DNA from: Sphingopyxis sp. PAMC25046
GTDB taxonomy: Bacteria > Pseudomonadota > Alphaproteobacteria > Sphingomonadales > Sphingomonadaceae
Length of the DNA: 64,000 bases
Direction: 5' to 3'
Assembly: GCF_004795895.1 (NCBI RefSeq)
Contig: NZ_CP039250.1
Coordinates: forward strand, 4,131,501 to 4,195,500
Position 1 is the stretch's first letter. The number at the start of each line of letters is the position of its first letter. Both the position numbers and the translations under genes were made by a program. Of this stretch, positions 1-64,000 are shown one piece after another. Under the pieces are notes generated by a model, which did not search any database, was not told where the DNA came from, and worked only from the letters and a program-made list of their open reading frames with translations.

Positions 1-164
1 TCGACGTCGATGTCGGGACGTTCGCTGAGCAGCCAGAGGCAAGCGCCGAGATGCGCCTCGTGAGTCCACGCCTCGCGCGGCAGGGCACAGGCGAGCAAGC
101 CTTCCCCGATCGCGCGTATCTCTTCGTCGCGCTCGAACAGGCGCGGGGAATATTGGGTGGTCAT
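1..164 (-). CDS. Hypothetical protein, N-terminal part only (runs off window)
   Basis: Reading on the minus strand from ATG at 162-164 gives an open frame to the window edge, about 54 residues. The visible part begins MTTQYSPRLFERDEEI and contains a W-T-H-E-A-H-L stretch near residue 38. I do not recognise a named domain. A GGA-rich segment (GGAAGGACCGGACC) lies just upstream of the ATG and could be the ribosome binding site. It lies on the same strand as the PEP carboxykinase gene and ends nearer the window edge, so it could be downstream of that gene in one transcript. Function unknown. Confidence 0.6.
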   Translation of the reverse strand, partial: MTTQYSPRLFERDEEIRAIGEGLLACALPREAWTHEAHLGACLWLLSERPDIDV

Positions 165-212
165 TGGTCCGGTCCTTCCGGGTGAATGAGCACCCGGAAG
201 TTTCCGGGTCAA

Positions 213-1814
<1,602 letters not shown>

Positions 1815-1845
1815 TTGCTTCGCCTTTCCTTGCCGGACAGCGTCT

Positions 1846-1861
1846 TTGCATACCTATGCAA
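1846..1861. promoter_or_regulatory. 16-bp palindrome upstream of pckA, possible operator
   Basis: TTGCATA-CC-TATGCAA: two perfect 7-bp arms around a 2-base centre, in the leader or promoter of pckA. It has the size of a LacI- or GntR-type operator. Rhizobial pckA is under a LacI-family regulator (PckR), but I cannot say that this site matches its motif. The rest of the 1815-2094 gap between the divergent genes holds no convincing gene. Confidence 0.4.
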
Positions 1862-2094
1862 TGCTTAGCGCGCTAATGGGCTGGCCCGCATGTACATGGG
1901 TGCCGACGTGTCCGCCGATTCCGAAATCCCGGCCGCGTTAGCGACGGCGGGGGCCGAGGTCAAAAGATTAACGTGGCGCAGTGCAGCATGTGCGACGAGC
2001 GCAGGACCAAGGGAACCGGTGCCATGCGCGCGCGGTTGTCGCTGAACGCCGGATAGGCTAATCGCTCCCCTGGAGCCCGCCCAATGGAAAGAGC

Positions 2095-2805
2095 ATGACG
2101 GCAACCATCGCGCTGGTCGACGACGACCGCAATATCCTGCAATCGCTGTCGATCGCGCTGCAAGCCGAAGGATTCGTCACGCGCGTCTATTCGGACGGTG
2201 AGGCGGCGCTGAAGCCGTTGATCGACAATCCGCCAGATCTGGCCGTTTTCGACATCAAGATGCCGCGGATGGACGGGCTCGAGCTGCTGCGCCGGCTGCG
2301 CGAGAAGAGCCAGCTGCCGGTCATCTTCCTGACCAGCAAGGACGACGAGATCGACGAAGCACTGGGCCTCGCGATGGGCGCCGACGACTATATCGCCAAG
2401 CCTTTTTCCCAGCGCTTGGTGATCGCGCGCATCCGCGCCATCCTGCGCCGCGTCGAGCTCAACCGGAGCGCGCCGAGCGAGGACGACGAGCCCGTCGCCG
2501 AGCCGATCACGCGCGGGCGGCTGAGCATGGACCCGGCGCGGCACAAGGTTGCCTGGGACGGCAAGGATGTGACGTTGACCGTCACCGAATTCCTGATTCT
2601 CGAAACGCTCGCGAGCCGCCCCGGCGTCGTGCGCAGCCGCAACCAGCTGATGGACGCCGCCTATCAGGACGACGTTTATATCGACGACCGCACGATCGAC
2701 AGCCACATCAAGCGCCTGCGCCGCAAGTTCCGCGAGGTCGATCCCGAGTTCGATGCGATCGCAACCCTCTATGGCGCGGGATATCGCTTTGCCGATGAAA
2801 GCTGA
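2095..2805 (+). CDS. chvI: Response regulator ChvI (OmpR family)
   Basis: 236 residues. An N-terminal receiver domain has the acidic pocket D9-D10-D11, the phosphoacceptor D53 in [11 protein letters not shown] and a conserved lysine in TSKDDE. A C-terminal winged-helix DNA-binding domain (about 130-232) ends in the [15 protein letters not shown] and YGAGYRF signatures of OmpR-type regulators. Its gene overlaps chvG by 11 bp, so the pair is translationally coupled. In Alphaproteobacteria ChvI with ChvG controls the cell envelope, acid response and central carbon genes. The PTS genes downstream and pckA upstream support the ChvI assignment over other OmpR proteins. Start: ATG at 2095. Confidence 0.93.
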
Positions 2806-4417
2806 CGCCCGGAAACCCGACCGGCTGACAGCCGACGCGAGTATCGCCGAGCAAGAGGAATCGCCGCTCGTCTGGTCGGCGCGCTGGTCGCTGACCACGC
2901 GCATCCTCGCGGTCAACATCCTCGCCGTCGCGCTGCTTGCGGGTGGCTTCTATTATCTCGATACCTATCGCAGCCGGCTGGTCGACACGCGCATCGAAGT
3001 GATGAAGGACCAGCTCGCGATGCTCGACAGCGCGCTCGAAGCCGCGCGGCCCGACCAGCGCGCCAGCCTGATCAGCGAATTCACCAGGGCCACCGAATCG
3101 CGGCTGCGCTTCTATAGCGCCGACGGGAAGCGCGTCTCCGACAGCTTCGCGAGCGGGCCGCCGACCTATACGCTGCGCGATCCCGAGCTCCAGCCATGGA
3201 AACGCGACGCCGCGCGCGCGATGGATCGCGGCATCGACTGGATCGTCGGCGCGCCGAGCTATCCCGATTTCGAGGAACCGCGCGTCGACCGGGCGCAATC
3301 CTGGCCCGAGGTCGTCGAGGCGCAGCAAAGCGGCCTCGCGGCGAGCCGCTTCCGCTATGCGCCCGAGCGCACGCCGCTCTTGAGCGCCGCGCGCGTCGTC
3401 GATCTCGAAGCGCCGCAAACGGTGCTGATGACGCTCAATGCGCGCGACATCACGCGGACGGTGCGCGCCGAACGCTTCCGCCTCGCGGTGGTCATCCTCG
3501 TCGTGCTGATGGCATCGGTGCTGCTCTCGCTCTTCCTCGCGCGCACGATCGTCCGCCCCTTGCGCCGCCTCGCGCGCGCCGCCGTCCGCGTCCGCCTCGG
3601 CCGCGCGCGCGAAGTCGTCGTGCCGCGCCTGCCAAGCCGCCGCGACGAGATCGGCACGCTCGCGCGCGCACTTTCGGACATGACGCAAGCCCTTCGAGAG
3701 CGCATCGATGCGGGCGAGCATTTCGCCGCCGATGTGACGCACGAACTCAAGAATCCGATCGCCTCGGTCCGCTCGGCGATCGAGGGGCTGGGCCGCGTCA
3801 AGAGCGACGAACAACGCGCGCAATTGCTCCGCATCGCCGACGAGGATGTCCGCCGGCTCGACCGGCTGGTGAGCGACATCAGCGAGGCGAGCCGCGTCGA
3901 CGCCCAGCTGTCGCGCACGCTGTTCGAGCCCGTCGACGTCGGCATCATGATCGAATCGATGCTCGCCGCGCGCGCCGCGCGCGTCGAGGCGGGTACGCCG
4001 CACCCACGCGTCGCCTTCGCGCGCCCGCGCAAGGGCACGACCGTGGTGATGGGCGACGGCCACCGGCTCGAGCGCGCGATCGACAATGTCATCGACAATG
4101 CGATCAGTTTTTCGCCGCCCTCTGGCCTCGTTTGCATTTCGGCGACCCGCCTCGGCGACGAGGTGCATGTGAAGGTTGACGACGACGGTCCCGGGATCGA
4201 GCCGGCGCAGCGCGACGCGATTTTCCGCCGCTTTCACAGCGAGCGGCCCGCGGGCGAGGCGTTCGGTCGCCACAGCGGGCTCGGCCTCGCGATCGCGCGG
4301 ACGATCGTCGAAGGCCACAGCGGGACGATCAGCGCGAGGGATCGCGACGACGGCAATCCGGGCGCCAGCCTGCTGATCACCCTGCCGGCGCGCGAGGGAT
4401 CGGACGCTGCCACCTAG
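2795..4417 (+). CDS. chvG: Sensor histidine kinase ChvG
   Basis: 540 residues from ATG 2795, chosen because it overlaps the end of chvI by 11 bp; a start further upstream would extend deep into chvI. An inner-membrane kinase: first membrane segment near residues 35-55 ([14 protein letters not shown]), a periplasmic sensor region of about 180 residues, second membrane segment near 225-250 ([18 protein letters not shown]), then HAMP, a HisKA domain with phospho-accepting H316 in THELKNP, and a HATPase_c domain with N box (VIDNAISFS), DDDGPGI and [11 protein letters not shown]. It phosphorylates ChvI. Gene order with hprK and the PTS genes is characteristic. Confidence 0.93.
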
Positions 4418-4450
4418 ATCGTCGAGCGGTTTAATCTGCAGCTTCCCCAC

Positions 4451-4536
4451 CCGTTTGTGCCGAGCGTGTCGAAGCACCGTCCTTCTTTCTACGTCGCAAC
4501 GAAAGAACGGCCCTTCGACAAGCTCGGGGCGAACGG
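4451..4536. repeat. Palindromic intergenic repeat (type D)
   Basis: Inverted repeat of about 24 bp per arm, CCGTTTGTGCCGAGCGTGTC... against ...CTTCGACAAGCTCGGGGCGA, with a few mismatches and a loop of about 38 bases. It lies between chvG and hprK. A related copy with the same core (gtgtcgagcgaag / cttcgctcga) is at 16875-16958. As RNA it would fold into one long hairpin, which could act in processing or attenuation between the sensor genes and the PTS genes. Confidence 0.75.
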
Positions 4537-4691
4537 TTCATATTAAGCGCACGGTGCTTTAGATCGCCCCCCCGCGAAAACGAGGACAGGCGTCAGCTCG
4601 GCGCGGCCTCTCCAGCGGCGGCCGCCTTCGCTGGGGCGACCTTCATCCTATCGCCTTGCGGCCCCGCTTCGGCGCCGGTAAGCCTTGCGCT

Positions 4692-5138
4692 ATGCTTCCT
4701 AGCCGGACCAGAACCGAAATCGTCAACATCCATGCAAGCTGCGTCGCGGCGGGCAATGGCGGCGTCCTGATTCTCGGCAATTCGGGGCAGGGCAAGTCGG
4801 ACCTCGCGCTGCGGCTGATCGATCGCGGCGCCAAGCTGGTCGCCGACGATCGCTGCGACATCTGGTTCGAGCGCGGCCGCCTGTGGTGCCGCCCGCCCGA
4901 AACGCTGGCCGGCAAGCTCGAGGTGCGCGGGATCGGGATCATCGAACGGCCGTGGACGGCGCCGGTGCCGCTCGCGCTCGCGGTGCGGCTGTCCGACCGT
5001 TACGACCGCATGCCCGCGGTGGGTCAGGTGGAGACGGTCGCGGGCCATCCGCTTCCCGCGCTGCTCTTGTCGGCGTTCGAGGCGTCGGCGCCGATCAAGA
5101 TTCTGCTCGCGCTCGAACAGCTGGCGCCCGCGGCATGA
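4692..5138 (+). CDS. hprK: HPr kinase/phosphorylase, short alphaproteobacterial form
   Basis: 148 residues from ATG 4692. An in-frame TTG at 4656 exists but adds an atypical N-terminus. This is only the C-terminal catalytic domain of classical HprK (about 310 residues), as is usual in Alphaproteobacteria. The P-loop GNSGQGKSD lies near residues 28-36 and is followed by [10 protein letters not shown] with the catalytic aspartates and by the VRGIGI segment. It phosphorylates a serine of HPr with ATP and can reverse this, controlling the regulatory PTS. The stop codon overlaps the rapZ start (ATGA), so translation is coupled. Its substrate HPr is three genes downstream. Confidence 0.92.
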
Positions 5139-6073
5139 GCCGGGACGCCGAATCGCGGCTGCTGCTCGTCACCGGCCTGTCGGGCGCGGGCAAGTCGACC
5201 GTGCTCAAGGTGCTCGAGGATCTGGGCTGGGAGGTCGTCGACAACCTCCCGCTCGCGCTGCTCGAAACGCTGATCGACGCCCCCGTCAAGCCCGGCGAGG
5301 CAGGACGCCCACTCGCGATCGGCATCGACAGCCGGAGTCGCGGCTTCCGGCCGGCGCTGCTCGTTCGGCGGATCAAGGAATTGCGCGAGAGCGGCCGCCG
5401 CGACATCCAGACTTTGTTCCTCGACTGCGCGGGCGCCGAGCTCGAACGCCGCTTTTCCGAAACGCGGCGGCGCCACCCGATGGCCGAGGACCGCCCCGCC
5501 GCCGACGGCATCGCGCGCGAGCGCGAAATGATGGAGCCGCTGCGCCGCTGGGCCGAGAATGTCGTCGACACGACCAATTATTCCAGCAACGATCTGCAGC
5601 AGGAAATCCGTCAGCGGTTCGGCGAGGCGGGCGATGGTGAGCCGGTGCTCAACATCCTTAGCTTTGGCTTCGCGCGCGGCCTTCCGCGCAACGCCGACCT
5701 GGTGTTCGACATGCGCTATCTGCGCAATCCGCACTGGGACCCGAAGCTCAAGCCCGGCACCGGGCTCGACGCCGATGTCGCCGCCTATGTCATCGCCGAT
5801 CCGGCTTATGAGGATAGCGTGTCGCAGATCGAGCGGCTGATCCTGACATTGCTGCCGCGCTACCGCGCCGAAGGCAAAAGCTATGTCACCATTGCCTTTG
5901 GCTGTACCGGCGGGCGGCACCGATCGGTCCATGTCGCGAACCGTGTGACCCAAACGCTGCGCGAGTCCGGATATGAGCCAGTGCTGACCCACCGCAATCT
6001 TGACTCCGCCCCGCAAGATGGGCTTGAGGGCAGGCCCCCGCCCGCGTCTCCCGCATCCGGCGGCAACATATAA
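5135..6073 (+). CDS. rapZ: RNase adapter / nucleotide-binding protein RapZ
   Basis: 312 residues, normal length. The N-terminal P-loop domain carries GLSGAGKS near residues 14-21 and a second nucleotide motif [11 protein letters not shown]. The C-terminal domain has the family hallmarks [18 protein letters not shown] and [10 protein letters not shown]. In enterobacteria RapZ binds glucosamine-6-phosphate and directs RNase E to the GlmZ small RNA. In Alphaproteobacteria the partner is unknown, but the gene is kept with the PTS genes. ATG 5135 overlaps the hprK stop. The open frame extends further upstream within hprK, which is only a shadow reading. Confidence 0.95.
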
Positions 6074-6087
6074 GGGTCGACGACTGC

Positions 6088-6516
6088 ATGGCGAACGATA
6101 AGGCTCTGCCGCTTCTGGGAATGGTGCTCGTCACCCACGGCCGCCTCGCCGAAGAAATGGTGCGCGCGATGGAGCATGTCGTCGGTCCCCAAAGGGCCAT
6201 CGCGACGGTGTGCATCGGCCCCAACGACAATATGGAAATGCGCCGCAAGGAAATCGCCGATGCGATTCGCAAGGTAGACGAAGGCCGCGGCGTCGTGATG
6301 CTCACCGACCTGTTCGGCGGCACGCCGTCGAACCTCGCGATCAGCCTGCTCGAAGCGGGGCGCACCGAAGTGATCGCCGGCGTCAACCTGCCGATGCTGA
6401 TCCGCCTCGAAAGCGCGCGCAAGACGATGGAACTCCGCGCCGCGGTGATCGCGGCGAAAGAAGCGGGCCAGAAATATATTTCGGTCGCATCGGAGATGCT
6501 GGGAGTAGGCCCTTGA
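6088..6516 (+). CDS. PTS EIIA component, mannose type
   Basis: 142 residues. Resembles the EIIA domain of the mannose PTS family: it begins with a hydrophobic strand leading to the phosphoryl-accepting H17 in VLVTHGRLAEEM, and carries the family motif TDLFGGTPSNLA. In Alphaproteobacteria this soluble EIIA usually has no permease partner and serves in regulation, taking phosphate from HPr. It starts 14 bp after rapZ and its stop overlaps the TTG start of ptsH. No membrane EII components are nearby, which fits a regulatory rather than a sugar-transport role. Often labelled manX or ptsM. Confidence 0.92.
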   Translation: MANDKALPLLGMVLVTHGRLAEEMVRAMEHVVGPQRAIATVCIGPNDNMEMRRKEIADAIRKVDEGRGVVMLTDLFGGTPSNLAISLLEAGRTEVIAGVNLPMLIRLESARKTMELRAAVIAAKEAGQKYISVASEMLGVGP

Positions 6517-6791
6517 ACGAAAATAGCGAGACGGTCGAAATCACCAATCAGCGCGGGTTGCACGCGCGCGCCAGCGCCAAATTCGTGACCTTCGTCAGCC
6601 GCTTGCCCGAAAGCGTGTCGGTCGAGGTCGAAAAGGGCGGCAGCCGCGTCAACGGCACCTCGATCATGGGCCTGATGATGCTCGGCGCCGCCAAGGGCGA
6701 TTCGATCACCATCCATACGAAGGGCGACGGCGCCGACGCGGCGCTGCTCAAGCTGGTCGGGCTGGTCAAGGACAGCTTCGGCGAAGATTGA
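6513..6791 (+). CDS. ptsH: Phosphocarrier protein HPr
   Basis: 92 residues. The start is a TTG at 6513 that overlaps the EIIA stop codon (TTGA); no closer ATG precedes the conserved region. H17 in GLHARASAK is the enzyme I phosphorylation site, and S50 in VNGTSIMGLMML is the HPr kinase site, matching the presence of hprK upstream. HPr passes phosphate to EIIA and integrates the signal from HprK. Enzyme I (ptsP/ptsI) is not in the window. It is the last gene of the chvI-to-ptsH run, followed by a strong palindromic repeat at 6813-6903 that may end the transcript. Confidence 0.95.
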   Translation: MNENSETVEITNQRGLHARASAKFVTFVSRLPESVSVEVEKGGSRVNGTSIMGLMMLGAAKGDSITIHTKGDGADAALLKLVGLVKDSFGED

Positions 6792-6812
6792 GGTGGGCGG
6801 CGAAGGATAGCC

Positions 6813-6903
6813 CGTCGCCCCCGCGGAGGCGGGGGCCGCTGTCGGCCTGGCACCTGCTTCGCCGCGCGAACGTCCAGCGGCCCCCGCCTCCGTGGGGGCG
6901 ACG
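6813..6903. repeat. Palindromic intergenic repeat (type B)
   Basis: Near-perfect inverted repeat of about 29 bp: CGTCGCCCCCGCGGAGGCGG... against ...CCGCCTCCGTGGGGGCGACG, with a loop of about 33 bases. Its sister copy is at 8599-8676. It lies between ptsH and the SpoU methyltransferase gene and could work as a transcription end or an RNA-stability element. Confidence 0.85.
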
Positions 6904-6915
6904 AAAGAGTGAAAC

Positions 6916-7728
6916 ATGTCGGCCCGCCGTTCCCTTATTGAAAGCCTGTCGAACCCGCTGGTCAAGCGGATGCGCCTGCTGCGCGAGAAGCGCCACCGCC
7001 GCGCCGAAGGGCTGTTCCTCGCCGAGGGGCTGCGCATCGCGACCGAGGCGCGCGAGGCGGGTGTCCTGCCGCAATGGCTGTTCCTCGGCCCCGAAAGCGA
7101 CGCGCATCCGCTCGCGAAGGCGCTCGCGGCCGATACGATAGCGGCGGGCGGCGAGGTGGTCGACACGACGCCGGCGATCCTGTCGAAGCTGTCGGGCAAG
7201 GACAATCCGCAGACGGTCGTCGGCATCTATGCCGAACCTCACACGACGCTCGCCGATCTCGACCGCAACGCGGCGCCGATCTGGCTCGTCGCCGAACGCC
7301 TTCGCGATCCGGGCAACCTCGGCACGATGCTGCGCACCGGCGACGCGGTCGGCGCGGGCGGACTGATCCTCTTGGGCGACAGCACCGACCCCTATGCGGT
7401 CGAAGCGGTGCGCGCGAGCATGGGGGCGATCTTCACGCAGAAGCTGGTGGTCGCGCGCTGGGAGGAATTTCTCCCCTGGCTGCGTCAGGGCCCCGGCCAG
7501 CTCGTCGCAACCTGGCTCGGCGGCGATACCGAGGATTATCAGGCGGTGCGCTATGCCGCGCCGACCTTCATCCTCACCGGCAATGAATCGCAGGGACTGC
7601 CGCCCGCCTATGCCGCCGCCGCGGACGTGCGCGTCAAGATGCCGATGCTGGGCAAGGCCGACAGCCTCAACGCCGCGGTTGCGACCGCGGTGATGGCGTA
7701 TGAGGTGCTGAACCAGCGGCGGCGATAG
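6916..7728 (+). CDS. RNA 2'-O-methyltransferase, SpoU/TrmH family
   Basis: 270 residues. A short N-terminal substrate-binding domain (about 1-105; KRMRLLREKRHRRAEGLFLAE region resembles the RNA 2'-O-ribose methyltransferase substrate-binding fold) is followed by the SpoU trefoil-knot domain with its three motifs: RLRDPGNLGTMLRT near 130, TGNESQGL near 228, and a C-terminal MLGKADSLNAAVATAVM. These bind S-adenosylmethionine in the knot. It methylates a ribose 2'-OH in rRNA or tRNA; the exact target cannot be read from sequence. It stands alone between two palindromic repeats, so it is probably monocistronic. Confidence 0.88.
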   Translation: MSARRSLIESLSNPLVKRMRLLREKRHRRAEGLFLAEGLRIATEAREAGVLPQWLFLGPESDAHPLAKALAADTIAAGGEVVDTTPAILSKLSGKDNPQTVVGIYAEPHTTLADLDRNAAPIWLVAERLRDPGNLGTMLRTGDAVGAGGLILLGDSTDPYAVEAVRASMGAIFTQKLVVARWEEFLPWLRQGPGQLVATWLGGDTEDYQAVRYAAPTFILTGNESQGLPPAYAAAADVRVKMPMLGKADSLNAAVATAVMAYEVLNQRRR

Positions 7729-7754
7729 TTTTCCGTCGGAGTTTTCTGTAACCT

Positions 7755-7857
7755 TCGTCATGCTGAACTTGATTCAGCATCCATTCTTCCTTCGGCCGAT
7801 AAGCAAACGCCGAATGGATCCCGGATCCCCTGAGCTTGTCGAAGGGGCGGGATGACG
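7755..7857. repeat. Palindromic intergenic repeat (type C, composite)
   Basis: Begins CGTCATGCTGAACTTGATTC and ends ...GGGGCGGGATGACG. The outer ends CGTCAT / ATGACG pair, and inner blocks such as ATTC...GAAT and CTTGATTCAGCATCCATTC / GAATGGATC pair imperfectly. It appears to mix a type C outer stem with the type D core GAGCTTGTCGAAG, suggesting recombination or one repeat inserted in another. Confidence 0.6.
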
Positions 7858-7876
7858 ATGAGGAAAGGTCCGTTCG

Positions 7877-8590
7877 ATGATCCGCACTCCGCTCCTGATT
7901 GCCCTGCCCGCCTTTGCCGCCCTCGCCGCCTGCGCGCCCGCCGGCGACATGCCGCGCGGCCCCGGCGAACCGCCCGCCGTATATATGGCGATCGGCACCG
8001 AGCCCGGCTGGACGCTCGAGATCACGCCGTCGCGGCTCAATTACGACGGCGATTATGGCGAGACCAAGATCATGGTGCCGAACCCCGGTGCGCGCGCGGT
8101 GGCGAACGGCGAACATTATGTGACCGATCGGCTGAAAGTCGAAGTTGCGCGCGGCGAATGCAGCGACGGGATGAGTGATCGCCGCTACCGCGACACGGTG
8201 ACCGTGGTCGCCGACGGCAAGACCGTGAAGGGCTGCGGCGGCGGGATCTTGCCGCCGACCGAGCTTGCGGGAACCAACTGGACCTTCGTGTCGATCGGCG
8301 GCGTTCCCGTCGCGGCCGATCGGCCGACCACGCTCGCCTTCGAAGCCGACCGGCTGAGCGGCAGCGCGGGCTGCAACCGGTTTTCGGGCGGCTATTCGCT
8401 CGCCGACCGCACGCTGACCGCCGAACCGCTGATGGCAACCAAGATGGCGTGTCCCGGGGCGGGAATGACGCAGGAAGGCGCCTTTTTCGCGCTGATGCGC
8501 GGCCCGGTGAGCCTGAGCTTTCCGACCGACGGGACGTTGATCCTGACGGGGAGCGACGGGCAGACGGCGGTGCTGAAGCGGGCGATCTAA
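7877..8590 (+). CDS. META-domain lipoprotein
   Basis: 237 residues. The N-terminal signal peptide ends in the lipobox LAAC (cysteine at about 19), so the mature protein should be lipid-anchored in the envelope. Residues 30-125 form a domain with two cysteines (GECSDGMSDR and GCGG) seen in periplasmic COG3650-type proteins. Residues 130-235 form a META domain like that of HslJ, with LAGTNWTFVSIGG at the start and SGSAGCNRFSGGY in the middle, typical of that family. HslJ-type proteins are linked to heat shock and antibiotic stress, but the biochemical role is unknown. It converges on rmuC. Confidence 0.85.
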   Translation: MIRTPLLIALPAFAALAACAPAGDMPRGPGEPPAVYMAIGTEPGWTLEITPSRLNYDGDYGETKIMVPNPGARAVANGEHYVTDRLKVEVARGECSDGMSDRRYRDTVTVVADGKTVKGCGGGILPPTELAGTNWTFVSIGGVPVAADRPTTLAFEADRLSGSAGCNRFSGGYSLADRTLTAEPLMATKMACPGAGMTQEGAFFALMRGPVSLSFPTDGTLILTGSDGQTAVLKRAI

Positions 8591-8598
8591 AATCCGGA

Positions 8599-8676
8599 CG
8601 TCGCCCCCGCGAAGGCGGGGGCCGTTGTCGGCGTAGCGCAAGGCTGCCAGCGGCCCCCGCCTTCGCGGGGGCGACG
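8599..8676. repeat. Palindromic intergenic repeat (type B) between convergent genes
   Basis: Inverted repeat: CGTCGCCCCCGCGAAGGCGG... against ...CCGCCTTCGCGGGGGCGACG, near-perfect over about 27 bp. It fills the gap between the stop codons of the META lipoprotein gene (8590) and rmuC (8680), where a hairpin could stop transcripts from both sides. Confidence 0.85.
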
Positions 8677-8679
8677 ATC

Positions 8680-10032
8680 TCATTCGCCGTCGTTGACCGC
8701 CGCAGGCGCCGGGGCCAGCTTCGCGAGCGGACGCGCCGCCTGCTCGGCGACGGGCAGCGTTGGAATCTCCCTGCCGCCGGTCTCGACGTCGAGCGCCTCG
8801 AACCGTTTCGCCTGCGTCAACACTTGGCTTTCGAAGCTACCGACAAAGGCGTTGTACGCGCCCGTCGCCTGATCGAGATTCTTGCCGACGCGCGCGATGT
8901 GCGAACCCATCACCGACATGCGCGCATAAAGCTCCTTGCCGAGCGCCGCGATCTCGCGTGCCTGGCCCGCCAGCTTTTCCTGCCGCCACACCGCCGCGAC
9001 GGTGCGCGCGATCGCAATGAGGTTGGTCGGGGTCGCGAGCAGCACCTTGCGCTCGAACGCATAGTCCCAAAGCTCGTGGTCCTGATCGAGCGCGGCGGCG
9101 AGGAAATGTTCGCCGGGGACGAACATCACGACGAAGTCGGGCGTGTCGTCGAACTGGTTCCAGTAGCTTTTGGCGCCGAGCGCGTTGACGTGCGCGCGCA
9201 TCGCCGCGGCATGCGTGGCGAGATGCGTGGCCTTCTCGCCCTCGTCGACCGCGCCGAACGCATCCTGATAGGCGTTGAGCGACACTTTCGCATCGATGAC
9301 GAGGCTTTGCCCACCGGGCACCTTGACGACGACGTCGGGGCGCAACCGTCCGCCGTCGCCGTCGGTCACGCTGACCTCGGTCTGAAAATCGGCATGTTCG
9401 GAAAGCCCGCAGCTTTCGAGCACATTACGGAGCTGCTGCTCGCCCCAGCGCCCGCGCGCCTTGGGCGCATTGCGCAGCGCGTTGACGAGCTTCGCCGCCT
9501 CGCTCGACACGCGTTCGGTGCCCTCGCGCATCGCGGCGATCTGGCCATGGAGCAGGCCGAAGGCATTCTGGCGTTCTGCCTCTACCTTGCCCACGGCTTC
9601 CTCATATTTTTGCAATCGCTCGTGGACGGGATTGAGCAGCGCCGAAAGCTTTTGCCCCGCTGTCTCTTCGCTCTGCTTGAAGCGCTGCTCCGCACGTTCG
9701 AGGAACGCCTTTTGCGCGCCATCGAGCATCACCTGCCCGACCTCGCGGAATTGTGCGGTGAGCGCGGCCTGCGCGTCCCTGAGCTGCGCGATCTGCGCTT
9801 CATGCGCCGCATCGCGCGCTTTCTGTTCGCTGAGGAGCGCGGCGAGCTGGATATCGGCCGCCTTGCGCGCCTCAGCCTCGGCCGCGAGGTCGGTCACCGC
9901 GCTCCTGAAGCGTTCCGAAAGCCCGTCGCGCTCGGCCTTGAGCGCGCCAGATTGGCGGCCGGCGACGAGCCAGCCGATCAGCGCGCCGATGGCGAGGGCA
10001 ACAAGGGCGACGACGAGCGAGCTTCCATCCAT
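8680..10032 (-). CDS. rmuC: DNA recombination protein RmuC
   Basis: 450 residues. An N-terminal membrane anchor (about 4-25: LVVALVALAIGALIGWLVAG) is followed by a long coiled coil rich in Ala, Glu and Gln (30-185) and the conserved RmuC nuclease-like domain (190-400), with GRWGEQQLRNVLE, RPDVVVKVPGG and VIDAKVSLNAY. The D-x-K in that last segment resembles the PD-(D/E)xK nuclease core. RmuC limits inversions between short inverted repeats, which is notable in a genome so rich in palindromic repeats. Start: ATG at 10030-10032. Confidence 0.93.
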   Translation of the reverse strand: MDGSSLVVALVALAIGALIGWLVAGRQSGALKAERDGLSERFRSAVTDLAAEAEARKAADIQLAALLSEQKARDAAHEAQIAQLRDAQAALTAQFREVGQVMLDGAQKAFLERAEQRFKQSEETAGQKLSALLNPVHERLQKYEEAVGKVEAERQNAFGLLHGQIAAMREGTERVSSEAAKLVNALRNAPKARGRWGEQQLRNVLESCGLSEHADFQTEVSVTDGDGGRLRPDVVVKVPGGQSLVIDAKVSLNAYQDAFGAVDEGEKATHLATHAAAMRAHVNALGAKSYWNQFDDTPDFVVMFVPGEHFLAAALDQDHELWDYAFERKVLLATPTNLIAIARTVAAVWRQEKLAGQAREIAALGKELYARMSVMGSHIARVGKNLDQATGAYNAFVGSFESQVLTQAKRFEALDVETGGREIPTLPVAEQAARPLAKLAPAPAAVNDGE

Positions 10033-10089
10033 GAGCGGAACATAGGACGAACGCGGCCCGTCTGGCTAGCCGCTATTTCTCGCGGGCCA

Positions 10090-10566
10090 TCACGCCGCGC
10101 GCCATGAAGCGGGAAGGATCGCGCGATAGGCCTCGACCCCCGGCGCACCGCCGATGATCGCCCCCTGTGTCAGCAGCCAATAATGGCGCACGATCTCGGC
10201 CTGCTGTTCGAGCCCGTAGCGTTCGAGGAGCCAGCCGGGTTTGAGGCTGTAGCTATAGGTCGCGAAGGGGTGGCGCATCAGCACCAGATACCAGCGGCCG
10301 CGCGTCTGCGCCTGCCACACGTGCGTCATTTCATGGATGAACAGCCCCTTGAGCCGCTGCGATGCCGCGCTGAAATCGTCGCAATAGAGGTCGCCGTGCG
10401 GATTGAAGTGCAGGCTGCCCATCGGCGCCATCACGATATGGCGCGGCTGGAAGAAGATCCATTTATGGTGGTTCACCCGGACGCGGTCATAAGCGATAGC
10501 GTCGCCGAACACCGTCCGCGCGAGCGCGATCTCGCCGGTCGTCAGCGGTCGCGACGGACGCGGCAC
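10090..10566 (-). CDS. Zincin-like protein with HExxH motif (function unknown)
   Basis: 158 residues. The central F-I-H-E-M-T-H-V-W-Q carries the HExxH zinc-metallopeptidase motif, with possible third ligands in the EQQAEIVRHYW segment. Homologues in sphingomonads are sometimes named vgr-related proteins, but a secretion link is not supported here. The only usable start is GTG at 10564-10566, in the same frame as, and seven bases after, the stop codon of the copper chaperone gene, so translation may depend on ribosomes ending there. No signal peptide is seen. Substrate unknown. Confidence 0.7.
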   Translation of the reverse strand: MPRPSRPLTTGEIALARTVFGDAIAYDRVRVNHHKWIFFQPRHIVMAPMGSLHFNPHGDLYCDDFSAASQRLKGLFIHEMTHVWQAQTRGRWYLVLMRHPFATYSYSLKPGWLLERYGLEQQAEIVRHYWLLTQGAIIGGAPGVEAYRAILPASWRAA

Positions 10567-10572
10567 CGATGC

Positions 10573-11109
10573 TTATTTCTTCGCGGCGTCGGGGGCGGCC
10601 GTATCGGCACCCTTCTCCATCGAACCATGGTCCATCGCGCCATGATCGGCCGCGTCGGTGCCACCTTCGGCGGGCTTGATCACCATGTCGAAGAGGATGC
10701 GTTCGTTATTGTTGTTGGTGAAGACGAACGCCATCGGCAGCTTGCCCGCGCGCACCGCGGCGCCGTTGATGCCCCAGATCATCAGATGCTTTCCGCCCTG
10801 CTTGAACACCAGCTCGCCCTTCGCGGGAACCGGCGCGCGGAGCAGCGGCTTCATCGTCATCACATTGTTCTCGCGCACGCTCTCGTGCATCTCGACGCGC
10901 TGCGCGAGGTCGCTGGTCACCGCGACCAGTTCGACCGGCACCGGCCCGCCCTCGACGCGGAAATAACCGACCGCGGGCCTGTCGGGCGTCGCCCCCATCA
11001 CGATATGGCCGCTGACCACATTGAGCGGCTGCCCCGCACCCAGATTTTCGCCGCAGCCGGTCAGGCTGAGCGCGGTGGCGGCAAGAGCGGCAAGTGCGAA
11101 GGGTTTCAT
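10573..11109 (-). CDS. Periplasmic copper chaperone, PCu(A)C family
   Basis: 178 residues from ATG 11107-11109, chosen because a lipoprotein signal peptide follows (MKPFALAALAATALSLTGCG, lipobox LTGC). The PCu(A)C copper site is visible: V-E-M-H-E, then an M-T-M-K about ten residues on, and later G-G-K-H-L-M, matching H-M-x10-M-x21-H-x-M. Such proteins deliver Cu(I) to the Cu(A) centre of cytochrome oxidase or serve in copper homeostasis. The acidic, Asp/Ala/His-rich tail (GGTDAADHGAMDHGSMEKG) may bind additional metal. Divergent from dnaK and likely co-transcribed with the zincin-like gene downstream. Confidence 0.88.
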   Translation of the reverse strand: MKPFALAALAATALSLTGCGENLGAGQPLNVVSGHIVMGATPDRPAVGYFRVEGGPVPVELVAVTSDLAQRVEMHESVRENNVMTMKPLLRAPVPAKGELVFKQGGKHLMIWGINGAAVRAGKLPMAFVFTNNNNERILFDMVIKPAEGGTDAADHGAMDHGSMEKGADTAAPDAAKK

Positions 11110-11166
11110 TTTGGGAGGACTCCGTAAAAGCGCGACAATTCGCACCCTCGATAAGCCGTCAAAGCC

Positions 11167-11197
11167 CTTGTGCCAAGGATTAGCGCACCTATATCGC
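11167..11197 (+). promoter_or_regulatory. Probable sigma32 (heat-shock) promoter of dnaK
   Basis: CTTG at 11167-11170, 17 bases, then CCTATAT at 11188-11194. This fits the alphaproteobacterial sigma32 consensus CTTG-N17/18-CYTATNT. It lies about 70 bp before the dnaK start codon, as expected for a heat-inducible dnaKJ unit. Confidence 0.6.
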
Positions 11198-11264
11198 GCC
11201 CATGTAACCCATGGACGGCGTGCCTTTTCAGGGCGCCGGAAGAAGCAACAAGGACGTATTATCA

Positions 11265-13175
<1,911 letters not shown>

Positions 13176-13187
13176 GAATGAAACTCT

Positions 13188-13216
13188 CTCCGCCGTACCC
13201 CCCGGGTGCGGCGGAG
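13188..13216 (+). terminator. Hairpin between dnaK and dnaJ (attenuator-like)
   Basis: CTCCGCCG at 13188-13195 pairs with CGGCGGAG at 13209-13216 around a 13-base loop. Only a weak T run (CCTTTT) follows ten bases later, so it is more likely a partial terminator or RNA-stability element that lowers dnaJ relative to dnaK than a full stop. Confidence 0.5.
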
Positions 13217-13236
13217 TTGAGGGGGCCTTTTGAGCT

Positions 13237-14367
13237 ATGTCACTCGACGTCGATTATTACGAACTGCTGGAAGTCGAGCGCACCGCCGACGATGCGGCGC
13301 TGAAGGCGAGCTACCGCAAGCTCGCGATGAAATATCACCCCGACAAGAATCCGGGCTGCGGCGACAGCGAAGCGCGCTTCAAGGCGATCAGCGAAGCCTA
13401 TGACTGCCTGAAAGATCCGCAGAAACGCGCCGCCTACGACCGTTTCGGCAAGGCCGGGGTCAACGGCGGCGCGGGCGGTTTCGGCGGCGGCAATGGCGCC
13501 GATTTCGGCGATATCGGCGATATTTTCGAATCGATCTTCGGATCGGCCTTCGGCGGCGGACGTCAGCAGCGCGGCCCCGCGCGCGGTGCCGACCTGCGCT
13601 ATGACATGGAAATCCGGCTCGAAGACGCTTTCTCGGGCATCACGCGCGAGATTCAGGTCGACGTCGCCGCGCGCTGCGAGACGTGCGACGGATCGGGCGC
13701 GAAGCCCGGCACGTCGACCAACCGCTGCACGACCTGCGCCGGCCACGGCAAGGTGCGCGCGCAGCAGGGCTTTTTCATGGTCGAGCGCACCTGCCCGACC
13801 TGCCAAGGCGCGGGCGAGGTCATCGCCGACCCCTGCAATTCATGCCACGGTGAAGGCCGCGTCGACCGGCGCAAGACGCTGACCGTCAACATTCCCGCGG
13901 GGGTCGACGAGGGCACGCGCATCCGCCTGTCGGGCGAGGGCGAGAGCGGCGCGCGCGGCGCGGCGCCGGGCGACCTCTACATCTTCCTCCACATGGCGCG
14001 GCACAAGGTTTTCGAGCGCGAGGGCACCACGCTGTTCACGCGCGCGCCGATCAGCTTCACGACCGCCGCGCTCGGCGGCGAAATCACCATTCCCGGCCTC
14101 GACGGCAAGAAGCACGACATCAATATTCCCGCGGGTATCCAGTCGGGCAAGCAGCTCCGCCAGCGCGGCGCGGGCATGCCGGTATTAAACGGCCGCGGCC
14201 ACGGCGACCTCGTCGTCCAGATCGACGTCGAGACGCCGACCCGCCTCACCGCGCGTCAGAAGGAATTGCTGTGCGAGTTCCGCGAGACCGAGACCGGCGA
14301 GGAATGCCCCGCAAGCCAGGGCTTTTTCGGCCGCATCAAGGAAATGTGGGACGATCTGACGGATTAG
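13237..14367 (+). CDS. dnaJ: Co-chaperone DnaJ (Hsp40)
   Basis: 376 residues, class I DnaJ. The J domain (1-70) has the DnaK-stimulating HPD in KYHPDKNPG. A Gly/Phe-rich region follows (75-110, GGAGGFGGGNGADF). The zinc-finger domain (about 140-220) has four CxxCxGxG units: CETCDGSG, CTTCAGHG, CPTCQGAG and CNSCHGEG. A C-terminal substrate-binding region completes it. Partner of DnaK in protein folding. Convergent with the patatin-like gene, with a 30-bp-arm palindrome between them. Confidence 0.98.
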   Translation: MSLDVDYYELLEVERTADDAALKASYRKLAMKYHPDKNPGCGDSEARFKAISEAYDCLKDPQKRAAYDRFGKAGVNGGAGGFGGGNGADFGDIGDIFESIFGSAFGGGRQQRGPARGADLRYDMEIRLEDAFSGITREIQVDVAARCETCDGSGAKPGTSTNRCTTCAGHGKVRAQQGFFMVERTCPTCQGAGEVIADPCNSCHGEGRVDRRKTLTVNIPAGVDEGTRIRLSGEGESGARGAAPGDLYIFLHMARHKVFEREGTTLFTRAPISFTTAALGGEITIPGLDGKKHDINIPAGIQSGKQLRQRGAGMPVLNGRGHGDLVVQIDVETPTRLTARQKELLCEFRETETGEECPASQGFFGRIKEMWDDLTD

Positions 14368-14388
14368 GTTCGCCGCCTCCACCCCATC

Positions 14389-14470
14389 TTCGTCATTCCC
14401 GCGAAAGCGGGAACCCAGTTGCCACAGCAGTTTGCTCAAGCTGGGTTCCCGCTTTCGCGGGAATGACGAA
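14389..14470. repeat. Palindromic repeat (type A), perfect 30-bp arms, between convergent genes
   Basis: Left arm 14389-14418 and right arm 14441-14470 are exact reverse complements (30 of 30), beginning TTCGTCATTCCCGCGAAAGC, with a 22-base loop. It fills the gap between dnaJ and the patatin-like gene and could end transcription from both sides. A second copy of this family lies inside the ileS coding frame at 26626-26706. Confidence 0.92.
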
Positions 14471-14475
14471 TTGAG

Positions 14476-16788
14476 TCACCCGATCTCACCCCTCAGCTCC
14501 GCGATCAGCGCCTTCACCTTCGGCAGCCGTTCTTCCTCCTCGTCGAGGATGGCATGGAACGCGCGGCGCTTGAGCGCCTTCAGCTCGTCCGCCGTCAGCG
14601 CACCGTCGCCGGTCACGCTGCTGGCGACGATGTCGATCAGCCGGTCGGCGCCGTGGAGCCGCCCCCACAGATAGTCGTTCTCGCGGTAGGCGCGGCTGAA
14701 GAAGGCGCCGAAGCTGTTGAATTCGACCCCCTTGAGCATCGCCGCCGCGCCGCCAGTGCGGATCGCGGTCGCGTCCGACGGCGAGATGCGGTCGATCTTG
14801 ATCGGGTCGAACTCGTCGAACCCCTCCCCTTGCAGCAGCGGCAAGGTCGCGATGTCGTAAAAAGGATAACCGAGATAGGCGAGGAGCAGCGTCCGCCGGT
14901 CATCCTTGGGCAAGAGCGCCAGCGCCTCGGCCATCAGCGCGTCGGCTTCGGCATCGGCGCCGATCAGGTCGCGCCGTTCGCCGATCGCGTCGATCCACGC
15001 CCCTGGACCGGCTTCGGCGGCGATATCGATGTCCGCGAACCAATTGTCGCCCTCGCGTTCGAGATAGAGGCCGAGCGCGGTATAGATCGCGTCGCGCATC
15101 GCGTCGCACGCCGGATCGCGCGTATCGCGCTTCGCCTCGACCACGCGATCGAGTTCGCGCGCGAGGAATCGCAAACGCCGCACGCGAAAGCCGAGATCAT
15201 GGCTGCGGAAGAAAGTGACCGCATCGTCGCTCGCGCCCGACCCGCGCTTGCCCGAAATGCGGTCGAGCCCGCGCGCGCGGACCTCGTCCCAAATCGCGCC
15301 GCGCCGGTTGCGGCGATGGATGTCGCCCTCCGCCGGGGCGAGCCGGTCGACCAGCGTCACCAGTTCCTCGACCACCGCCGATAATTTGAGATGGCCATAA
15401 GGCGAAAAGGCGAAGCCCGCGCGCGCCGCCGCCTGACCCTGTGCCTTCGCGCGCCACTTCTGCAGCCGCGCCGGGGTGGGCGTGTCGAGGAAGAAGGTCG
15501 TGCCGAACAGCGCCGCGACCTGTTCCTCGACCTCGACCTTCATCGCGTCGACGATGCGCTGCATACGGCGGATCCGCCGCGACATGCCCTCGATCGCCTC
15601 GACATTGTCGCGGATCGGCTGTTCGCGCGGAATCTCCGACAGCGCGCCGAGGATCGTAGAGAGGAAACCCGGCAGCTTGGGCGCCTCGCCTTCGGTCGCC
15701 TCGCCTGGCTTGCCGAAGCTGATCGAGCGATAATCGGGCTTGGGGTCGATATAGACGAAGCGGCGGTCGATCTCGCGCCGCGCCGGCCGCTGCTTGAGCG
15801 CGGCGATCGCGGGACGAAAGGGCGCGTTGGCGAGCACCGAGCCGTCGATGAGCACGCGGTCGGCGGGATCGACCTCGCCGCTCGCCGGAAGCTGCCGAGC
15901 GATGAAGGCGTCGCGTCCCGGCCAGTCGATCCGTCGCTTTTCGAGCACCCGGTCGAGCTCGCGGAGCGTGAAGGGCGGAAAGGCGCCCGGAAAGCTCGCC
16001 GTCGCGCGCGCCGCGGCGGTGAGGCCCGGCACATCGTCGATGCGCTTTCCGGTGCGGCGGTCCTCGCGGAACCGCATGATCAGCCGATGCTCCTGCTCGG
16101 TGACGCGCGGCGGGCTGTTGAGCGACAGCGGCGCGCTGTATCCGGCAAAATCGGTCACCGACACAAAGAGGTCGATGGGCTGCCCGGCGGGGACGAGCGG
16201 CGGCCCCTTGGGTCCCGTTTCCATCGCGTCGAACGCGTCGAGCAGCAGGTTCGAGAAGGTCGCGCCCCCGAAAGGCGGTTCGAACCAACGCGCGCGCACG
16301 AAACGCGACAGCTTGGCGCGAACCTCGTCCTGCGCGGCTTCCCCCACGGTGCGGTCGATGACGTTGCCGCGCCGTTTCATCGCCCAGCCCGCGATCGGCA
16401 CCGCCCAGAATTTCGTCGCTGCCGACAGCGCGCGCGCGTCGGGATCGAGCAGCCGGTCGACGTCGGCGCCATCGAGCCACAGCCCGGTGAGCGGATCGAG
16501 CGACTGGCCCGTCGCCAGCGCGCGCGCCAGGAAGATGCCGTTGATCCCGCCCGCGCTCGCTCCGGCGACGATGTCGGCGAGAACGCGGAGCTTGACCCCG
16601 CTCTTTTCAGCGATCTGCGCCAGCAGGTCGTGATAGACGCCGCACGCGCCGGAAGGCGGCGCATCCTCATGAAAAGCGCGCGAGGCGGCGGCGAGCCGCC
16701 AGATCTCCTTGGTGATCCCGTGCATGTAAACGGCAAGGCTGATGCCGCCGTAGCAAATCAGGGCGAAGCGCAGTTCCTTTTCCCGCAT
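14476..16788 (-). CDS. Patatin-like phospholipase domain protein (DUF3376 type)
   Basis: 770 residues. The N-terminal patatin domain has the oxyanion region C-Y-G-G-I-S-L-A-V, the nucleophile serine in GASAGGING near residue 79, and the catalytic aspartate probably in LIDGSVLANAPF near 320, which together form a Ser-Asp dyad lipid acyl hydrolase. The C-terminal half (400-770) matches the large actinobacterial/proteobacterial patatin-related proteins with a DUF3376 region. It includes GAFFSRAYRENDYLWGRLHG near the end. Likely an intracellular phospholipase or lipid acylhydrolase; no signal peptide. Substrate is not inferable. Single-gene unit. Confidence 0.85.
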   Translation of the reverse strand: MREKELRFALICYGGISLAVYMHGITKEIWRLAAASRAFHEDAPPSGACGVYHDLLAQIAEKSGVKLRVLADIVAGASAGGINGIFLARALATGQSLDPLTGLWLDGADVDRLLDPDARALSAATKFWAVPIAGWAMKRRGNVIDRTVGEAAQDEVRAKLSRFVRARWFEPPFGGATFSNLLLDAFDAMETGPKGPPLVPAGQPIDLFVSVTDFAGYSAPLSLNSPPRVTEQEHRLIMRFREDRRTGKRIDDVPGLTAAARATASFPGAFPPFTLRELDRVLEKRRIDWPGRDAFIARQLPASGEVDPADRVLIDGSVLANAPFRPAIAALKQRPARREIDRRFVYIDPKPDYRSISFGKPGEATEGEAPKLPGFLSTILGALSEIPREQPIRDNVEAIEGMSRRIRRMQRIVDAMKVEVEEQVAALFGTTFFLDTPTPARLQKWRAKAQGQAAARAGFAFSPYGHLKLSAVVEELVTLVDRLAPAEGDIHRRNRRGAIWDEVRARGLDRISGKRGSGASDDAVTFFRSHDLGFRVRRLRFLARELDRVVEAKRDTRDPACDAMRDAIYTALGLYLEREGDNWFADIDIAAEAGPGAWIDAIGERRDLIGADAEADALMAEALALLPKDDRRTLLLAYLGYPFYDIATLPLLQGEGFDEFDPIKIDRISPSDATAIRTGGAAAMLKGVEFNSFGAFFSRAYRENDYLWGRLHGADRLIDIVASSVTGDGALTADELKALKRRAFHAILDEEEERLPKVKALIAELRGEIG

Positions 16789-16874
16789 GAGCCGGGTGAT
16801 AGCGGGGTTTGATGCGCCGCGTCACCCCTTGCGGGGTGATCATGTGGGGCGGGGTGGTTTCCAGACCTCCCTTT

Positions 16875-16958
16875 GCCGCTCGTGTCGAGCGAAGTCGAGA
16901 CATCCGTCAAGGTGGCGCCTCCCCGATTGGCATCTCGGCTTCGCTCGATGCGAACGGG
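16875..16958. repeat. Palindromic intergenic repeat (type D)
   Basis: Imperfect inverted repeat: cgagcgaagtcgaga pairs with tctcggcttcgctcg, and outer bases ccgctcg pair loosely with cgaacgg. It lies between the divergent patatin-like gene and the TonB-dependent receptor. The remainder of 16789-17061 has a small hairpin TCACCCCTTGCGGGGTGA at 16822-16839 and a possible iron operator near 17018. Confidence 0.65.
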
Positions 16959-17017
16959 TTGGGTGACGGCGTCCGCTTTCACTCCGCATCGCACCACCGC
17001 CTCACAAACTCCTTGCT

Positions 17018-17036
17018 TTTGCGAATGTGTCGCACT
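17018..17036 (+). promoter_or_regulatory. Possible Fur-type iron operator
   Basis: TTTGCGAATGTGTCGCACT contains the inverted pair TGCGA / TCGCA around five bases, about 26 bp before the receptor start codon. It resembles GCGAAT-based Fur boxes ahead of TonB-dependent receptors in related bacteria, but the right half is degenerate. Confidence 0.35.
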
Positions 17037-17061
17037 AGCGCGCGCTCCGAAACAGGAGTTC

Positions 17062-19236
17062 ATGATGAATCGCAAATTCGCTCTCGCCGCGCTTGCCTGC
17101 ACGGCGCTTTCCTCGACCGCCTTCGCGCAGGACACCGCGCCCGCCGATACGGCCGGGAGCGAAGACGCGATCGTCGTCACCGCCGCGCGCACGATCCTGC
17201 CGCCGAACGCGCTGCCGCTGACGATCGAGGTGATCGACAAGGACGCGCTCGACCAGCAGATCGCGATCTCGGGTTCGGTGACCGATGCGGTCGCGACGCT
17301 GACTCCCAGCTTCTCGCCGACGCGGCAGAAACTTTCGGGCGCGGGCGAGACGCTGCGCGGCCGCTCGCCGCTCTATGCGATCAACGGCATCCCCCAGTCG
17401 ACTCCGCTGCGCGACGGCAGCCGCGACGGTTTTACGATCGACGGCTTCTTCGTCGACCGGGTCGAGCTGATCTTCGGGTCGAACGCATTGCAGGGAATCG
17501 GCGGCACCGGCGGCATCGTCAACCAGGTGACGGTCGGTGCACCGGCCGAAGAGGGCGTGTCGGGCCGCGCATTGCTCCAGGCAACCGCCGATAACGACTT
17601 CTCCGACGAAGGCATGGGCGGCAAGGTCGCCGGCCTCGTCCAGTATAAGGCGGGGCGATTCGACGCGTCGGTCGGCGCCGCCTGGGAACGGCGCGGCGTC
17701 TTTTTCGACGGCGAGGGCCGGCCCGTCGGGATCAACCTGACGCAGGGCGAAACGCAAGATTCTGAAACGCTCTCGCTGTTCGGCCGCTTCGGCTATGCGG
17801 TGACCGACACGATGCGGCTCGACCTGACCGCGAGCCGCTTCGAGCTTGAGGGTGACGGCGATTATGCCGCGGTCGCGGGCAACAAGCCCGGCGGCGTGCC
17901 GACGAGTGCGGAACCGGGCATCCCGCCGGGCGTGCCCGCGACGGGGCGCACCGAAAGCGTCGCGCTGTCGCTCACCGACACCGACCTTGGCGGCGGGAAT
18001 TTCATCAGCCAGATTTTCTGGAACCGCAGCCGCGACACCTTCGGCGGCGAACCCAATCCGATCGCGACCTTCCAGGATCCGGCGATCGCGCCGCGCGGCA
18101 CCTTGTTCGACCAGTCGCAGAACCGCAGCCGCAAATATGGCGGGAAGCTGAGCTATGAGCGCGCGGTGCCGGGGCTCGATGCGCTGACGCTGATCGCGGG
18201 TTTCGACGCGCTGTGGGATTCGACCGAGCAAAGGCTGATCGCGACCGACCGCGCCTGGGTGCCGCCGACCGATTTCCGCAGCCTTGCGCCCTTCGGCCAG
18301 GCGAACCTCAAGCTTGCGGGCGGCCTTGTCCGTCTCGCAGGCGGCGTTCGCTATGAAAATGTGAAGATCACGATCGACGATTATCGCACGCTCGCGTCGA
18401 CCACGTTCAACGGCACCGACGAATCCACCTTTGGCGGCGTTGCCGTCGCCGGCGGCAGCCCTACATTCGACGATGTGTTGCTCAACGGCGGCGTGATCGT
18501 CGAGCCCGTCCCCGGCATCCGCGCCTATGCGAGCTATGCCGAGGGGTATACCGTCCCCGACGTCGGCCGCATCACGCGCGCGGTTCGCACGGCGGGCACC
18601 GACATCGACAATTTCCTCGATATCTCGCCCATCGTCTCGAACAATCGCGAACTGGGGGTCGAGGTGAAGCGCGGCCCGCTCGATGCCAGCGCAACCTATT
18701 TCTGGTCGTCGAGCAAGAAGGGGCAGCTGCTCATCGCGCGGCCCGACGGCATTTTCGACGTGCAGCGCCAGCGCGTGGAGATCGAAGGGCTCGAAATCAA
18801 CCTCGCGGTCAGGATGCCGATCGACGGGCTGACGCTGTCGGCGGGTTATGCGCATCTGAACGGCCGGTTCGACGATGACGGGGACGGCGTCGTCGATACC
18901 GACCTCGACGGTGCAAACATCTCGCCCGACCGGCTCAACCTCGCCGCGGCCTATGCCAGCGGCCCCGTCTCGGCGCGGGTGCAGACGCAATTCTACCTCG
19001 CGCGCACCTTCCGCGGGCCCGGGCGCGACCCGCGCAACGACTTCGGGGGCTACAATCTGACCGACGCCTTCATCCGCTATCAGACGAGCCTCGGCGGCGT
19101 GAGCCTCGCGGTGCAGAATCTGTTCGACAAGCAATATATCAGCTACGCGAGCGACACCCAGCGGCCGACCGACAATTTCTTCAACTTTGCCGGACGCGGA
19201 CGCACCTTCACGCTCGGCTGGGATTACCGCTTCTGA
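17062..19236 (+). CDS. TonB-dependent outer-membrane receptor (siderophore type)
   Basis: 724 residues from ATG 17062 (a second ATG follows at once); AGGAG at 17054-17058 fixes the start. A signal peptide ends at about residue 22 (STAFA-Q). A TonB-box-like DAIVVTA lies near residue 35, followed by the plug domain (to about 165, with GTGGIVNQVT) and a 22-strand barrel ending in the typical aromatic terminus GWDYRF. The loop DDDGDGVVDTDLDG near 615 is an Asp-rich calcium-binding type motif common in such loops. The coupled PepSY gene downstream points to ferric-siderophore uptake. Energy would come from TonB-ExbB-ExbD encoded at 36-39 kb. Confidence 0.92.
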   Translation: MMNRKFALAALACTALSSTAFAQDTAPADTAGSEDAIVVTAARTILPPNALPLTIEVIDKDALDQQIAISGSVTDAVATLTPSFSPTRQKLSGAGETLRGRSPLYAINGIPQSTPLRDGSRDGFTIDGFFVDRVELIFGSNALQGIGGTGGIVNQVTVGAPAEEGVSGRALLQATADNDFSDEGMGGKVAGLVQYKAGRFDASVGAAWERRGVFFDGEGRPVGINLTQGETQDSETLSLFGRFGYAVTDTMRLDLTASRFELEGDGDYAAVAGNKPGGVPTSAEPGIPPGVPATGRTESVALSLTDTDLGGGNFISQIFWNRSRDTFGGEPNPIATFQDPAIAPRGTLFDQSQNRSRKYGGKLSYERAVPGLDALTLIAGFDALWDSTEQRLIATDRAWVPPTDFRSLAPFGQANLKLAGGLVRLAGGVRYENVKITIDDYRTLASTTFNGTDESTFGGVAVAGGSPTFDDVLLNGGVIVEPVPGIRAYASYAEGYTVPDVGRITRAVRTAGTDIDNFLDISPIVSNNRELGVEVKRGPLDASATYFWSSSKKGQLLIARPDGIFDVQRQRVEIEGLEINLAVRMPIDGLTLSAGYAHLNGRFDDDGDGVVDTDLDGANISPDRLNLAAAYASGPVSARVQTQFYLARTFRGPGRDPRNDFGGYNLTDAFIRYQTSLGGVSLAVQNLFDKQYISYASDTQRPTDNFFNFAGRGRTFTLGWDYRF

Positions 19237-20327
19237 TGATGAAACTGCTCGACACGCTGCACCGCTGGACGGGAGGTCTGATCGGCCTCGTGCTCGCGCT
19301 GCTCGGCCTGTCGGGCACGATCCTGCTTTACGAGCATCTGTGGGTCGGTGTGCCGGGGACGGGCGATCCGCTGCGTGGCGACCTCGCGGCGGTCGCCGCG
19401 ACCACCGAAAAGCTGATGGCGATGCCCGGCGCGCAGGGCATCATCTACGCCGACGATCGGTTTGGACTGCATCAATTGCGCTTCGAGGAAGGCGCGGGCG
19501 CCTATGCGAGCCAGTCGGGCGAGATCGCCGCGCGCTGGGCGAGTCAGTGGGAGCGGCCCGAGCTCTGGATCTTCGATTTCCACCACCATCTCTTCGCTGG
19601 CGACAATGGCGAATGGGTGATCGGCATCGCGGGGCTCGCCGGGCTGTTCTTCGTGATTAGCGGCGTCATCCTGTGGTGGCGCACGCGGCGGACCTTCCAG
19701 CTCCGCCTCTGGCCCAGGCGGATGAGTCGCCCTGCGATCGTTATGCACCACCGCGACCTCGGCATTATCGTCGCGCCGCTGCTGCTTATCTCGATCGTCA
19801 CCGGAACGATGATGATTTTCCGCCCGTTCGCGATGGCGGTGATCGCGCCCTTCGGCTCACCCGCCGAGGCCGCGAAGGCCATGGAGCCGCCGAAATATGA
19901 AAGCGGCCCGCTCACGGAAAAGCCCGACTACACGGCGATGCTGACCGAAGCGCGGCGGCGCTTTCCCGATGCCGAATTCCGGATCCTCAGCCTGCCGCGC
20001 AAGGCAGGCGACCCGATCGGCCTGCGCATGAAGCAGCCCGCCGAATGGCTGCCCAACGGGCGCACGACGCTAGCTTTCGACGCCGCGACGGGCGAGGTGC
20101 TCGGCGCGCGCGACGCGCTCGCACTGCCGAGCGGCGCGCAGGCGTTCAACAAGGCCTTCCCCATCCACGCCTCGAAGGTCGGCGGCTGGACGTGGCGCAT
20201 CATCCTGACGATCTCGGGCGTGTCGCTGACGCTGCTCGGCAGCCTTGCGGTGTGGACCTTCTGGTTCAGGCGGCCGAAGCCCGCGAAGCGGACGGCCGAG
20301 AAGAAGACGGTACTGGTTTCGACATAA
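19236..20327 (+). CDS. PepSY-associated inner-membrane protein (PiuB-like)
   Basis: 363 residues, ATG 19236 overlapping the receptor stop (TGATG); a second ATG at 19239 is equally possible. Four membrane segments: about 14-36, 128-150, 185-205 and 325-350. Histidines sit near or between them (LHRW, FDFHHHLF, MHHRDLG, IHASK), as in the PepSY-TM family, which is often paired with siderophore receptors and thought to reduce ferric-siderophores in the periplasm or membrane. The translational coupling supports a joint role with the receptor. The exact reaction is unproven for the family. Confidence 0.88.
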   Translation: MMKLLDTLHRWTGGLIGLVLALLGLSGTILLYEHLWVGVPGTGDPLRGDLAAVAATTEKLMAMPGAQGIIYADDRFGLHQLRFEEGAGAYASQSGEIAARWASQWERPELWIFDFHHHLFAGDNGEWVIGIAGLAGLFFVISGVILWWRTRRTFQLRLWPRRMSRPAIVMHHRDLGIIVAPLLLISIVTGTMMIFRPFAMAVIAPFGSPAEAAKAMEPPKYESGPLTEKPDYTAMLTEARRRFPDAEFRILSLPRKAGDPIGLRMKQPAEWLPNGRTTLAFDAATGEVLGARDALALPSGAQAFNKAFPIHASKVGGWTWRIILTISGVSLTLLGSLAVWTFWFRRPKPAKRTAEKKTVLVST

Positions 20328-20384
20328 GCCCGGAGGCGCCCTCACGTCGCGGGGGAATGATGTCCGAAGCCGGCCGATAGCCTT

Positions 20385-21407
20385 TCAGAATTGATACGCA
20401 AGCCCCCCACCGAAGAGCCACTGGTCGGCGCTGCCGACCTCCGACACGATCGGCGATTTGGCGAAGCGCGAAGCGATGCGGCCATATTGCGCGCCGCCGA
20501 TCAGCGTGAATCCCTTTCGAAGATCGCCCGACAGCGCATAGGCGCCGGCGATCCCCAGCGTATATTTGCCCGCGGTCGCCTTGCGCCCCGCGCCGTCATA
20601 GACGGGCAGCCCGCTCGCGGCGCTGTCTTCGGCATCGATGTCATAATAATAGCGGCCAAAGCCCTTGCCGTAGAAATTAACCGACGCGGAGACGCCGATA
20701 TAGGCGCGTTTCGACAGCGGCGTGCCATAATCGATCGTCGGCGAGGCGGTCCAGCTACCGTGGCGGCCCGAAATATCCTTTGAGGCCGACATGCGAAAGC
20801 TGATCTGGTCATAGGCGCTGGTGATGACGCCGGTGTGGCTGACCCCGGCGAACAGCCCCATTTCGACCGCGACCTTGCGCTTGCCGAGCGCTGCGACCTG
20901 CGGATCGTCGATCTTGCCGGTGCGATCGCCGCGCAGACTGATCGTCGGGCCGAATTTGAAATCGGTCTTTTGTCCGCGCCGTTGGCGGATCAGGTCAACC
21001 TGGAAATTGGTCCCGCGCGTCGAGAAGGAATAGCCGCTGATCCGTCCGCGAAAATAGAAGGCGGGCAGCGTCCGTCGGTCGTCCGACCCGTTATATTTGG
21101 GGGTGTTGAGCACCCCGACGGCGACCGCGAAATAGTCGCGCGACCATGTGCGTTCGGGATCGTCGTCCTGCGGCCGCGCGGGGGGCAGCAGGATATTCTC
21201 GTCGATCTCGGTATTCTGAAAATGGGCGGCCGCCTGTTCGTCCTCGCCGGTGGCGAGCGTCGTGTCAGCGCTGGCCGGCAGGTCGTAGGGAAGCGCGGCA
21301 CCCTCGGCGGCGGCGGGCGCGGCCAAACCGGCGAGGGTAAAGACTGCAAGCAGAGGGAGCGATCGGGCCGGGCGGGCCAAGCGGAACAACACGGTCAAAT
21401 CGGGCAT
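20385..21407 (-). CDS. MipA/OmpV family outer-membrane protein
   Basis: 340 residues from ATG 21405-21407; another in-frame ATG lies at 21411-21413. A signal peptide (LPLLAVFTLAGLAAPAAA) ends near residue 35. The mature part has beta-barrel character with VAVGVLNTPKYNGSDDRRTLP, typical of the MipA/OmpV family, and ends in the outer-membrane signature GGGLAYQF with a terminal Phe. Family members are barrel proteins linked to murein-enzyme scaffolding or osmoregulation; the function here is unknown. It is divergent from the small membrane protein gene at 21.5 kb. Confidence 0.87.
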   Translation of the reverse strand: MPDLTVLFRLARPARSLPLLAVFTLAGLAAPAAAEGAALPYDLPASADTTLATGEDEQAAAHFQNTEIDENILLPPARPQDDDPERTWSRDYFAVAVGVLNTPKYNGSDDRRTLPAFYFRGRISGYSFSTRGTNFQVDLIRQRRGQKTDFKFGPTISLRGDRTGKIDDPQVAALGKRKVAVEMGLFAGVSHTGVITSAYDQISFRMSASKDISGRHGSWTASPTIDYGTPLSKRAYIGVSASVNFYGKGFGRYYYDIDAEDSAASGLPVYDGAGRKATAGKYTLGIAGAYALSGDLRKGFTLIGGAQYGRIASRFAKSPIVSEVGSADQWLFGGGLAYQF

Positions 21408-21532
21408 AAACATCCGCCTATATTTTCTTTGTCTATACCCCTCTTTACGGGGGTGTAAGTAAACGACGCGCCTTTGCAACGGCTTCGTCTTGCGGAGGGA
21501 CGCATTTCGCCGCATGTGGCTTTCATGTCACG

Positions 21533-21832
21533 ATGCTCCTTCGCCGCTTTCATATTCCCCCGCAGCGCTATTGGTTCCCTTGGGCGCGCCCGGTCGCGCG
21601 CATGAGCCGGATTCCGCGCCTGATCGGCTATGCCTTCATGGCCGCAGCCGCGCTGCTTGCGGCGATCGCGAAGAAGGAGGGTGTCGCGATGCTCGGTCCG
21701 CTGCCCATTGTCGCGGTGGCGCTGTTCCTCGGCATGGTCGGGGTGATGCTGGTATTCACAGACTTGATGGTGCGCGGGCTTTACGCGCAGGTCGATGCGG
21801 CGAAGCGACGCGAGGACGAGGGCGGCGACTGA
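21533..21832 (+). CDS. Small two-span membrane protein of unknown function
   Basis: 99 residues as the longest frame; a later in-frame ATG at 21602 gives 76. Two hydrophobic segments: [16 protein letters not shown] (about 31-46) and [19 protein letters not shown] (about 56-74), followed by a charged tail ending RREDEGGD. I do not recognise the family. The gene ends 46 bp before dxs on the same strand, so the two may be co-transcribed. Neither start has a strong ribosome binding site. Confidence 0.55.
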
Positions 21833-21878
21833 TCCCTTTTCGTTCGACACTATCGGCCGTTACCAGTATGACGGCGCG

Positions 21879-23807
21879 ATGACCGACCGTCCGCATACGC
21901 CGCTGCTCGACACGGTGGATGTCCCCGCCGACCTCCGCAAGCTGAAGCCCGAAGACCTCCGCCAGTTCGCCGACGAACTGCGTGCCGAGATGATCTCGGC
22001 GGTCGGCACGACGGGCGGACACCTTGGCTCGGGGCTCGGCGTTGTCGAGCTGACCACCGCGCTCCATTATGTGTTCGACACGCCGCGCGACAAGATCGTG
22101 TGGGACGTCGGCCACCAATGCTATCCGCACAAGATCATCACCGGGCGGCGCGACCGTATCCGCACCTTGCGCACCGGCGGCGGGCTTTCGGGCTTCACCA
22201 AGCGCAGCGAGAGCGAATATGATCCATTCGGCGCCGCGCACAGCTCGACCTCGATCAGTGCGGCGCTCGGCTTCGCGGTCGCCAACAAGCTGACCGGTGC
22301 GTCCGGCCGAGCGATCGCGGTGATCGGCGACGGGTCGATGTCGGCGGGCATGGCCTATGAGGCGATGAACAATGCCAAGCAGGCGGGCAACCGGCTGATC
22401 GTCATCCTGAACGACAACGACATGTCGATCGCGCCGCCGGTGGGCGGGCTTTCGGCCTATCTGGCGAAGCTCGTGTCCTCGCGGCCCTTCGTCGAGCTGC
22501 GCGAGATCGCGCGGCGCTTTGCGCGCAAGCTGCCCGAGCCGCTGCACAAGGCGGCGAAAAAGACCGACGAATATGCGCGCGGCATGGCGATGGGCGGCAC
22601 GCTCTTCGAGGAGCTGGGCTTCTATTATGTCGGGCCGATCGACGGGCATAATCTCGAACATCTGATCCCGGTGCTCGAAAATGTCCGCGACAGCGTGCAC
22701 GGTCCGGTGCTGATCCACGCGGTAACCAAGAAGGGCAAGGGCTATGCCCCCGCCGAGGCCGCCGCCGACAAATATCACGGCGTGCAGAAATTCGACGTCA
22801 TCACCGGCGAGCAGGCGAAGGCGCCGCCGGGGCCGCCCGCCTATCAGAATGTCTTCGGCGAAACGCTCGCCAAGCTTGCCGAGACCGACAAGAGGATCGT
22901 CGCGATCACCGCGGCGATGCCGTCGGGCACGGGGGTCGACAAGTTCGCGAAGGCGCATCCGACGCGCAGCTTCGACGTCGGCATCGCCGAACAGCATGCG
23001 GTGACGTTCGCGGCGGGGCTCGCGGCGCAGGGGATGCGGCCGTTCGCGGCGATCTATTCGACCTTCCTCCAGCGCGCCTATGACCAGGTCGTGCATGATG
23101 TCGCGATCCAGAACCTGCCGGTGCGTTTCGCGATCGACCGTGCGGGGCTCGTCGGCGCCGACGGTTCGACGCACGCGGGCTCGTTCGACGTCACCTATCT
23201 CGCGACCCTGCCCAATTTTGTCGTGATGGCGGCCGCCGACGAGGCCGAGCTGGTCCATATGACCTATACCGCGGCCGAGTATGACGCGGGGCCGATCGCC
23301 TTCCGCTATCCGCGCGGCAACGGCACCGGGGTGGCGCTGCCCGAGGTTCCCGAAAAGCTGGAGATCGGCAAGGGGCGCGTCGTGCGCAGCGGCAAGACCG
23401 TCGCGATATTCTCGCTCGGCACGCGGCTCGCCGAGGCGCTGAAAGCCGCCGATACGCTCGAAGCGCGGGGCCTGTCGACGAGCGTGATCGACCTCCGCTT
23501 CGCCAAGCCGCTCGACGAGGAGCTGATCCGCAAGACGCTCGCGGCCCATGAGGTCTGCGTGACGATCGAGGAAGGCAGCATCGGTGGGCTCGGCGCGCAT
23601 GTGCTGACGCTCGCGAGCGACGAGGGACTGATCGACGCGGGGCTGAAGCTGCGCACGATGCGCCTGCCCGACGTCTTCCAGGACCAGGACAAGCCCGAGC
23701 TGCAATATGACGCGGCGGGGCTCAACGCGCCGCAGATCGTCGACACGGTGCTGAAGGCGCTGCGTCACAACAGCGCGGGGGTCGAGGAAGCGGGCGTTCG
23801 GGCTTGA
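21879..23807 (+). CDS. dxs: 1-deoxy-D-xylulose-5-phosphate synthase
   Basis: 642 residues from ATG 21879 ([19 protein letters not shown]), the usual N-terminus. Joins pyruvate and glyceraldehyde-3-phosphate using thiamine diphosphate and Mg2+, the first step of the MEP isoprenoid pathway, which supplies carotenoids, hopanoids and quinones. The thiamine-binding [17 protein letters not shown] motif is near residue 150 and the catalytic H of [11 protein letters not shown] near 50. The transketolase central and C-terminal domains follow, with [18 protein letters not shown]. thiC and its TPP riboswitch later in the window supply the cofactor, although the genes are far apart. Confidence 0.97.
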
Positions 23808-23828
23808 GGGGGCCAAAATGCAAGTTGA

Positions 23829-24017
23829 AAGACTGGGAAAGCGTCTGGCTACGGCATAGCGAAGGCAGCCAAGGGCGACATCGCGGTCACCATCCACTTG
23901 TTCGGCATACAGTAAGCAAATGAGATTGGCCCTTCAGCCAATCAAGTCGCCATAGCCGCCGGAATCAGTGAAAAATACGGAACAGAACTGCGCAAAGGCA
24001 TGAAACTGGCGCGATAG
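23829..24017 (+). pseudogene. Degraded small ORF with one in-frame stop
   Basis: A single reading frame from 23829 to the TAG at 24015-24017 reads KTGKASGYGIAKAAKGDIAV and on through LFGIQ, is broken by TAA at 23913-23915, and then continues sensibly (ANEIGPSANQVAIAAGIS, EKYGTELRKGMKLAR). There is a stop just upstream and no start codon. It looks like the remains of a small gene with frameshifts and stops. The DNA here is less GC-rich than its neighbours. The family is not recognised. It lies in the 270-bp gap between dxs and the thioesterase gene. Confidence 0.4.
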
Positions 24018-24077
24018 GTTACGTTGAAGAATCGCTGACCGCGAGAAGTCGGTGGCGCGCCCATAGGCTCCCGAAGC

Positions 24078-24521
24078 TTATTTCCGCTGGCCCACCGGAA
24101 CGATCGTCGCCTGCGCGATCGCGCAGCGGCGCGGTTCGTCGCCTTTGCTTTCAGCCCAGACGTCGGCGCGGACGATCGCCTGCCTTTTGCCCGCCTTGAT
24201 CACCGTCCCGCGCGCGCGCAAATGGCTGCCCTTCGCGGGGGCAAGGAAGTTGATCGTATAGCTGCCGGTGACGACGTCGCCGATGACGCTGGACGCCGCC
24301 CAGGCGCAGGCATTGTCGGCCATCAATCCGACGATCGCGCCGTGCGCATAGCCGTGATGCTGGGTCATGTCGGGGCGCAGCGCGAGCAGCAATTCGGACT
24401 CGCCATCGAAGCAGCGCAGCGGTTCGACGCCGAGGAAGGCGGTGAAGCCCGAGGCGTCGACCGCGACGCTTTTCATATAGGCGACGGCTTCGTCGTTATT
24501 GGCGAATTGGTGGCCGCGCAT
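24078..24521 (-). CDS. PaaI-type hotdog thioesterase
   Basis: 147 residues. A hotdog-fold protein with the signature H-H-G-Y-A-H-G-A-I-V-G-L-M-A-D near residues 55-70, where the Asp and surrounding Gly/His match the PaaI acyl-CoA thioesterase active site. The second strand set GSYTINFLAPAKG and the terminal RCAIAQATIVPV are also typical. It hydrolyses an acyl-CoA; the substrate is unknown. It is divergent from the HxlR-type regulator gene, with two matching operator-like palindromes in the 79-bp gap, so it is probably the regulated target. Confidence 0.88.
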   Translation of the reverse strand: MRGHQFANNDEAVAYMKSVAVDASGFTAFLGVEPLRCFDGESELLLALRPDMTQHHGYAHGAIVGLMADNACAWAASSVIGDVVTGSYTINFLAPAKGSHLRARGTVIKAGKRQAIVRADVWAESKGDEPRRCAIAQATIVPVGQRK

Positions 24522-24537
24522 GGGAGAGCATCCTATT

Positions 24538-24554
24538 AGTCTGTAACGCAGACT
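24538..24554. promoter_or_regulatory. Operator-like palindrome 1 (HxlR/thioesterase gap)
   Basis: AGTCTGTAACGCAGACT is a perfect 6-bp inverted repeat around 5 bases. The pattern AGTCT-N6-CAGACTT recurs at 24583-24600, about 45 bp further on (roughly four helical turns). It suggests paired binding sites for the adjacent HxlR-type protein. Confidence 0.6.
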
Positions 24555-24581
24555 TTATCGCCGGTTGCGCCGCATGGCGTC

Positions 24582-24600
24582 AAGTCTTAAATCCAGACTT
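24582..24600. promoter_or_regulatory. Operator-like palindrome 2, next to the HxlR start codon
   Basis: AAGTCT-taaatcc-AGACTT, the second copy of AGTCT-N6-CAGACTT, ending directly at the ATG of the regulator gene. This position would let the regulator repress itself. Confidence 0.6.
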
Positions 24601-24951
24601 ATGAAGGACTATGTGCCCTCGCGTTCGCCCTGCGCCGTCGGCCGCGCGTCGCGACTGCTCGGCGACCGCTGGGTGCTGCTGATCCTGCGCGAAGCGTTTC
24701 TGGGGATCGATCGCTTCGAGGATTTCCTCGGCCGGCTCGACATTTCGCGCGCCGCGCTGACCTCGCGGCTCGGCTGGATGGTCGCGGCCGGGGTCCTCGA
24801 ACGCGTGCCGCCCGAGGGCAAGCGCGCGCTATACCGGCTGACGCCCGCGGGCGAGGCGCTGCGCCCCGCCTATGACGCGATCAAGGCGTGGGGCGACATA
24901 TGGCTGCCGCGCGCAGAAGAGGCGATGGGCGATGGAGACATGCCGATCTGA
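24601..24951 (+). CDS. HxlR-family transcriptional regulator
   Basis: 116 residues from ATG 24601; longer starts at 24565 and 24574 would run through the second operator palindrome, so I prefer this one. A winged-helix protein with the HxlR signatures C-A-V-G-R-A-S-R-L-L-G-D-R-W-V-L-L-I-L-R near the start (one conserved N-terminal Cys, often redox- or aldehyde-sensing in this family), DISRAALTSRLGWMVAAGVLE recognition region and YRLTPAGEAL wing. It probably represses itself and the divergent thioesterase gene. The ligand is unknown. Confidence 0.88.
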   Translation: MKDYVPSRSPCAVGRASRLLGDRWVLLILREAFLGIDRFEDFLGRLDISRAALTSRLGWMVAAGVLERVPPEGKRALYRLTPAGEALRPAYDAIKAWGDIWLPRAEEAMGDGDMPI

Positions 24952-24980
24952 GGTCGGGTTCGACCGGAAGGCGCCGTTGA

Positions 24981-25202
24981 TCCTCCCTGTGCCGCAGGCA
25001 TGGGGAGGTGGCAGCGCCCTTCGACTGCCTTGCAGGCGCTCGGGATAAACTGCGCCTTCGGCGTAGCGCTGACGGAGGGGCTAATGGCACACCGTCGCGG
25101 CCCCTCCACCATCGCCTGCGGCGCCTCGCGGGAAGCAACGCGCCCCGCGCGTTGCTTTTACCCCTCTCGCTCCCCCTCCCCATGGCTTCGCTACAGGGAG
25201 GA
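24981..25202. repeat. 222-bp inverted-repeat element
   Basis: The end segments TCCTCCCTGTGCCGCAGGCA (from 24981) and TGGCTTCGCTACAGGGAGGA (to 25202) are imperfect inverted repeats, extended inward by TGGGGAGG / CCTCCCCA. A nested pair (GGAGGGGC at about 25075 and GCCCCTCC at about 25099) lies inside. There is no coding frame of note. It looks like a small non-autonomous element and, with the palindrome at 25215-25286, fills the 353-bp gap between the HxlR gene and the lipoprotein gene. Confidence 0.6.
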
Positions 25203-25214
25203 TAGATTCCCCGC

Positions 25215-25286
25215 CGTCATCCCGGACTTGATCCGGGATCAACGACGACGGTGCGGTTATGGATCCCGGATCAAGTCCGGGATGAC
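25215..25286. repeat. Palindromic intergenic repeat (type C)
   Basis: CGTCATCCCGGACTTGATCC... and its exact reverse complement ...GGATCAAGTCCGGGATGACG, 26-bp arms and a loop of about 20 bases. Most regular copy of the commonest repeat family in the window; others are at 29408, 36221, 51918 and, in composite form, 7755 and 62567. Confidence 0.9.
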
Positions 25287-25304
25287 GAAGTTGGGTTAAA
25301 CGCC

Positions 25305-25724
25305 TTACGCGCCGGGGATCGACGCCTGCGCGTCGCGGCCGTCGCCTTCGGGGGCGGCGAGGATGTCGCGGACGACGAGGCCCTTGTCCACGACCTGCGT
25401 GCCGGGGCTGCCGACCGCGCTCCGGATGCCGGGGTCGGCGCGCTGGCCGTCGGCGGCGCCGATGACCTGCGTCTCGCTCGCGCTACGCTGCGACGCGCCG
25501 CCGAAGAGCGCGCGGAGCGTCTGTTCGGCGGTCGATTCGCCGCCGGGGCGCGCGGTGCCGGGCGCGGGCGGGGTCAGCGCGAAATCGGGCGGCACGACGA
25601 GCGGCGCCTGGCGCGACACCATCATCTCGTCGGGGCGGTCGCGGCTGAACAGGCTGTTCGACCCGCAGGCCGACAGGGTGGTGGCAAGAATCGAGGCTGC
25701 CAGGATGGCGGTGGTCCGGTTCAC
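25305..25724 (-). CDS. DUF3035 lipoprotein (BamF-like)
   Basis: 139 residues, starting at GTG 25722-25724 with AGGAG about ten bases upstream. Lipoprotein signal ending in the lipobox LSAC (Cys at about 20), then S-R-D-R-P-D-E-M-M-V-S-R-Q-A-P-L-V-V-P-P-D-F-A-L, the hallmark of the DUF3035 family. In alphaproteobacteria this family has been assigned as BamF, an outer-membrane accessory of the beta-barrel assembly machine. The rest is low-complexity Pro/Gly/Ala/Asp. It is the last gene of the ileS-lspA unit, 25 bp after lspA. Signal peptidase II encoded next door would process it. Confidence 0.85.
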   Translation of the reverse strand: MNRTTAILAASILATTLSACGSNSLFSRDRPDEMMVSRQAPLVVPPDFALTPPAPGTARPGGESTAEQTLRALFGGASQRSASETQVIGAADGQRADPGIRSAVGSPGTQVVDKGLVVRDILAAPEGDGRDAQASIPGA

Positions 25725-25749
25725 GTCAAAAAACTCCTATGCGCCCCGT

Positions 25750-26271
25750 TTACTCGGCGGACGGCTTGGCGTCCGCGGCTGGGGCCTTTTCGCCCAAGAG
25801 CAGCGCGCGCGCAACCAGCAAAAGCACGCCGAGCGTGATGCACGCATCGGCGACGTTGAAGATCATGAAGGGGCGGAAATCGCCGAAATGCAGGTCGGCG
25901 AAGTCGACGACATAGCCGAAGCGCACGCGGTCGACGATATTGCCGAGCGCGCCGCCGAGGATCATCGCGAGCGCGATCACATCGCCCTTCGCCTGTTCGC
26001 GCGTCATCCAGAAGGCGACCGCGGCGGCGACGATCCCGGTCACCGCGACGAGCGTCCAGCGCGTCGTGTCGGTGCAGCTCGCGAACATCGACAGCGAAAT
26101 GCCGCAGTTTTCGGCCCAGGTCAGGTTGAAGAAGCTGGTGAGCTCAATCTGCCCCTTGGGTTCGAGCGACAGCGGAACCGTGATCACCCATTTGGTAATC
26201 TGGTCGAGAACGAAGGCGACCGCGGCGAAGATCAGGCCGAAGCGCAGATAGGGCGAACGTTGGCTGCTCAT
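25750..26271 (-). CDS. lspA: Lipoprotein signal peptidase (signal peptidase II)
   Basis: 173 residues from ATG 26269-26271, overlapping the ileS stop (ATGA). Four membrane segments, with the family motifs DQITKW near residue 23, FNLTWAENCGISLSMF near 50, and the catalytic aspartates in GALGNIVDRVRFGYVVDF and FNVADACITLG. An aspartic peptidase of the inner membrane that cleaves prolipoproteins ahead of the lipidated cysteine. The order ileS-lspA is conserved in many Proteobacteria. The open frame runs further upstream within ileS, which is not real coding. Confidence 0.96.
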   Translation of the reverse strand: MSSQRSPYLRFGLIFAAVAFVLDQITKWVITVPLSLEPKGQIELTSFFNLTWAENCGISLSMFASCTDTTRWTLVAVTGIVAAAVAFWMTREQAKGDVIALAMILGGALGNIVDRVRFGYVVDFADLHFGDFRPFMIFNVADACITLGVLLLVARALLLGEKAPAADAKPSAE

Positions 26272-29200
26272 GCCGCGGTCAATACCGTGTCGCAGCGATT
26301 GCACAAGCTGCCGTCGGCCTCGACTTCGGGCAGGTGGCGCCAGCAGCGGCCGCATTTGTGGTTTTCGGTTTTCTCCACGCGCCATCCGGTGTCGGGTAAC
26401 GCTTGGATCATATTTTCCGGCATGGGCTCAACGGTGACTTTCGAGACAATGAAAATTTCGTCGATCGGAATCGATCCAAGAATTTCCAAGTCTGATTCAT
26501 GCGCCGAAGCAATAACGACTTCCGCCTCTAGGCTGGAACCCAGAATCTTAGCGCGCCGCTTCTCCTCAATGGATAGCATAGCGCGTTCACGAATCTTACG
26601 GACACGCGCCCACTTCTCCTTCAACTCGTCATTCCCGCGAAAGCGGGAACCCAGTGTGGCGTCAGCCGACGCAGACTCTGGGTCCCCGCTTTCGCGGGGA
26701 TGACGAAGGGTGGAGAGGTCGGGCAGCACGGGCCACTCCAGCAAATGCACGCTGCCCGCATCGGGATAGCGCGTCCCCCACACTTCCTCACTGGTGAACA
26801 CCAGCACCGGCGCCGCATAGCGCACCAGCGCGTGGAACAGCACGTCGAGCACGCTGCGGTAGGCGCGGCGCGTATCGGTGCCGAGCGGCGCGGCGGGGCC
26901 GAGGTCGCAGTAGAGGACGTCCTTGCGGATGTCGAAATAGAAGGCCGACAGATCCTCGTTGCAGAAATCGGCGAGCAAGCGCGTGTATGTGTTATAGTCG
27001 AAGTCATCGACCGCCTGCGCCATCTTCGCGTCGAGGTCGGCGAGCAGCGAGAGCATATAGCGTTCGAGCTCGGGCATCGCCGCAACGTCGGTGACGCGTT
27101 CCTCTTCGCTGAACCCGTCGAGCGCGCCGAGCAGATAGCGGAAGGTGTTGCGCAGCTTGCGATACTGGTCGGCGACCCCGGTCAGGATCTCCTTGCCGAT
27201 GCGATGGTCCTCGGTGAAGTCGACCGACAGCGCCCACAGGCGGAGGATGTCGGCGCCATAGTCGCGCATCAGGTCGATCGGGCTGATCGTGTTGCCCAAG
27301 GACTTGGACATTTTGAAGCCCTTGGCGTCCATCGTGAAGCCGTGGGTCAGCACCGCCTTGTACGGCGCCTGTCCGCGCGTGCCGCAGCTTTCGAGCAGCG
27401 ACGACTGGAACCAGCCGCGATGCTGGTCGCTGCCCTCGAGATAGAGGTCGGCGCTGTGGGTGCCGCCGTCGTGGCGGACGAGCGCGGGCCATTTGCCGCT
27501 TTCGAGCACGAAAGCGTGGGTGCAGCCCGAATCGAACCAGACGTCGAGAATGTCGGTGATGCGCTCGTAATCGGCGGCGTTGTACGCGTCGCCGAGATAT
27601 TCCTGCGCGCGCGCGTCCGACCATGCATCGACGCCACCCTCGCGCACCGCCGCGACGATGCGGTCGTTGACGATCGGGTCGTTGAGATATTGCCCGGTCT
27701 TGCGGTCGACGAACAGCGTGATCGGTACGCCCCACGCGCGCTGGCGGCTGAGCACCCAGTCGGGGCGGTCCTTGACCATGCTGCCGATGCGGTTGCGGCC
27801 CTTTTCGGGGACGAAGCGCGTGCGCTCGATCGCGTGCATCGCGGCCTGCCGCAAGGTCGGCGCGTCGCAGAGATCCTCCTCATGCGGGTTGATCGCGCCG
27901 CCTTCGGATTCCCAGCGCTGCTCGCGCGGCGCCTTGGGCTCGATATGCGTCATCACCTTGTCCATCGGCACGAACCATTGCGGGGTGCAGCGATAGATGA
28001 CCTTGGCTTTCGAGCGCCAGCTGTGCGGATAGCTGTGCTTGTAATCGGCGCTCGCGGCGAGGAGCGCGCCGGCTTCGCGGAGGTCGGTGCAGATCGGGCC
28101 GTCGGGGGCGTTGAACTTCGGGTTGATCACCGATCCCTGACCGCCGAGCCAGCCCCAGTCCGCGCGGTACTTGCCGTCGCCCTCGACCGCGAAGACGGGG
28201 TCGAGCCCGTTCGCCTTGCACAGGTCGAAGTCGTCCTCGCCGTGATCGGGCGACATATGGACGAGCCCGGTGCCGCTGTCGGTGGTGACGAAATCGCCCG
28301 CGAGGAAGGGCCGCGGGCGCGCAAAGAAGCCGCCGAGCGCGTGCATCGGGTGGCGGGCGATGGTGCCGGCGAGGTCGGCGCCTTTGATCTGTTTCTTGGT
28401 GATATCGCGCAAGTCGTCTGCGACGTCTCCGCTGCTATCGCGGGAAAGAATACGGAGATCACGGCCGGTTCGAGCGCGAAAGCTCTCAAACAAGTCAAAT
28501 GCGATCAGGAATTTCGAACCATCCTCCGCATCTTCGACCAGATGATAATAAACGTCCGGCCCATAGGCCAAGGCCTGGTTGACCGGGATCGTCCACGGCG
28601 TGGTCGTCCAGATCACCGCATGCGCGCCGACCAACTCGGCGATCGGGCTTTCGACGATCTCGAACGCCACATCGATCTGCGTCGAGACGATATCCTCATA
28701 TTCGATCTCGGCCTCGGCGAGCGCGGTCTTTTCGACCGGCGACCACATCACCGGCTTGGCGCCGCGATAGAGCATGTCGTTCGCGGCGAATTTGAGCAGT
28801 TCGCGCACGATGGTGGCCTCGGCCGCATAATCCATCGTGAGATAGGGATGGTCCCAGTCGCCGCCGATGCCGAGGCGCTTCAGTTGTTCCCTTTGGGTGT
28901 CGACCCAATGCTGCGCATAGGCGCGGCATTCGGCGCGGAATTCCTCGACCGGAACCTCGTCCTTGTTGAGCTTTTTCTTGCGATATTGCTCCTCGACCTT
29001 CCACTCGATCGGCAGGCCGTGGCAATCCCAGCCGGGCACATAAGGAGCATCCTTGCCCTTCAGCGTCTGGGTGCGGACGACCATGTCCTTGAGGATATGG
29101 TTGAGCGCATGGCCGATGTGCATGTCGCCATTGGCATAGGGCGGGCCGTCGTGGAGGATGAACTGGTCGCGGCCCCTACGGGCTTTGCGAATCTGGCCCT

Positions 29201-29336
29201 CGAGATTGGCTTCGAGCCATTTCGCCAGAATCAGCGGTTCCTTCTGCGGCAGGCCGGCCTTCATCGGAAAGTCGGTCTTGGGCAGGAATACGGTGTCGCG
29301 GTAGTCGCGCTGCTCGGTTGCGGGCGTATCGGTCAT
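26268..29336 (-). CDS. ileS: Isoleucine--tRNA ligase with an in-frame palindromic repeat
   Basis: 1022 residues. Class I synthetase charging tRNA-Ile, with editing of valine. The HIGH motif is in DMHIGHALNH near residue 75 and KMSKS in GFKMSKSLGN near 680. The C-terminal zinc site has two CxxC pairs (CGRCW and CNRCD). A type A palindromic repeat of 81 bp (27 codons, 26626-26706) sits in frame at residues 878-904 and reads HPRESGDPE... GSRFRGND, in the linker after the anticodon-binding domain and before the KWARVRKIRERA helix. The frame is kept, so the enzyme is presumably functional. Stop overlaps the lspA start. Confidence 0.96.
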   Translation of the reverse strand: MTDTPATEQRDYRDTVFLPKTDFPMKAGLPQKEPLILAKWLEANLEGQIRKARRGRDQFILHDGPPYANGDMHIGHALNHILKDMVVRTQTLKGKDAPYVPGWDCHGLPIEWKVEEQYRKKKLNKDEVPVEEFRAECRAYAQHWVDTQREQLKRLGIGGDWDHPYLTMDYAAEATIVRELLKFAANDMLYRGAKPVMWSPVEKTALAEAEIEYEDIVSTQIDVAFEIVESPIAELVGAHAVIWTTTPWTIPVNQALAYGPDVYYHLVEDAEDGSKFLIAFDLFESFRARTGRDLRILSRDSSGDVADDLRDITKKQIKGADLAGTIARHPMHALGGFFARPRPFLAGDFVTTDSGTGLVHMSPDHGEDDFDLCKANGLDPVFAVEGDGKYRADWGWLGGQGSVINPKFNAPDGPICTDLREAGALLAASADYKHSYPHSWRSKAKVIYRCTPQWFVPMDKVMTHIEPKAPREQRWESEGGAINPHEEDLCDAPTLRQAAMHAIERTRFVPEKGRNRIGSMVKDRPDWVLSRQRAWGVPITLFVDRKTGQYLNDPIVNDRIVAAVREGGVDAWSDARAQEYLGDAYNAADYERITDILDVWFDSGCTHAFVLESGKWPALVRHDGGTHSADLYLEGSDQHRGWFQSSLLESCGTRGQAPYKAVLTHGFTMDAKGFKMSKSLGNTISPIDLMRDYGADILRLWALSVDFTEDHRIGKEILTGVADQYRKLRNTFRYLLGALDGFSEEERVTDVAAMPELERYMLSLLADLDAKMAQAVDDFDYNTYTRLLADFCNEDLSAFYFDIRKDVLYCDLGPAAPLGTDTRRAYRSVLDVLFHALVRYAAPVLVFTSEEVWGTRYPDAGSVHLLEWPVLPDLSTLRHPRESGDPESASADATLGSRFRGNDELKEKWARVRKIRERAMLSIEEKRRAKILGSSLEAEVVIASAHESDLEILGSIPIDEIFIVSKVTVEPMPENMIQALPDTGWRVEKTENHKCGRCWRHLPEVEADGSLCNRCDTVLTAA
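26626..26706. repeat. Type A palindromic repeat inside the ileS coding frame
   Basis: Left arm TCGTCATTCCCGCGAAAGCG... (26626-26654) and right arm ...CGCTTTCGCGGGGATGACGA (26678-26706) are inverted with two mismatches. The same family lies free at 14389-14470. The insert is a multiple of three and lacks stops in the ileS frame, so it is translated as 27 residues. Confidence 0.9.
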
Positions 29337-29407
29337 GGTGCGCGGCGCTTAGCGCAGATTCGGGCGGGAGCAAAGCTTATGGGCGCCGAAGGCGACTCCC
29401 GCCCCAT

Positions 29408-29481
29408 TCGTCATTCCGGACTTGATCCGGAAGCCATTCCGGCCTCGCTGCATGGACCCCGGATCAGGTCCGGGGTGACGA
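29408..29481. repeat. Palindromic intergenic repeat (type C)
   Basis: TCGTCATTCCGGACTTGATC... against ...GGACCCCGGATCAGGTCCGG and GGTGACGA, with several mismatches. It lies between ribF and ileS, probably separating or processing their transcripts. Confidence 0.8.
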
Positions 29482-29486
29482 TGATG

Positions 29487-30413
29487 TTATAAGTCGGCGA
29501 GAAACATTTTCGCCGCGTCGCAATCCGCCGCGATCTGCCCCATCAGCGCATCCATGCTGTCATACTTCGCTTCCGGCCGGATAAAGGCGTGGAAGGCGAC
29601 GTCGATTTCCTGCCCGTAGAGGTCTTCGGCGAAATCAAAGAAATGCGGTTCGAGCAATTCCTTCGGCGGATCGAAGCTGGGACGGATGCCAAGGTTGGCG
29701 GCGCCCTTCAGCATGCGCCCGTCGGAGAGTTTTCCGGTGACGGCGTAAATGCCGTAGCGCGGGCGCAGATATTGCCCCATTTCGATATTCGCGGTCGGGA
29801 AACCGAGCAGGCGGCCATTCTTGTCGCCGTGCTGGACGATGCCGCGCACCGTGAAGGGACGCGTGAGCAGACGCGTCGCGGTTGCGCAGTCGCCCGCTTG
29901 CAGCGCCTCGCGGATGCGGCTCGACGAGATCACCGCCTCGTCTTCGACCGGCGCGACCATTTCGGTGAAGAAACCGAGGCGGCGCGCATGGTCGGCGAGC
30001 GTGACGACATTGCCGCCGCGCCCCTTGCCGAAGACGAAGTCGGCGCCGGTGACGACCCCCGCGGCGCCATAGCGATCGAGCAGCAGCCCCGTGATGAAAT
30101 CCTCGGCGCTCGTGCCCGCGAGCGCGGCGTCGAACGGAAGCACGAGCATCGCATCGGCGCCCGCGGCGGCGAACAACTCCTGCCGCTGGTCGAGCGTGGT
30201 GAGGCGGAAGGGCGGCACGTCGGGCTTGAAGAAGCGCACCGGATGCGGGTCGAAGGTCGCGACGATCGCCGGGCGCCCCTCATCCTTCGCATGGCGCACC
30301 GCGCGGCCGACGACCGCCTGATGCCCGGCATGGAAGCCGTCGAAATTGCCAAGCGCGATCACCCCGCCGCGCAAATCGCCTTCGATGCGCTGGTGGCCGT
30401 CGAGGCGGATCAT
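29487..30413 (-). CDS. ribF: Bifunctional riboflavin kinase / FAD synthetase
   Basis: 308 residues. The N-terminal FAD synthetase domain has IALGNFDGFHAGHQAVV (nucleotidyltransferase GxFDGxHxGH) and the later EVISSSRIREAL-type segment (here EAVISSSRIREAL). The C-terminal riboflavin kinase domain has VRGIVQHGDKNGRLLGFPTANIE, with the PTAN flavin/ATP site, and the FDFAEDLYG segment. Converts riboflavin to FMN and FAD in the cytosol. ATG 30411-30413 overlaps the dipeptidase stop by four bases, so the genes are coupled. ribF ahead of ileS-lspA is a widespread order. Confidence 0.96.
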   Translation of the reverse strand: MIRLDGHQRIEGDLRGGVIALGNFDGFHAGHQAVVGRAVRHAKDEGRPAIVATFDPHPVRFFKPDVPPFRLTTLDQRQELFAAAGADAMLVLPFDAALAGTSAEDFITGLLLDRYGAAGVVTGADFVFGKGRGGNVVTLADHARRLGFFTEMVAPVEDEAVISSSRIREALQAGDCATATRLLTRPFTVRGIVQHGDKNGRLLGFPTANIEMGQYLRPRYGIYAVTGKLSDGRMLKGAANLGIRPSFDPPKELLEPHFFDFAEDLYGQEIDVAFHAFIRPEAKYDSMDALMGQIAADCDAAKMFLADL

Positions 30414-31654
30414 GGGGCGGGCGGGGTGAGCGGCACGAGCCCCGCTTTCAGCACGCGGACCGCGTTGCCGCCCATGACGGCCCGAATCTCGTCGTCGGAA
30501 AAACCCGCGTCGATCAGCGCCTGCGTCACCTGCACAAGCTTCGACGTATCGAAGCGCACCGTGGTGGCGCCGTCATAATCGCTGCCGAGCGCGACATGCT
30601 CGATGCCGACGAGGTCGCGGACATGCTTCATCGCCTTGGCGATGCTCGCGGGCGCGGTGTCGCAGACCGCGGCGTCCCAGTATCCGATGCCGATCAGCCC
30701 GCCGGTCGCGGCCAGCCCGCGGATCTGCTCATCGCTGAGGTTGCGGTTGACCTTGCACGTCGCCTGCACGCCGCCGTGGCTGGAGACGACCGGGCGGCGC
30801 GCCATTTTCAGAATGTCGGCGACGCAGGCGGCCGAACAATGCGCGATATCGACGATCATCCCCTTCGCTTCCATCGTTTCGACTACCTGCCGTCCGAGCG
30901 GCGTCAGCCCGCCTTTCTTGAGGCCGTGCATCGAGCCCGCCAGATCATTGTCGAAAAAATGGGTGAGCCCCGCCATGCGGAAGCCCGCGGCGTAGAGCTT
31001 GTCGAGGTTGGCGAGCTTGCCTTCGAGGACGTGCAGCCCCTCGATGCTGAGCATCGCGCCGACTGGTCGCGACGAGGTTGCACGATATTCTGCAATTCGT
31101 TCCTCCGTCGTCGTCGCGGTGCCGTTCGGCGCCGCCTTGCCGCGGCGCGCGGCAAGCAGCGCATCGACATCGGCGGGCGCGGCGACGGCGCGAAGTTGGC
31201 CTTCCGACGCGGCAACGGCGCGATGGAGCTTCTCGGCGTGCCAGAGCGAGCGTTCGAGCAGCGAATTCCACGTCCGCACCGGCTGGAGCTGCGCGATCAC
31301 GAGGCTGGTGATATTGTCGGTGTCGCCGCTATTGGCGTCGTAATTCTGTCCCTTGGGCGACTTGGTCGTGCTGGCGAGTACCTGCAGCGCGACGTTGCCG
31401 TCTTCGAGCCGCGGCAGGTCCATATGGCCGCGCTCGGCGCGGTCGAGGATGCTGCGTTTCCACAGCAACGTATCGCTGTGCAGGTCGACGATCGTCAGCG
31501 TCTTGTGCAGCGCTTGTGCGCGTGCGCTGACCTGCGGCAGCGGCTTGCCGTCGATCTGATTCGTTCCGCGTTCGATCATGCCCGGAGCGAGCGCAAAAAA
31601 GGCGAGCGCGGCGAGAGCGACGATGAGCAGGATGGCGATGATCCAGCGGCGCAT
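30410..31654 (-). CDS. Membrane-anchored dipeptidase, peptidase family M19
   Basis: 414 residues. An N-terminal hydrophobic segment (5-22: IIAILLIVALAALAFFALAPG) acts as signal or anchor. The renal-dipeptidase fold follows, with the zinc ligands visible in IVDLHSDTLLW (H-x-D), SIEG (Glu), IVDIAHCS (His) and SHGGV (His), and GSDYDGATT near the end. Such enzymes cleave dipeptides, including those with a D-amino acid, in the periplasm. It overlaps ribF by four bases and starts 4 bp after folA, in the middle of a long minus-strand run of metabolic genes. Confidence 0.92.
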   Translation of the reverse strand: MRRWIIAILLIVALAALAFFALAPGMIERGTNQIDGKPLPQVSARAQALHKTLTIVDLHSDTLLWKRSILDRAERGHMDLPRLEDGNVALQVLASTTKSPKGQNYDANSGDTDNITSLVIAQLQPVRTWNSLLERSLWHAEKLHRAVAASEGQLRAVAAPADVDALLAARRGKAAPNGTATTTEERIAEYRATSSRPVGAMLSIEGLHVLEGKLANLDKLYAAGFRMAGLTHFFDNDLAGSMHGLKKGGLTPLGRQVVETMEAKGMIVDIAHCSAACVADILKMARRPVVSSHGGVQATCKVNRNLSDEQIRGLAATGGLIGIGYWDAAVCDTAPASIAKAMKHVRDLVGIEHVALGSDYDGATTVRFDTSKLVQVTQALIDAGFSDDEIRAVMGGNAVRVLKAGLVPLTPPAP

Positions 31655-31658
31655 CGGC

Positions 31659-32150
31659 CTATTTCCTCGCCAGTGTGACGAAGCTGTACGCCGGGCGGCC
31701 GGCCTCGTCGGCGGGATGGTCCTCGCGCGCCGTCTCGCGCCATTCGGTGGCGGGGGGATAATCGATGCTCGCGTCGCCTTTCGGTTCCAGCGCGACTTCG
31801 GTCAGCTCGATGCGATCGGCGAGGGGGAGGAAAAGGCGGTAGATTTCGGCCCCGCCGATCACCATCACATGCGGCGCGTTGGCGAGCTTCAGCGCTTCCT
31901 CGATCGTGCCGACCGGCTCGGCGCCTTCGTCCTGCCATTCGGGATCGCGCGTGATGACGATGTGGCGGCGGCCTTCGAGGATCGCGGGCAGGCTATCGAA
32001 GGTCTTGCGCCCCATGATCATCGGGCGGCCCATCGTGAGCTGCTTGAAGCGGCGAAGGTCGGCGGGCAGGTGCCACGCCATCTTGCCGCCGGCGCCGATC
32101 ACGCCATTGGCCGCGCGGGCGAGGATCAGCGTAATCTCCGGTCGGTTCAT
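31659..32150 (-). CDS. folA: Dihydrofolate reductase
   Basis: 163 residues from ATG 32148-32150. Reduces dihydrofolate to tetrahydrofolate with NADPH. Signatures: ANGVIGAGGKMAWHLPADLRRFK near the start (Trp/Asp active-site region), MGRPMIMGRKTFDSL with the NADPH-binding Arg, and VMVIGGAEIYRLFLP. The start overlaps the purK stop (ATGA). Its coupling to purine genes makes sense because purine synthesis uses formyl-tetrahydrofolate. Confidence 0.96.
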   Translation of the reverse strand: MNRPEITLILARAANGVIGAGGKMAWHLPADLRRFKQLTMGRPMIMGRKTFDSLPAILEGRRHIVITRDPEWQDEGAEPVGTIEEALKLANAPHVMVIGGAEIYRLFLPLADRIELTEVALEPKGDASIDYPPATEWRETAREDHPADEAGRPAYSFVTLARK

Positions 32151-33220
32151 GCGGGAGAGGCTCCAACCCATGTGGCGTGACCCAGTTTGCGCCCGTCGCG
32201 CACCTCGGTCTTGCTGTAATGATGGACGTGGCAATTTTCGTCCGCGAGCAGCGCGGGGATGTCCGCGATATCGGCGCCGATCAAATTGCGCATCGTGACG
32301 GGCAGCGCCCGCGTCGCGGTGCCGCCGAGCGGCAGGCCCGCGACGGCGCGGATGTGATTTTCGAACTGGCTCGCGACCGCGCCCTCGATCGTCCAATGGC
32401 CGCTGTTGTGGACGCGCGGCGCCATCTCGTTGAACACGGGACCGCCGTCGGTGGCAAAAAATTCGCCGGTGAGGACGCCGACATAGTCGAGCTCTTCGGC
32501 GATCTGCGCCATCAGCGCGCGCGCCTCGTCCTGCTGACCCATGACTATTTGCGGCGGCGGCAGGCTAGAGGTGGCGAGGATGCCGCCCTCGTGAACGTTG
32601 ACCGGCGAGTCCCAGAATCGGACCTCGCCGTCGATGCCGCGCACGAGCAGCACCGAAAATTCATGGTCGAACGATACAAAGCCTTCGAGCACCGCCGCGT
32701 GGCGGCCGATCGCCTCCCATGCCGCATCGGCATCGGCTGGCGTCCCGAGCCGCGCCTGTCCCTTGCCGTCGTATCCCATGCGCACCGTCTTGAGGATCGC
32801 GGGCGCGCCGACCTGTTCGAGCGCCGCATCGAGCGCGGCGCGGTCGGGCACCGCGGCGAAGGGCGCGGGACGACCGCCGAGCCCGGCGACGAAAGTCTTT
32901 TCGGCCAGCCGGTCCTGCGCGATTTCGAGCCCCGCCGCGCCGGGGCGCACCGCGACATGCCCCGACAGGAAACGGACCGCATCGACCGGCACATTTTCGA
33001 ATTCATAAGTCACCGCGTCGCACGCGGCGGCAAAGGCCGCGAGGCGCGGTTCGTCATCCCACGCCGCCTGGCTGTGATGCGCGGTCACTTCGGCCGCGAC
33101 GCTTTCGGCGTCGGGGGCATAGATATGGATCTTGTAGCCGAGCTGCGCCGCCGCGAGGCCCAGCATGCGACCGAGCTGGCCGCCGCCGAGGATGCCGATC
33201 GTCGAACCGGGAGGCAGCAA
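32147..33220 (-). CDS. purK: 5-(carboxyamino)imidazole ribonucleotide synthase
   Basis: 357 residues. The start is TTG at 33218-33220, with GAGGG in the purE tail as ribosome binding site, giving the normal N-terminus P-P-G-S-T-I-G-I-L-G-G-G-Q-L-G-R-M. ATP-grasp enzyme: carboxylates AIR to N5-CAIR with ATP and bicarbonate in de novo purine synthesis. MGYDGKGQ and FNEMAPRVHNSGHWTIEGA are the family ATP-binding and metal-binding segments. It follows purE by four bases and overlaps folA. Confidence 0.95.
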   Translation of the reverse strand: MLPPGSTIGILGGGQLGRMLGLAAAQLGYKIHIYAPDAESVAAEVTAHHSQAAWDDEPRLAAFAAACDAVTYEFENVPVDAVRFLSGHVAVRPGAAGLEIAQDRLAEKTFVAGLGGRPAPFAAVPDRAALDAALEQVGAPAILKTVRMGYDGKGQARLGTPADADAAWEAIGRHAAVLEGFVSFDHEFSVLLVRGIDGEVRFWDSPVNVHEGGILATSSLPPPQIVMGQQDEARALMAQIAEELDYVGVLTGEFFATDGGPVFNEMAPRVHNSGHWTIEGAVASQFENHIRAVAGLPLGGTATRALPVTMRNLIGADIADIPALLADENCHVHHYSKTEVRDGRKLGHATWVGASPA

Positions 33221-33224
33221 GCGT

Positions 33225-33722
<498 letters not shown>

Positions 33723-33931
33723 TGCTGTCCCTCCTGTTTCGGCCCCCATCGCGCGCCTTGTCGCGCGATGAATCGCCGCCGCATTCCCCTAGCGGCTGAG
33801 TCCCGCGCGAGCAACGCCGTGCGATTGATGTCGGCGCGTTTACCGATTGGTATCAAGTCGTGGCTAGGGTTGCCGCATCATATCTGTCGGCATCCCGCCG
33901 GCGGTTGGGTAGGGCACGCCGGGGACAAGGC

Positions 33932-34576
33932 ATGGATAGCATAGGGGGGGCACGGATCGCGGTCGACCAGTTCGCCGCTGTACCCGTTGACTCCATCGAG
34001 GACCAGCTGCGTGAAATACGCCGGGAACGCGACGCGCTGCGCCGCGAAAACCGCGTATTGAAAATCGCCGTCGCCGAACTGGAGCGCGTGTCCGAGCGCG
34101 ACACGCTGACCCCGCTGTTCAACCGCCGCTATTTCCTCACCGCGATCCACCATCGCATGGCGCGATTCGAACGCCACGCCGAGCGCGCCGCGGTCGTCTT
34201 CATCGACGTCAACCAGCTCAAATATATCAACGACAATTTCGGCCACGCCGCGGGCGACTTCGCGCTGATGGAAATCGCCAAGCGGCTCGCGGGATCGATC
34301 CGCGCGACCGACGTCGCGGCGCGCATCGGCGGTGACGAATTCGGACTGATCCTCGACCAGTCGAGCGAGGACGGCGCGCGCGCGCAGGTGACGCGGCTGT
34401 GCGACGTGCTGACCGCGGCGCCCGCGCATTATGACGGGCACGAGATCGCCCTGTCGGCCTGTTTCGGGGTCGCGATGCTCCAGACGGGAATGAACGAATC
34501 GGATATATTGGCGGCCGCCGATCGCGACATGTACCGCTGCAAGCAGGAACAGGGTGGGCCCTTGGGTCATCGCTAA
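33932..34576 (+). CDS. GGDEF-domain protein, probable diguanylate cyclase
   Basis: 214 residues from ATG 33932, with GGGGACAAGG upstream; the frame can also be opened at GTG 33860. A short N-terminal coiled coil (about 25-60, rich in Arg/Glu: EDQLREIRRERDALRREN) leads to one GGDEF domain. The active site RIGGDEFGL is intact, and the RATD motif five residues before it is the inhibitory I-site. Makes cyclic di-GMP from two GTP and is likely product-inhibited. No membrane segment or sensor domain, so it is cytosolic and probably driven by dimerisation or a partner. Confidence 0.9.
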   Translation: MDSIGGARIAVDQFAAVPVDSIEDQLREIRRERDALRRENRVLKIAVAELERVSERDTLTPLFNRRYFLTAIHHRMARFERHAERAAVVFIDVNQLKYINDNFGHAAGDFALMEIAKRLAGSIRATDVAARIGGDEFGLILDQSSEDGARAQVTRLCDVLTAAPAHYDGHEIALSACFGVAMLQTGMNESDILAAADRDMYRCKQEQGGPLGHR

Positions 34577-34641
34577 TGCGCCACCGCTAACCGCGCATTA
34601 ACCAAATAAGCGCATCGTTCCCCGACGACAGGGGGTGGACG

Positions 34642-34971
34642 ATGCGAAACCAGACCGACCCATATCTCGACATGCAGGACCGGATCACCGGCCAGATCGG
34701 CGCACTCGCCGAAGCCTTGCCGCATTGCGCGCTGGCGCAGATCGTGCAGGGGATCGACGATATTCGCTGCCTCGCGCGCGATAACGGCTTCGCCGCGGTC
34801 GAAACGCTGGCGAGCCGGCTCGAATCGGCTGTGGCGGGCGGCGGCTATCGCGCTGCGATCCTGACCTATCTCGACGCGATGAGCGACGCCGCGCAGGCGC
34901 CGCGCGGGCCGATGCCGGCGGCCGCGCACGAGGCGTGGCTGGCGTCGGTGGCGAGCCGGCTCGGGCATTGA
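34642..34971 (+). CDS. Small protein of unknown function
   Basis: 109 residues, mostly predicted helical, ATG 34642 after GGGGGTGG. It begins MRNQTDPYLDMQDRITGQIG and contains one cysteine pair region (HCALAQIVQGIDDIRCLAR). No membrane segment or known motif. It lies 65 bp after the diguanylate cyclase gene and 32 bp before the GDT1-like gene on the same strand, so the three may be one transcript. A regulatory partner role for the cyclase is possible but not shown. Confidence 0.6.
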   Translation: MRNQTDPYLDMQDRITGQIGALAEALPHCALAQIVQGIDDIRCLARDNGFAAVETLASRLESAVAGGGYRAAILTYLDAMSDAAQAPRGPMPAAAHEAWLASVASRLGH

Positions 34972-35003
34972 CCCCGAACGCCTGACGATCCAGATCCGAC
35001 GTC

Positions 35004-35570
35004 ATGGACGCAATCATGCTTGCGCTGGTGGCGGTGCTGCTCGCCAATGCCGACGGGCGCAGCGGAATCGCGCTGTCGCGGCTCGTCAGCGCGCGCAGCG
35101 ACCGGCGCGTCACCGTCGGCATCGCTTTCGGTGCCTTTATCGTCAATGCGGTCGTCGCCGCGATCGCCGGGGCGATCGCGAACCGGATGATCGGTCAGGG
35201 CGTCGCCGCCCTGCTCGTCACGCTCGCGATGCTGTCGGCCGCGGTGGCGCTATTGTGGCCGATGAAGCCCGCTCGGGAGGAAGGAGACGGCGACGCGCCG
35301 GCGACGCTATTCGCGGGACGGATGCTCGCGAACCAGTTCGGCGACCGCAGCCATTTCCTGATCGCCGCACTCGCCGCGACCAGCGGTGCGGGGCAATGGG
35401 CGGCGGCGGGCGGGCTCGTCGGCTGGACGCTGTCGATGCTCCCTTTCCTTGCCTTCGGGCCGGCGCTCGCCGAGCGGCGCGCGGCGCGAAACCTGCGCTG
35501 GGCGGCCGCCGCGATCCTGATGATCTGGGGCCTGCGCACCGCACTCGGCGCCTTCGGACTGATCGGATGA
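35004..35570 (+). CDS. Six-span membrane protein, divergent GDT1/UPF0016-like
   Basis: 188 residues with about six hydrophobic segments in two sets of three, split by a charged loop (KPAREEGDGDAP) near 90. Each set opens with a remnant of the cation-exchanger signature E-x-G-D-[KR]-[ST]: A-N-A-D-G-R-S near residue 15 and N110-Q-F-G-D-R-S116. The second is close to the canonical form but has Asn for the metal-binding Glu. Canonical members (MneA, TMEM165) export Mn2+ or Ca2+. Loss of both glutamates suggests altered or lost transport. Assignment rests on the motif and topology only. Confidence 0.55.
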   Translation: MDAIMLALVAVLLANADGRSGIALSRLVSARSDRRVTVGIAFGAFIVNAVVAAIAGAIANRMIGQGVAALLVTLAMLSAAVALLWPMKPAREEGDGDAPATLFAGRMLANQFGDRSHFLIAALAATSGAGQWAAAGGLVGWTLSMLPFLAFGPALAERRAARNLRWAAAAILMIWGLRTALGAFGLIG

Positions 35571-35684
35571 TCGATCGATAGGAATACGTTTCATCGTTTT
35601 TGTCGATAATGCTCATCCGAAGCTTCAATGGGAAAATGTCATCCCGCTTCGCTATATCGGCGGGGTAACAGAAAGGATGCTCCC

Positions 35685-36146
35685 ATGTCCGAGAAGAAGA
35701 ACAATGCTCCCGCCGTCGCCGACGCACTCAACGCGCTGCTCGCCGACAGCTTCGCGCTTTATCTCAAGACCAAAAATTATCACTGGCACGTCCAGGGCCC
35801 GCGCTTTCGCGAACTGCACCTGCTGTTCGACGAACAGGCGGCGCAAATCTTCGCGACGACCGACCTGATCGCCGAGCGCGTGCGCAAGAATGGCGCGCCG
35901 ACGCTGCGCTCGATCGGCGACGTCGGCCGCCGGGCGTCGATCCGCGACGACGACAGCGCTGGCGCCGATGCAGAGACGATGATCCGAAGACTGGCCGACG
36001 ACAACAAGCTGCTGCTCGGCCAGCTCAAGGAAGTGAAGTCCGCCGCCGAAGCCGATGGCGACATCGCGACCAGCGGGTTGGTCGACGGCTGGGCCGACGA
36101 AACGCAGCAGCGCATCTGGTTCCTCGAGGCAACGCTCGGCTATTGA
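35685..36146 (+). CDS. dps: Dps-family DNA-protecting ferritin
   Basis: 153 residues from ATG 35685, with GAAAGGA upstream. A four-helix ferritin-like protein. The ferroxidase-site residues are in YHWHVQGPRFRELHLLFDEQAAQI (His, His, Asp, Glu) near 30-55. It stores iron as ferric oxide using hydrogen peroxide and protects DNA under stress. The short Lys/Asn-rich N-terminus (SEKKNNA) may bind DNA. Stands alone. The AT-rich upstream region has repeated ATCGAT/TCGATA words but no operator I would name. Confidence 0.93.
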   Translation: MSEKKNNAPAVADALNALLADSFALYLKTKNYHWHVQGPRFRELHLLFDEQAAQIFATTDLIAERVRKNGAPTLRSIGDVGRRASIRDDDSAGADAETMIRRLADDNKLLLGQLKEVKSAAEADGDIATSGLVDGWADETQQRIWFLEATLGY

Positions 36147-36220
36147 GCCCACGCCCCTCCCGATGCGGACAGATTTCGTCCGCTTCGGGGTGGTGAGCTG
36201 TAGTTGCTCTCCTCCACTTC

Positions 36221-36313
36221 CGTCATCCCGGGCTTGACCCGGGATCCCGCTTTTTTGGGGCGTCGACCGGTCTTCGGCATCAAGCGGGACCCCGGATCAA
36301 GTCCGGGGTGACG
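36221..36313. repeat. Palindromic intergenic repeat (type C)
   Basis: CGTCATCCCGGGCTTGACCC...GGGATCCCGCTT against AAGCGGGACCCCGGATCAAG...TCCGGGGTGACG, long imperfect arms around a loop of about 25 bases, in the gap between dps and the exbD genes, which converge here. Confidence 0.85.
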
Positions 36314-36370
36314 AATAATGAGACGGCAGCAAACGGTCGAAAGCAGTCACTCCGCGCCGACAAAGGAAAA

Positions 36371-36394
36371 GGGCCGCGAATTGCTTCGCGGCCC
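36371..36394 (-). terminator. Rho-independent terminator of the tonB-exbBD operon
   Basis: Read on the minus strand: GGGCCGCGAA-GCAA-TTCGCGGCCC, a perfect 10-bp stem with a 4-base loop, followed by TTTTCCTTTG. It lies 36 bp after the stop codon of the last exbD gene. Confidence 0.85.
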
Positions 36395-36429
36395 CCATCC
36401 ATTTTCGCCTGACGGCTTCCGATCAGAAA

Positions 36430-36855
36430 TCAGAAGACGCGGGCATATTGTTCGTTGCCGACAAAGCCGAGCTTGCCGACGCCGCTGCGCTTGATCACCG
36501 CCATAACATTGTCGACGACGATATAGCGCGCATAGGGGTCGGGCTGGACCTGCAGTTCGGGCTCGACCGGCAGTGCCTTGGTCTGTTCCAGATATTGCGC
36601 CAGCTGCGCAAGGTCGACCGGCGTTCCGTTCCAGGTGATCGTCCCCGCGGGGTCGATCATCACCTTGTTCTTCTCGGGGTCGACATTGCTCTGGCTGTCG
36701 GTCGGGACCGGCAGGTCGATCTTCACCGCGTGGGTCTGGACCGGGATGGTGATGATGAACATGATGAGGAGCACGAGCATGACGTCGATAAGCGGCGTCG
36801 TGTTCATGTCCATCATCGGTTCGTTTTCGTCCCGATCTCCAACTGCCATGGACAT
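36430..36855 (-). CDS. exbD: ExbD/TolR biopolymer transport protein (second copy)
   Basis: 141 residues. Single N-terminal membrane segment with the proton-carrying aspartate in TTPLIDVMLVLLIMFIIT (about residue 25), then a periplasmic domain (40-141) containing QPDPYARYIVVDNVMAVIKRSG. Works with ExbB and TonB to couple the proton gradient to outer-membrane transport. It is 35 bp after the first exbD gene. Having two ExbD genes in one unit is common in this group and may form different complexes or a hetero-assembly. Confidence 0.93.
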   Translation of the reverse strand: MSMAVGDRDENEPMMDMNTTPLIDVMLVLLIMFIITIPVQTHAVKIDLPVPTDSQSNVDPEKNKVMIDPAGTITWNGTPVDLAQLAQYLEQTKALPVEPELQVQPDPYARYIVVDNVMAVIKRSGVGKLGFVGNEQYARVF

Positions 36856-36890
36856 GCGATTATTCCTTCATTCCTAAACGGAAGGCCGCC

Positions 36891-37412
36891 TTAGAGGCGA
36901 CCCACCGTGCCCGAGCCAGGAGCCGGTTCGGAAATGAACCCGATCTTCTGGAAGCCGGCATATTGCATCGTATAGATCACGCCGCCGATGCACTGGTACG
37001 GCGTGTTCACGTCGCCGCGGATATGCACTTCGGGGAAGTTCTCTTCGGTGATGTTCTGCGGCCCGCCGATATCTTCGAGCAGCTTTTCGAGCTTTTGCTG
37101 CCCGCGCTCGAGCAACTGCCGCGAATCGACCGGGGTCTGGCCCCAATAGACTTCGCACGAGCTGCTGTCGGAATTGGGCTCACCGTCACCGTCGGTGTCG
37201 GCCGAACGGATCGACAGCAGCACATTTTCGGGCTTCGTCGTCGTCGGCTCGAAGACCACGTCGGGCAGCTTGAGGTTCACCGTCTCCAGCACCACGGGAA
37301 CCGTGATGAGGAAGATGATGAGCAACACAAGCATGATGTCCACGAGCGGGGTCGTGTTGATTTCGGACATCGGGGCGTCTTCACCGCCACTGTCGCCTAC
37401 ACTCATCGCCAT
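36891..37412 (-). CDS. exbD: ExbD/TolR biopolymer transport protein with a periplasmic insert
   Basis: 173 residues, about 30 more than the second copy. Membrane segment with aspartate in TTPLVDIMLVLLIIFLITVP. The additional length is a periplasmic stretch at about 70-120 with the Asp-rich ADTDGDGEPNSDSS, which resembles calcium-binding D-x-D-G-D-G loops, a lone cysteine (SSCEVYWGQ) and a short helix (LLERGQQKLEKLLEDI). The C-terminal part carries YQCIGGVIYTMQYAGFQKIGF. Likely part of the same TonB motor; the role of the insert is unknown. Confidence 0.9.
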   Translation of the reverse strand: MAMSVGDSGGEDAPMSEINTTPLVDIMLVLLIIFLITVPVVLETVNLKLPDVVFEPTTTKPENVLLSIRSADTDGDGEPNSDSSSCEVYWGQTPVDSRQLLERGQQKLEKLLEDIGGPQNITEENFPEVHIRGDVNTPYQCIGGVIYTMQYAGFQKIGFISEPAPGSGTVGRL

Positions 37413-37536
37413 AGGATTAGCATCCTGTCACAAAATTACTGTCACGGACTTGGGTCGTCGCGCCACCGGCGCCGCGCCCTCGTCCAGCGGACCCCGCCCT
37501 TCGCCGAGCGGCGAAGAGCGGAGATCCAGGAACCAA

Positions 37537-38352
37537 TCAGGCCTTCTTCGGCGCCGCGGCCGGAGCAGCGGCCTTCGCCGGAGCGAGCGTCGCCGGCTTC
37601 ACCTGGCCGTTCGACATGATCGAGCCGAGCACGTCGTTCGAGAAGGTCGACAGACGACGGGCGATCGACTTGTTGCGGCTCTGCAGCCAGTTGAACGCGA
37701 GCACCGCGGGAACCGCGACGATCAGACCGATGGCGGTCATGATGAGCGCTTCACCGACCGGACCGGCGACGGTGTCGATCGAAGCCTGACCCGACGCACC
37801 GATCTTCACGAGCGCGCGAAGAATACCGATAACGGTACCGAACAGACCGACGAACGGCGCGGTCGAACCCACGGTCGCGAGGAAGGCGAGGCCCGAGTTC
37901 AGCTTCGAGTTGATGTGGTTCTGCGAACGCTCGAGCGTGCCGTGCATCCAGTCGTGGGCTTCGACGGGGTCAGTCAGCTTGTTATGCTCTTCGTTGGCGC
38001 GCAGACCGTCTTCGACGACCTGACGATAGGCGCTGTTCTTTTCGAGCTTCGACGCGCCGTCGGCGAGCGTCGGCGCGCGCCAGAAATTGGCGTCGACAGC
38101 CTTGCCCTGGTTGATCACCTTGTTCTGTTCGAACAGCTTGGTGAACAGGATGTAGAGCGTGCCGATGAACATGATCAGCAGGACGAGGAAGGTCACCTGC
38201 GACACGATGCCGCCTTCGCAGAGCGCGGGGACGAGGCCGTAGGGGTTCTGGCCTTCTTCCTTCACGCACATCGAGGCGGGCATCAGGCTCATGCCTGCGT
38301 CGTGAGCGGCAGCCGGCGCCGCAGCGGCGGCATTTGCGATCAGATTAAACAT
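37537..38352 (-). CDS. exbB: ExbB/TolQ/MotA proton-channel protein
   Basis: 271 residues. Three membrane segments: about 42-65 (VTFLVLLIMFIGTLYILFTKLF), 150-172 (ATVGSTAPFVGLFGTVIGIL) and 190-215 (ALIMTAIGLIVAVPAVLAFNWL). The conserved GLFGTVIGI and threonine/proline motifs of the MotA/TolQ/ExbB family are present. The C-terminal tail is rich in Ala/Pro/Lys. Forms the proton channel that drives ExbD and TonB. Coded between tonB and exbD. Confidence 0.94.
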   Translation of the reverse strand: MFNLIANAAAAAPAAAHDAGMSLMPASMCVKEEGQNPYGLVPALCEGGIVSQVTFLVLLIMFIGTLYILFTKLFEQNKVINQGKAVDANFWRAPTLADGASKLEKNSAYRQVVEDGLRANEEHNKLTDPVEAHDWMHGTLERSQNHINSKLNSGLAFLATVGSTAPFVGLFGTVIGILRALVKIGASGQASIDTVAGPVGEALIMTAIGLIVAVPAVLAFNWLQSRNKSIARRLSTFSNDVLGSIMSNGQVKPATLAPAKAAAPAAAPKKA

Positions 38353-38407
38353 ATAGGAAATTCCCTCTCAAAATATTCAAAATCGAAAACAGGTGGTCCG
38401 GCGCCGA

Positions 38408-39061
38408 TCAGCGCGGAATCTGCCAACGGATACGGTTGCTGTAAGTGCCGCCCGTCGGATTGCCCGCGCGATCCTTGCCCGGATTGAACCGGCCACGGCG
38501 CTGGATAAGCTTGCAGGTTTCGGCATCGAGATCGGCGTGCCCGCTCGACGACGTGACGTCGCACGAGGTCACGCGGCCCTCGACATTATAGGTCACGCGG
38601 AAACCCGTCGTGCCTTCGCGTTCTTCACGCATGGCGCGTGCCGGATAGTCGTCGTTCGTCGCCCAGCGGCCCGGGTTGCCTCGCGGCGTACCGGCCTGGC
38701 TGAGGTCCGGCGCCGGCGGAGCCGGTGGAGCCGGGGGCGTGAAGACGGGCGGCGGCGGCGTCGGCGGCGCCTTCGGCACCGACTGGACCGTATTGGTCGT
38801 CACCGGCGGCGGAATCGGCGACGGCGGCGTCACGACCGGCGGCGGCGGCGGCAGCTTGTTGTCCGGCGGCGGCGGCGGCGGCGGCTCCTCCGGCGGCGGC
38901 GGCTCTTCGACGTCCACCACATCCAATTTTTCGGCGATCTTCTTGACGATGCTGATATTCAAGCCGTTGACCAGGCCATAGCCCAGAACTGCCGTAAACA
39001 GACCAACCAAGACAATCGCCACTACCCTGTTTTTAGGGTCGACATTATCACCATAAGCCAT
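38408..39061 (-). CDS. tonB: Energy transducer TonB
   Basis: 217 residues. N-terminal membrane anchor (about 13-36: VAIVLVGLFTAVLGYGLVNGL), then a long proline-rich spacer (55-125) with runs such as EEPPPPEEPPPPPPPDNK, and a TonB C-terminal domain (130-217) containing DDYPARAMREEREGTTGFRV. It reaches across the periplasm to TonB boxes of receptors such as the one at 17 kb. First gene of tonB-exbB-exbD-exbD. A second TonB homologue lies alone at 43.8 kb. Confidence 0.94.
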   Translation of the reverse strand: MAYGDNVDPKNRVVAIVLVGLFTAVLGYGLVNGLNISIVKKIAEKLDVVDVEEPPPPEEPPPPPPPDNKLPPPPPVVTPPSPIPPPVTTNTVQSVPKAPPTPPPPVFTPPAPPAPPAPDLSQAGTPRGNPGRWATNDDYPARAMREEREGTTGFRVTYNVEGRVTSCDVTSSSGHADLDAETCKLIQRRGRFNPGKDRAGNPTGGTYSNRIRWQIPR

Positions 39062-39330
39062 TCAGGGACGACGCTCCTTGCTAGATCATCCTGACACCAA
39101 TTCCCAACCCTCGGGACGGTTGCCAAATGCCCGGATGATTTCCGATGCGTTTCCACAGACCCGACGGCGCTACATCCGGCTTATTATGTTTTCGCCGGAC
39201 GCTTCGCGGCCCGTCCTATCGCGGTGGCGGCACATTCGCAAACCCTTTATCAGCGGTTAATGTGCCATGCCCCATGATGGGGATTCAGGCGCCGATACCG
39301 GTGTCACAGATGATGGAAAGTAGATCGATC

Positions 39331-40212
39331 ATGCGCCTCCCTCACCCGGCCGCTATCGCCGGCATATTGACCTTGAGCTTTGGAATCCCAAGCGTTTCCG
39401 CAATGCAGGCGCCAGCGGGCGCCGCGGCGGCGAGTCCCTACACCTATGCCGACATCGCCGATCTGGCGACCACGGCGCCGATCGTTCTGCACGCGCGCAT
39501 CCGCGAAGCGACCGATCTGAAACCCGAGCGCGCGCCCGGAGTCGCGGCAGGTCATGTCCGATTCTACGTCGAAGCCGACGTCGTCAGCCTGATTCGCGGC
39601 AGCGGGCCGCTCGCGTCGCGAATCTCCTATCTCGTCGACCTTCCGGTCGATGCGCGCGGCAAGGCGCCGAAGCTCAAGCGGAAACAGCCGGTCCTGCTCT
39701 TCGCCGGACCCGTTGCCGGTTCGGCGGCGGGCACGAACAGCACCGGCAGCGTCCGCCTGGTCGCCCCCGACGCCCAGCTCCCGTGGGATCCAGCGACCGA
39801 AGCGCAATTGCGCGCGATCCTGACCGAACTCGTCAAACCCGGAGCTCCGCCCGCGATCACCGGCATCGCCAACGGCTTCCACGTCCCGGGCACGCTTCCC
39901 GGCGAGGGCGAGACGCAATTGTTCCTGAACACCGAAACCGGCGACCCCGTATCGCTCACCGTGCTGACCGCCGCCAACGGGTCGCGGCGCTGGGCGGCAG
40001 CGTTCGGCGAAATCGTCGATGGGTCCGCGGCGGTGCCCGCGCGCGACACGCTCGCCTGGTACCGCCTCGCCTGCGGCCTGCCGCGCCAGCTGCCGCTCAA
40101 CAAGCTCGCGGGAACGCCGCCCGAGGACCGGCGCAAGGCGGCGGCGGACTATGGCGTCATCCTCGGCGCGCTCGGCGACTGCACGCGGACGCGCAAGCCG
40201 CCGGCCGATTGA
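39331..40212 (+). CDS. Exported protein of unknown function
   Basis: 293 residues from ATG 39331 (GGAAAG about ten bases before); ATGs at 39310 and 39313 would add seven or six residues. A signal peptide ends near S-V-S-A (about residue 23). The mature protein has beta-rich character: IADLATTAPIVLHARIREATDL looks like a start of an immunoglobulin- or OB-like strand set; a C-terminal segment includes LAWYRLACGLPRQLP and a second cysteine in GDCTRTRK, possibly one disulfide. Not recognised. Probably periplasmic. The preceding 39062-39330 gap shows only a short hairpin (CCCCATGATGGGG, 39270-39282). Confidence 0.65.
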   Translation: MRLPHPAAIAGILTLSFGIPSVSAMQAPAGAAAASPYTYADIADLATTAPIVLHARIREATDLKPERAPGVAAGHVRFYVEADVVSLIRGSGPLASRISYLVDLPVDARGKAPKLKRKQPVLLFAGPVAGSAAGTNSTGSVRLVAPDAQLPWDPATEAQLRAILTELVKPGAPPAITGIANGFHVPGTLPGEGETQLFLNTETGDPVSLTVLTAANGSRRWAAAFGEIVDGSAAVPARDTLAWYRLACGLPRQLPLNKLAGTPPEDRRKAAADYGVILGALGDCTRTRKPPAD

Positions 40213-40404
40213 TTTTCATTCTCCGGCTGCCTTCCGGGGCGGCGCCGGCCCTCGCCGCCCGAATACGACGCGCGGCGGGGGAGCGGGCCGGTGCCGCACG
40301 TTTTCGCGCAGCAGCAACAGAAAAGCTTCCTTGTTTCGCCCGGAAAAGCCGATAGGGCGCTCGCGATGACGGGGCGCAGCTCCGTAGCTTTATGGAGTCT
40401 TCGC

Positions 40405-41736
40405 ATGTCCCCCTATTCCGCCCCGACCGCCCCCCGCCCGCCGCTTCGCGTCGCGCTCGCGGGGATTGGCGTCGTCGGCGGCGGCGTCGTCCGGCTGCTC
40501 GAGGCGAACCGCGAGCTGATCGCGCGCCGCGCCGGCCGCCCGATCGAAATCGTCGCGGTATCGGCCCGCGACCGGCACAAGGACCGCGGCGTCGATCTTT
40601 CCCGCTATCGCTGGGAAGACGATATGGATGCGATCGTCGCGGCGGACGACGTCGATGTCGTCGTCGAGATGATCGGCGGCGCCGACGGATCGGCGCTGAC
40701 GCTCGCGCGCCACGCGCTCGGCGCGGGCAAGGCGCTCGTCACCGCAAACAAGGCGATGATCGCGCATCACGGGCTCGACCTCGCCCGGCTGGCCGAGCAA
40801 AAGGACACGCCGCTGAAATATGAGGCCGCGGTCGCGGGCGGCATTCCCGTCATCAAGGCGATCCGCGAGGGCGCGTCGGCGAACGAGATCGCGCGCGTCT
40901 ATGGCATCCTCAACGGCACCTGCAATTATATCCTGACACAAATGGAACGGAACGGCGCAAGCTTTGCCGACGCGCTCGTCGCCGCACAGGCCGAGGGTTA
41001 TGCCGAAGCCGATCCCACCTTCGACGTCGACGGGATCGACGCCGCGCACAAATTGTCGATCCTCGCCGCGCTCTGTTTCGGGACGCAGCTCGACATCGGC
41101 GCGGTGACGGCGAACGGCATTCGCGGCCTGATCGCCGCCGACATTCGCGAAGCCGAAGCGCTCGGCCACCGGGTACGCCTGATCGGCATGGCCGAACGCG
41201 GCGGCGCCAGCGAAGGCGGCGGCCTCTACCAGCATGTCCAGCCGTGCCTCGTCCCCGCCGACCACCCGCTCGCTTATGTCCCCGGCGCGCTCAACGCCGT
41301 GGTTGCCGAGGGCAATTTCGTCGGCCGCCTCTTCTTCGAAGGCGCGGGCGCTGGCGCGGGGCCGACCGCGTCCGCCATCGTCGCCGACATCATCGATATC
41401 GCGCGCGACGAATATGGCCCCGCTTTCGCGATGCCCGTCGACGCGCTCGACGCGGCCCCCCCGGCGGATGCCGGCGCGCGCGTCGGCAAACATTATGTCC
41501 GCCTGATCGTCGAGGACCGCATCGGCGTGCTCGCCGAAATCGCGACGGCGATGCGCGACGCCGGCGTCTCGATCGAAAGCCTGATCCAGCGCGGCAGCGA
41601 GGACGGCGACGGCGTCGTGATCGTGCTTGTAACGCACGAAAGCCCGGCAAGCGCGATCCATGCCGCGCTCGATATCCTGGGCGCGTCGGACCATGTCGTC
41701 GGCGCGCCGATGCACATGCCGATCTTGGCGCTTTAA
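40405..41736 (+). CDS. hom: Homoserine dehydrogenase
   Basis: 443 residues from ATG 40405 with GGAG nine bases upstream. NAD(P)-binding domain with GIGVVGGGVVRLL, catalytic domain with VAGGIPVIKAIREG, NGTCNYILTQM and the substrate motif EAEGYAEADPTFDVDGIDAAHKL (here AQAEGYAEADPTFDVDG). A C-terminal ACT domain (about 365-443: HYVRLIVEDRIGVLAEIA) for feedback by threonine. Reduces aspartate semialdehyde to homoserine for Thr, Met and Ile synthesis. Its TAA stop shares bases with the stop of the convergent gene. Confidence 0.97.
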   Translation: MSPYSAPTAPRPPLRVALAGIGVVGGGVVRLLEANRELIARRAGRPIEIVAVSARDRHKDRGVDLSRYRWEDDMDAIVAADDVDVVVEMIGGADGSALTLARHALGAGKALVTANKAMIAHHGLDLARLAEQKDTPLKYEAAVAGGIPVIKAIREGASANEIARVYGILNGTCNYILTQMERNGASFADALVAAQAEGYAEADPTFDVDGIDAAHKLSILAALCFGTQLDIGAVTANGIRGLIAADIREAEALGHRVRLIGMAERGGASEGGGLYQHVQPCLVPADHPLAYVPGALNAVVAEGNFVGRLFFEGAGAGAGPTASAIVADIIDIARDEYGPAFAMPVDALDAAPPADAGARVGKHYVRLIVEDRIGVLAEIATAMRDAGVSIESLIQRGSEDGDGVVIVLVTHESPASAIHAALDILGASDHVVGAPMHMPILAL

Positions 41737-42209
41737 GGCTCCTCTTCCGCGGGCGGCGGATCGCCCGTCTCGGGATCGGTGCGCTCCTTCGCCATTTCAT
41801 AGAGCGCATTATATTCGGGGCCCGGCTTCATCCGGCCGCCGATCGAGATCCAGTTATAGGGCAGCTTGTCGAGCGTCATCGCCCGTGCCTCGGCGCGCGG
41901 CAGCTTCGGCGGCGCCTCGCGCCCCTCGTTCGCGATCGCGCGCAATTCGGGGGTCAGGCGGTGGCGTTCGGTGTCGGTGCCGCAGACGTTGATCGAACCG
42001 TCTTCGGCGGGTTTGCAGCGCCGGATCGGATCGACCAGCTCCTTCGCGTTGGCCGCGGCACTTTCGGCGTCGCGCGGCGGCGGCGGGGCGGGCGGGCCCT
42101 GCACCTGTGCGGCGGCGGGCGCCGCCAACGTCATCGTGACGACACAGCTCAGGGCGAAAGCGGCACCGAATCGGGCGAAGCGTTCTCGACAAGTGGCGCG
42201 GGCGACCAT
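41733..42209 (-). CDS. Exported protein of unknown function, proline-rich
   Basis: 158 residues from ATG 42207-42209. A signal peptide (FGAAFALSCVVTMTLAAPAAA) ends near residue 34. It is followed by a short proline stretch (GPPAPPPPRD) and a domain with two cysteines (IRRCKPAEDGSINVCG) likely forming a disulfide, then ERHRLTPELRAIANEGREAPP. The tail is acidic and proline-rich. Family not recognised. Convergent with hom, divergent from glpX. Confidence 0.7.
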   Translation of the reverse strand: MVARATCRERFARFGAAFALSCVVTMTLAAPAAAQVQGPPAPPPPRDAESAAANAKELVDPIRRCKPAEDGSINVCGTDTERHRLTPELRAIANEGREAPPKLPRAEARAMTLDKLPYNWISIGGRMKPGPEYNALYEMAKERTDPETGDPPPAEEEP

Positions 42210-42263
42210 ATGGCGCCCACCATGCCGACGCGGCGCAGCAAGTAAAGACGGAGAGTGCGAAAG

Positions 42264-43235
42264 ATGACGGATAGCGGCAGCAACCTCGACCGGGTGCTCG
42301 TGCTCGAAATGGTGCGCGTCACCGAAGCCGCGGCGATCGCCGCCGCGAAGCTGATCGGGCGCGGCGACGAAAAGGCGGCCGATGCTGCTGCGGTCGAAGC
42401 GATGCGCACCGCGTTCAACACGCTTTATATGGACGGCACGATCGTCATCGGCGAGGGCGAGCGCGACGAGGCGCCGATGCTCTATATCGGCGAGAAGGTC
42501 GGCAACGCGCCGGGAAAGGGGCCGAAAATCGACATCGCGGTCGACCCATTGGAAGGCACGACGATCACCGCCAAGGCAGGCCCGAACGCGCTCGCGGTGC
42601 TCGCGATCGCCGAGGAAGGCTGCCTGCTCAATGCCCCTGACGTCTATATGGACAAGCTCGCGGTCGGCGCCGGCTATTCGCCCGATGTCGTCAATTTCGA
42701 CAAGAGCGTGCGCGAGAATGTCGAGGCCGTCGCGCGCGAAAAGGGCTGCAAGCCCGAACAGATCATCGTCTGCGTACTCGACCGTCCCCGCCACGAGGCG
42801 ATCATCGCCGAACTGCGCGCGATCGGCTGCGGCGTCGCGCTGATCCCCGACGGCGACGTCGCGGGGGTGATCGCGACGACCAACCCCGAAACCAATATCG
42901 ACATCTATATGGGGTCGGGCGGCGCGCCCGAGGGCGTGCTCGCCGCGGCGGCGCTGCGCTGCGTCGGCGGCCAGTTCAAGGGCCGCCTCCTCTTCCGCAA
43001 CGACGACGAGCGCAAGCGCGCGAAGAAATGGGGCATCGAGGATCTCGAGCGCGTCTATGACCTCGAGGATCTTGCCAAGGGCGACGTGATCTTCGCCGCG
43101 ACGGGGGTCACCGACGGGTCGCTGCTGCGCGGAGTCAAGCGCCGCCGCGACGGGGTGATGACCACCGAGACCGTCGTGATGCGCGCTTCGTCGGGCACGG
43201 TGCGCTGGGTAAAGGGCGAGCATCGCGCGCACTGA
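42264..43235 (+). CDS. glpX: Class II fructose-1,6-bisphosphatase
   Basis: 323 residues from ATG 42264 with GGAGAG upstream; a GTG at 42255 is less likely. Removes the 1-phosphate of fructose-1,6-bisphosphate in gluconeogenesis. Family motifs: IGEGERDEAPMLYIGE (metal-binding Asp/Glu), AVDPLEGTT with the phosphate site, NIDIYMGSGGAPEGVLAAAA, and FAATGVTDGSLL. Belongs with pckA among gluconeogenic genes of the window. Shares a divergent promoter region with the exported protein gene. Confidence 0.96.
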   Translation: MTDSGSNLDRVLVLEMVRVTEAAAIAAAKLIGRGDEKAADAAAVEAMRTAFNTLYMDGTIVIGEGERDEAPMLYIGEKVGNAPGKGPKIDIAVDPLEGTTITAKAGPNALAVLAIAEEGCLLNAPDVYMDKLAVGAGYSPDVVNFDKSVRENVEAVAREKGCKPEQIIVCVLDRPRHEAIIAELRAIGCGVALIPDGDVAGVIATTNPETNIDIYMGSGGAPEGVLAAAALRCVGGQFKGRLLFRNDDERKRAKKWGIEDLERVYDLEDLAKGDVIFAATGVTDGSLLRGVKRRRDGVMTTETVVMRASSGTVRWVKGEHRAH

Positions 43236-43283
43236 GAATTGAGAGGGGCGGCCGGCGGCCGCCTTTCGACATCGCGCCCCTCC

Positions 43284-43300
43284 CCCGGATCATATCCGGG
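43284..43300. repeat. Short hairpin, half copy of a type C repeat
   Basis: CCCGGAT-CAT-ATCCGGG followed by ATGACG: the right half of a type C palindromic repeat, with no left outer arm. It lies just after glpX and may be a decayed copy that still acts as a transcription end. Confidence 0.5.
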
Positions 43301-43365
43301 ATGACGATAGACGGGTGCGGCAGCTTGTCGGCCCGAAACCGCCGTCCATTCCGCCACGCAAAAAA

Positions 43366-43384
43366 GGGCGGCACGCGGCCGCCC
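43366..43384 (-). terminator. Rho-independent terminator of rpmG
   Basis: On the minus strand GGGCGGC-CGCGT-GCCGCCC followed by TTTTTT: a perfect 7-bp GC stem and a T run, about 70 bp after the rpmG stop codon. Confidence 0.8.
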
Positions 43385-43454
43385 TTCTGGATCCCGGCAC
43401 TGGCCGGAATAGCGCATTTTCCTACCGTGCGCCTTCAGCGCGCGGGAAAATGGA

Positions 43455-43622
43455 TCACTTGATCTTGGCTTCCTTGAACTCGACATGCTTGCGCGCACGC
43501 GGGTCGTACTTCCGCACCGACATTTTTTCGGTCATCGTGCGCGGGTTCTTTTTCGTGACATAGAAAAAGCCCGTGTCGGCGGTGCTCACCAGCTTGATCT
43601 TGACGGTCGTCGGCTTGGCCAT
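43455..43622 (-). CDS. rpmG: 50S ribosomal protein L33
   Basis: 55 residues, read from ATG 43620-43622: [20 protein letters not shown], then the conserved [13 protein letters not shown] and [19 protein letters not shown] end. It lacks the CxxC pairs of zinc-binding L33, so it is the zinc-independent form. Single-gene unit closed by a strong terminator. Confidence 0.95.
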
Positions 43623-43840
43623 GGCCCTGTTCCTCGAAATAACTGCACATCCGCCGGAGCTCCGATGGATGCCGCGGGACTAGGGGCCCCGACGTTGGTG
43701 TGAAAAACATAGAGGGCCGCGCACGAGGCGCCGCCCCCAATATCCGGGCGCCTTTGGCGGGATTCGGCTTTTCTGTCAAGCGAAAGCGAAGGGCGGGCGG
43801 CAATATCGGCCGCCCGCCCGGGAGGGGTCGGTAGTAGCTT

Positions 43841-44578
43841 TCAAGCGTTCTTGATCTCGAAGCGGACGGTCATCACCTTCCAGCTTTCCTCGGGCACCCC
43901 GCCGCGCGTCGCGGGCTTGAAGCGCCATTTGGCGAGCGCGCGGCGCTTCGTCGCCTCGAAAAAGGCCGGACTGTCGGCGCTGATCAGTTCGACCGCCTTG
44001 ACGCGCCCGTCGGTGCCGATCAGCACGCGGACCTTCGCCATGCCCTCGATCCCGCCGCGCTGCTCGCGCGCCGGATATTCGGGCTGGAAGGCGTCGGCAA
44101 AGCGCGGATCGATGTCGGCAAGCACGAGCTTCGGCTTGGTCGGCGCGACGGGCGGATCAAGCGGAACCGATGGCCCGGTACCTGTCCCTGCCGGCGGGAC
44201 ATAGGGCGGAAGCGGCGGCACCTCGGGCGGATCCTGCGCTATTGGGGGAATCGGGCTCGGCGGCGCGGTAAATTGCGTTTGAGGCGGCTGTGTTTGGGGT
44301 TTGGGATCGGGCTGTGTCTCGGGCGGCTTGGGCTTCGGCAGCGTGATTGATGTCCACGGCGGCGTGACGGTCGTCGGCTTGTCCTCCACGATCATCGGCG
44401 ACAGCGCCACTGCGGCGACCAGCGCCGCGGGCAGCCCCACTGCGAACAGCGCCGCGAACGGATGATGGGTTCTGTCGGCGCCATAGCTGCCGCGCGGCTG
44501 CATCGCCGGGGCGGGGGCCGGAGCCGTCATCGCCTCGGGCGCGGTCACAATCGCCGAAATCAAGGGTATCAAGGTCAT
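43841..44578 (-). CDS. Energy transducer TonB, second copy
   Basis: 245 residues from ATG 44576-44578, with AAGGAGAG upstream. N-terminal cytosolic part of about 40 residues, one membrane segment (about 43-62: FAALFAVGLPAALVAAVALS), a proline-rich spacer (75-145; PKPKPPETQPDPKPQTQPP), and a TonB C-terminal domain (155-245) with FQPEYPAREQRGGIEG and a terminal VRFEIKNA. No ExbB/ExbD gene is near, so it would share those at 36-38 kb or serve a specific receptor. A 20-bp palindrome marks its promoter, so it is probably under dedicated control. Confidence 0.9.
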   Translation of the reverse strand: MTLIPLISAIVTAPEAMTAPAPAPAMQPRGSYGADRTHHPFAALFAVGLPAALVAAVALSPMIVEDKPTTVTPPWTSITLPKPKPPETQPDPKPQTQPPQTQFTAPPSPIPPIAQDPPEVPPLPPYVPPAGTGTGPSVPLDPPVAPTKPKLVLADIDPRFADAFQPEYPAREQRGGIEGMAKVRVLIGTDGRVKAVELISADSPAFFEATKRRALAKWRFKPATRGGVPEESWKVMTVRFEIKNA

Positions 44579-44648
44579 GGCATCTCTCCTTGCCTGTCGA
44601 CCCGGCCCCGCGGCATTCTGACCGTCATCTCCGGCCAGGTCAGAATGA

Positions 44649-44668
44649 AGTGATATTATAACATCACT
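44649..44668. promoter_or_regulatory. 20-bp palindrome at the promoter of the second tonB
   Basis: AGTGATATTATAACATCACT pairs at 9 of 10 positions. On the minus strand it is preceded by a perfect TTGACA (44674-44679) and includes TATAAT (44655-44660), but these are only 13 bases apart, too close for a normal sigma70 promoter. It looks like an operator overlapping the promoter about 70-90 bp before the start codon. Confidence 0.5.
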
Positions 44669-44771
44669 AGATTTGTCAAGCGGATCGGTCGGCAAGAATG
44701 GGAAGGGCTGATAAGCGAGAGCGCCGAGCGTTCAATATGAACCGTTTGATGCTGATTTAACGCTCGCTGCT

Positions 44772-46082
44772 CTATCCCGCGGAAAGCCGCGCGGTCGCCT
44801 CGCTCTTGTCGATCAGCGGCAGCAGCTCGGCCATGTCGGGACCGTGGTCGCGCCCCGTCAGCGCACGGCGCAGCGGCAGGAACAGCGCGCGGCCTTTCGC
44901 CCCCGTCGCTTCCTTCGCTGCGCCGGTCAGCGCATGCCAGGGGTCGTTCGCCCAATCGATGCCCGATACGGCACCGGCGGCGGCGGCGAGCACCGCGCGG
45001 TCTGCCTCTTCGGCAAGCGGCGGCGTAAAGGGGCCGTCGAACACCGCGACCCAGTCGGCCGCCTCGGCCACCGTCATCAGATTGGGGCGAATCGCGTTCC
45101 AGCGCGCTTCGGTGATCGCGGCGGGCAGGCGATCAACGACCGCGGCATGGTCCGTGTGATGCAAAATCTTCTGGTTGAGCAGCGCCAGCTCGCCCTCGTC
45201 GAAACGCGCGGGCGCACGGCCGAAGCGCGCGAAGTCGATGCTCTCGATCAACGGCGCGGGCGACGTCACCGGCTCGACCGGGTCGCTGGTGCCGAGCCGC
45301 GCGAGCAGCGCGACGAGCGCGACCGGTTCGATTCCCTCCGCGCGCAGGCTCGCCATACCAAGCGAGCCGAGCCGCTTCGACAATTTGCCCTCGGTCCCGA
45401 CGAGCAGCGCTTCGTGCGCGAATGCGGGCGGCTTCGCCCCCAGTGCTTCGAACATCTGGATCTGCGCGGCGGTGTTCGACACATGATCCTCGCCGCGCAC
45501 GACATGCGTGATATCCATCGCGATGTCGTCGATCACGCTCGGCAGCAGATAGAGCCAGCTTCCGTCAGCGCGGCGCACGACCGGATCGGACATATTCTTC
45601 GGCTCGAAATGCTGCGGTCCGCGGACCATGTCGGTCCACTCGATCGGCGCGTCATGGTCGAGCCGGAAGCGCCAGTGCGGCGCCACGCCTTCGGGCACCG
45701 GCGCGCCTTCTGGCTTGCGCTCGTAAACCGGGGGCAACCCGCGCGACAGCAGCACCTTGCGGCGGATATCGAGCTCCTCGGGCGTCTCGTAACAGGCGTA
45801 GACGCGCCCGGCCGCCTTCAGTTTCTCGAACTCACCCTCGTAAAGCGCGAAGCGCGCCGACTGCCGTTCCTCGCCGTCGATGTCGAGCCCGAGCCACGCA
45901 AGGTCGGCACGGATGCCCTCCACATATTCCTCCTTCGAGCGTTCGAGGTCGGTATCGTCGATGCGCAGCAGGAAACGCCCGCCGTGCCTCCGCGCCCACA
46001 GCCAGTTGTGGAGCGCGGTGCGGACATTGCCGACATGCAGGCTGCCGGTGGGCGAGGGGGCGAAGCGCGTGGTGACGGTCAT
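44772..46082 (-). CDS. gltX: Glutamate--tRNA ligase
   Basis: 436 residues. Class I synthetase: PSPTGSLHVGNVRTAL holds the HIGH-type motif (here HVGN) and GKLSKRLGS the KLSKR motif near residue 235. ALHNWLWARRHGG and LRIDDTD follow as usual. Attaches glutamate to tRNA-Glu. At under 450 residues it is shorter than most GltX, and Alphaproteobacteria often have two GltX paralogues, one for Glu and one for mischarging tRNA-Gln; which one this is cannot be decided here. Confidence 0.94.
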   Translation of the reverse strand: MTVTTRFAPSPTGSLHVGNVRTALHNWLWARRHGGRFLLRIDDTDLERSKEEYVEGIRADLAWLGLDIDGEERQSARFALYEGEFEKLKAAGRVYACYETPEELDIRRKVLLSRGLPPVYERKPEGAPVPEGVAPHWRFRLDHDAPIEWTDMVRGPQHFEPKNMSDPVVRRADGSWLYLLPSVIDDIAMDITHVVRGEDHVSNTAAQIQMFEALGAKPPAFAHEALLVGTEGKLSKRLGSLGMASLRAEGIEPVALVALLARLGTSDPVEPVTSPAPLIESIDFARFGRAPARFDEGELALLNQKILHHTDHAAVVDRLPAAITEARWNAIRPNLMTVAEAADWVAVFDGPFTPPLAEEADRAVLAAAAGAVSGIDWANDPWHALTGAAKEATGAKGRALFLPLRRALTGRDHGPDMAELLPLIDKSEATARLSAG

Positions 46083-46121
46083 GGGCGGCGCCTATAGCCG
46101 CATTTGCCCGCGAGGCGATAG

Positions 46122-46538
46122 CTATGCGCTATGCCGCGCGGGCCAGTACGCCCAGGCGATGCCGAGCAGCGCGACGATCAGCAAGACGCTATATTCCATC
46201 CCGTTGCGCCCGCCGCCGACGACAAACCAGCCCGCGGGAAGGTGGACGAGGATCATGCCGAGCGTCAGGATCGCGGCGTGGCCGAGCGCGGCGAGGCTGG
46301 TCCAGCGGCGCGTCAGCATCAGCGCGGGGCCGACAAGCTCATACAACGTCACCGCCATCGCCCAGCCATAGCCATAAGGAAAGCCGAGGCTGTCGAGCCA
46401 GATGCCGAAGGGGACGACAAGCCCCGCCGCGAGACGATAGACGCCGTGGATCAGGATCAGGATCGCGACGGTGATCCGCAGCAGCTCGATAAATTGCCCC
46501 GCGCGTTCGAGCGGCGCCTTCGGTCCCAGCAATCCCAT
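46122..46538 (-). CDS. DoxX-family membrane protein
   Basis: 138 residues with four membrane segments: about 19-40, 58-80, 84-103 and 112-132. The first helix carries LLRITVAILILIHGVYRLA, and the pattern of small residues fits the DoxX/YphA-type family. It lies between gltX and nadE on the same strand, 15 bp after nadE. The family function is poorly known; some members are linked to thiosulfate-quinone oxidoreductase or redox stress. Confidence 0.8.
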   Translation of the reverse strand: MGLLGPKAPLERAGQFIELLRITVAILILIHGVYRLAAGLVVPFGIWLDSLGFPYGYGWAMAVTLYELVGPALMLTRRWTSLAALGHAAILTLGMILVHLPAGWFVVGGGRNGMEYSVLLIVALLGIAWAYWPARHSA

Positions 46539-46553
46539 TCGACGCCCCCCTGA

Positions 46554-48215
46554 TTATCCCGTGCGGAACCCGTGCGTGATCGGATAGCGCCGGTCGCGCC
46601 CGAAGTTGCGCGTCGACAGCTTCACCCCCGGCGGCGCCTGCCGGCGCTTATATTCGGCAAGCATCAACAGGCGCTCGATCCGCGCCACCGCGTCGCGATC
46701 GAAACCATATCGCGCGACGACGTCGTCGACGCTCGCTTCCTCCTCGACGAGCATGTGGAGCATGCGGTCGAGGTCCACATAAGGCGGCAGGCTGTCCTCG
46801 TCCTTCTGGTCGGGGCGCAGCTCGGCGCTCGGCGGCTTGGTGACGATATTGTCGGGCATCACCGGCGTGACGCGGTTGCGCGACAGGCGCGGGACATTTT
46901 CGTTGCGCCATTTGGCGATCGCAAACACCGTCATTTTATACGCGTCCTTCAACGGATTATAGCCGCCCGCCATGTCGCCATAGATGGTCGCATAGCCGAC
47001 GCTCATCTCGCTCTTGTTGCCCGTCGTCAGCAGCATCGGGCCGAATTTGTTGCTGAGCGCCATCAAGGTCACGCCGCGGATGCGCGACTGGACATTCTCC
47101 TCGGTGATGTCGACGTCCTTGTCGGCGAAGCTCCCCGCGAGCATCTGATCGAAGGCTTCGACGGCGGGCACGATCGGGATCGTGTCGAGCTGGCACCCGA
47201 TCATCTTCGCACAGCCCGCGGCGTCGTCGAGGCTCTCGTCGCTGGTGAAGCGGCTTGGCAACATCACGCACCAGACCTTGTCGGGGCCGAGTGCGTCGGC
47301 GGCGATCGCGGCGCAGATCGCCGAATCGATCCCGCCCGACAGGCCGAGCACGACGCCGGGGAAACGGTTGCGTTCGACATAGTCGCGCAAGCTGACGATC
47401 ATCGCGCTATAAATGTCGGCGGGATGCGCTTCCCATTCGGCGATCGCGCCGGGCTCGCACACCCAACGCCCGTCGCCCGCGTTGGTCCAGCGCGTGACGC
47501 GCTCCTCGGCCTCCCAGTCGGTCAGCCGGTGCGCGGTCGTCCCGTCGTCGTTCAGCACGAAGGAGCAGCCGTCGAACACCAGCTCGTCCTGCCCGCCGAT
47601 GCGGTTGAGGAAGATCAGCGGCAGCTTGGTTTCGGCGACGCGGCTCGCAAAGACCTGCGATAAACGCCGATCGTCCTTGTCGATCTCATAGGGGCTACCG
47701 TTGACTGAAATCAGCAGCTCGGCGCCCTGCGCCGCGAGATGCCGGCAGACCTTGGGCAGCCAGCCATCCTCGCAGATCGGCAGCCCGAGCTTCACCCCGC
47801 GCCATTCGACGACATCGGGCAGCGGGCCGGGCGCGAAGATGCGCTTTTCGTCGAAGGTGCCGTAATTGGGCAGTTCGTGCTTGCGCCGCGTCGCGACGAT
47901 TTCGCCGCCGTCGAGCAGCGCGACGATATTGTAGAGATGGTCCCCCTCGCGCTCGACCGATCCGACGAGCATCGCGGGACCGCCGTCGGCGGTCTCGGCG
48001 GCGAGTTCGGCGAGCAGCTTCGCGGCACGCTCGGCAAGCGCGGGCTTCAGCACCAGATCCTCGGGCGGATAGCCGATCAACTGGAACTCGGGATAGAGGA
48101 TCAGGCCGGCGTCCCGATGCCGCGCGCGAACGCTACGCATCGCATCGGCGTTGGCGGCAAGGTCGCCGACCGCCTGGGTCATCTGGGAAAGGACGATCGA
48201 GAGCTCTTGGATCAT
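46554..48215 (-). CDS. nadE: Glutamine-dependent NAD+ synthetase
   Basis: 553 residues. The N-terminal nitrilase-type glutaminase domain (1-260) has the Glu in LILYPEFQLIGYPPEDL, the Lys in FDEKRIFAPG and the catalytic Cys in LPICEDGW. The C-terminal synthetase domain (270-553) has the P-loop LSGGIDSAICAAIAADAL. Last step of NAD synthesis: amidation of nicotinate adenine dinucleotide with ATP and glutamine. Divergent from prs, whose product PRPP feeds NAD synthesis. Confidence 0.97.
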   Translation of the reverse strand: MIQELSIVLSQMTQAVGDLAANADAMRSVRARHRDAGLILYPEFQLIGYPPEDLVLKPALAERAAKLLAELAAETADGGPAMLVGSVEREGDHLYNIVALLDGGEIVATRRKHELPNYGTFDEKRIFAPGPLPDVVEWRGVKLGLPICEDGWLPKVCRHLAAQGAELLISVNGSPYEIDKDDRRLSQVFASRVAETKLPLIFLNRIGGQDELVFDGCSFVLNDDGTTAHRLTDWEAEERVTRWTNAGDGRWVCEPGAIAEWEAHPADIYSAMIVSLRDYVERNRFPGVVLGLSGGIDSAICAAIAADALGPDKVWCVMLPSRFTSDESLDDAAGCAKMIGCQLDTIPIVPAVEAFDQMLAGSFADKDVDITEENVQSRIRGVTLMALSNKFGPMLLTTGNKSEMSVGYATIYGDMAGGYNPLKDAYKMTVFAIAKWRNENVPRLSRNRVTPVMPDNIVTKPPSAELRPDQKDEDSLPPYVDLDRMLHMLVEEEASVDDVVARYGFDRDAVARIERLLMLAEYKRRQAPPGVKLSTRNFGRDRRYPITHGFRTG

Positions 48216-48372
48216 GCGGTTCGTTTAGCCACGGTTGCCGCCCGACTGAAACAATATTCCGCGACGCTTCATTCCTTTGGTCGCGCAATGGCAAGATGAC
48301 CCTTTCCCTTCGCGCCCGCGCTGGCTAAGGGGGCGCGCAATCCCACCCCGCGCGAAAGGGCTTTGCACCTTT

Positions 48373-49308
48373 ATGAAACTCATCTCCGGCAACAGCAACC
48401 TGCCGCTGGCCCGCGCGATCGCGGACTATCTCGAACTGCCGCTCACCGATACCAGCGTGCGCCGCTTCGCCGACGAGGAAGTCTTCGTCGAAATCCACGA
48501 GAATGTCCGCGGGCAGGACGTGTTCGTCGTCCAGCCGACGAATTTCCCCGCGAACGACAATCTGATGGAACTGCTCATCATCAACGACGCGCTGCGCCGC
48601 GCGTCGGCGAAGCGCATCACCGCGGTCGTCCCCTATTTCGGCTATGCCCGCCAGGACCGCAAACCCGGCCCGCGCACGCCGATCTCGGCAAAGCTCGTCG
48701 CCAACCTGATCACCACCTCGGGCGCCGACCGTGTGCTCGCGATCGACCTCCACGCGGGGCAGATCCAGGGCTTCTTCGACATCCCGACCGATAACCTCTA
48801 CGCCGCGCCGGTGATGAGCGCCGACATCCAGGCGCGCTTCGGCGGCAAGAATCTGATGGTCGTCTCGCCCGACGTCGGCGGCGTGGTGCGCGCCCGCGCG
48901 CTGGCGAAGCGCCTCGACAACGCCCCGCTCGCGATCGTCGACAAGCGCCGCGAGCGCGCCGGCGAATCCGAAGTAATGAACATCATCGGCGATGTTTCGG
49001 GCCGCTTCTGCATCCTGATCGACGATATCGTCGATTCGGCGGGTACGCTCTGCAACGCCGCCGCGGCGCTCAAGGCCGCGGGCGCCGAGGGCGTCGTTGC
49101 CTATTGCACCCACGGCGTGCTTTCGGGCGGCGCGGTTGCGCGCGTCGATGCGAGCGAGCTCACCGAACTCGTCATCACCGATTCGATCATGCCGACCGAC
49201 GCGGTGAACGACAGCGGCAAGGTCCGCGCGCTCACCGTCGCGCCGCTGCTCGGCGAAGCGATCAAGCGCATCGCCGACGAAACGAGCGTCTCCTCGCTCT
49301 TCGACTGA
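48373..49308 (+). CDS. prs: Ribose-phosphate pyrophosphokinase
   Basis: 311 residues from ATG 48373 ([20 protein letters not shown]). Makes PRPP from ribose-5-phosphate and ATP for purine, pyrimidine, His, Trp and NAD synthesis. Conserved blocks: the [17 protein letters not shown] region, [22 protein letters not shown] and the PRPP-site [14 protein letters not shown] segment (here [12 protein letters not shown]). Convergent with the TetR gene four bases away. Confidence 0.97.
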
Positions 49309-49312
49309 TGCG

Positions 49313-49855
49313 TCAGCGCGCGACGAGCGCGCCGACGATATGCTCCATCTGCCTCCGGAAACTCGCATGGTCGGGCACGGCGTGGACGAGCCCGCGCGAG
49401 GTCCAGCACAGCGCCTGCGCCATGCTGCCCGCGCGCGCGACCGCCGATCCCGGGCCGCTGAGGCGGATCGCCTCGGCCATCGCGGCGACCAGCCGGCGTT
49501 CGGCGGTGCGCACCGCATCGGATGGATCACGCTGGAGCATGGCGACGATCTCGACGCCATGCGGCGAGGCATGGAGTGCCGCCATATGCCGCCCCACCCA
49601 CGCGTCGAGCGCATCGACCAGTCGGTCAGCGAGCGTCTTCGCCGGCTGTTCGATGCTCGCGAGCGCAGCGGCGAGCGACGCGTCGATCAGCGCCTTCGTC
49701 GCCCAGCCGATCAGCGCACCCTTCGATCCATGGCGGAGATAAAGCGCCTGCCGCGACACGCCGAGCGCGGCGGCGACATCCTCCATCGATGCCTTGCGCA
49801 GCCCATAGCGCGCGAAGGTCGCGACGATCGGATCGAGAGGAAAATCGCCCGGCAT
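49313..49855 (-). CDS. TetR/AcrR-family transcriptional regulator
   Basis: 180 residues. The N-terminal helix-turn-helix (about 18-45) contains G-L-R-K-A-S-M-E-D-V-A-A-A-L-G-V-S-R-Q-A-L-Y-L. The C-terminal part (60-180) is an all-helical ligand domain with one cysteine (ALCWTSRG). AT-rich bases with an ATATGAATATTGTAAAATTA stretch lie just upstream, likely the promoter. It is divergent from hisN, but the target genes are unknown. Confidence 0.88.
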   Translation of the reverse strand: MPGDFPLDPIVATFARYGLRKASMEDVAAALGVSRQALYLRHGSKGALIGWATKALIDASLAAALASIEQPAKTLADRLVDALDAWVGRHMAALHASPHGVEIVAMLQRDPSDAVRTAERRLVAAMAEAIRLSGPGSAVARAGSMAQALCWTSRGLVHAVPDHASFRRQMEHIVGALVAR

Positions 49856-49971
49856 CGGCGTGATTTTACAGTTTATATGAATATTGTAAAATTAATAAAA
49901 TGAGATTCCGAAGGGCCCGATATGTGCGCTGCGGACTGGCGGCGCGGACCGGGCTGCGCTAGCGCGAAGCC

Positions 49972-50754
49972 ATGTCGATCACCTCTGACCTCGCCCTCGC
50001 CAACCGCCTCGCCGACGCCGCCGGCGAAGCGATCCGCCCGCTCTTTCGTTCGAACTGGGTCCACGAAGCGAAGGCCGACGCCTCGCCCGTCACCGAGGCC
50101 GATCGCGCCGCCGAAGCCGCGATGCGCCGCCTGCTCGACGCCGAGGCGCCGCGCGACGGCATCATCGGCGAAGAATATGGCGCCGAGCGCCCCGAAGCCT
50201 CGCGCCAGTGGGTGCTCGACCCGATCGACGGCACCGTCAGCTTCATGGCCGGCCGCCCGATCTTCGGCACGCTGATCGCGCTGCTGCAGGACGGCTGGCC
50301 GATCCTCGGCATCATCGACCAGCCGATCGCCGGCGAACGCTGGGTCGGCGCGCTCGGGCAACCGACCCTGTTCAACGGCGCCCCGGCGCGCGCCCGTGCG
50401 TGCCGCAACCTCGCCGACGCCGTGCTTGCGACGACGGGACCGCAATATTTCAGCGATCACGACGGCGAGCATTTCATGGCGCTCGCGGCGAAGACATCGC
50501 ACAAGCGGATGGTCTTCGGCGGCGACTGCTATAATTATGGCCTGCTCGCGAGCGGGCATATCGACCTGGTGGTCGAGGCGGGGCTCAAGCTCCACGACTT
50601 CGCCGCGCTCGCGCCGATCGTCGAGGGCGCCGGCGGCACGATGTGCGACTGGAACGGCGATCCGCTCAGCGCCGACAGCGCCGGGCACGTCATCGCGCTC
50701 GGCGATCCGGCGCGGCTCGAGGACGTGATCGAAGGGCTCGCCTGCCATCATTGA
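49972..50754 (+). CDS. hisN: Inositol-monophosphatase family, probable histidinol-phosphatase
   Basis: 260 residues. Mg2+-dependent phosphatase of the FIG superfamily, with metal ligands in GIIGEEYG (Glu-Glu), VLDPIDGTVSFMAG (D-P-I-D-G-T) and a C-terminal HDFAALAPIVEGAGG (Asp). The DPIDGT and KTSHKRMVFGGDCYNYG segments are closest to HisN-type histidinol-phosphate phosphatases of Alphaproteobacteria, though inositol or nucleotide phosphates cannot be ruled out. Start ATG 49972. A GFA-family gene follows 15 bp later and may be co-transcribed. Confidence 0.85.
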   Translation: MSITSDLALANRLADAAGEAIRPLFRSNWVHEAKADASPVTEADRAAEAAMRRLLDAEAPRDGIIGEEYGAERPEASRQWVLDPIDGTVSFMAGRPIFGTLIALLQDGWPILGIIDQPIAGERWVGALGQPTLFNGAPARARACRNLADAVLATTGPQYFSDHDGEHFMALAAKTSHKRMVFGGDCYNYGLLASGHIDLVVEAGLKLHDFAALAPIVEGAGGTMCDWNGDPLSADSAGHVIALGDPARLEDVIEGLACHH

Positions 50755-50769
50755 GAGGAAGGAACGGAC

Positions 50770-51120
50770 ATGGCTTATGAAGGAAGCTGTCACTGCGGCG
50801 CGGTGACCTATAGCGTCGAGGGCGACATTCCCGATACGGCGATGAGCTGCAACTGCTCGCACTGCCGCCGCAAGGGCTTTTTGCTCGCCTTCGTGCCGAT
50901 CGACCAGTTCCGGCTCGAGAGCGGCGCCGAGCGGCTGACGTCGTACAAGTTCAACAAGCATAATATCGACCATCAATTCTGCGACGCGTGCGGGTGCCAG
51001 AGCTTTTCGGTGGGCGCCGGCCCCGATGGATCGAAGATGGCGGCGGTGAACCTGCGCTGCGTGCCCGCAGCCGACCTCGACGCGCTGAATATCCAGAAGG
51101 TCGACGGCGCGAGTTTCTGA
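50770..51120 (+). CDS. GFA-family zinc protein
   Basis: 116 residues with GGAAGGAAC upstream. The zinc ligands of the GFA/CENP-V fold are all seen: GSCHCGAV (C-x-C) near residue 6, SCNCSHCRR (C-x-C-x-x-C) near 38 and FCDACGCQSF (C-x-x-C) near 73. The family is named after a glutathione-dependent formaldehyde-activating enzyme, but most members have no proven activity. Follows hisN closely. A second, different member lies at 55 kb. Confidence 0.88.
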   Translation: MAYEGSCHCGAVTYSVEGDIPDTAMSCNCSHCRRKGFLLAFVPIDQFRLESGAERLTSYKFNKHNIDHQFCDACGCQSFSVGAGPDGSKMAAVNLRCVPAADLDALNIQKVDGASF

Positions 51121-51235
51121 TCCCACAACGCTTGCATTTCCGGGCGAATCCACCTAAGCGCGCCGCTTCCGATTGTGTCGGCTGGCTGAAAGGGCTGCCA
51201 GGCCGATACGCAAACGGACTTCAAAGGAGACCAAA

Positions 51236-51439
51236 ATGCCCAAGTTGAAGACCAAGAGCGGTGTGAAGAAACGCTTCAAATTCACCGCCTCGGGCAAGGT
51301 GAAGCACGGCGTCGCCGGCAAGCGCCACCGCCTGATTTCGCACAACTCGAAATATATCCGCACCAACCGCGGCACCAGCGTGCTCAGCGATTCGGACGTG
51401 GCCCATGTGCGCCTCTGGGCGCCCTACGGCCTGAAGTAA
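51236..51439 (+). CDS. rpmI: 50S ribosomal protein L35
   Basis: 67 residues from ATG 51236, preceded by AAGGAGA. Typical L35: [15 protein letters not shown], with [16 protein letters not shown]. rplT follows after 13 bases. infC is not upstream here, unlike in many bacteria. Confidence 0.97.
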
Positions 51440-51452
51440 GGAGCGCTAGACG

Positions 51453-51818
51453 ATGTCACGCATCAAACGCGGCACGACCACGCGTGCCAAGCACAAGCGG
51501 ATTTTGGATCAGGCGAAGGGCTATTATGGCCGTCGCAAGAACACGATCCGCATCGCCAAGCAGGCGGTCGAAAAGGCCGGCCAATATGCTTACCGCGACC
51601 GCAAGGTTAAGAAGCGCAGCTTCCGCGCCCTGTGGATCCAGCGCATCAACGCGGCGGTCCGCGCCGAAGGCCTGACCTATTCGCAGTTCATGCACGGCGT
51701 GAAGCTCGCCGGCATCGACCTCGACCGGAAGGTCATGGCCGACCTCGCGATGAACGAAGGCGGCGTGTTCACCGCAATCATCGCGCAGGCGAAGGCGGCG
51801 CTGCCCAAGGCAGCCTGA
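51453..51818 (+). CDS. rplT: 50S ribosomal protein L20
   Basis: 121 residues, full length. Conserved start [18 protein letters not shown], then [25 protein letters not shown] and [20 protein letters not shown]. Needed early in 50S assembly; in some bacteria it also controls its own operon. The rpmI-rplT pair ends at a terminator and pheS/pheT are not adjacent. Confidence 0.98.
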
Positions 51819-51847
51819 CGCTTTTCAGCCAATCGAACGAAATCAAG

Positions 51848-51875
51848 GGCGGTCCCGGCGGGGCCGCCCTTTTTC
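51848..51875 (+). terminator. Rho-independent terminator of rpmI-rplT
   Basis: GGGCGG at 51848-51853 pairs with CCGCCC at 51865-51870, extended by CCC/GGG inside, and is followed by TTTTT at 51871-51875. It lies 29 bp after the rplT stop codon. Confidence 0.88.
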
Positions 51876-51917
51876 GTTGGGGGTCCGCAAACGACCGGAA
51901 GCGGGCATTCCCATTAC

Positions 51918-52006
51918 CGTCACCCCGGGCTTGACCCGGGGCCTGCCTTGCCTTTTCGCCGTCGTCAGGAAGAAAAGGCGGGTCCCGGGTCAAGCCCGGG
52001 ATGACG
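51918..52006. repeat. Palindromic intergenic repeat (type C)
   Basis: CGTCACCCCGGGCTTGACCC... against ...GGGTCAAGCCCGGGATGACG, with additional inner pairing (CCTTTTCGCC / GGCGGG region) and a loop of about 30 bases. Between rplT and the convergent LysR gene. Confidence 0.87.
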
Positions 52007-52060
52007 AAAGTGAGAGCATGCAATGGCAGCTCTCCACCCCAAAACCGCCCTTCGCCCCCC

Positions 52061-52951
52061 TCAATCCAACCCCGCCGCCCGCATCCGCGCCGTCATCGCG
52101 GCGACGAACGCGCGCACCGACGGCAAGCCCGCGCGCGACGGCTCGAACAGCAGATGAACCGGCAGCGGCGGCGGCGCTTCGTCGGCCAGCAACGATATCA
52201 GCCGCCCCGCATCGACAGCCTCCGCAAGCTGGTAGGAGAGGAGGTTGGCGATCCCCAGCCCCGCCTCGGCCGCCGCCAGCACCCCGTCGACGCTGTTGAC
52301 GGCGAGCCGCGGCGGCGCATCGAGCCGCCAGCGCCGCGATGCAAACCGCCATTCGGTCGTCCAGCGTGGCCCCATCGTGCCGATCAGCTCGTGGCCCGCC
52401 AGGTCCGCGATCGTCGCGGGCGCCCCGCGGCGCGCGAGATAGGCGGGGCTCGCGACGAGCATCTGGCGCACCCGGCCGATGCGCTTGGCCTTCAGCGTCG
52501 TATCGGCGAGCGGCCCGATCCGCACCGCGACGTCGATCCCTTCCTCGACGATGCGCACATTGCGGTCGATCAGCATCATTCGCGCCGACAGCTCGCGGTG
52601 CTGCGCCATCAACTCGCCGATGACGGGCAGCACATGCAACCGTCCGAACATCACCGGCGCAGTCACGTGCAGCTGCCCGCGCGGCTCGGCCTCCGCCCCG
52701 CGCAGTTCGCGCTCGGCCCCCGCCAGATCGGCGAGGATGCGCCGCGCCTGCTCGAGAAACGCCGCCCCCGCGTCGGTCAACGCAACCGCGCGCGTCGACC
52801 GATGAAAAAGCGCCGTCCCCAGCCGCGCTTCGAGCGCCGCAATCCCGCGCGTCACCGCGGGCGGCGAACTGCCCAGCTTGCGCGCCGCCGCGGCAAAGCC
52901 GCCTTCGTTCGCGACCGCGACGAACATTTCGAGCGTGAGCAGCCGGTCCAT
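52061..52951 (-). CDS. LysR-family transcriptional regulator
   Basis: 296 residues from ATG 52949-52951. N-terminal winged helix (1-60) with EMFVAVANEGGFAAAARKLGSSPPAVTRGIAALEARLG, then a linker helix and an effector domain (90-296) with PRGQLHVTAPVMFGRLHV and LIDRNVRIVEEGIDVAVRIG, as in the CrgA/DsdC-like subgroup. Divergent from the PNPOx-GST-tautomerase-transporter operon across a 142-bp AT-rich gap, and thus its likely regulator. Confidence 0.92.
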   Translation of the reverse strand: MDRLLTLEMFVAVANEGGFAAAARKLGSSPPAVTRGIAALEARLGTALFHRSTRAVALTDAGAAFLEQARRILADLAGAERELRGAEAEPRGQLHVTAPVMFGRLHVLPVIGELMAQHRELSARMMLIDRNVRIVEEGIDVAVRIGPLADTTLKAKRIGRVRQMLVASPAYLARRGAPATIADLAGHELIGTMGPRWTTEWRFASRRWRLDAPPRLAVNSVDGVLAAAEAGLGIANLLSYQLAEAVDAGRLISLLADEAPPPLPVHLLFEPSRAGLPSVRAFVAAMTARMRAAGLD

Positions 52952-53093
52952 GATTATTCCACTTTTCGGAATTAACTTGTTCGATTTTCCATCATTATCA
53001 CTATGGGCGCAATGGACTATCTCCTCGGGGCGAACGAAGGCCCCGCCCCATCTTCCGCCTTCGTTCGCTTCCCTGACGGAAAGGTCGGTCACG

Positions 53094-53726
53094 ATGGCGC
53101 AGAATTACCGGCATACGCTGTTCGACGACGCCGTGAAGGCCGAGCAGGAGCGCCACGGCTCGCGCGCCGCCTATCTCAAGATGGACGCGAACGCCGATGG
53201 CACCCCCGATGCGCTGACGGCAAAGGAAATCGCCTTCATCGAGCAACGCGACAGCTTCTACATCGCAAGCGTCAATGCCGAAGGCTGGCCCTATATGCAG
53301 CATCGCGGCGGCCCCGCGGGGTTCCTGCGCCATATTACCGGCAATCGCATCGGTTTCGCCGACTATCGCGGCAACAAGCAATATATCAGCACCGCGAACC
53401 TCAAGGGCAACGACCGCGTTTCGCTGTTCCTGATGGACTATCCCAACAGGGATCGGCTCAAGCTCGTCGGCCATGCGGTCAGCGTCGAGCTTGCCGACGA
53501 TGCCGCCGCGGTCACCGCGCTGATGCCCGAAGGCTATCGCGCGGTCCCCGAGCGCGCCTTCTTCATCGATGTGATCGGCTGGGAATGGAATTGCTCGCAG
53601 CATATCACCCCGCGTTTCACCGAAGCCGAAATATCCGCCGCGGTCCGCCCGATGGCGACCGAAATCAACCAGCTGCGCGCCGAAATCGCAGCCTTGCGCG
53701 CCGCCCCGAAAGGAGACCGAACATGA
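53094..53726 (+). CDS. Pyridoxamine 5'-phosphate oxidase-like flavin protein
   Basis: 210 residues from ATG 53094 with GGAAAGG upstream. Split-barrel FMN-binding fold of the PNPOx-like family. Signatures: AFIEQRDSFYIASVNAEGWPYMQHRGGPAGF (flavin-binding segment), FADYRGNKQYISTANL and RLKLVGHAV. The C-terminal helix is RAEIAALRAAPKG. Family members reduce or bind quinones, aldehydes or other electrophiles; the substrate is unknown. First gene of a four-gene run; its stop overlaps the GST start (ATGA). Confidence 0.85.
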   Translation: MAQNYRHTLFDDAVKAEQERHGSRAAYLKMDANADGTPDALTAKEIAFIEQRDSFYIASVNAEGWPYMQHRGGPAGFLRHITGNRIGFADYRGNKQYISTANLKGNDRVSLFLMDYPNRDRLKLVGHAVSVELADDAAAVTALMPEGYRAVPERAFFIDVIGWEWNCSQHITPRFTEAEISAAVRPMATEINQLRAEIAALRAAPKGDRT

Positions 53727-54331
53727 TCCGCCTCTATGCGTCCGAAATGTCGGGCAATGCGCACAAGGTGCGGATGGCGCTCGCTTTCCTCGGCCTCGAC
53801 TGGGACGAGCGGGCGACCGACGCGGCCGCGCGCAAGACCGATGCCTTCCTTGCGCTCAACCCGATGGCGCAGATCCCCGTTTATGCCGAAGGCAATTTCG
53901 CCTTGCGCGACAGCCAGGCGATCCTCGCCTATCTCGCCGCGCGGCACCGGCCCGGCGACTGGGACGGGCAGACGCCCGAAGAACGCGGCGCGATCATGGT
54001 CTGGCTGTCGCATGCGGCGAACGAGATTTTCAACGGCCCCGCGCTGCTGCGCGCCGAGCGGCTGTTCGGCTGGTCGATCGATCGCGATCGCGCGGCCGCC
54101 GTCACCGACCGCATCCTGCCGGTGGTCGAGGCACATCTGACAGGCCGAGACTGGCTGGTCGGCGACCGGCTGACCATCGCCGACCTTGCCGCCAGCCCCT
54201 ATCTCGCGCTCGCGCCCGACGGCGGGGTCGATTTAGAACAATGGCCCGCGATCCGCGACTGGACGCGGCGGATCGCGGCGCTGCCCGATTTTCCCGCCAT
54301 GCCGGGCTGGCCGGCCGAAGGAGCCGCATGA
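53723..54331 (+). CDS. Glutathione S-transferase family protein
   Basis: 202 residues from ATG 53723, with AAAGGAGA about ten bases ahead. N-terminal thioredoxin-fold domain (1-78) with Y-A-S-E-M-S-G-N-A-H-K-V-R at the active-site region (Ser), NPMAQIPVY (cis-Pro) and LRDSQAILAYLA (Asp/Ser for glutathione), then an all-helical C-terminal domain with DWLVGDRLTIADLAAS. Probably conjugates or reduces electrophilic compounds. Coupled to both neighbours by overlapping start and stop codons. Confidence 0.92.
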   Translation: MIRLYASEMSGNAHKVRMALAFLGLDWDERATDAAARKTDAFLALNPMAQIPVYAEGNFALRDSQAILAYLAARHRPGDWDGQTPEERGAIMVWLSHAANEIFNGPALLRAERLFGWSIDRDRAAAVTDRILPVVEAHLTGRDWLVGDRLTIADLAASPYLALAPDGGVDLEQWPAIRDWTRRIAALPDFPAMPGWPAEGAA

Positions 54332-54558
54332 TGCCTTATGTCGACATCCGTATCACCCGCGAAGGCGCGACGCCCGAACAAAAGGCCGAACTGATCGCAG
54401 GCGTCACCGACCTGCTCCAGCGCGTGCTGGGCAAGAATCCGGCGACCACCGTCGTCAATATCGACGAGGTAGATTTGGACAATTGGGGGATCGGCGGACT
54501 GCCCGTTCTCGACTATCGCGCCTTGCAGGCCTCCCAATCGAAAGCGCAAAAGCCATGA
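54331..54558 (+). CDS. 4-oxalocrotonate tautomerase-family protein
   Basis: 75 residues. Two ATGs stand together (54328 and 54331). The second is chosen because tautomerases need proline directly after the initiator Met, and M-P-Y-V-D-I begins there. The catalytic Pro1 and later TPEQKAELIAGVTDLLQRVLGK helix and TVVNIDEV strand are typical. These small hexameric enzymes tautomerise enols or add water to unsaturated acids. Overlaps the GST gene upstream and the transporter downstream. Confidence 0.88.
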   Translation: MPYVDIRITREGATPEQKAELIAGVTDLLQRVLGKNPATTVVNIDEVDLDNWGIGGLPVLDYRALQASQSKAQKP

Positions 54559-55010
54559 CCGCGAACAACGCCGCCCCCGCCTTTGCCACGATCATGTTCC
54601 TGACCGGGGTCGGCATCCCGATTCTCGCCGCCTTGAACGGCGGGCTCGGCGCGCGGCTAGGCGCCCCGATGGCCGCCTCGATGATCCTCTTCGGCCTCGC
54701 CTTCCTGATCGCGGCGACCGGCGCGCTGCTCACCGGGTCGGTCGGACAGGTCCGCTTCACCCCGGACATTCCCGCCCATTTCTATTTCGGCGGATTGTTC
54801 GTCGCCTTTTACGTCATCGCCGTGACCTTCATCGCGCCCAAATTCGGCGTCGGCAACGCGATCTTCTTCGTCCTCGTCGGCCAGCTCGTCAGCGCGGCGA
54901 CGATCGACCATTTCGGCCTGTTCGGCGCGATCCGTTCGGCGATCGACGCGAAGCGCGTCGCGGGGATCGCGCTGATGATCGCCGGGGTGTATCTGGCGCG
55001 GCGCACCTGA
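54555..55010 (+). CDS. Small DMT-superfamily membrane transporter (YdcZ/DUF606-like)
   Basis: 151 residues, ATG 54555 overlapping the tautomerase stop. Four to five membrane segments: about 10-28, 36-56, 75-93, 100-120 and 130-148. The opening TGVGIPILAALNGGLGARLGAPMAASMILF matches the DUF606 family, whose members work as half-size transporters in pairs. Its place at the end of the PNPOx-GST-tautomerase run suggests export of the compound or its product. Substrate unknown. Confidence 0.8.
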   Translation: MTANNAAPAFATIMFLTGVGIPILAALNGGLGARLGAPMAASMILFGLAFLIAATGALLTGSVGQVRFTPDIPAHFYFGGLFVAFYVIAVTFIAPKFGVGNAIFFVLVGQLVSAATIDHFGLFGAIRSAIDAKRVAGIALMIAGVYLARRT

Positions 55011-55013
55011 CCG

Positions 55014-55418
55014 CTACATGTGCGACGTCACCTCCGGAGGGTTCCACCAATTGTTGCCTGCGCCGTCCATATGGCTCACTGGCAGCGCCGCCATCTCGGC
55101 GTGCGTCAGGTCGTCGAGGCACGCGATCGCCACCGAAACATAAGCCCCGCCGATCTCCTCGACATAACCGTGGCCGAAGGGCGACACGCCGCAGGTCTTG
55201 CAAAAGACGTGATGCCCGCTGTTCGACCCGAACTGATAGTCCGACAATGCCGCAGGATCGGTGAGCAGGCGAAAGGCGTCGGGCTTGGTCTGCGCGTTCC
55301 AGCCGCGCTTCTTGGTGCAGATCGAGCAATTGCACTTGCCCGTCCCCGCTTCGAGATCGAGGTCGGCTTCGAATTTGACCGCGCCGCAGTGGCACGAACC
55401 ATGATGGGTCTTGAGCAT
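55014..55418 (-). CDS. GFA-family zinc protein
   Basis: 134 residues. Zinc-binding pattern GSCHCGAVKF, GKCNCSICTK and FCKTCGVSPFG. Longer than the copy at 50.8 kb, with a different C-terminal end (DGAGNNWWNPPEVTSHM). Activity unproven. Its stop is four bases from that of the YdcZ-like gene, with which it converges. Confidence 0.88.
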   Translation of the reverse strand: MLKTHHGSCHCGAVKFEADLDLEAGTGKCNCSICTKKRGWNAQTKPDAFRLLTDPAALSDYQFGSNSGHHVFCKTCGVSPFGHGYVEEIGGAYVSVAIACLDDLTHAEMAALPVSHMDGAGNNWWNPPEVTSHM

Positions 55419-55497
55419 CGCAAATCCTCCGGTTGCCGGCGCCGTCCTTGGCGCCCTTCACCCGAAGCGATGTAGCCTTCGCCCCTGACAGATCATG

Positions 55498-56193
55498 TCA
55501 GGAGGCGTCGTCCCATCCGTTCCGCCGCCACCAGTCGGCCATCAGCACCGCGCGCCGCCGCCCGAACCCTTCGTCGCCGATTCGCGCCGCGGCGATGCGG
55601 TCGATGCGAAAGCTGCGGAAATCCTGCCGCAGCAAGCACCACGCCGCGATGACCTGCTTGTCCTCGAAATAGGCGAGCGCGGCGGGCCAGATCGACCGCT
55701 CGGTCGCCGTGCCCTTCTCGTCGGCATAGTCGATGTGCAGCACCTTTTCCGCGCGCATCGCCTCACGCACCGTCGCGAGCAGCGGCGCATTGCTTTCGCG
55801 CCAGCGGCTGTTCACCGGCCACAGCCCCGACTCGTCGATCCTTTGCCGAAGCGCGTCGGGGCTCGCCGCCGCGATCTTCGCGAGCGCCAGCCCCGCGGCG
55901 CGCGACAGCGCCCCGTCCTGCCGCCCCTCGACCCAGCGCGCGCCGAGCACCAGCGCCTCCAGCTCGTCGGCGCTGAACATCAGCGGCGGCAGGAAAAATC
56001 CCGGCCGCAGCACATAGCCGACCCCCGCCTCGCCCTCGACCGGCGCGCCGAGCGCGATCAGCGTCTGGATGTCGCGATAGAGCGTGCGCACCGACACGCC
56101 CTGCTCCTCGGCCAGCGCCTCGGCGGTCACCGGCCGGCGGTGGCGGCGCAGCGTGTCGATGATCGCGAAGAGCCGCGCCGTCTTGTCCGCCAT
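55498..56193 (-). CDS. YafY-type regulator with HTH and WYL domains
   Basis: 231 residues. N-terminal HTH_11 winged helix (RLFAIIDTLRRHRRPVTAEALAEEQGVSVRTLYRDIQTL, 6-45), then a linker and a WYL-type domain (about 135-215) with AEKVLHIDYADEKGTATERSIWPAALAYFEDKQVIAAWCLLRQDFRSFRIDRI. WYL domains bind small ligands or nucleic acids. Targets unknown; the adjacent DUF6265 gene starts outside its promoter region and lies upstream on the same strand. Confidence 0.9.
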   Translation of the reverse strand: MADKTARLFAIIDTLRRHRRPVTAEALAEEQGVSVRTLYRDIQTLIALGAPVEGEAGVGYVLRPGFFLPPLMFSADELEALVLGARWVEGRQDGALSRAAGLALAKIAAASPDALRQRIDESGLWPVNSRWRESNAPLLATVREAMRAEKVLHIDYADEKGTATERSIWPAALAYFEDKQVIAAWCLLRQDFRSFRIDRIAAARIGDEGFGRRRAVLMADWWRRNGWDDAS

Positions 56194-56209
56194 GATGCCG
56201 TGTCCCCGC

Positions 56210-58781
<2,572 letters not shown>

Positions 58782-58787
58782 ATTAGG

Positions 58788-58821
58788 AATGGGGGCTAGG
58801 ACTCAGTTCGACGCCCCCATT
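58788..58821 (+). terminator. thiC terminator, overlapping the 3' end of the HNH gene
   Basis: AATGGGGGC (58788-58796) pairs perfectly with GCCCCCATT (58813-58821) around a 16-base loop, followed by a T-containing stretch (TTGCTTTG). The right arm encodes the last residues of the HNH endonuclease on the opposite strand. Confidence 0.7.
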
Positions 58822-59336
58822 TTGCTTTGCTTTAGAATTTCGATCATTCGAGCCCTGATAGTGAGTGCTTCATGAGCATAGTGAGCTTTGCGGTGATCCA
58901 GCGGGCAAACTGCGATAACATTGTCAACCGCGTCCGGGCCACCTTCGCTCAACGGAATCACATGATGAGTCTCAAGGTAAATTCGTCCGCTTGAAGTCTG
59001 AAATCCAGGTTCATCGCAATACTCGCACCTGCCTTTGGAGCGCACTAATGCGGCCTGCCTTATGTCACGATTTCTAGTATATACCGAGCTACTAACCTGA
59101 TTACGCTCTACCTCCGCACTCAGCGTATCACTGTCAAATTGATCAACGTAGGCAGATTGGCCAGTCCCCCTAACAAGTACGAACTCGCCGGTTCGAGAAT
59201 CATAATGCCGAATGTGCCACGGTTCAGCATCCAATTCTCGATGAGACACTTTCGAAGAATCCGAGTGCGGATCTTGAGTTGCTCTGCGCTTACCATCCAC
59301 AACGAGAACTCTGATCGGGAGATTGTCGTAAGCAGC
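58803..59336 (-). pseudogene. HNH endonuclease, 3' part (gene split by IS3-family element)
   Basis: 177 codons, the C-terminal part of a gene whose start lies at 60936. It holds the nuclease site: a zinc-type CEYCDEPG pair, then LETHHVIPLSEGGPDAVDN and VCPLDHRKAHY, a full HNH pattern (two His, Asn and His) with a second Cys. An ORF opening within the insertion sequence (59384) reads into it and could still give a 193-residue protein with its first 16 residues encoded by the IS end. DNA is clearly richer in A and T than the flanking genes, as expected of a transferred gene. Confidence 0.85.
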
Positions 59337-59400
59337 CTGTGGCCTGCTGCCGGTTTGGTGGACACCGAGATAGGGTGTTTCCACCTATCGGAGGTCCACA

Positions 59401-59691
59401 ATGCAAAGAAGGAAGTTCAGCCGCGAGTTCAAGCTTGAGGCGGTGAGGATGGTCCGCGAACGCGGGGTGACGATCGCGCAGGCGTCGCGCGATCTGGATG
59501 TGCATGCGAACGTGCTGCGTAAATGGGTCCGGGAGCTTGCCGCCGATCCGGGTCATGCCTTTCCCGGTCACGGTCAGATGAAGCCGGAGCAGATGGAGAT
59601 CGATCGCCTGCGGCGCGAGCTGGCCAAGTTGAAGGCGGAGCGCGACATCCTAAAAAAAGCCGCCGCCTACTTCGCGAGGGACTCGATATGA
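59401..59691 (+). CDS. IS3-family transposase OrfA
   Basis: 96 residues. N-terminal helix-turn-helix (about 5-45: REFKLEAVRMVRERGVTIAQ...LDVHANVLRKW) that recognises the element ends, followed by a leucine-zipper-like helix (IDRLRRELAKLKAERDIL) for dimerisation. GGAGG stands seven bases before the ATG. Its end contains the run of seven A at 59652-59658 read as AAA-AAA, a classical A-AAA-AAA-G slippery site for -1 frameshifting into orfB. Confidence 0.94.
   Translation: MQRRKFSREFKLEAVRMVRERGVTIAQASRDLDVHANVLRKWVRELAADPGHAFPGHGQMKPEQMEIDRLRRELAKLKAERDILKKAAAYFARDSI
59652..59658 (+). other. Programmed -1 frameshift site (A7) of the IS element
   Basis: The orfA codons read ct-A AAA AAA gcc, so ribosomes can slip back by one base into the orfB frame and make an OrfAB fusion (59401-60548), the true transposase of IS3 elements. 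Confidence 0.75.
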
Positions 59692-60548
59692 AGTTCCAGT
59701 TCATCGCGAAGCACCGAGGGATCTGGCCGGTGGCATGGATGTGCGGGGCGCTCGGTGTCTCGCGAAGCGGCTTCCATGCCTGGCTGATCCGCCCGCCGTC
59801 GCAGCGTGCCCGCGACGACGAGGTGATCGGTGCGAAGGTCCGTGCCAGCCATGTAGGAAGTTATCGCACTTATGGCGCGCGCCGTGTCTGGCACGACCTG
59901 CTGGCCGATGGGGTGTCCTGCGGCCTGCACCGGATCGAACGGCTCATGCGGGCGCAGGGTCTGCGAGCGAGGCCGCGGCGACGCGGGCTTCCCAAGGATC
60001 ACGGCGATCGTTCGGTCATCGCCGGCAACGTGCTCGATCGCCAGTTCACGGCAGACAGGCCGAACCAGAAGTGGGTGGCCGACTTCACCTATATCTGGAC
60101 GGCCGAGGGATGGCTCTATGTTGCTGCGGTGATCGACCTGTTCTCGCGCCGGGTGGTCGGATGGTCGATGACTCCCAACATGACAGCCCAGCTCGTCACC
60201 GATGCGCTGATCATGGCGATCTGGCGGCGCGGCAAGCCCGATGCTCTCCTGCATCACTCGGATCAGGGCAGCCAGTATACCAGCGAGCAGTTCCAGCGGC
60301 TCATGGCCGACAATGGGGTCACCTGCTCAATGAGCCGGTCCGGCAATGTATGGGATAATGCCGCCATGGAGAGCTTCTTCTCCTCGCTCAAGACCGAGCG
60401 GATCGGGAAGAAGATCTACCGCACGAGGGCGCAGGCGAAGGCCGACGTGTTCGATTATATCGAATGCTTCTACAACCCGACCCGGCGTCACTCGACCTTG
60501 GGTTACCTCAGTCCTATCGACTTCGAACGTGAAGCTGGGGTAGCCTGA
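59688..60548 (+). CDS. IS3-family transposase OrfB (DDE integrase core)
   Basis: 286 residues from ATG 59688, overlapping the orfA stop (ATGA). HTH_21-type region near 45-90 (SYRTYGARRVWHDLL), then the rve integrase core with the catalytic triad: Asp in W-V-A-D-F-T-Y-I, Asp in HHSDQGSQY and Glu in NAAMESFFSSLKTE. It ends YNPTRRHSTLGYLSPIDFE, typical of IS3. Probably produced mainly as the OrfAB fusion by frameshifting. Confidence 0.95.
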   Translation: MKFQFIAKHRGIWPVAWMCGALGVSRSGFHAWLIRPPSQRARDDEVIGAKVRASHVGSYRTYGARRVWHDLLADGVSCGLHRIERLMRAQGLRARPRRRGLPKDHGDRSVIAGNVLDRQFTADRPNQKWVADFTYIWTAEGWLYVAAVIDLFSRRVVGWSMTPNMTAQLVTDALIMAIWRRGKPDALLHHSDQGSQYTSEQFQRLMADNGVTCSMSRSGNVWDNAAMESFFSSLKTERIGKKIYRTRAQAKADVFDYIECFYNPTRRHSTLGYLSPIDFEREAGVA

Positions 60549-60588
60549 ATGAACTTATCTCGGTGTCCACCAAACCGGCAGCAGGCCA

Positions 60589-60936
60589 CTGAGCCGCATC
60601 GCGGTCTAGCTTGAGCCCCCTGGTAATCCACTGCGTCTTGCCGCCATTGGCGCGGTGAAATGCCGCATTCTGCCTAAAATTGTCACGGTAAACGATCTCG
60701 CCATTTTCCATCTTCATAGCATCATGCCAGAGATTAAAAACCGCCACCTTTTTAGGTTGAACGAATGACCAATCGTAGCAATACTTTGGATTTGCTTTGA
60801 TTTTTCTCGGGTTAGTCGCTGATGCAATCCAGTCTGACGTATCAAACCCAAGGCTTTCCACTACGTCAAAAACAATCTGCTTACGCCGTGGCTTCAGGCC
60901 ATCCAGCTCGGATTGAATATCCATAACAGCCCCCAT
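60589..60936 (-). pseudogene. HNH endonuclease, 5' part (gene split by IS3-family element)
   Basis: 116 codons from ATG 60934-60936 (a second ATG at 60924 follows GGGGGC and may be the real start). The reading frame ends at the codon CAG of the target site; in the present DNA it runs on into the IS for 24 more codons. The segment (MGAVMDIQSELDGLKPRRKQ, then CYDWSFVQPKKVAVFNLWHD and FHRANGGKTQWITRGLKLDR) is an N-terminal domain before the nuclease, of unknown fold, perhaps for DNA recognition. With 58803-59336 it would make a 293-residue protein. It starts 34 bp after the stop of the gene at 60971, so the two form an operon. Confidence 0.85.
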
Positions 60937-60970
60937 GAAACGTTCTATCTTCTTCGCAACAAAAAGATCG

Positions 60971-61837
60971 CTATATATCGATTATCGGCCCCGAGCTAAT
61001 ATGCTGTACTATAAGTGCCTTTAGGCGCCCGGTAGATGATTCTAAGCGAATCCCGTGAAGGGTAATCAAACCGTCTGATAAACCTCGCGAAGAAGCGTTG
61101 GTTCGAAGACTGGACGTAACTAGATGAATATTAGATCTAGTTCTCGCCACCTCGTCCAACTCAAAAGGGATCGGCCTTTGTTCGTCAGGCAAAAAAATTC
61201 GTCCTTTGAAAGTATTAACGTTATAGCTTGACACCAAACCCTCGTGAGCGACTATATTCTCACCTCGAACAGTTCTAGAAATGTACTCGTAGCTAAATTC
61301 GGTCATGTTTGGACCGATCTGCTCGATGCCAGATGCCCTAATCCAAAATAACCTAGCTTGGTTTGCGCTCTCTGACGCTATAATCGGCCTATGCATATCA
61401 GCGATGCTAGACTCCGTCTTCTCCATCAGACTGTCTAGCTTTTCTTGTGTTATATTCCTTTCTGAAAGCGCCTCCCTGTGAGACATATACAAGCTCTTAT
61501 CGTAGTCCACATGAAATCCGAGCGTGTTAGCAATGACATAATCATATACCGAATACAGCAGATGGCCGAGAGGCGTGTCCTTTGAGGCCGTACCGGCTAT
61601 CCAAGCCACGCCCACGATTGAAGCTATTAGCTCCCATGAGCCAGCCTCAGGCGTAGTAACTAGGATTTCAGCATTCTTTAGAGATGGCGCTTGAGTTATT
61701 ATTTCGCCATTCAATACTAGATGTGTCGTCAACGCGAGAGAGCGTTGAAAGCCAGCCATCGCCCTAGCTGCATCGTAAAAGTCGAGGACATGGTTCTCTG
61801 CTAGATTTCCGTCAAATTTCAGCTTTATATCGGTCAT
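60971..61837 (-). CDS. Unrecognised protein, first gene of the HNH operon
   Basis: 288 residues, ATG 61835-61837 with GGTGGGGGA upstream. No named domain recognised with confidence. The N-terminal 80 residues (IKLKFDGNLAENHVLDFYDAA, GFQRSLALTTHLVLNGE) are beta-alpha in pattern; a small-residue hydrophobic stretch (about 72-88: LIASIVGVAWIAGTAS) could be a membrane or buried helix; the middle (115-150) is helical with charged residues; and the C-terminal third (190-288) is beta-rich with NVNTFKGRIFLPDEQRPIPF. The outline recalls DUF7946-type proteins, but this is from memory and weak. Low GC and isolated codon use suggest transfer together with the HNH gene. Confidence 0.7.
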   Translation of the reverse strand: MTDIKLKFDGNLAENHVLDFYDAARAMAGFQRSLALTTHLVLNGEIITQAPSLKNAEILVTTPEAGSWELIASIVGVAWIAGTASKDTPLGHLLYSVYDYVIANTLGFHVDYDKSLYMSHREALSERNITQEKLDSLMEKTESSIADMHRPIIASESANQARLFWIRASGIEQIGPNMTEFSYEYISRTVRGENIVAHEGLVSSYNVNTFKGRIFLPDEQRPIPFELDEVARTRSNIHLVTSSLRTNASSRGLSDGLITLHGIRLESSTGRLKALIVQHISSGPIIDI

Positions 61838-62034
61838 CGTCCCCCACCATATTTATTAGAATTCCGAGAACAACAAATCTGAAAAAACGCAATTTCTGGT
61901 TAATTATATGTCTGACAGGTTGGGAGCAACCCTCAGACTGCGGACCGTCTCATTTGGACTATAGTGGCAGTTGATTGATTCCAGATGATACGCACGAATC
62001 GGCCCATCCCCCACACCATGCTACACTCCCACCC

Positions 62035-62547
62035 ATGCGCGCCCGAAACCCCCTCTACGTCATGGCCAAACCGCCGCCGGAGGTGCAGGCGCAGATCGCC
62101 GCGCTGCCGCGCAACGACCCTTCGCGCGGCCCCCACCTCCTCCATGTCACGCTCATCTCGCTCTACGACCTCCACCATGCGCCGCCCGAGTGGCTGCCCG
62201 CGACCATCGCCGCGCTGGACGGCTTCGCCGCGGCGCCCTTTCCGCTCCGCTTCGACCGGATCGAGAACCGCAAGGCGGTGACGCTGCGCACCCGCGAGCC
62301 GCTGGCCGAAGCGCGGGCGTTCCAGAAGGCGCTGGTCAATCATCTGCTGCGCGAAAAGGCGCCGATCATGGACGGCACCACCCCCGAACCGCACATCACG
62401 ATCAACTATCGCGGCGACCGGCTGAATGCCCAGAAAATCCCGCCGATCCGCTGGACGGTGGACGAAATCATCCTCACCGAAAGCATCGTCGGCAAAACCA
62501 CCCATGTCGAACACGGCCGCTGGCCACTCCGCGGGGTTGCGTCCTGA
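62035..62547 (+). CDS. 2'-5' RNA ligase / cyclic phosphodiesterase family protein
   Basis: 170 residues from ATG 62035; the frame could open earlier but there is no good ribosome binding site. Two H-x-T/S motifs mark the 2H phosphoesterase fold: HVTLISLY near residue 38 and HITINYRG near 125. In bacteria such proteins (ThpR, LigT) open 2',3'-cyclic phosphates or join RNA halves. Marks the return to core-type GC content after the AT-rich island. Confidence 0.85.
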   Translation: MRARNPLYVMAKPPPEVQAQIAALPRNDPSRGPHLLHVTLISLYDLHHAPPEWLPATIAALDGFAAAPFPLRFDRIENRKAVTLRTREPLAEARAFQKALVNHLLREKAPIMDGTTPEPHITINYRGDRLNAQKIPPIRWTVDEIILTESIVGKTTHVEHGRWPLRGVAS

Positions 62548-62566
62548 GCGGGAATGTAACCCACCT

Positions 62567-62684
62567 CGTCATCCTCTAACGAGACGCGTGGCTCGTTAGA
62601 CTTGATCCGGGATCCACTGCGGCGCTGAAGTCATCGACCCCGGATCAAGCCTGTCCCGAGCTTGTCGAAGGGCCCGGGGTGACG
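62567..62684. repeat. Palindromic intergenic repeat (type C, composite)
   Basis: Outer CGTCAT / GTGACG ends with ACTTGATCCGGGATCCACTG against GACCCCGGATCAAG, plus an inserted type D core (CCCGAGCTTGTCGAAGGGCC). It lies between two convergent genes, the 2H phosphoesterase and the 79-residue protein. Confidence 0.6.
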
Positions 62685-62714
62685 AAACGGGCTGCGGCGG
62701 CCTGGAACACCCCG

Positions 62715-62954
62715 TCAGCCAAAGTATCGCCGAAACCAACCCCGCTTTCCGGGAACGACCGGCGACTGGCCGGAAATGCGGACCAGATAATGCCCGAGGA
62801 CCGCCGCTTGCTGCTTGGTCATCAATATCCGGAACAGGTCGGGGTCGTGCGCGTTGGCCGCTTCCGAGGACTGCACGCTTTCCAGCCGGAGCATGATGCG
62901 GTCGCCCGCGTCATGATGGTCCCAGCCGACCAGTGCCCCGAAACTCTCCATCAT
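62715..62954 (-). CDS. Small conserved-looking hypothetical protein
   Basis: 79 residues, MM start at 62954 or 62951. It begins M-M-E-S-F-G-A-L-V-G-W-D-H-H-D-A-G-D and ends in a basic K-R-G-W-F-R-R-Y-F-G. The segment FRILMTKQQAAVLGHYLVRISG looks like one amphipathic helix. No membrane segment or known motif. GGAGAGGCGGG upstream fits a ribosome binding site. Function unknown. Confidence 0.6.
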   Translation of the reverse strand: MMESFGALVGWDHHDAGDRIMLRLESVQSSEAANAHDPDLFRILMTKQQAAVLGHYLVRISGQSPVVPGKRGWFRRYFG

Positions 62955-63065
62955 CCCGCCTCTCCCCCACCATCTTCGCGCGGCCGATGCCGACGATCCG
63001 ATAGGGCGTTTTACCAGAGCCGCGGTGCAATGTCGTCCAATGGTCGAAAAGCCGCCCGTCGGCGG

Positions 63066-63080
63066 CCCCCCCCCCCCCCC
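63066..63080 (+). repeat. 15-base C homopolymer upstream of the HTH gene
   Basis: A run of 15 C at 63066-63080, 47 bp before the start codon of the 63128 gene. It lies in the gap between two divergent genes and could alter promoter spacing if it slips. Runs of this length are also prone to sequencing error. Confidence 0.85.
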
Positions 63081-63127
63081 GCAAAAACCCCTTTCCTACA
63101 TCGCATCGCCATGCTTCATCCTGTTCG

Positions 63128-63766
63128 ATGACCCAGCCCAAACCCCATGCTCGCCCCGCGCGGCCGCGTGGTCCGGCTTTGCAAGGCCCGGCGCCGCAAA
63201 GCCTGACCGCCGCGCTGTCCTCCTTCACCCCCGCGCAGCTTCAGCGTCAGCGCAGCAGCGGCTGGACCCCCGACCGCCAGCGCAAGTTTATCGAGGCGCT
63301 CGCCGCATCGGCCTGCGTGACCGAGGCGGCGGCGAGCGTCGGGCTGTCGGCGACATCGGCCTATAACCTTCGCCGCCGCCCCGATGCCCATGCGTTCCGC
63401 CATGCGTGGGATGCCGCGATCGATTGCGGGATGCGGCGGCTGGTCGACGCCGCGCTGGCGCGCGCGGTCCACGGCGTGCCCGTCCCCATATTCTACAAGG
63501 GCGAACAGGTGGGCGAGCGGCGCGAATATCCCGAACGGCTCGCGATGTTCCTGATGCGCGCGCACGACCCCCATCGCTTTGGCGCCGCGGGGTCGAGCGA
63601 CGCGAACGGCGGCACCACGCCAGCGCACGGCGACCCCGCCGAAGCCCGGCTGGCCGATGCGCTCGCGCGGATCGGCGCGCCCGCCGACGACCCGCCGCCC
63701 CCCGCCCCGCTGCGCCTGCCCGGCCCGACTGCCGACGACGGCGACGGCCCGGACCCAAGTGACTGA
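63128..63766 (+). CDS. Helix-turn-helix protein resembling phage terminase small subunits
   Basis: 212 residues. A basic, Pro-rich N-terminus (about 1-45) is followed by a helix-turn-helix (about 50-90: TPDRQRKFIEALAASACVTEAAASVGLSATSAYNLRRRPDA) as in small terminase subunits and homeodomain-like recombinases. The middle contains VPVPIFYKGEQVGERREYPERLAMFLMRAHDP, often seen in chromosomal relatives in sphingomonads. The tail is Pro/Ala/Asp-rich and acidic. No large terminase or other phage genes are near, so it is likely a domesticated DNA-binding protein. Function unknown. Confidence 0.65.
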   Translation: MTQPKPHARPARPRGPALQGPAPQSLTAALSSFTPAQLQRQRSSGWTPDRQRKFIEALAASACVTEAAASVGLSATSAYNLRRRPDAHAFRHAWDAAIDCGMRRLVDAALARAVHGVPVPIFYKGEQVGERREYPERLAMFLMRAHDPHRFGAAGSSDANGGTTPAHGDPAEARLADALARIGAPADDPPPPAPLRLPGPTADDGDGPDPSD

Positions 63767-63888
63767 TTTCATGGGCCCGGAGGTGACAAGTTTGACAAGT
63801 TAAGGCAAAAAAACACGCTCCCCACGGCTCGACCCCGACGCCGCTTGCCGATAGGATGCCCGCCTTGGCCCAGGACAGGAGACGGACG

Positions 63889-64000
63889 ATGCGTGGACAG
63901 GCATTAGGCGCGGCGATGCTGCTGCTCGCGGCGTGCGGAAAGGCCGATGCCCCCGCGGCGCCCGAAAAATCGGTGCTGGCCGATGGCCCCGCGGCCACAA
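63889..64000 (+). CDS. Lipoprotein, N-terminal part only (runs off window)
   Basis: ATG 63889 with AGGAGA upstream opens a frame of 37 codons to the window edge. It begins M-R-G-Q-A-L-G-A-A-M-L-L-L-A-A-C-G, a lipoprotein signal with lipobox L-A-A-C, then an Ala/Pro-rich linker. Function unknown from the part visible. Confidence 0.7.
   Translation, partial: MRGQALGAAMLLLAACGKADAPAAPEKSVLADGPAAT

Follow-up and report, generated by a model that had tools for sequence, protein, structure and literature searches.

Two A/T-rich genes lie side by side on the minus strand between thiC and a 2H phosphoesterase gene, and one of them is interrupted by an insertion sequence (IS). What the pair is, and how it came to lie there, was addressed by a computational analysis of the window, i.e., the whole stretch of 64,000 nucleotides (4131501-4195500 of a single-contig 4.5-Mb genome). 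A preliminary description had suggested a horizontally acquired two-gene unit, possibly a sensor plus a nuclease with a defense role. The explanation that we prefer, with a probability of roughly two in three, is that the genes are this species' occupants of a defense slot of about 2 kb present genus-wide between the core genes thiC and 2H phosphoesterase; the nuclease would be a type IV enzyme whose gene an IS3-family element has since broken, and the DUF7946/DUF7947 gene would be an independent neighbor.

Gene pair and insertion sequence

The pair is contained in a 3.2-kb AT-rich stretch that separates the two anchor genes. The left anchor, thiC, was delimited by the conserved part of its ORF (57036..58781, plus strand; ThiC chain 3epm, E 8e-288), and the right anchor, encoding a 2H (2'-5' RNA ligase-like) phosphoesterase, spans 62035..62547 (plus strand; PF13563, E 8.5e-11), with its start set by eye from a conserved MRAR. 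Gene 1 (60971..61837, minus strand) is intact and encodes the DUF7946 + DUF7947 protein. The nuclease gene was read as two separate halves. Its 5' part (N piece, 60589..60936, minus strand, 116 aa) comprises most of a putative SRA-like reader domain; it had no Pfam match alone at E 1, and its fold was taken from the model of P0121, an intact protein in the protein collection with 99% identity to the C piece. The 3' part (C piece, 58803..59336, minus strand, including the stop codon; 58806-59336 as read, 177 aa) carries the HNH domain, and its match to PF01844 (E 1e-11) confirmed the HNH nuclease proposed earlier. The C piece also matched the PADLOC model mREase_IV (E 2.4e-18, HNH part only).

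The size of 288 aa given earlier for the gene 1 protein was correct, and those of 293 aa for the nuclease and 34 bp for the intergenic gap should rather be 289 aa and 46 bp. As the intact homologue P0121 begins with MDIQ and a GGGGG stretch precedes the second ATG, the nuclease probably starts at this second ATG (60924).

GC and GC3 were 0.461 and 0.469 for gene 1, 0.482 and 0.536 for the N piece, and 0.499 and 0.458 for the C piece, as against 0.656 and 0.873 for thiC and 0.680 and 0.876 for the phosphoesterase gene; the GC content of the whole window is 0.654, and all 14 of the lowest-GC 500-bp windows in the 64 kb begin within 58701-61601. The pair is therefore richer in A/T than both neighbors, as had been described (GC 46-50% vs. 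65%), and gain by horizontal transfer is supported by this composition and by the sporadic distribution. No tRNA landing site was found in 50000-64000 of the window.

The nuclease gene is split, as first noticed, by a 1,249-bp IS (59340..60588, plus strand) with perfect 33-bp terminal inverted repeats and an IS3 transposase match (NF033516, E 2e-109). It encodes OrfA (59401..59691, plus strand; HTH_Tnp_1, PF01527, E 8e-18) and, in another frame overlapping OrfA, OrfB (59523..60548 in the mechanical ORF listing, plus strand; rve integrase core, PF00665, E 2e-30), and is flanked by a 3-bp target-site duplication, CTG, at 59337..59339 and 60589..60591. An OrfA/OrfB transposase, inverted ends, and a short target duplication are all features of the IS3 family. 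The genome has two identical copies of the element, the second being identical over its full length (G000:C1:1253148-1254396, with CCG on either side). Because this copy is identical and an intact protein with 99% identity exists, the disruption of the nuclease gene looks recent. Transposase-like genes were also seen by eye in the slot of other species (L151 and L157).

A variable slot between thiC and the phosphoesterase gene

The variable slot (58782..62005) begins directly after the thiC stop and ends some 30 bp short of the phosphoesterase start, and it holds other genes in sister species. With a threshold of E 0.001, the phosphoesterase was detected in 56 of the 119 relatives searched, and these 56 all belong to the host genus. 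Of 40 regions fetched, 37 contained both anchors, giving 38 gaps with the window. The gaps have a median length of 2,148 bp (range of 1,473-5,775 bp), and 32 of them measure between 1.5 and 3.2 kb. AT-rich cargo, defined as a 300-bp stretch below 50% GC, was present in 37 of the 38 gaps and in one of the 32 control stretches taken 1.5-3 kb upstream of thiC. A shared match of at least 200 bp was observed in 20 of the 703 gap pairs, and in 11 of 12 hand-picked pairs with shared or related cargo, the window and G068 being one of the 12, neither member was the other's nearest relative by thiC.

In the other 31 genomes of the genus in the sample, the phosphoesterase gene was partial, absent, or unfetched. 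Twenty-nine of them have thiC; 26 were fetched, with the three whose thiC is cut at a contig end omitted, and 24 gave readable downstream sequence. Under the same 50% GC rule, 14 of these 24 carry AT-rich cargo, nine do not, and one (G013) is empty, a truncated phosphoesterase gene adjoining thiC. In eight of the nine that lack cargo, no match to the phosphoesterase was found at this place.

The gap between thiC and the phosphoesterase gene is thus a genus-wide variable slot, the contents of which differ among most species, and the same core genes enclose variable cargo as in core defense hotspots. No published description of the slot was found in those parts of the literature on thiC and defense and on Sphingopyxis hotspots that the searches covered; as far as these show, the small genus-wide slot is the new element here.

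Slot cargo

ORFs in the fetched loci were mechanical longest-ORF picks, so that small genes may be wrong. PADLOC was applied to 20 cargo proteins singly and, as a tally, to 47. It retrieved Drt9 (L127), Drt8 (L141), a type II-A retron with reverse transcriptase (RT) and NDT effector (L145), a dCTPase (dCTP deaminase; L124), RTs of unclear class (L140 and L187), AbiU (L171), HEC-04 (L182), HEC-06 (L188), SIR2 (L181), a DruM-type cytosine methylase with Vsr (L185), and a type II methyltransferase (L168), with weaker or partial matches to PDC-S60 (L134) and dGTPase (L158). Recognized anti-phage systems are thus among the cargo, as in core defense hotspots.

Pfam was run on 40 of the 83 ORFs of at least 100 aa in the relatives' gaps, and matched AAA_15/AAA_21 ATPases, DUF4062, SocA_Panacea, Fic, HD, and DUF3800, as well as families with no obvious link to defense, a 5'-nucleotidase and a TPR protein among others. 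The cargo of L126 and L150 had no match in Pfam or PADLOC, and that of L133 and L153 none in Pfam. These occupants, 323-596 aa in length (L126, L133, L150/L163, and L153, with L163 included by its similarity to L150), are candidates for undescribed anti-phage genes.

Some gap pairs have only the thiC-side module in common and others only the phosphoesterase-side module. Three modules were observed with varying partners: a DUF2199-containing stretch that mostly adjoins thiC (L134, L142, L175, L177, and L180), a Fic gene beside the phosphoesterase gene (L128, L136, L138, and L139), and a gene for 311-396 aa beside the phosphoesterase gene (L143, L148, L152, L154, and L171, the last lacking the phosphoesterase gene).

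As recognized anti-phage genes occupy the same slot in several sister species, the guess of a defense setting was likely right, for reasons not visible in the single sequence from which it was made. A wider claim, that the genus keeps a small defense slot in which one short anti-phage module is swapped at a time and that its unannotated occupants, DUF7946/DUF7947 included, are undescribed anti-phage genes, is put forward tentatively, at somewhat less than even odds. If it is true, the slot is a ready-made trap for new anti-phage systems: about 2 kb between fixed anchors in dozens of species would be an easy place to seek such genes, and would offer a clean test of the exchange of immune genes by plain recombination. 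DUF7946/DUF7947, a Pfam family without function, would gain a testable defense context. In the literature consulted, defense hotspots are described within one species and measure several to many kb, and in E. coli most defense genes are on mobile elements (PMC10250203, PMC10121019).

Exchange of the slot content

The Pfam scan of 40 cargo proteins gave no integrase, and partial extra copies of an anchor end were present within the slot at six of 67 loci. These comprise thiC 3' ends that end exactly at the stop codon (L124, once; L175, twice) and phosphoesterase 5' ends (L135, L143, L148, and L162). Modules seem to have arrived with attached pieces of the flanks, which fits flank recombination and also gene-end integration. 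From the lack of an integrase in the scanned cargo and the extra anchor ends in some slots, we infer that homologous recombination in the core genes on either side probably exchanges the content. Integrase-less hotspots have been described, and the model published for them is double recombination in the core genes that flank them (Oliveira et al. 2017, PMC5635113); recombination of this kind has likewise been suggested for the core defense hotspots of Pseudomonas (PMC10250203).

The slot resembles the hotspots of Oliveira et al. in its high turnover, its conserved flanking core genes, and the absence of a recognized integrase from the scanned cargo; it differs in that flank recombination is the published model there and a proposal here, where the identity of the flanks showed no clear rise in cargo-sharing species (negative or mixed in 15 pairs). 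It is also similar to cDHS1 and cDHS2 of Pseudomonas aeruginosa, in which variable anti-phage cargo lies between fixed core genes; for cDHS1, a lower GC content and the lack of an obvious single mobile element are likewise reported (PMC10250203). Within that one species, the medians are 26 kb for cDHS1 and 6 kb for cDHS2, in contrast to 2.1 kb, with one to few genes, for the slot compared here across a genus.

An unrecognized site-specific mobile cassette, rather than flank recombination, could also fill the slot. It would account for the fairly uniform cargo size (1.5-3.2 kb in 32 of 38 gaps), for the start of the replaced stretch directly after the thiC stop, and for the extra thiC ends at L124 and L175, which end exactly at the stop as they would after gene-end integration. 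However, the Pfam scan of 40 of the 83 ORFs gave no integrase, no edge sequence besides the anchors was common to all loci by eye, the modules on each side are shared independently, and phosphoesterase 5' ends are also duplicated in part; we therefore consider such a cassette unlikely. A short stretch like GGTTTACTAAACCCCAAA was seen by eye upstream of the phosphoesterase gene in six otherwise different slots (L134, L140, L146, L153, L156, and L161); this stretch may represent an ancestral edge or else mark a recombination boundary.

One system or two modules

The two genes were compared for joint occurrence elsewhere. The nuclease family (HMM) was found in none of 48 DUF7946 loci (45 genome and three viral loci, each flanked by up to 7 kb per side; several are cut by contig ends, and the DUF7946 frame is broken in L053), and phmmer found the nuclease in none of eight further DUF7946 loci taken from relatives with flanks of about 1.5 kb. 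In the reverse direction, 44 nuclease loci were scanned; L063, which comes from the genome studied here and breaks off before gene 1, was excluded. DUF7946 (HMM) was absent from the other 43, most of the genome loci among them having flanks of only about 1.5 kb; eight hold full-length relatives (L060, L061, L064-L066, and L190-L192), and in the others the match is chiefly to the HNH domain. No Pfam family recurred beside DUF7946 in more than three of the 72 neighbors scanned (87 in total). P0002 and P0122 come from the same source, and the longest contig listed for both is 5,021 bp; on this ground, a near relative probably also has the DUF7946-nuclease pair.

The preliminary description had read the pair as one unit, and a dedicated two-gene system, with the DUF7946 protein as a sensor of infection that activates or guides the HNH nuclease, would be in keeping with the common strand, the 46-bp gap, the similar composition, and the probable recurrence in one near relative. 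Recurrence as neighbors was otherwise absent from the 48 DUF7946 and 43 nuclease loci, including those of the eight full-length nuclease relatives, no Pfam family accompanies DUF7946 regularly, and the modeled nuclease carries a putative reader domain of its own. A joint system is thus improbable, and the pair is best seen, from the sequences compared, as two modules that came together.

The DUF7946/DUF7947 protein

The gene 1 protein scored 117.5 bits against DUF7946 (PF25678) and 44.5 bits against DUF7947 (PF25679), both above the cut-off of 27, and the Pfam entries give no function. The term DUF7946 was not mentioned in the literature searched. No solved relative was retrieved by sequence at E 5 or by Foldseek at E 0.001; the matches from VIA-align cover residues 189-288 only, which model as an OB fold, and leave the N-terminal part uncovered. 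DUF7946 is carried by three viral contigs. The possibility that gene 1 came from a phage or plasmid was considered and set aside, as tblastn gave no match in annotated phages and two distant matches (23-24% identity) in plasmids.

A DUF7946 homologue with 49% identity occupies the same slot in G068, next to a convergent gene for 328 aa with a weak match to nucleoside deoxyribosyltransferase. DUF7946 was thus found twice in the slot, with different partners, and the gene is best seen, judging by its neighborhoods, as an independent neighbor that usually stands alone. From the slot location and the OB-fold-like C-terminal part, our guess is that the protein may bind nucleic acids and probably has an anti-phage role.

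The nuclease

The model of P0121 comprises an SRA-like reader and a McrA-type HNH domain; it gave an SRA-type fold match and a profile match across both domains, and its N-terminal domain was not recognized by Pfam. The best solved relatives of the nuclease are EcoKMcrA, ScoMcrA, and TagI, the last being an SRA-HNH type IV restriction endonuclease (PMC6212794). The reading that we find most likely is that the nuclease is a putative modification-dependent (type IV) restriction enzyme. It is a divergent member of an already known kind. Judging by the models and profiles of the two domains, modified cytosine in phage or plasmid DNA that enters the cell would be bound by the N-terminal domain, which is SRA-like but divergent, and a cut would be made nearby by the McrA-type HNH domain.

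The SRA-HNH type IV enzymes TagI, ScoA3IV, and TbiR51I and the SBD-SRA-HNH enzyme ScoMcrA have a reader domain followed by an HNH domain, the order also predicted for this nuclease. The HNH/beta-beta-alpha-metal nuclease domain is present here, and TagI is similar to the nuclease in length. The nuclease differs in that its N-terminal domain was missed by Pfam, the canonical pocket motif was not seen, and its HNH sequence is nearer to that of EcoKMcrA. The base-flipping pocket of TagI consists of Tyr, Tyr, and Asp; the SGGYEDD-like stretch of L201 and L202 was not apparent in the sequence alignment of the nuclease family. EcoKMcrA (NEco-HNH) matched only the HNH part of the nuclease, 6ghc being aligned to the P0121 model over residues 195-284 only, and the N-terminal part matched SRA folds in the same list.

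A function in homing or housekeeping, with no part in defense, is very unlikely for the nuclease. Homing enzymes also have HNH domains, and the C piece gives weak matches to many phage HNH families, but mREase_IV is the best match in PADLOC, those named above are the best solved relatives, a reader-like second domain is present, and the family is rare, unlike a housekeeping gene: across 396 genomes from the order, the N piece was found in four, among them this one, and one of the four matches is short and weak.

Full-length relatives of the nuclease were also observed on contigs classed as viral (L190, L191, and L192). By eye, the relative in L190 adjoins tail-type genes and that in L192 is near an integrase-like ORF; the vicinity of tail genes or an integrase is a usual place for prophage cargo.
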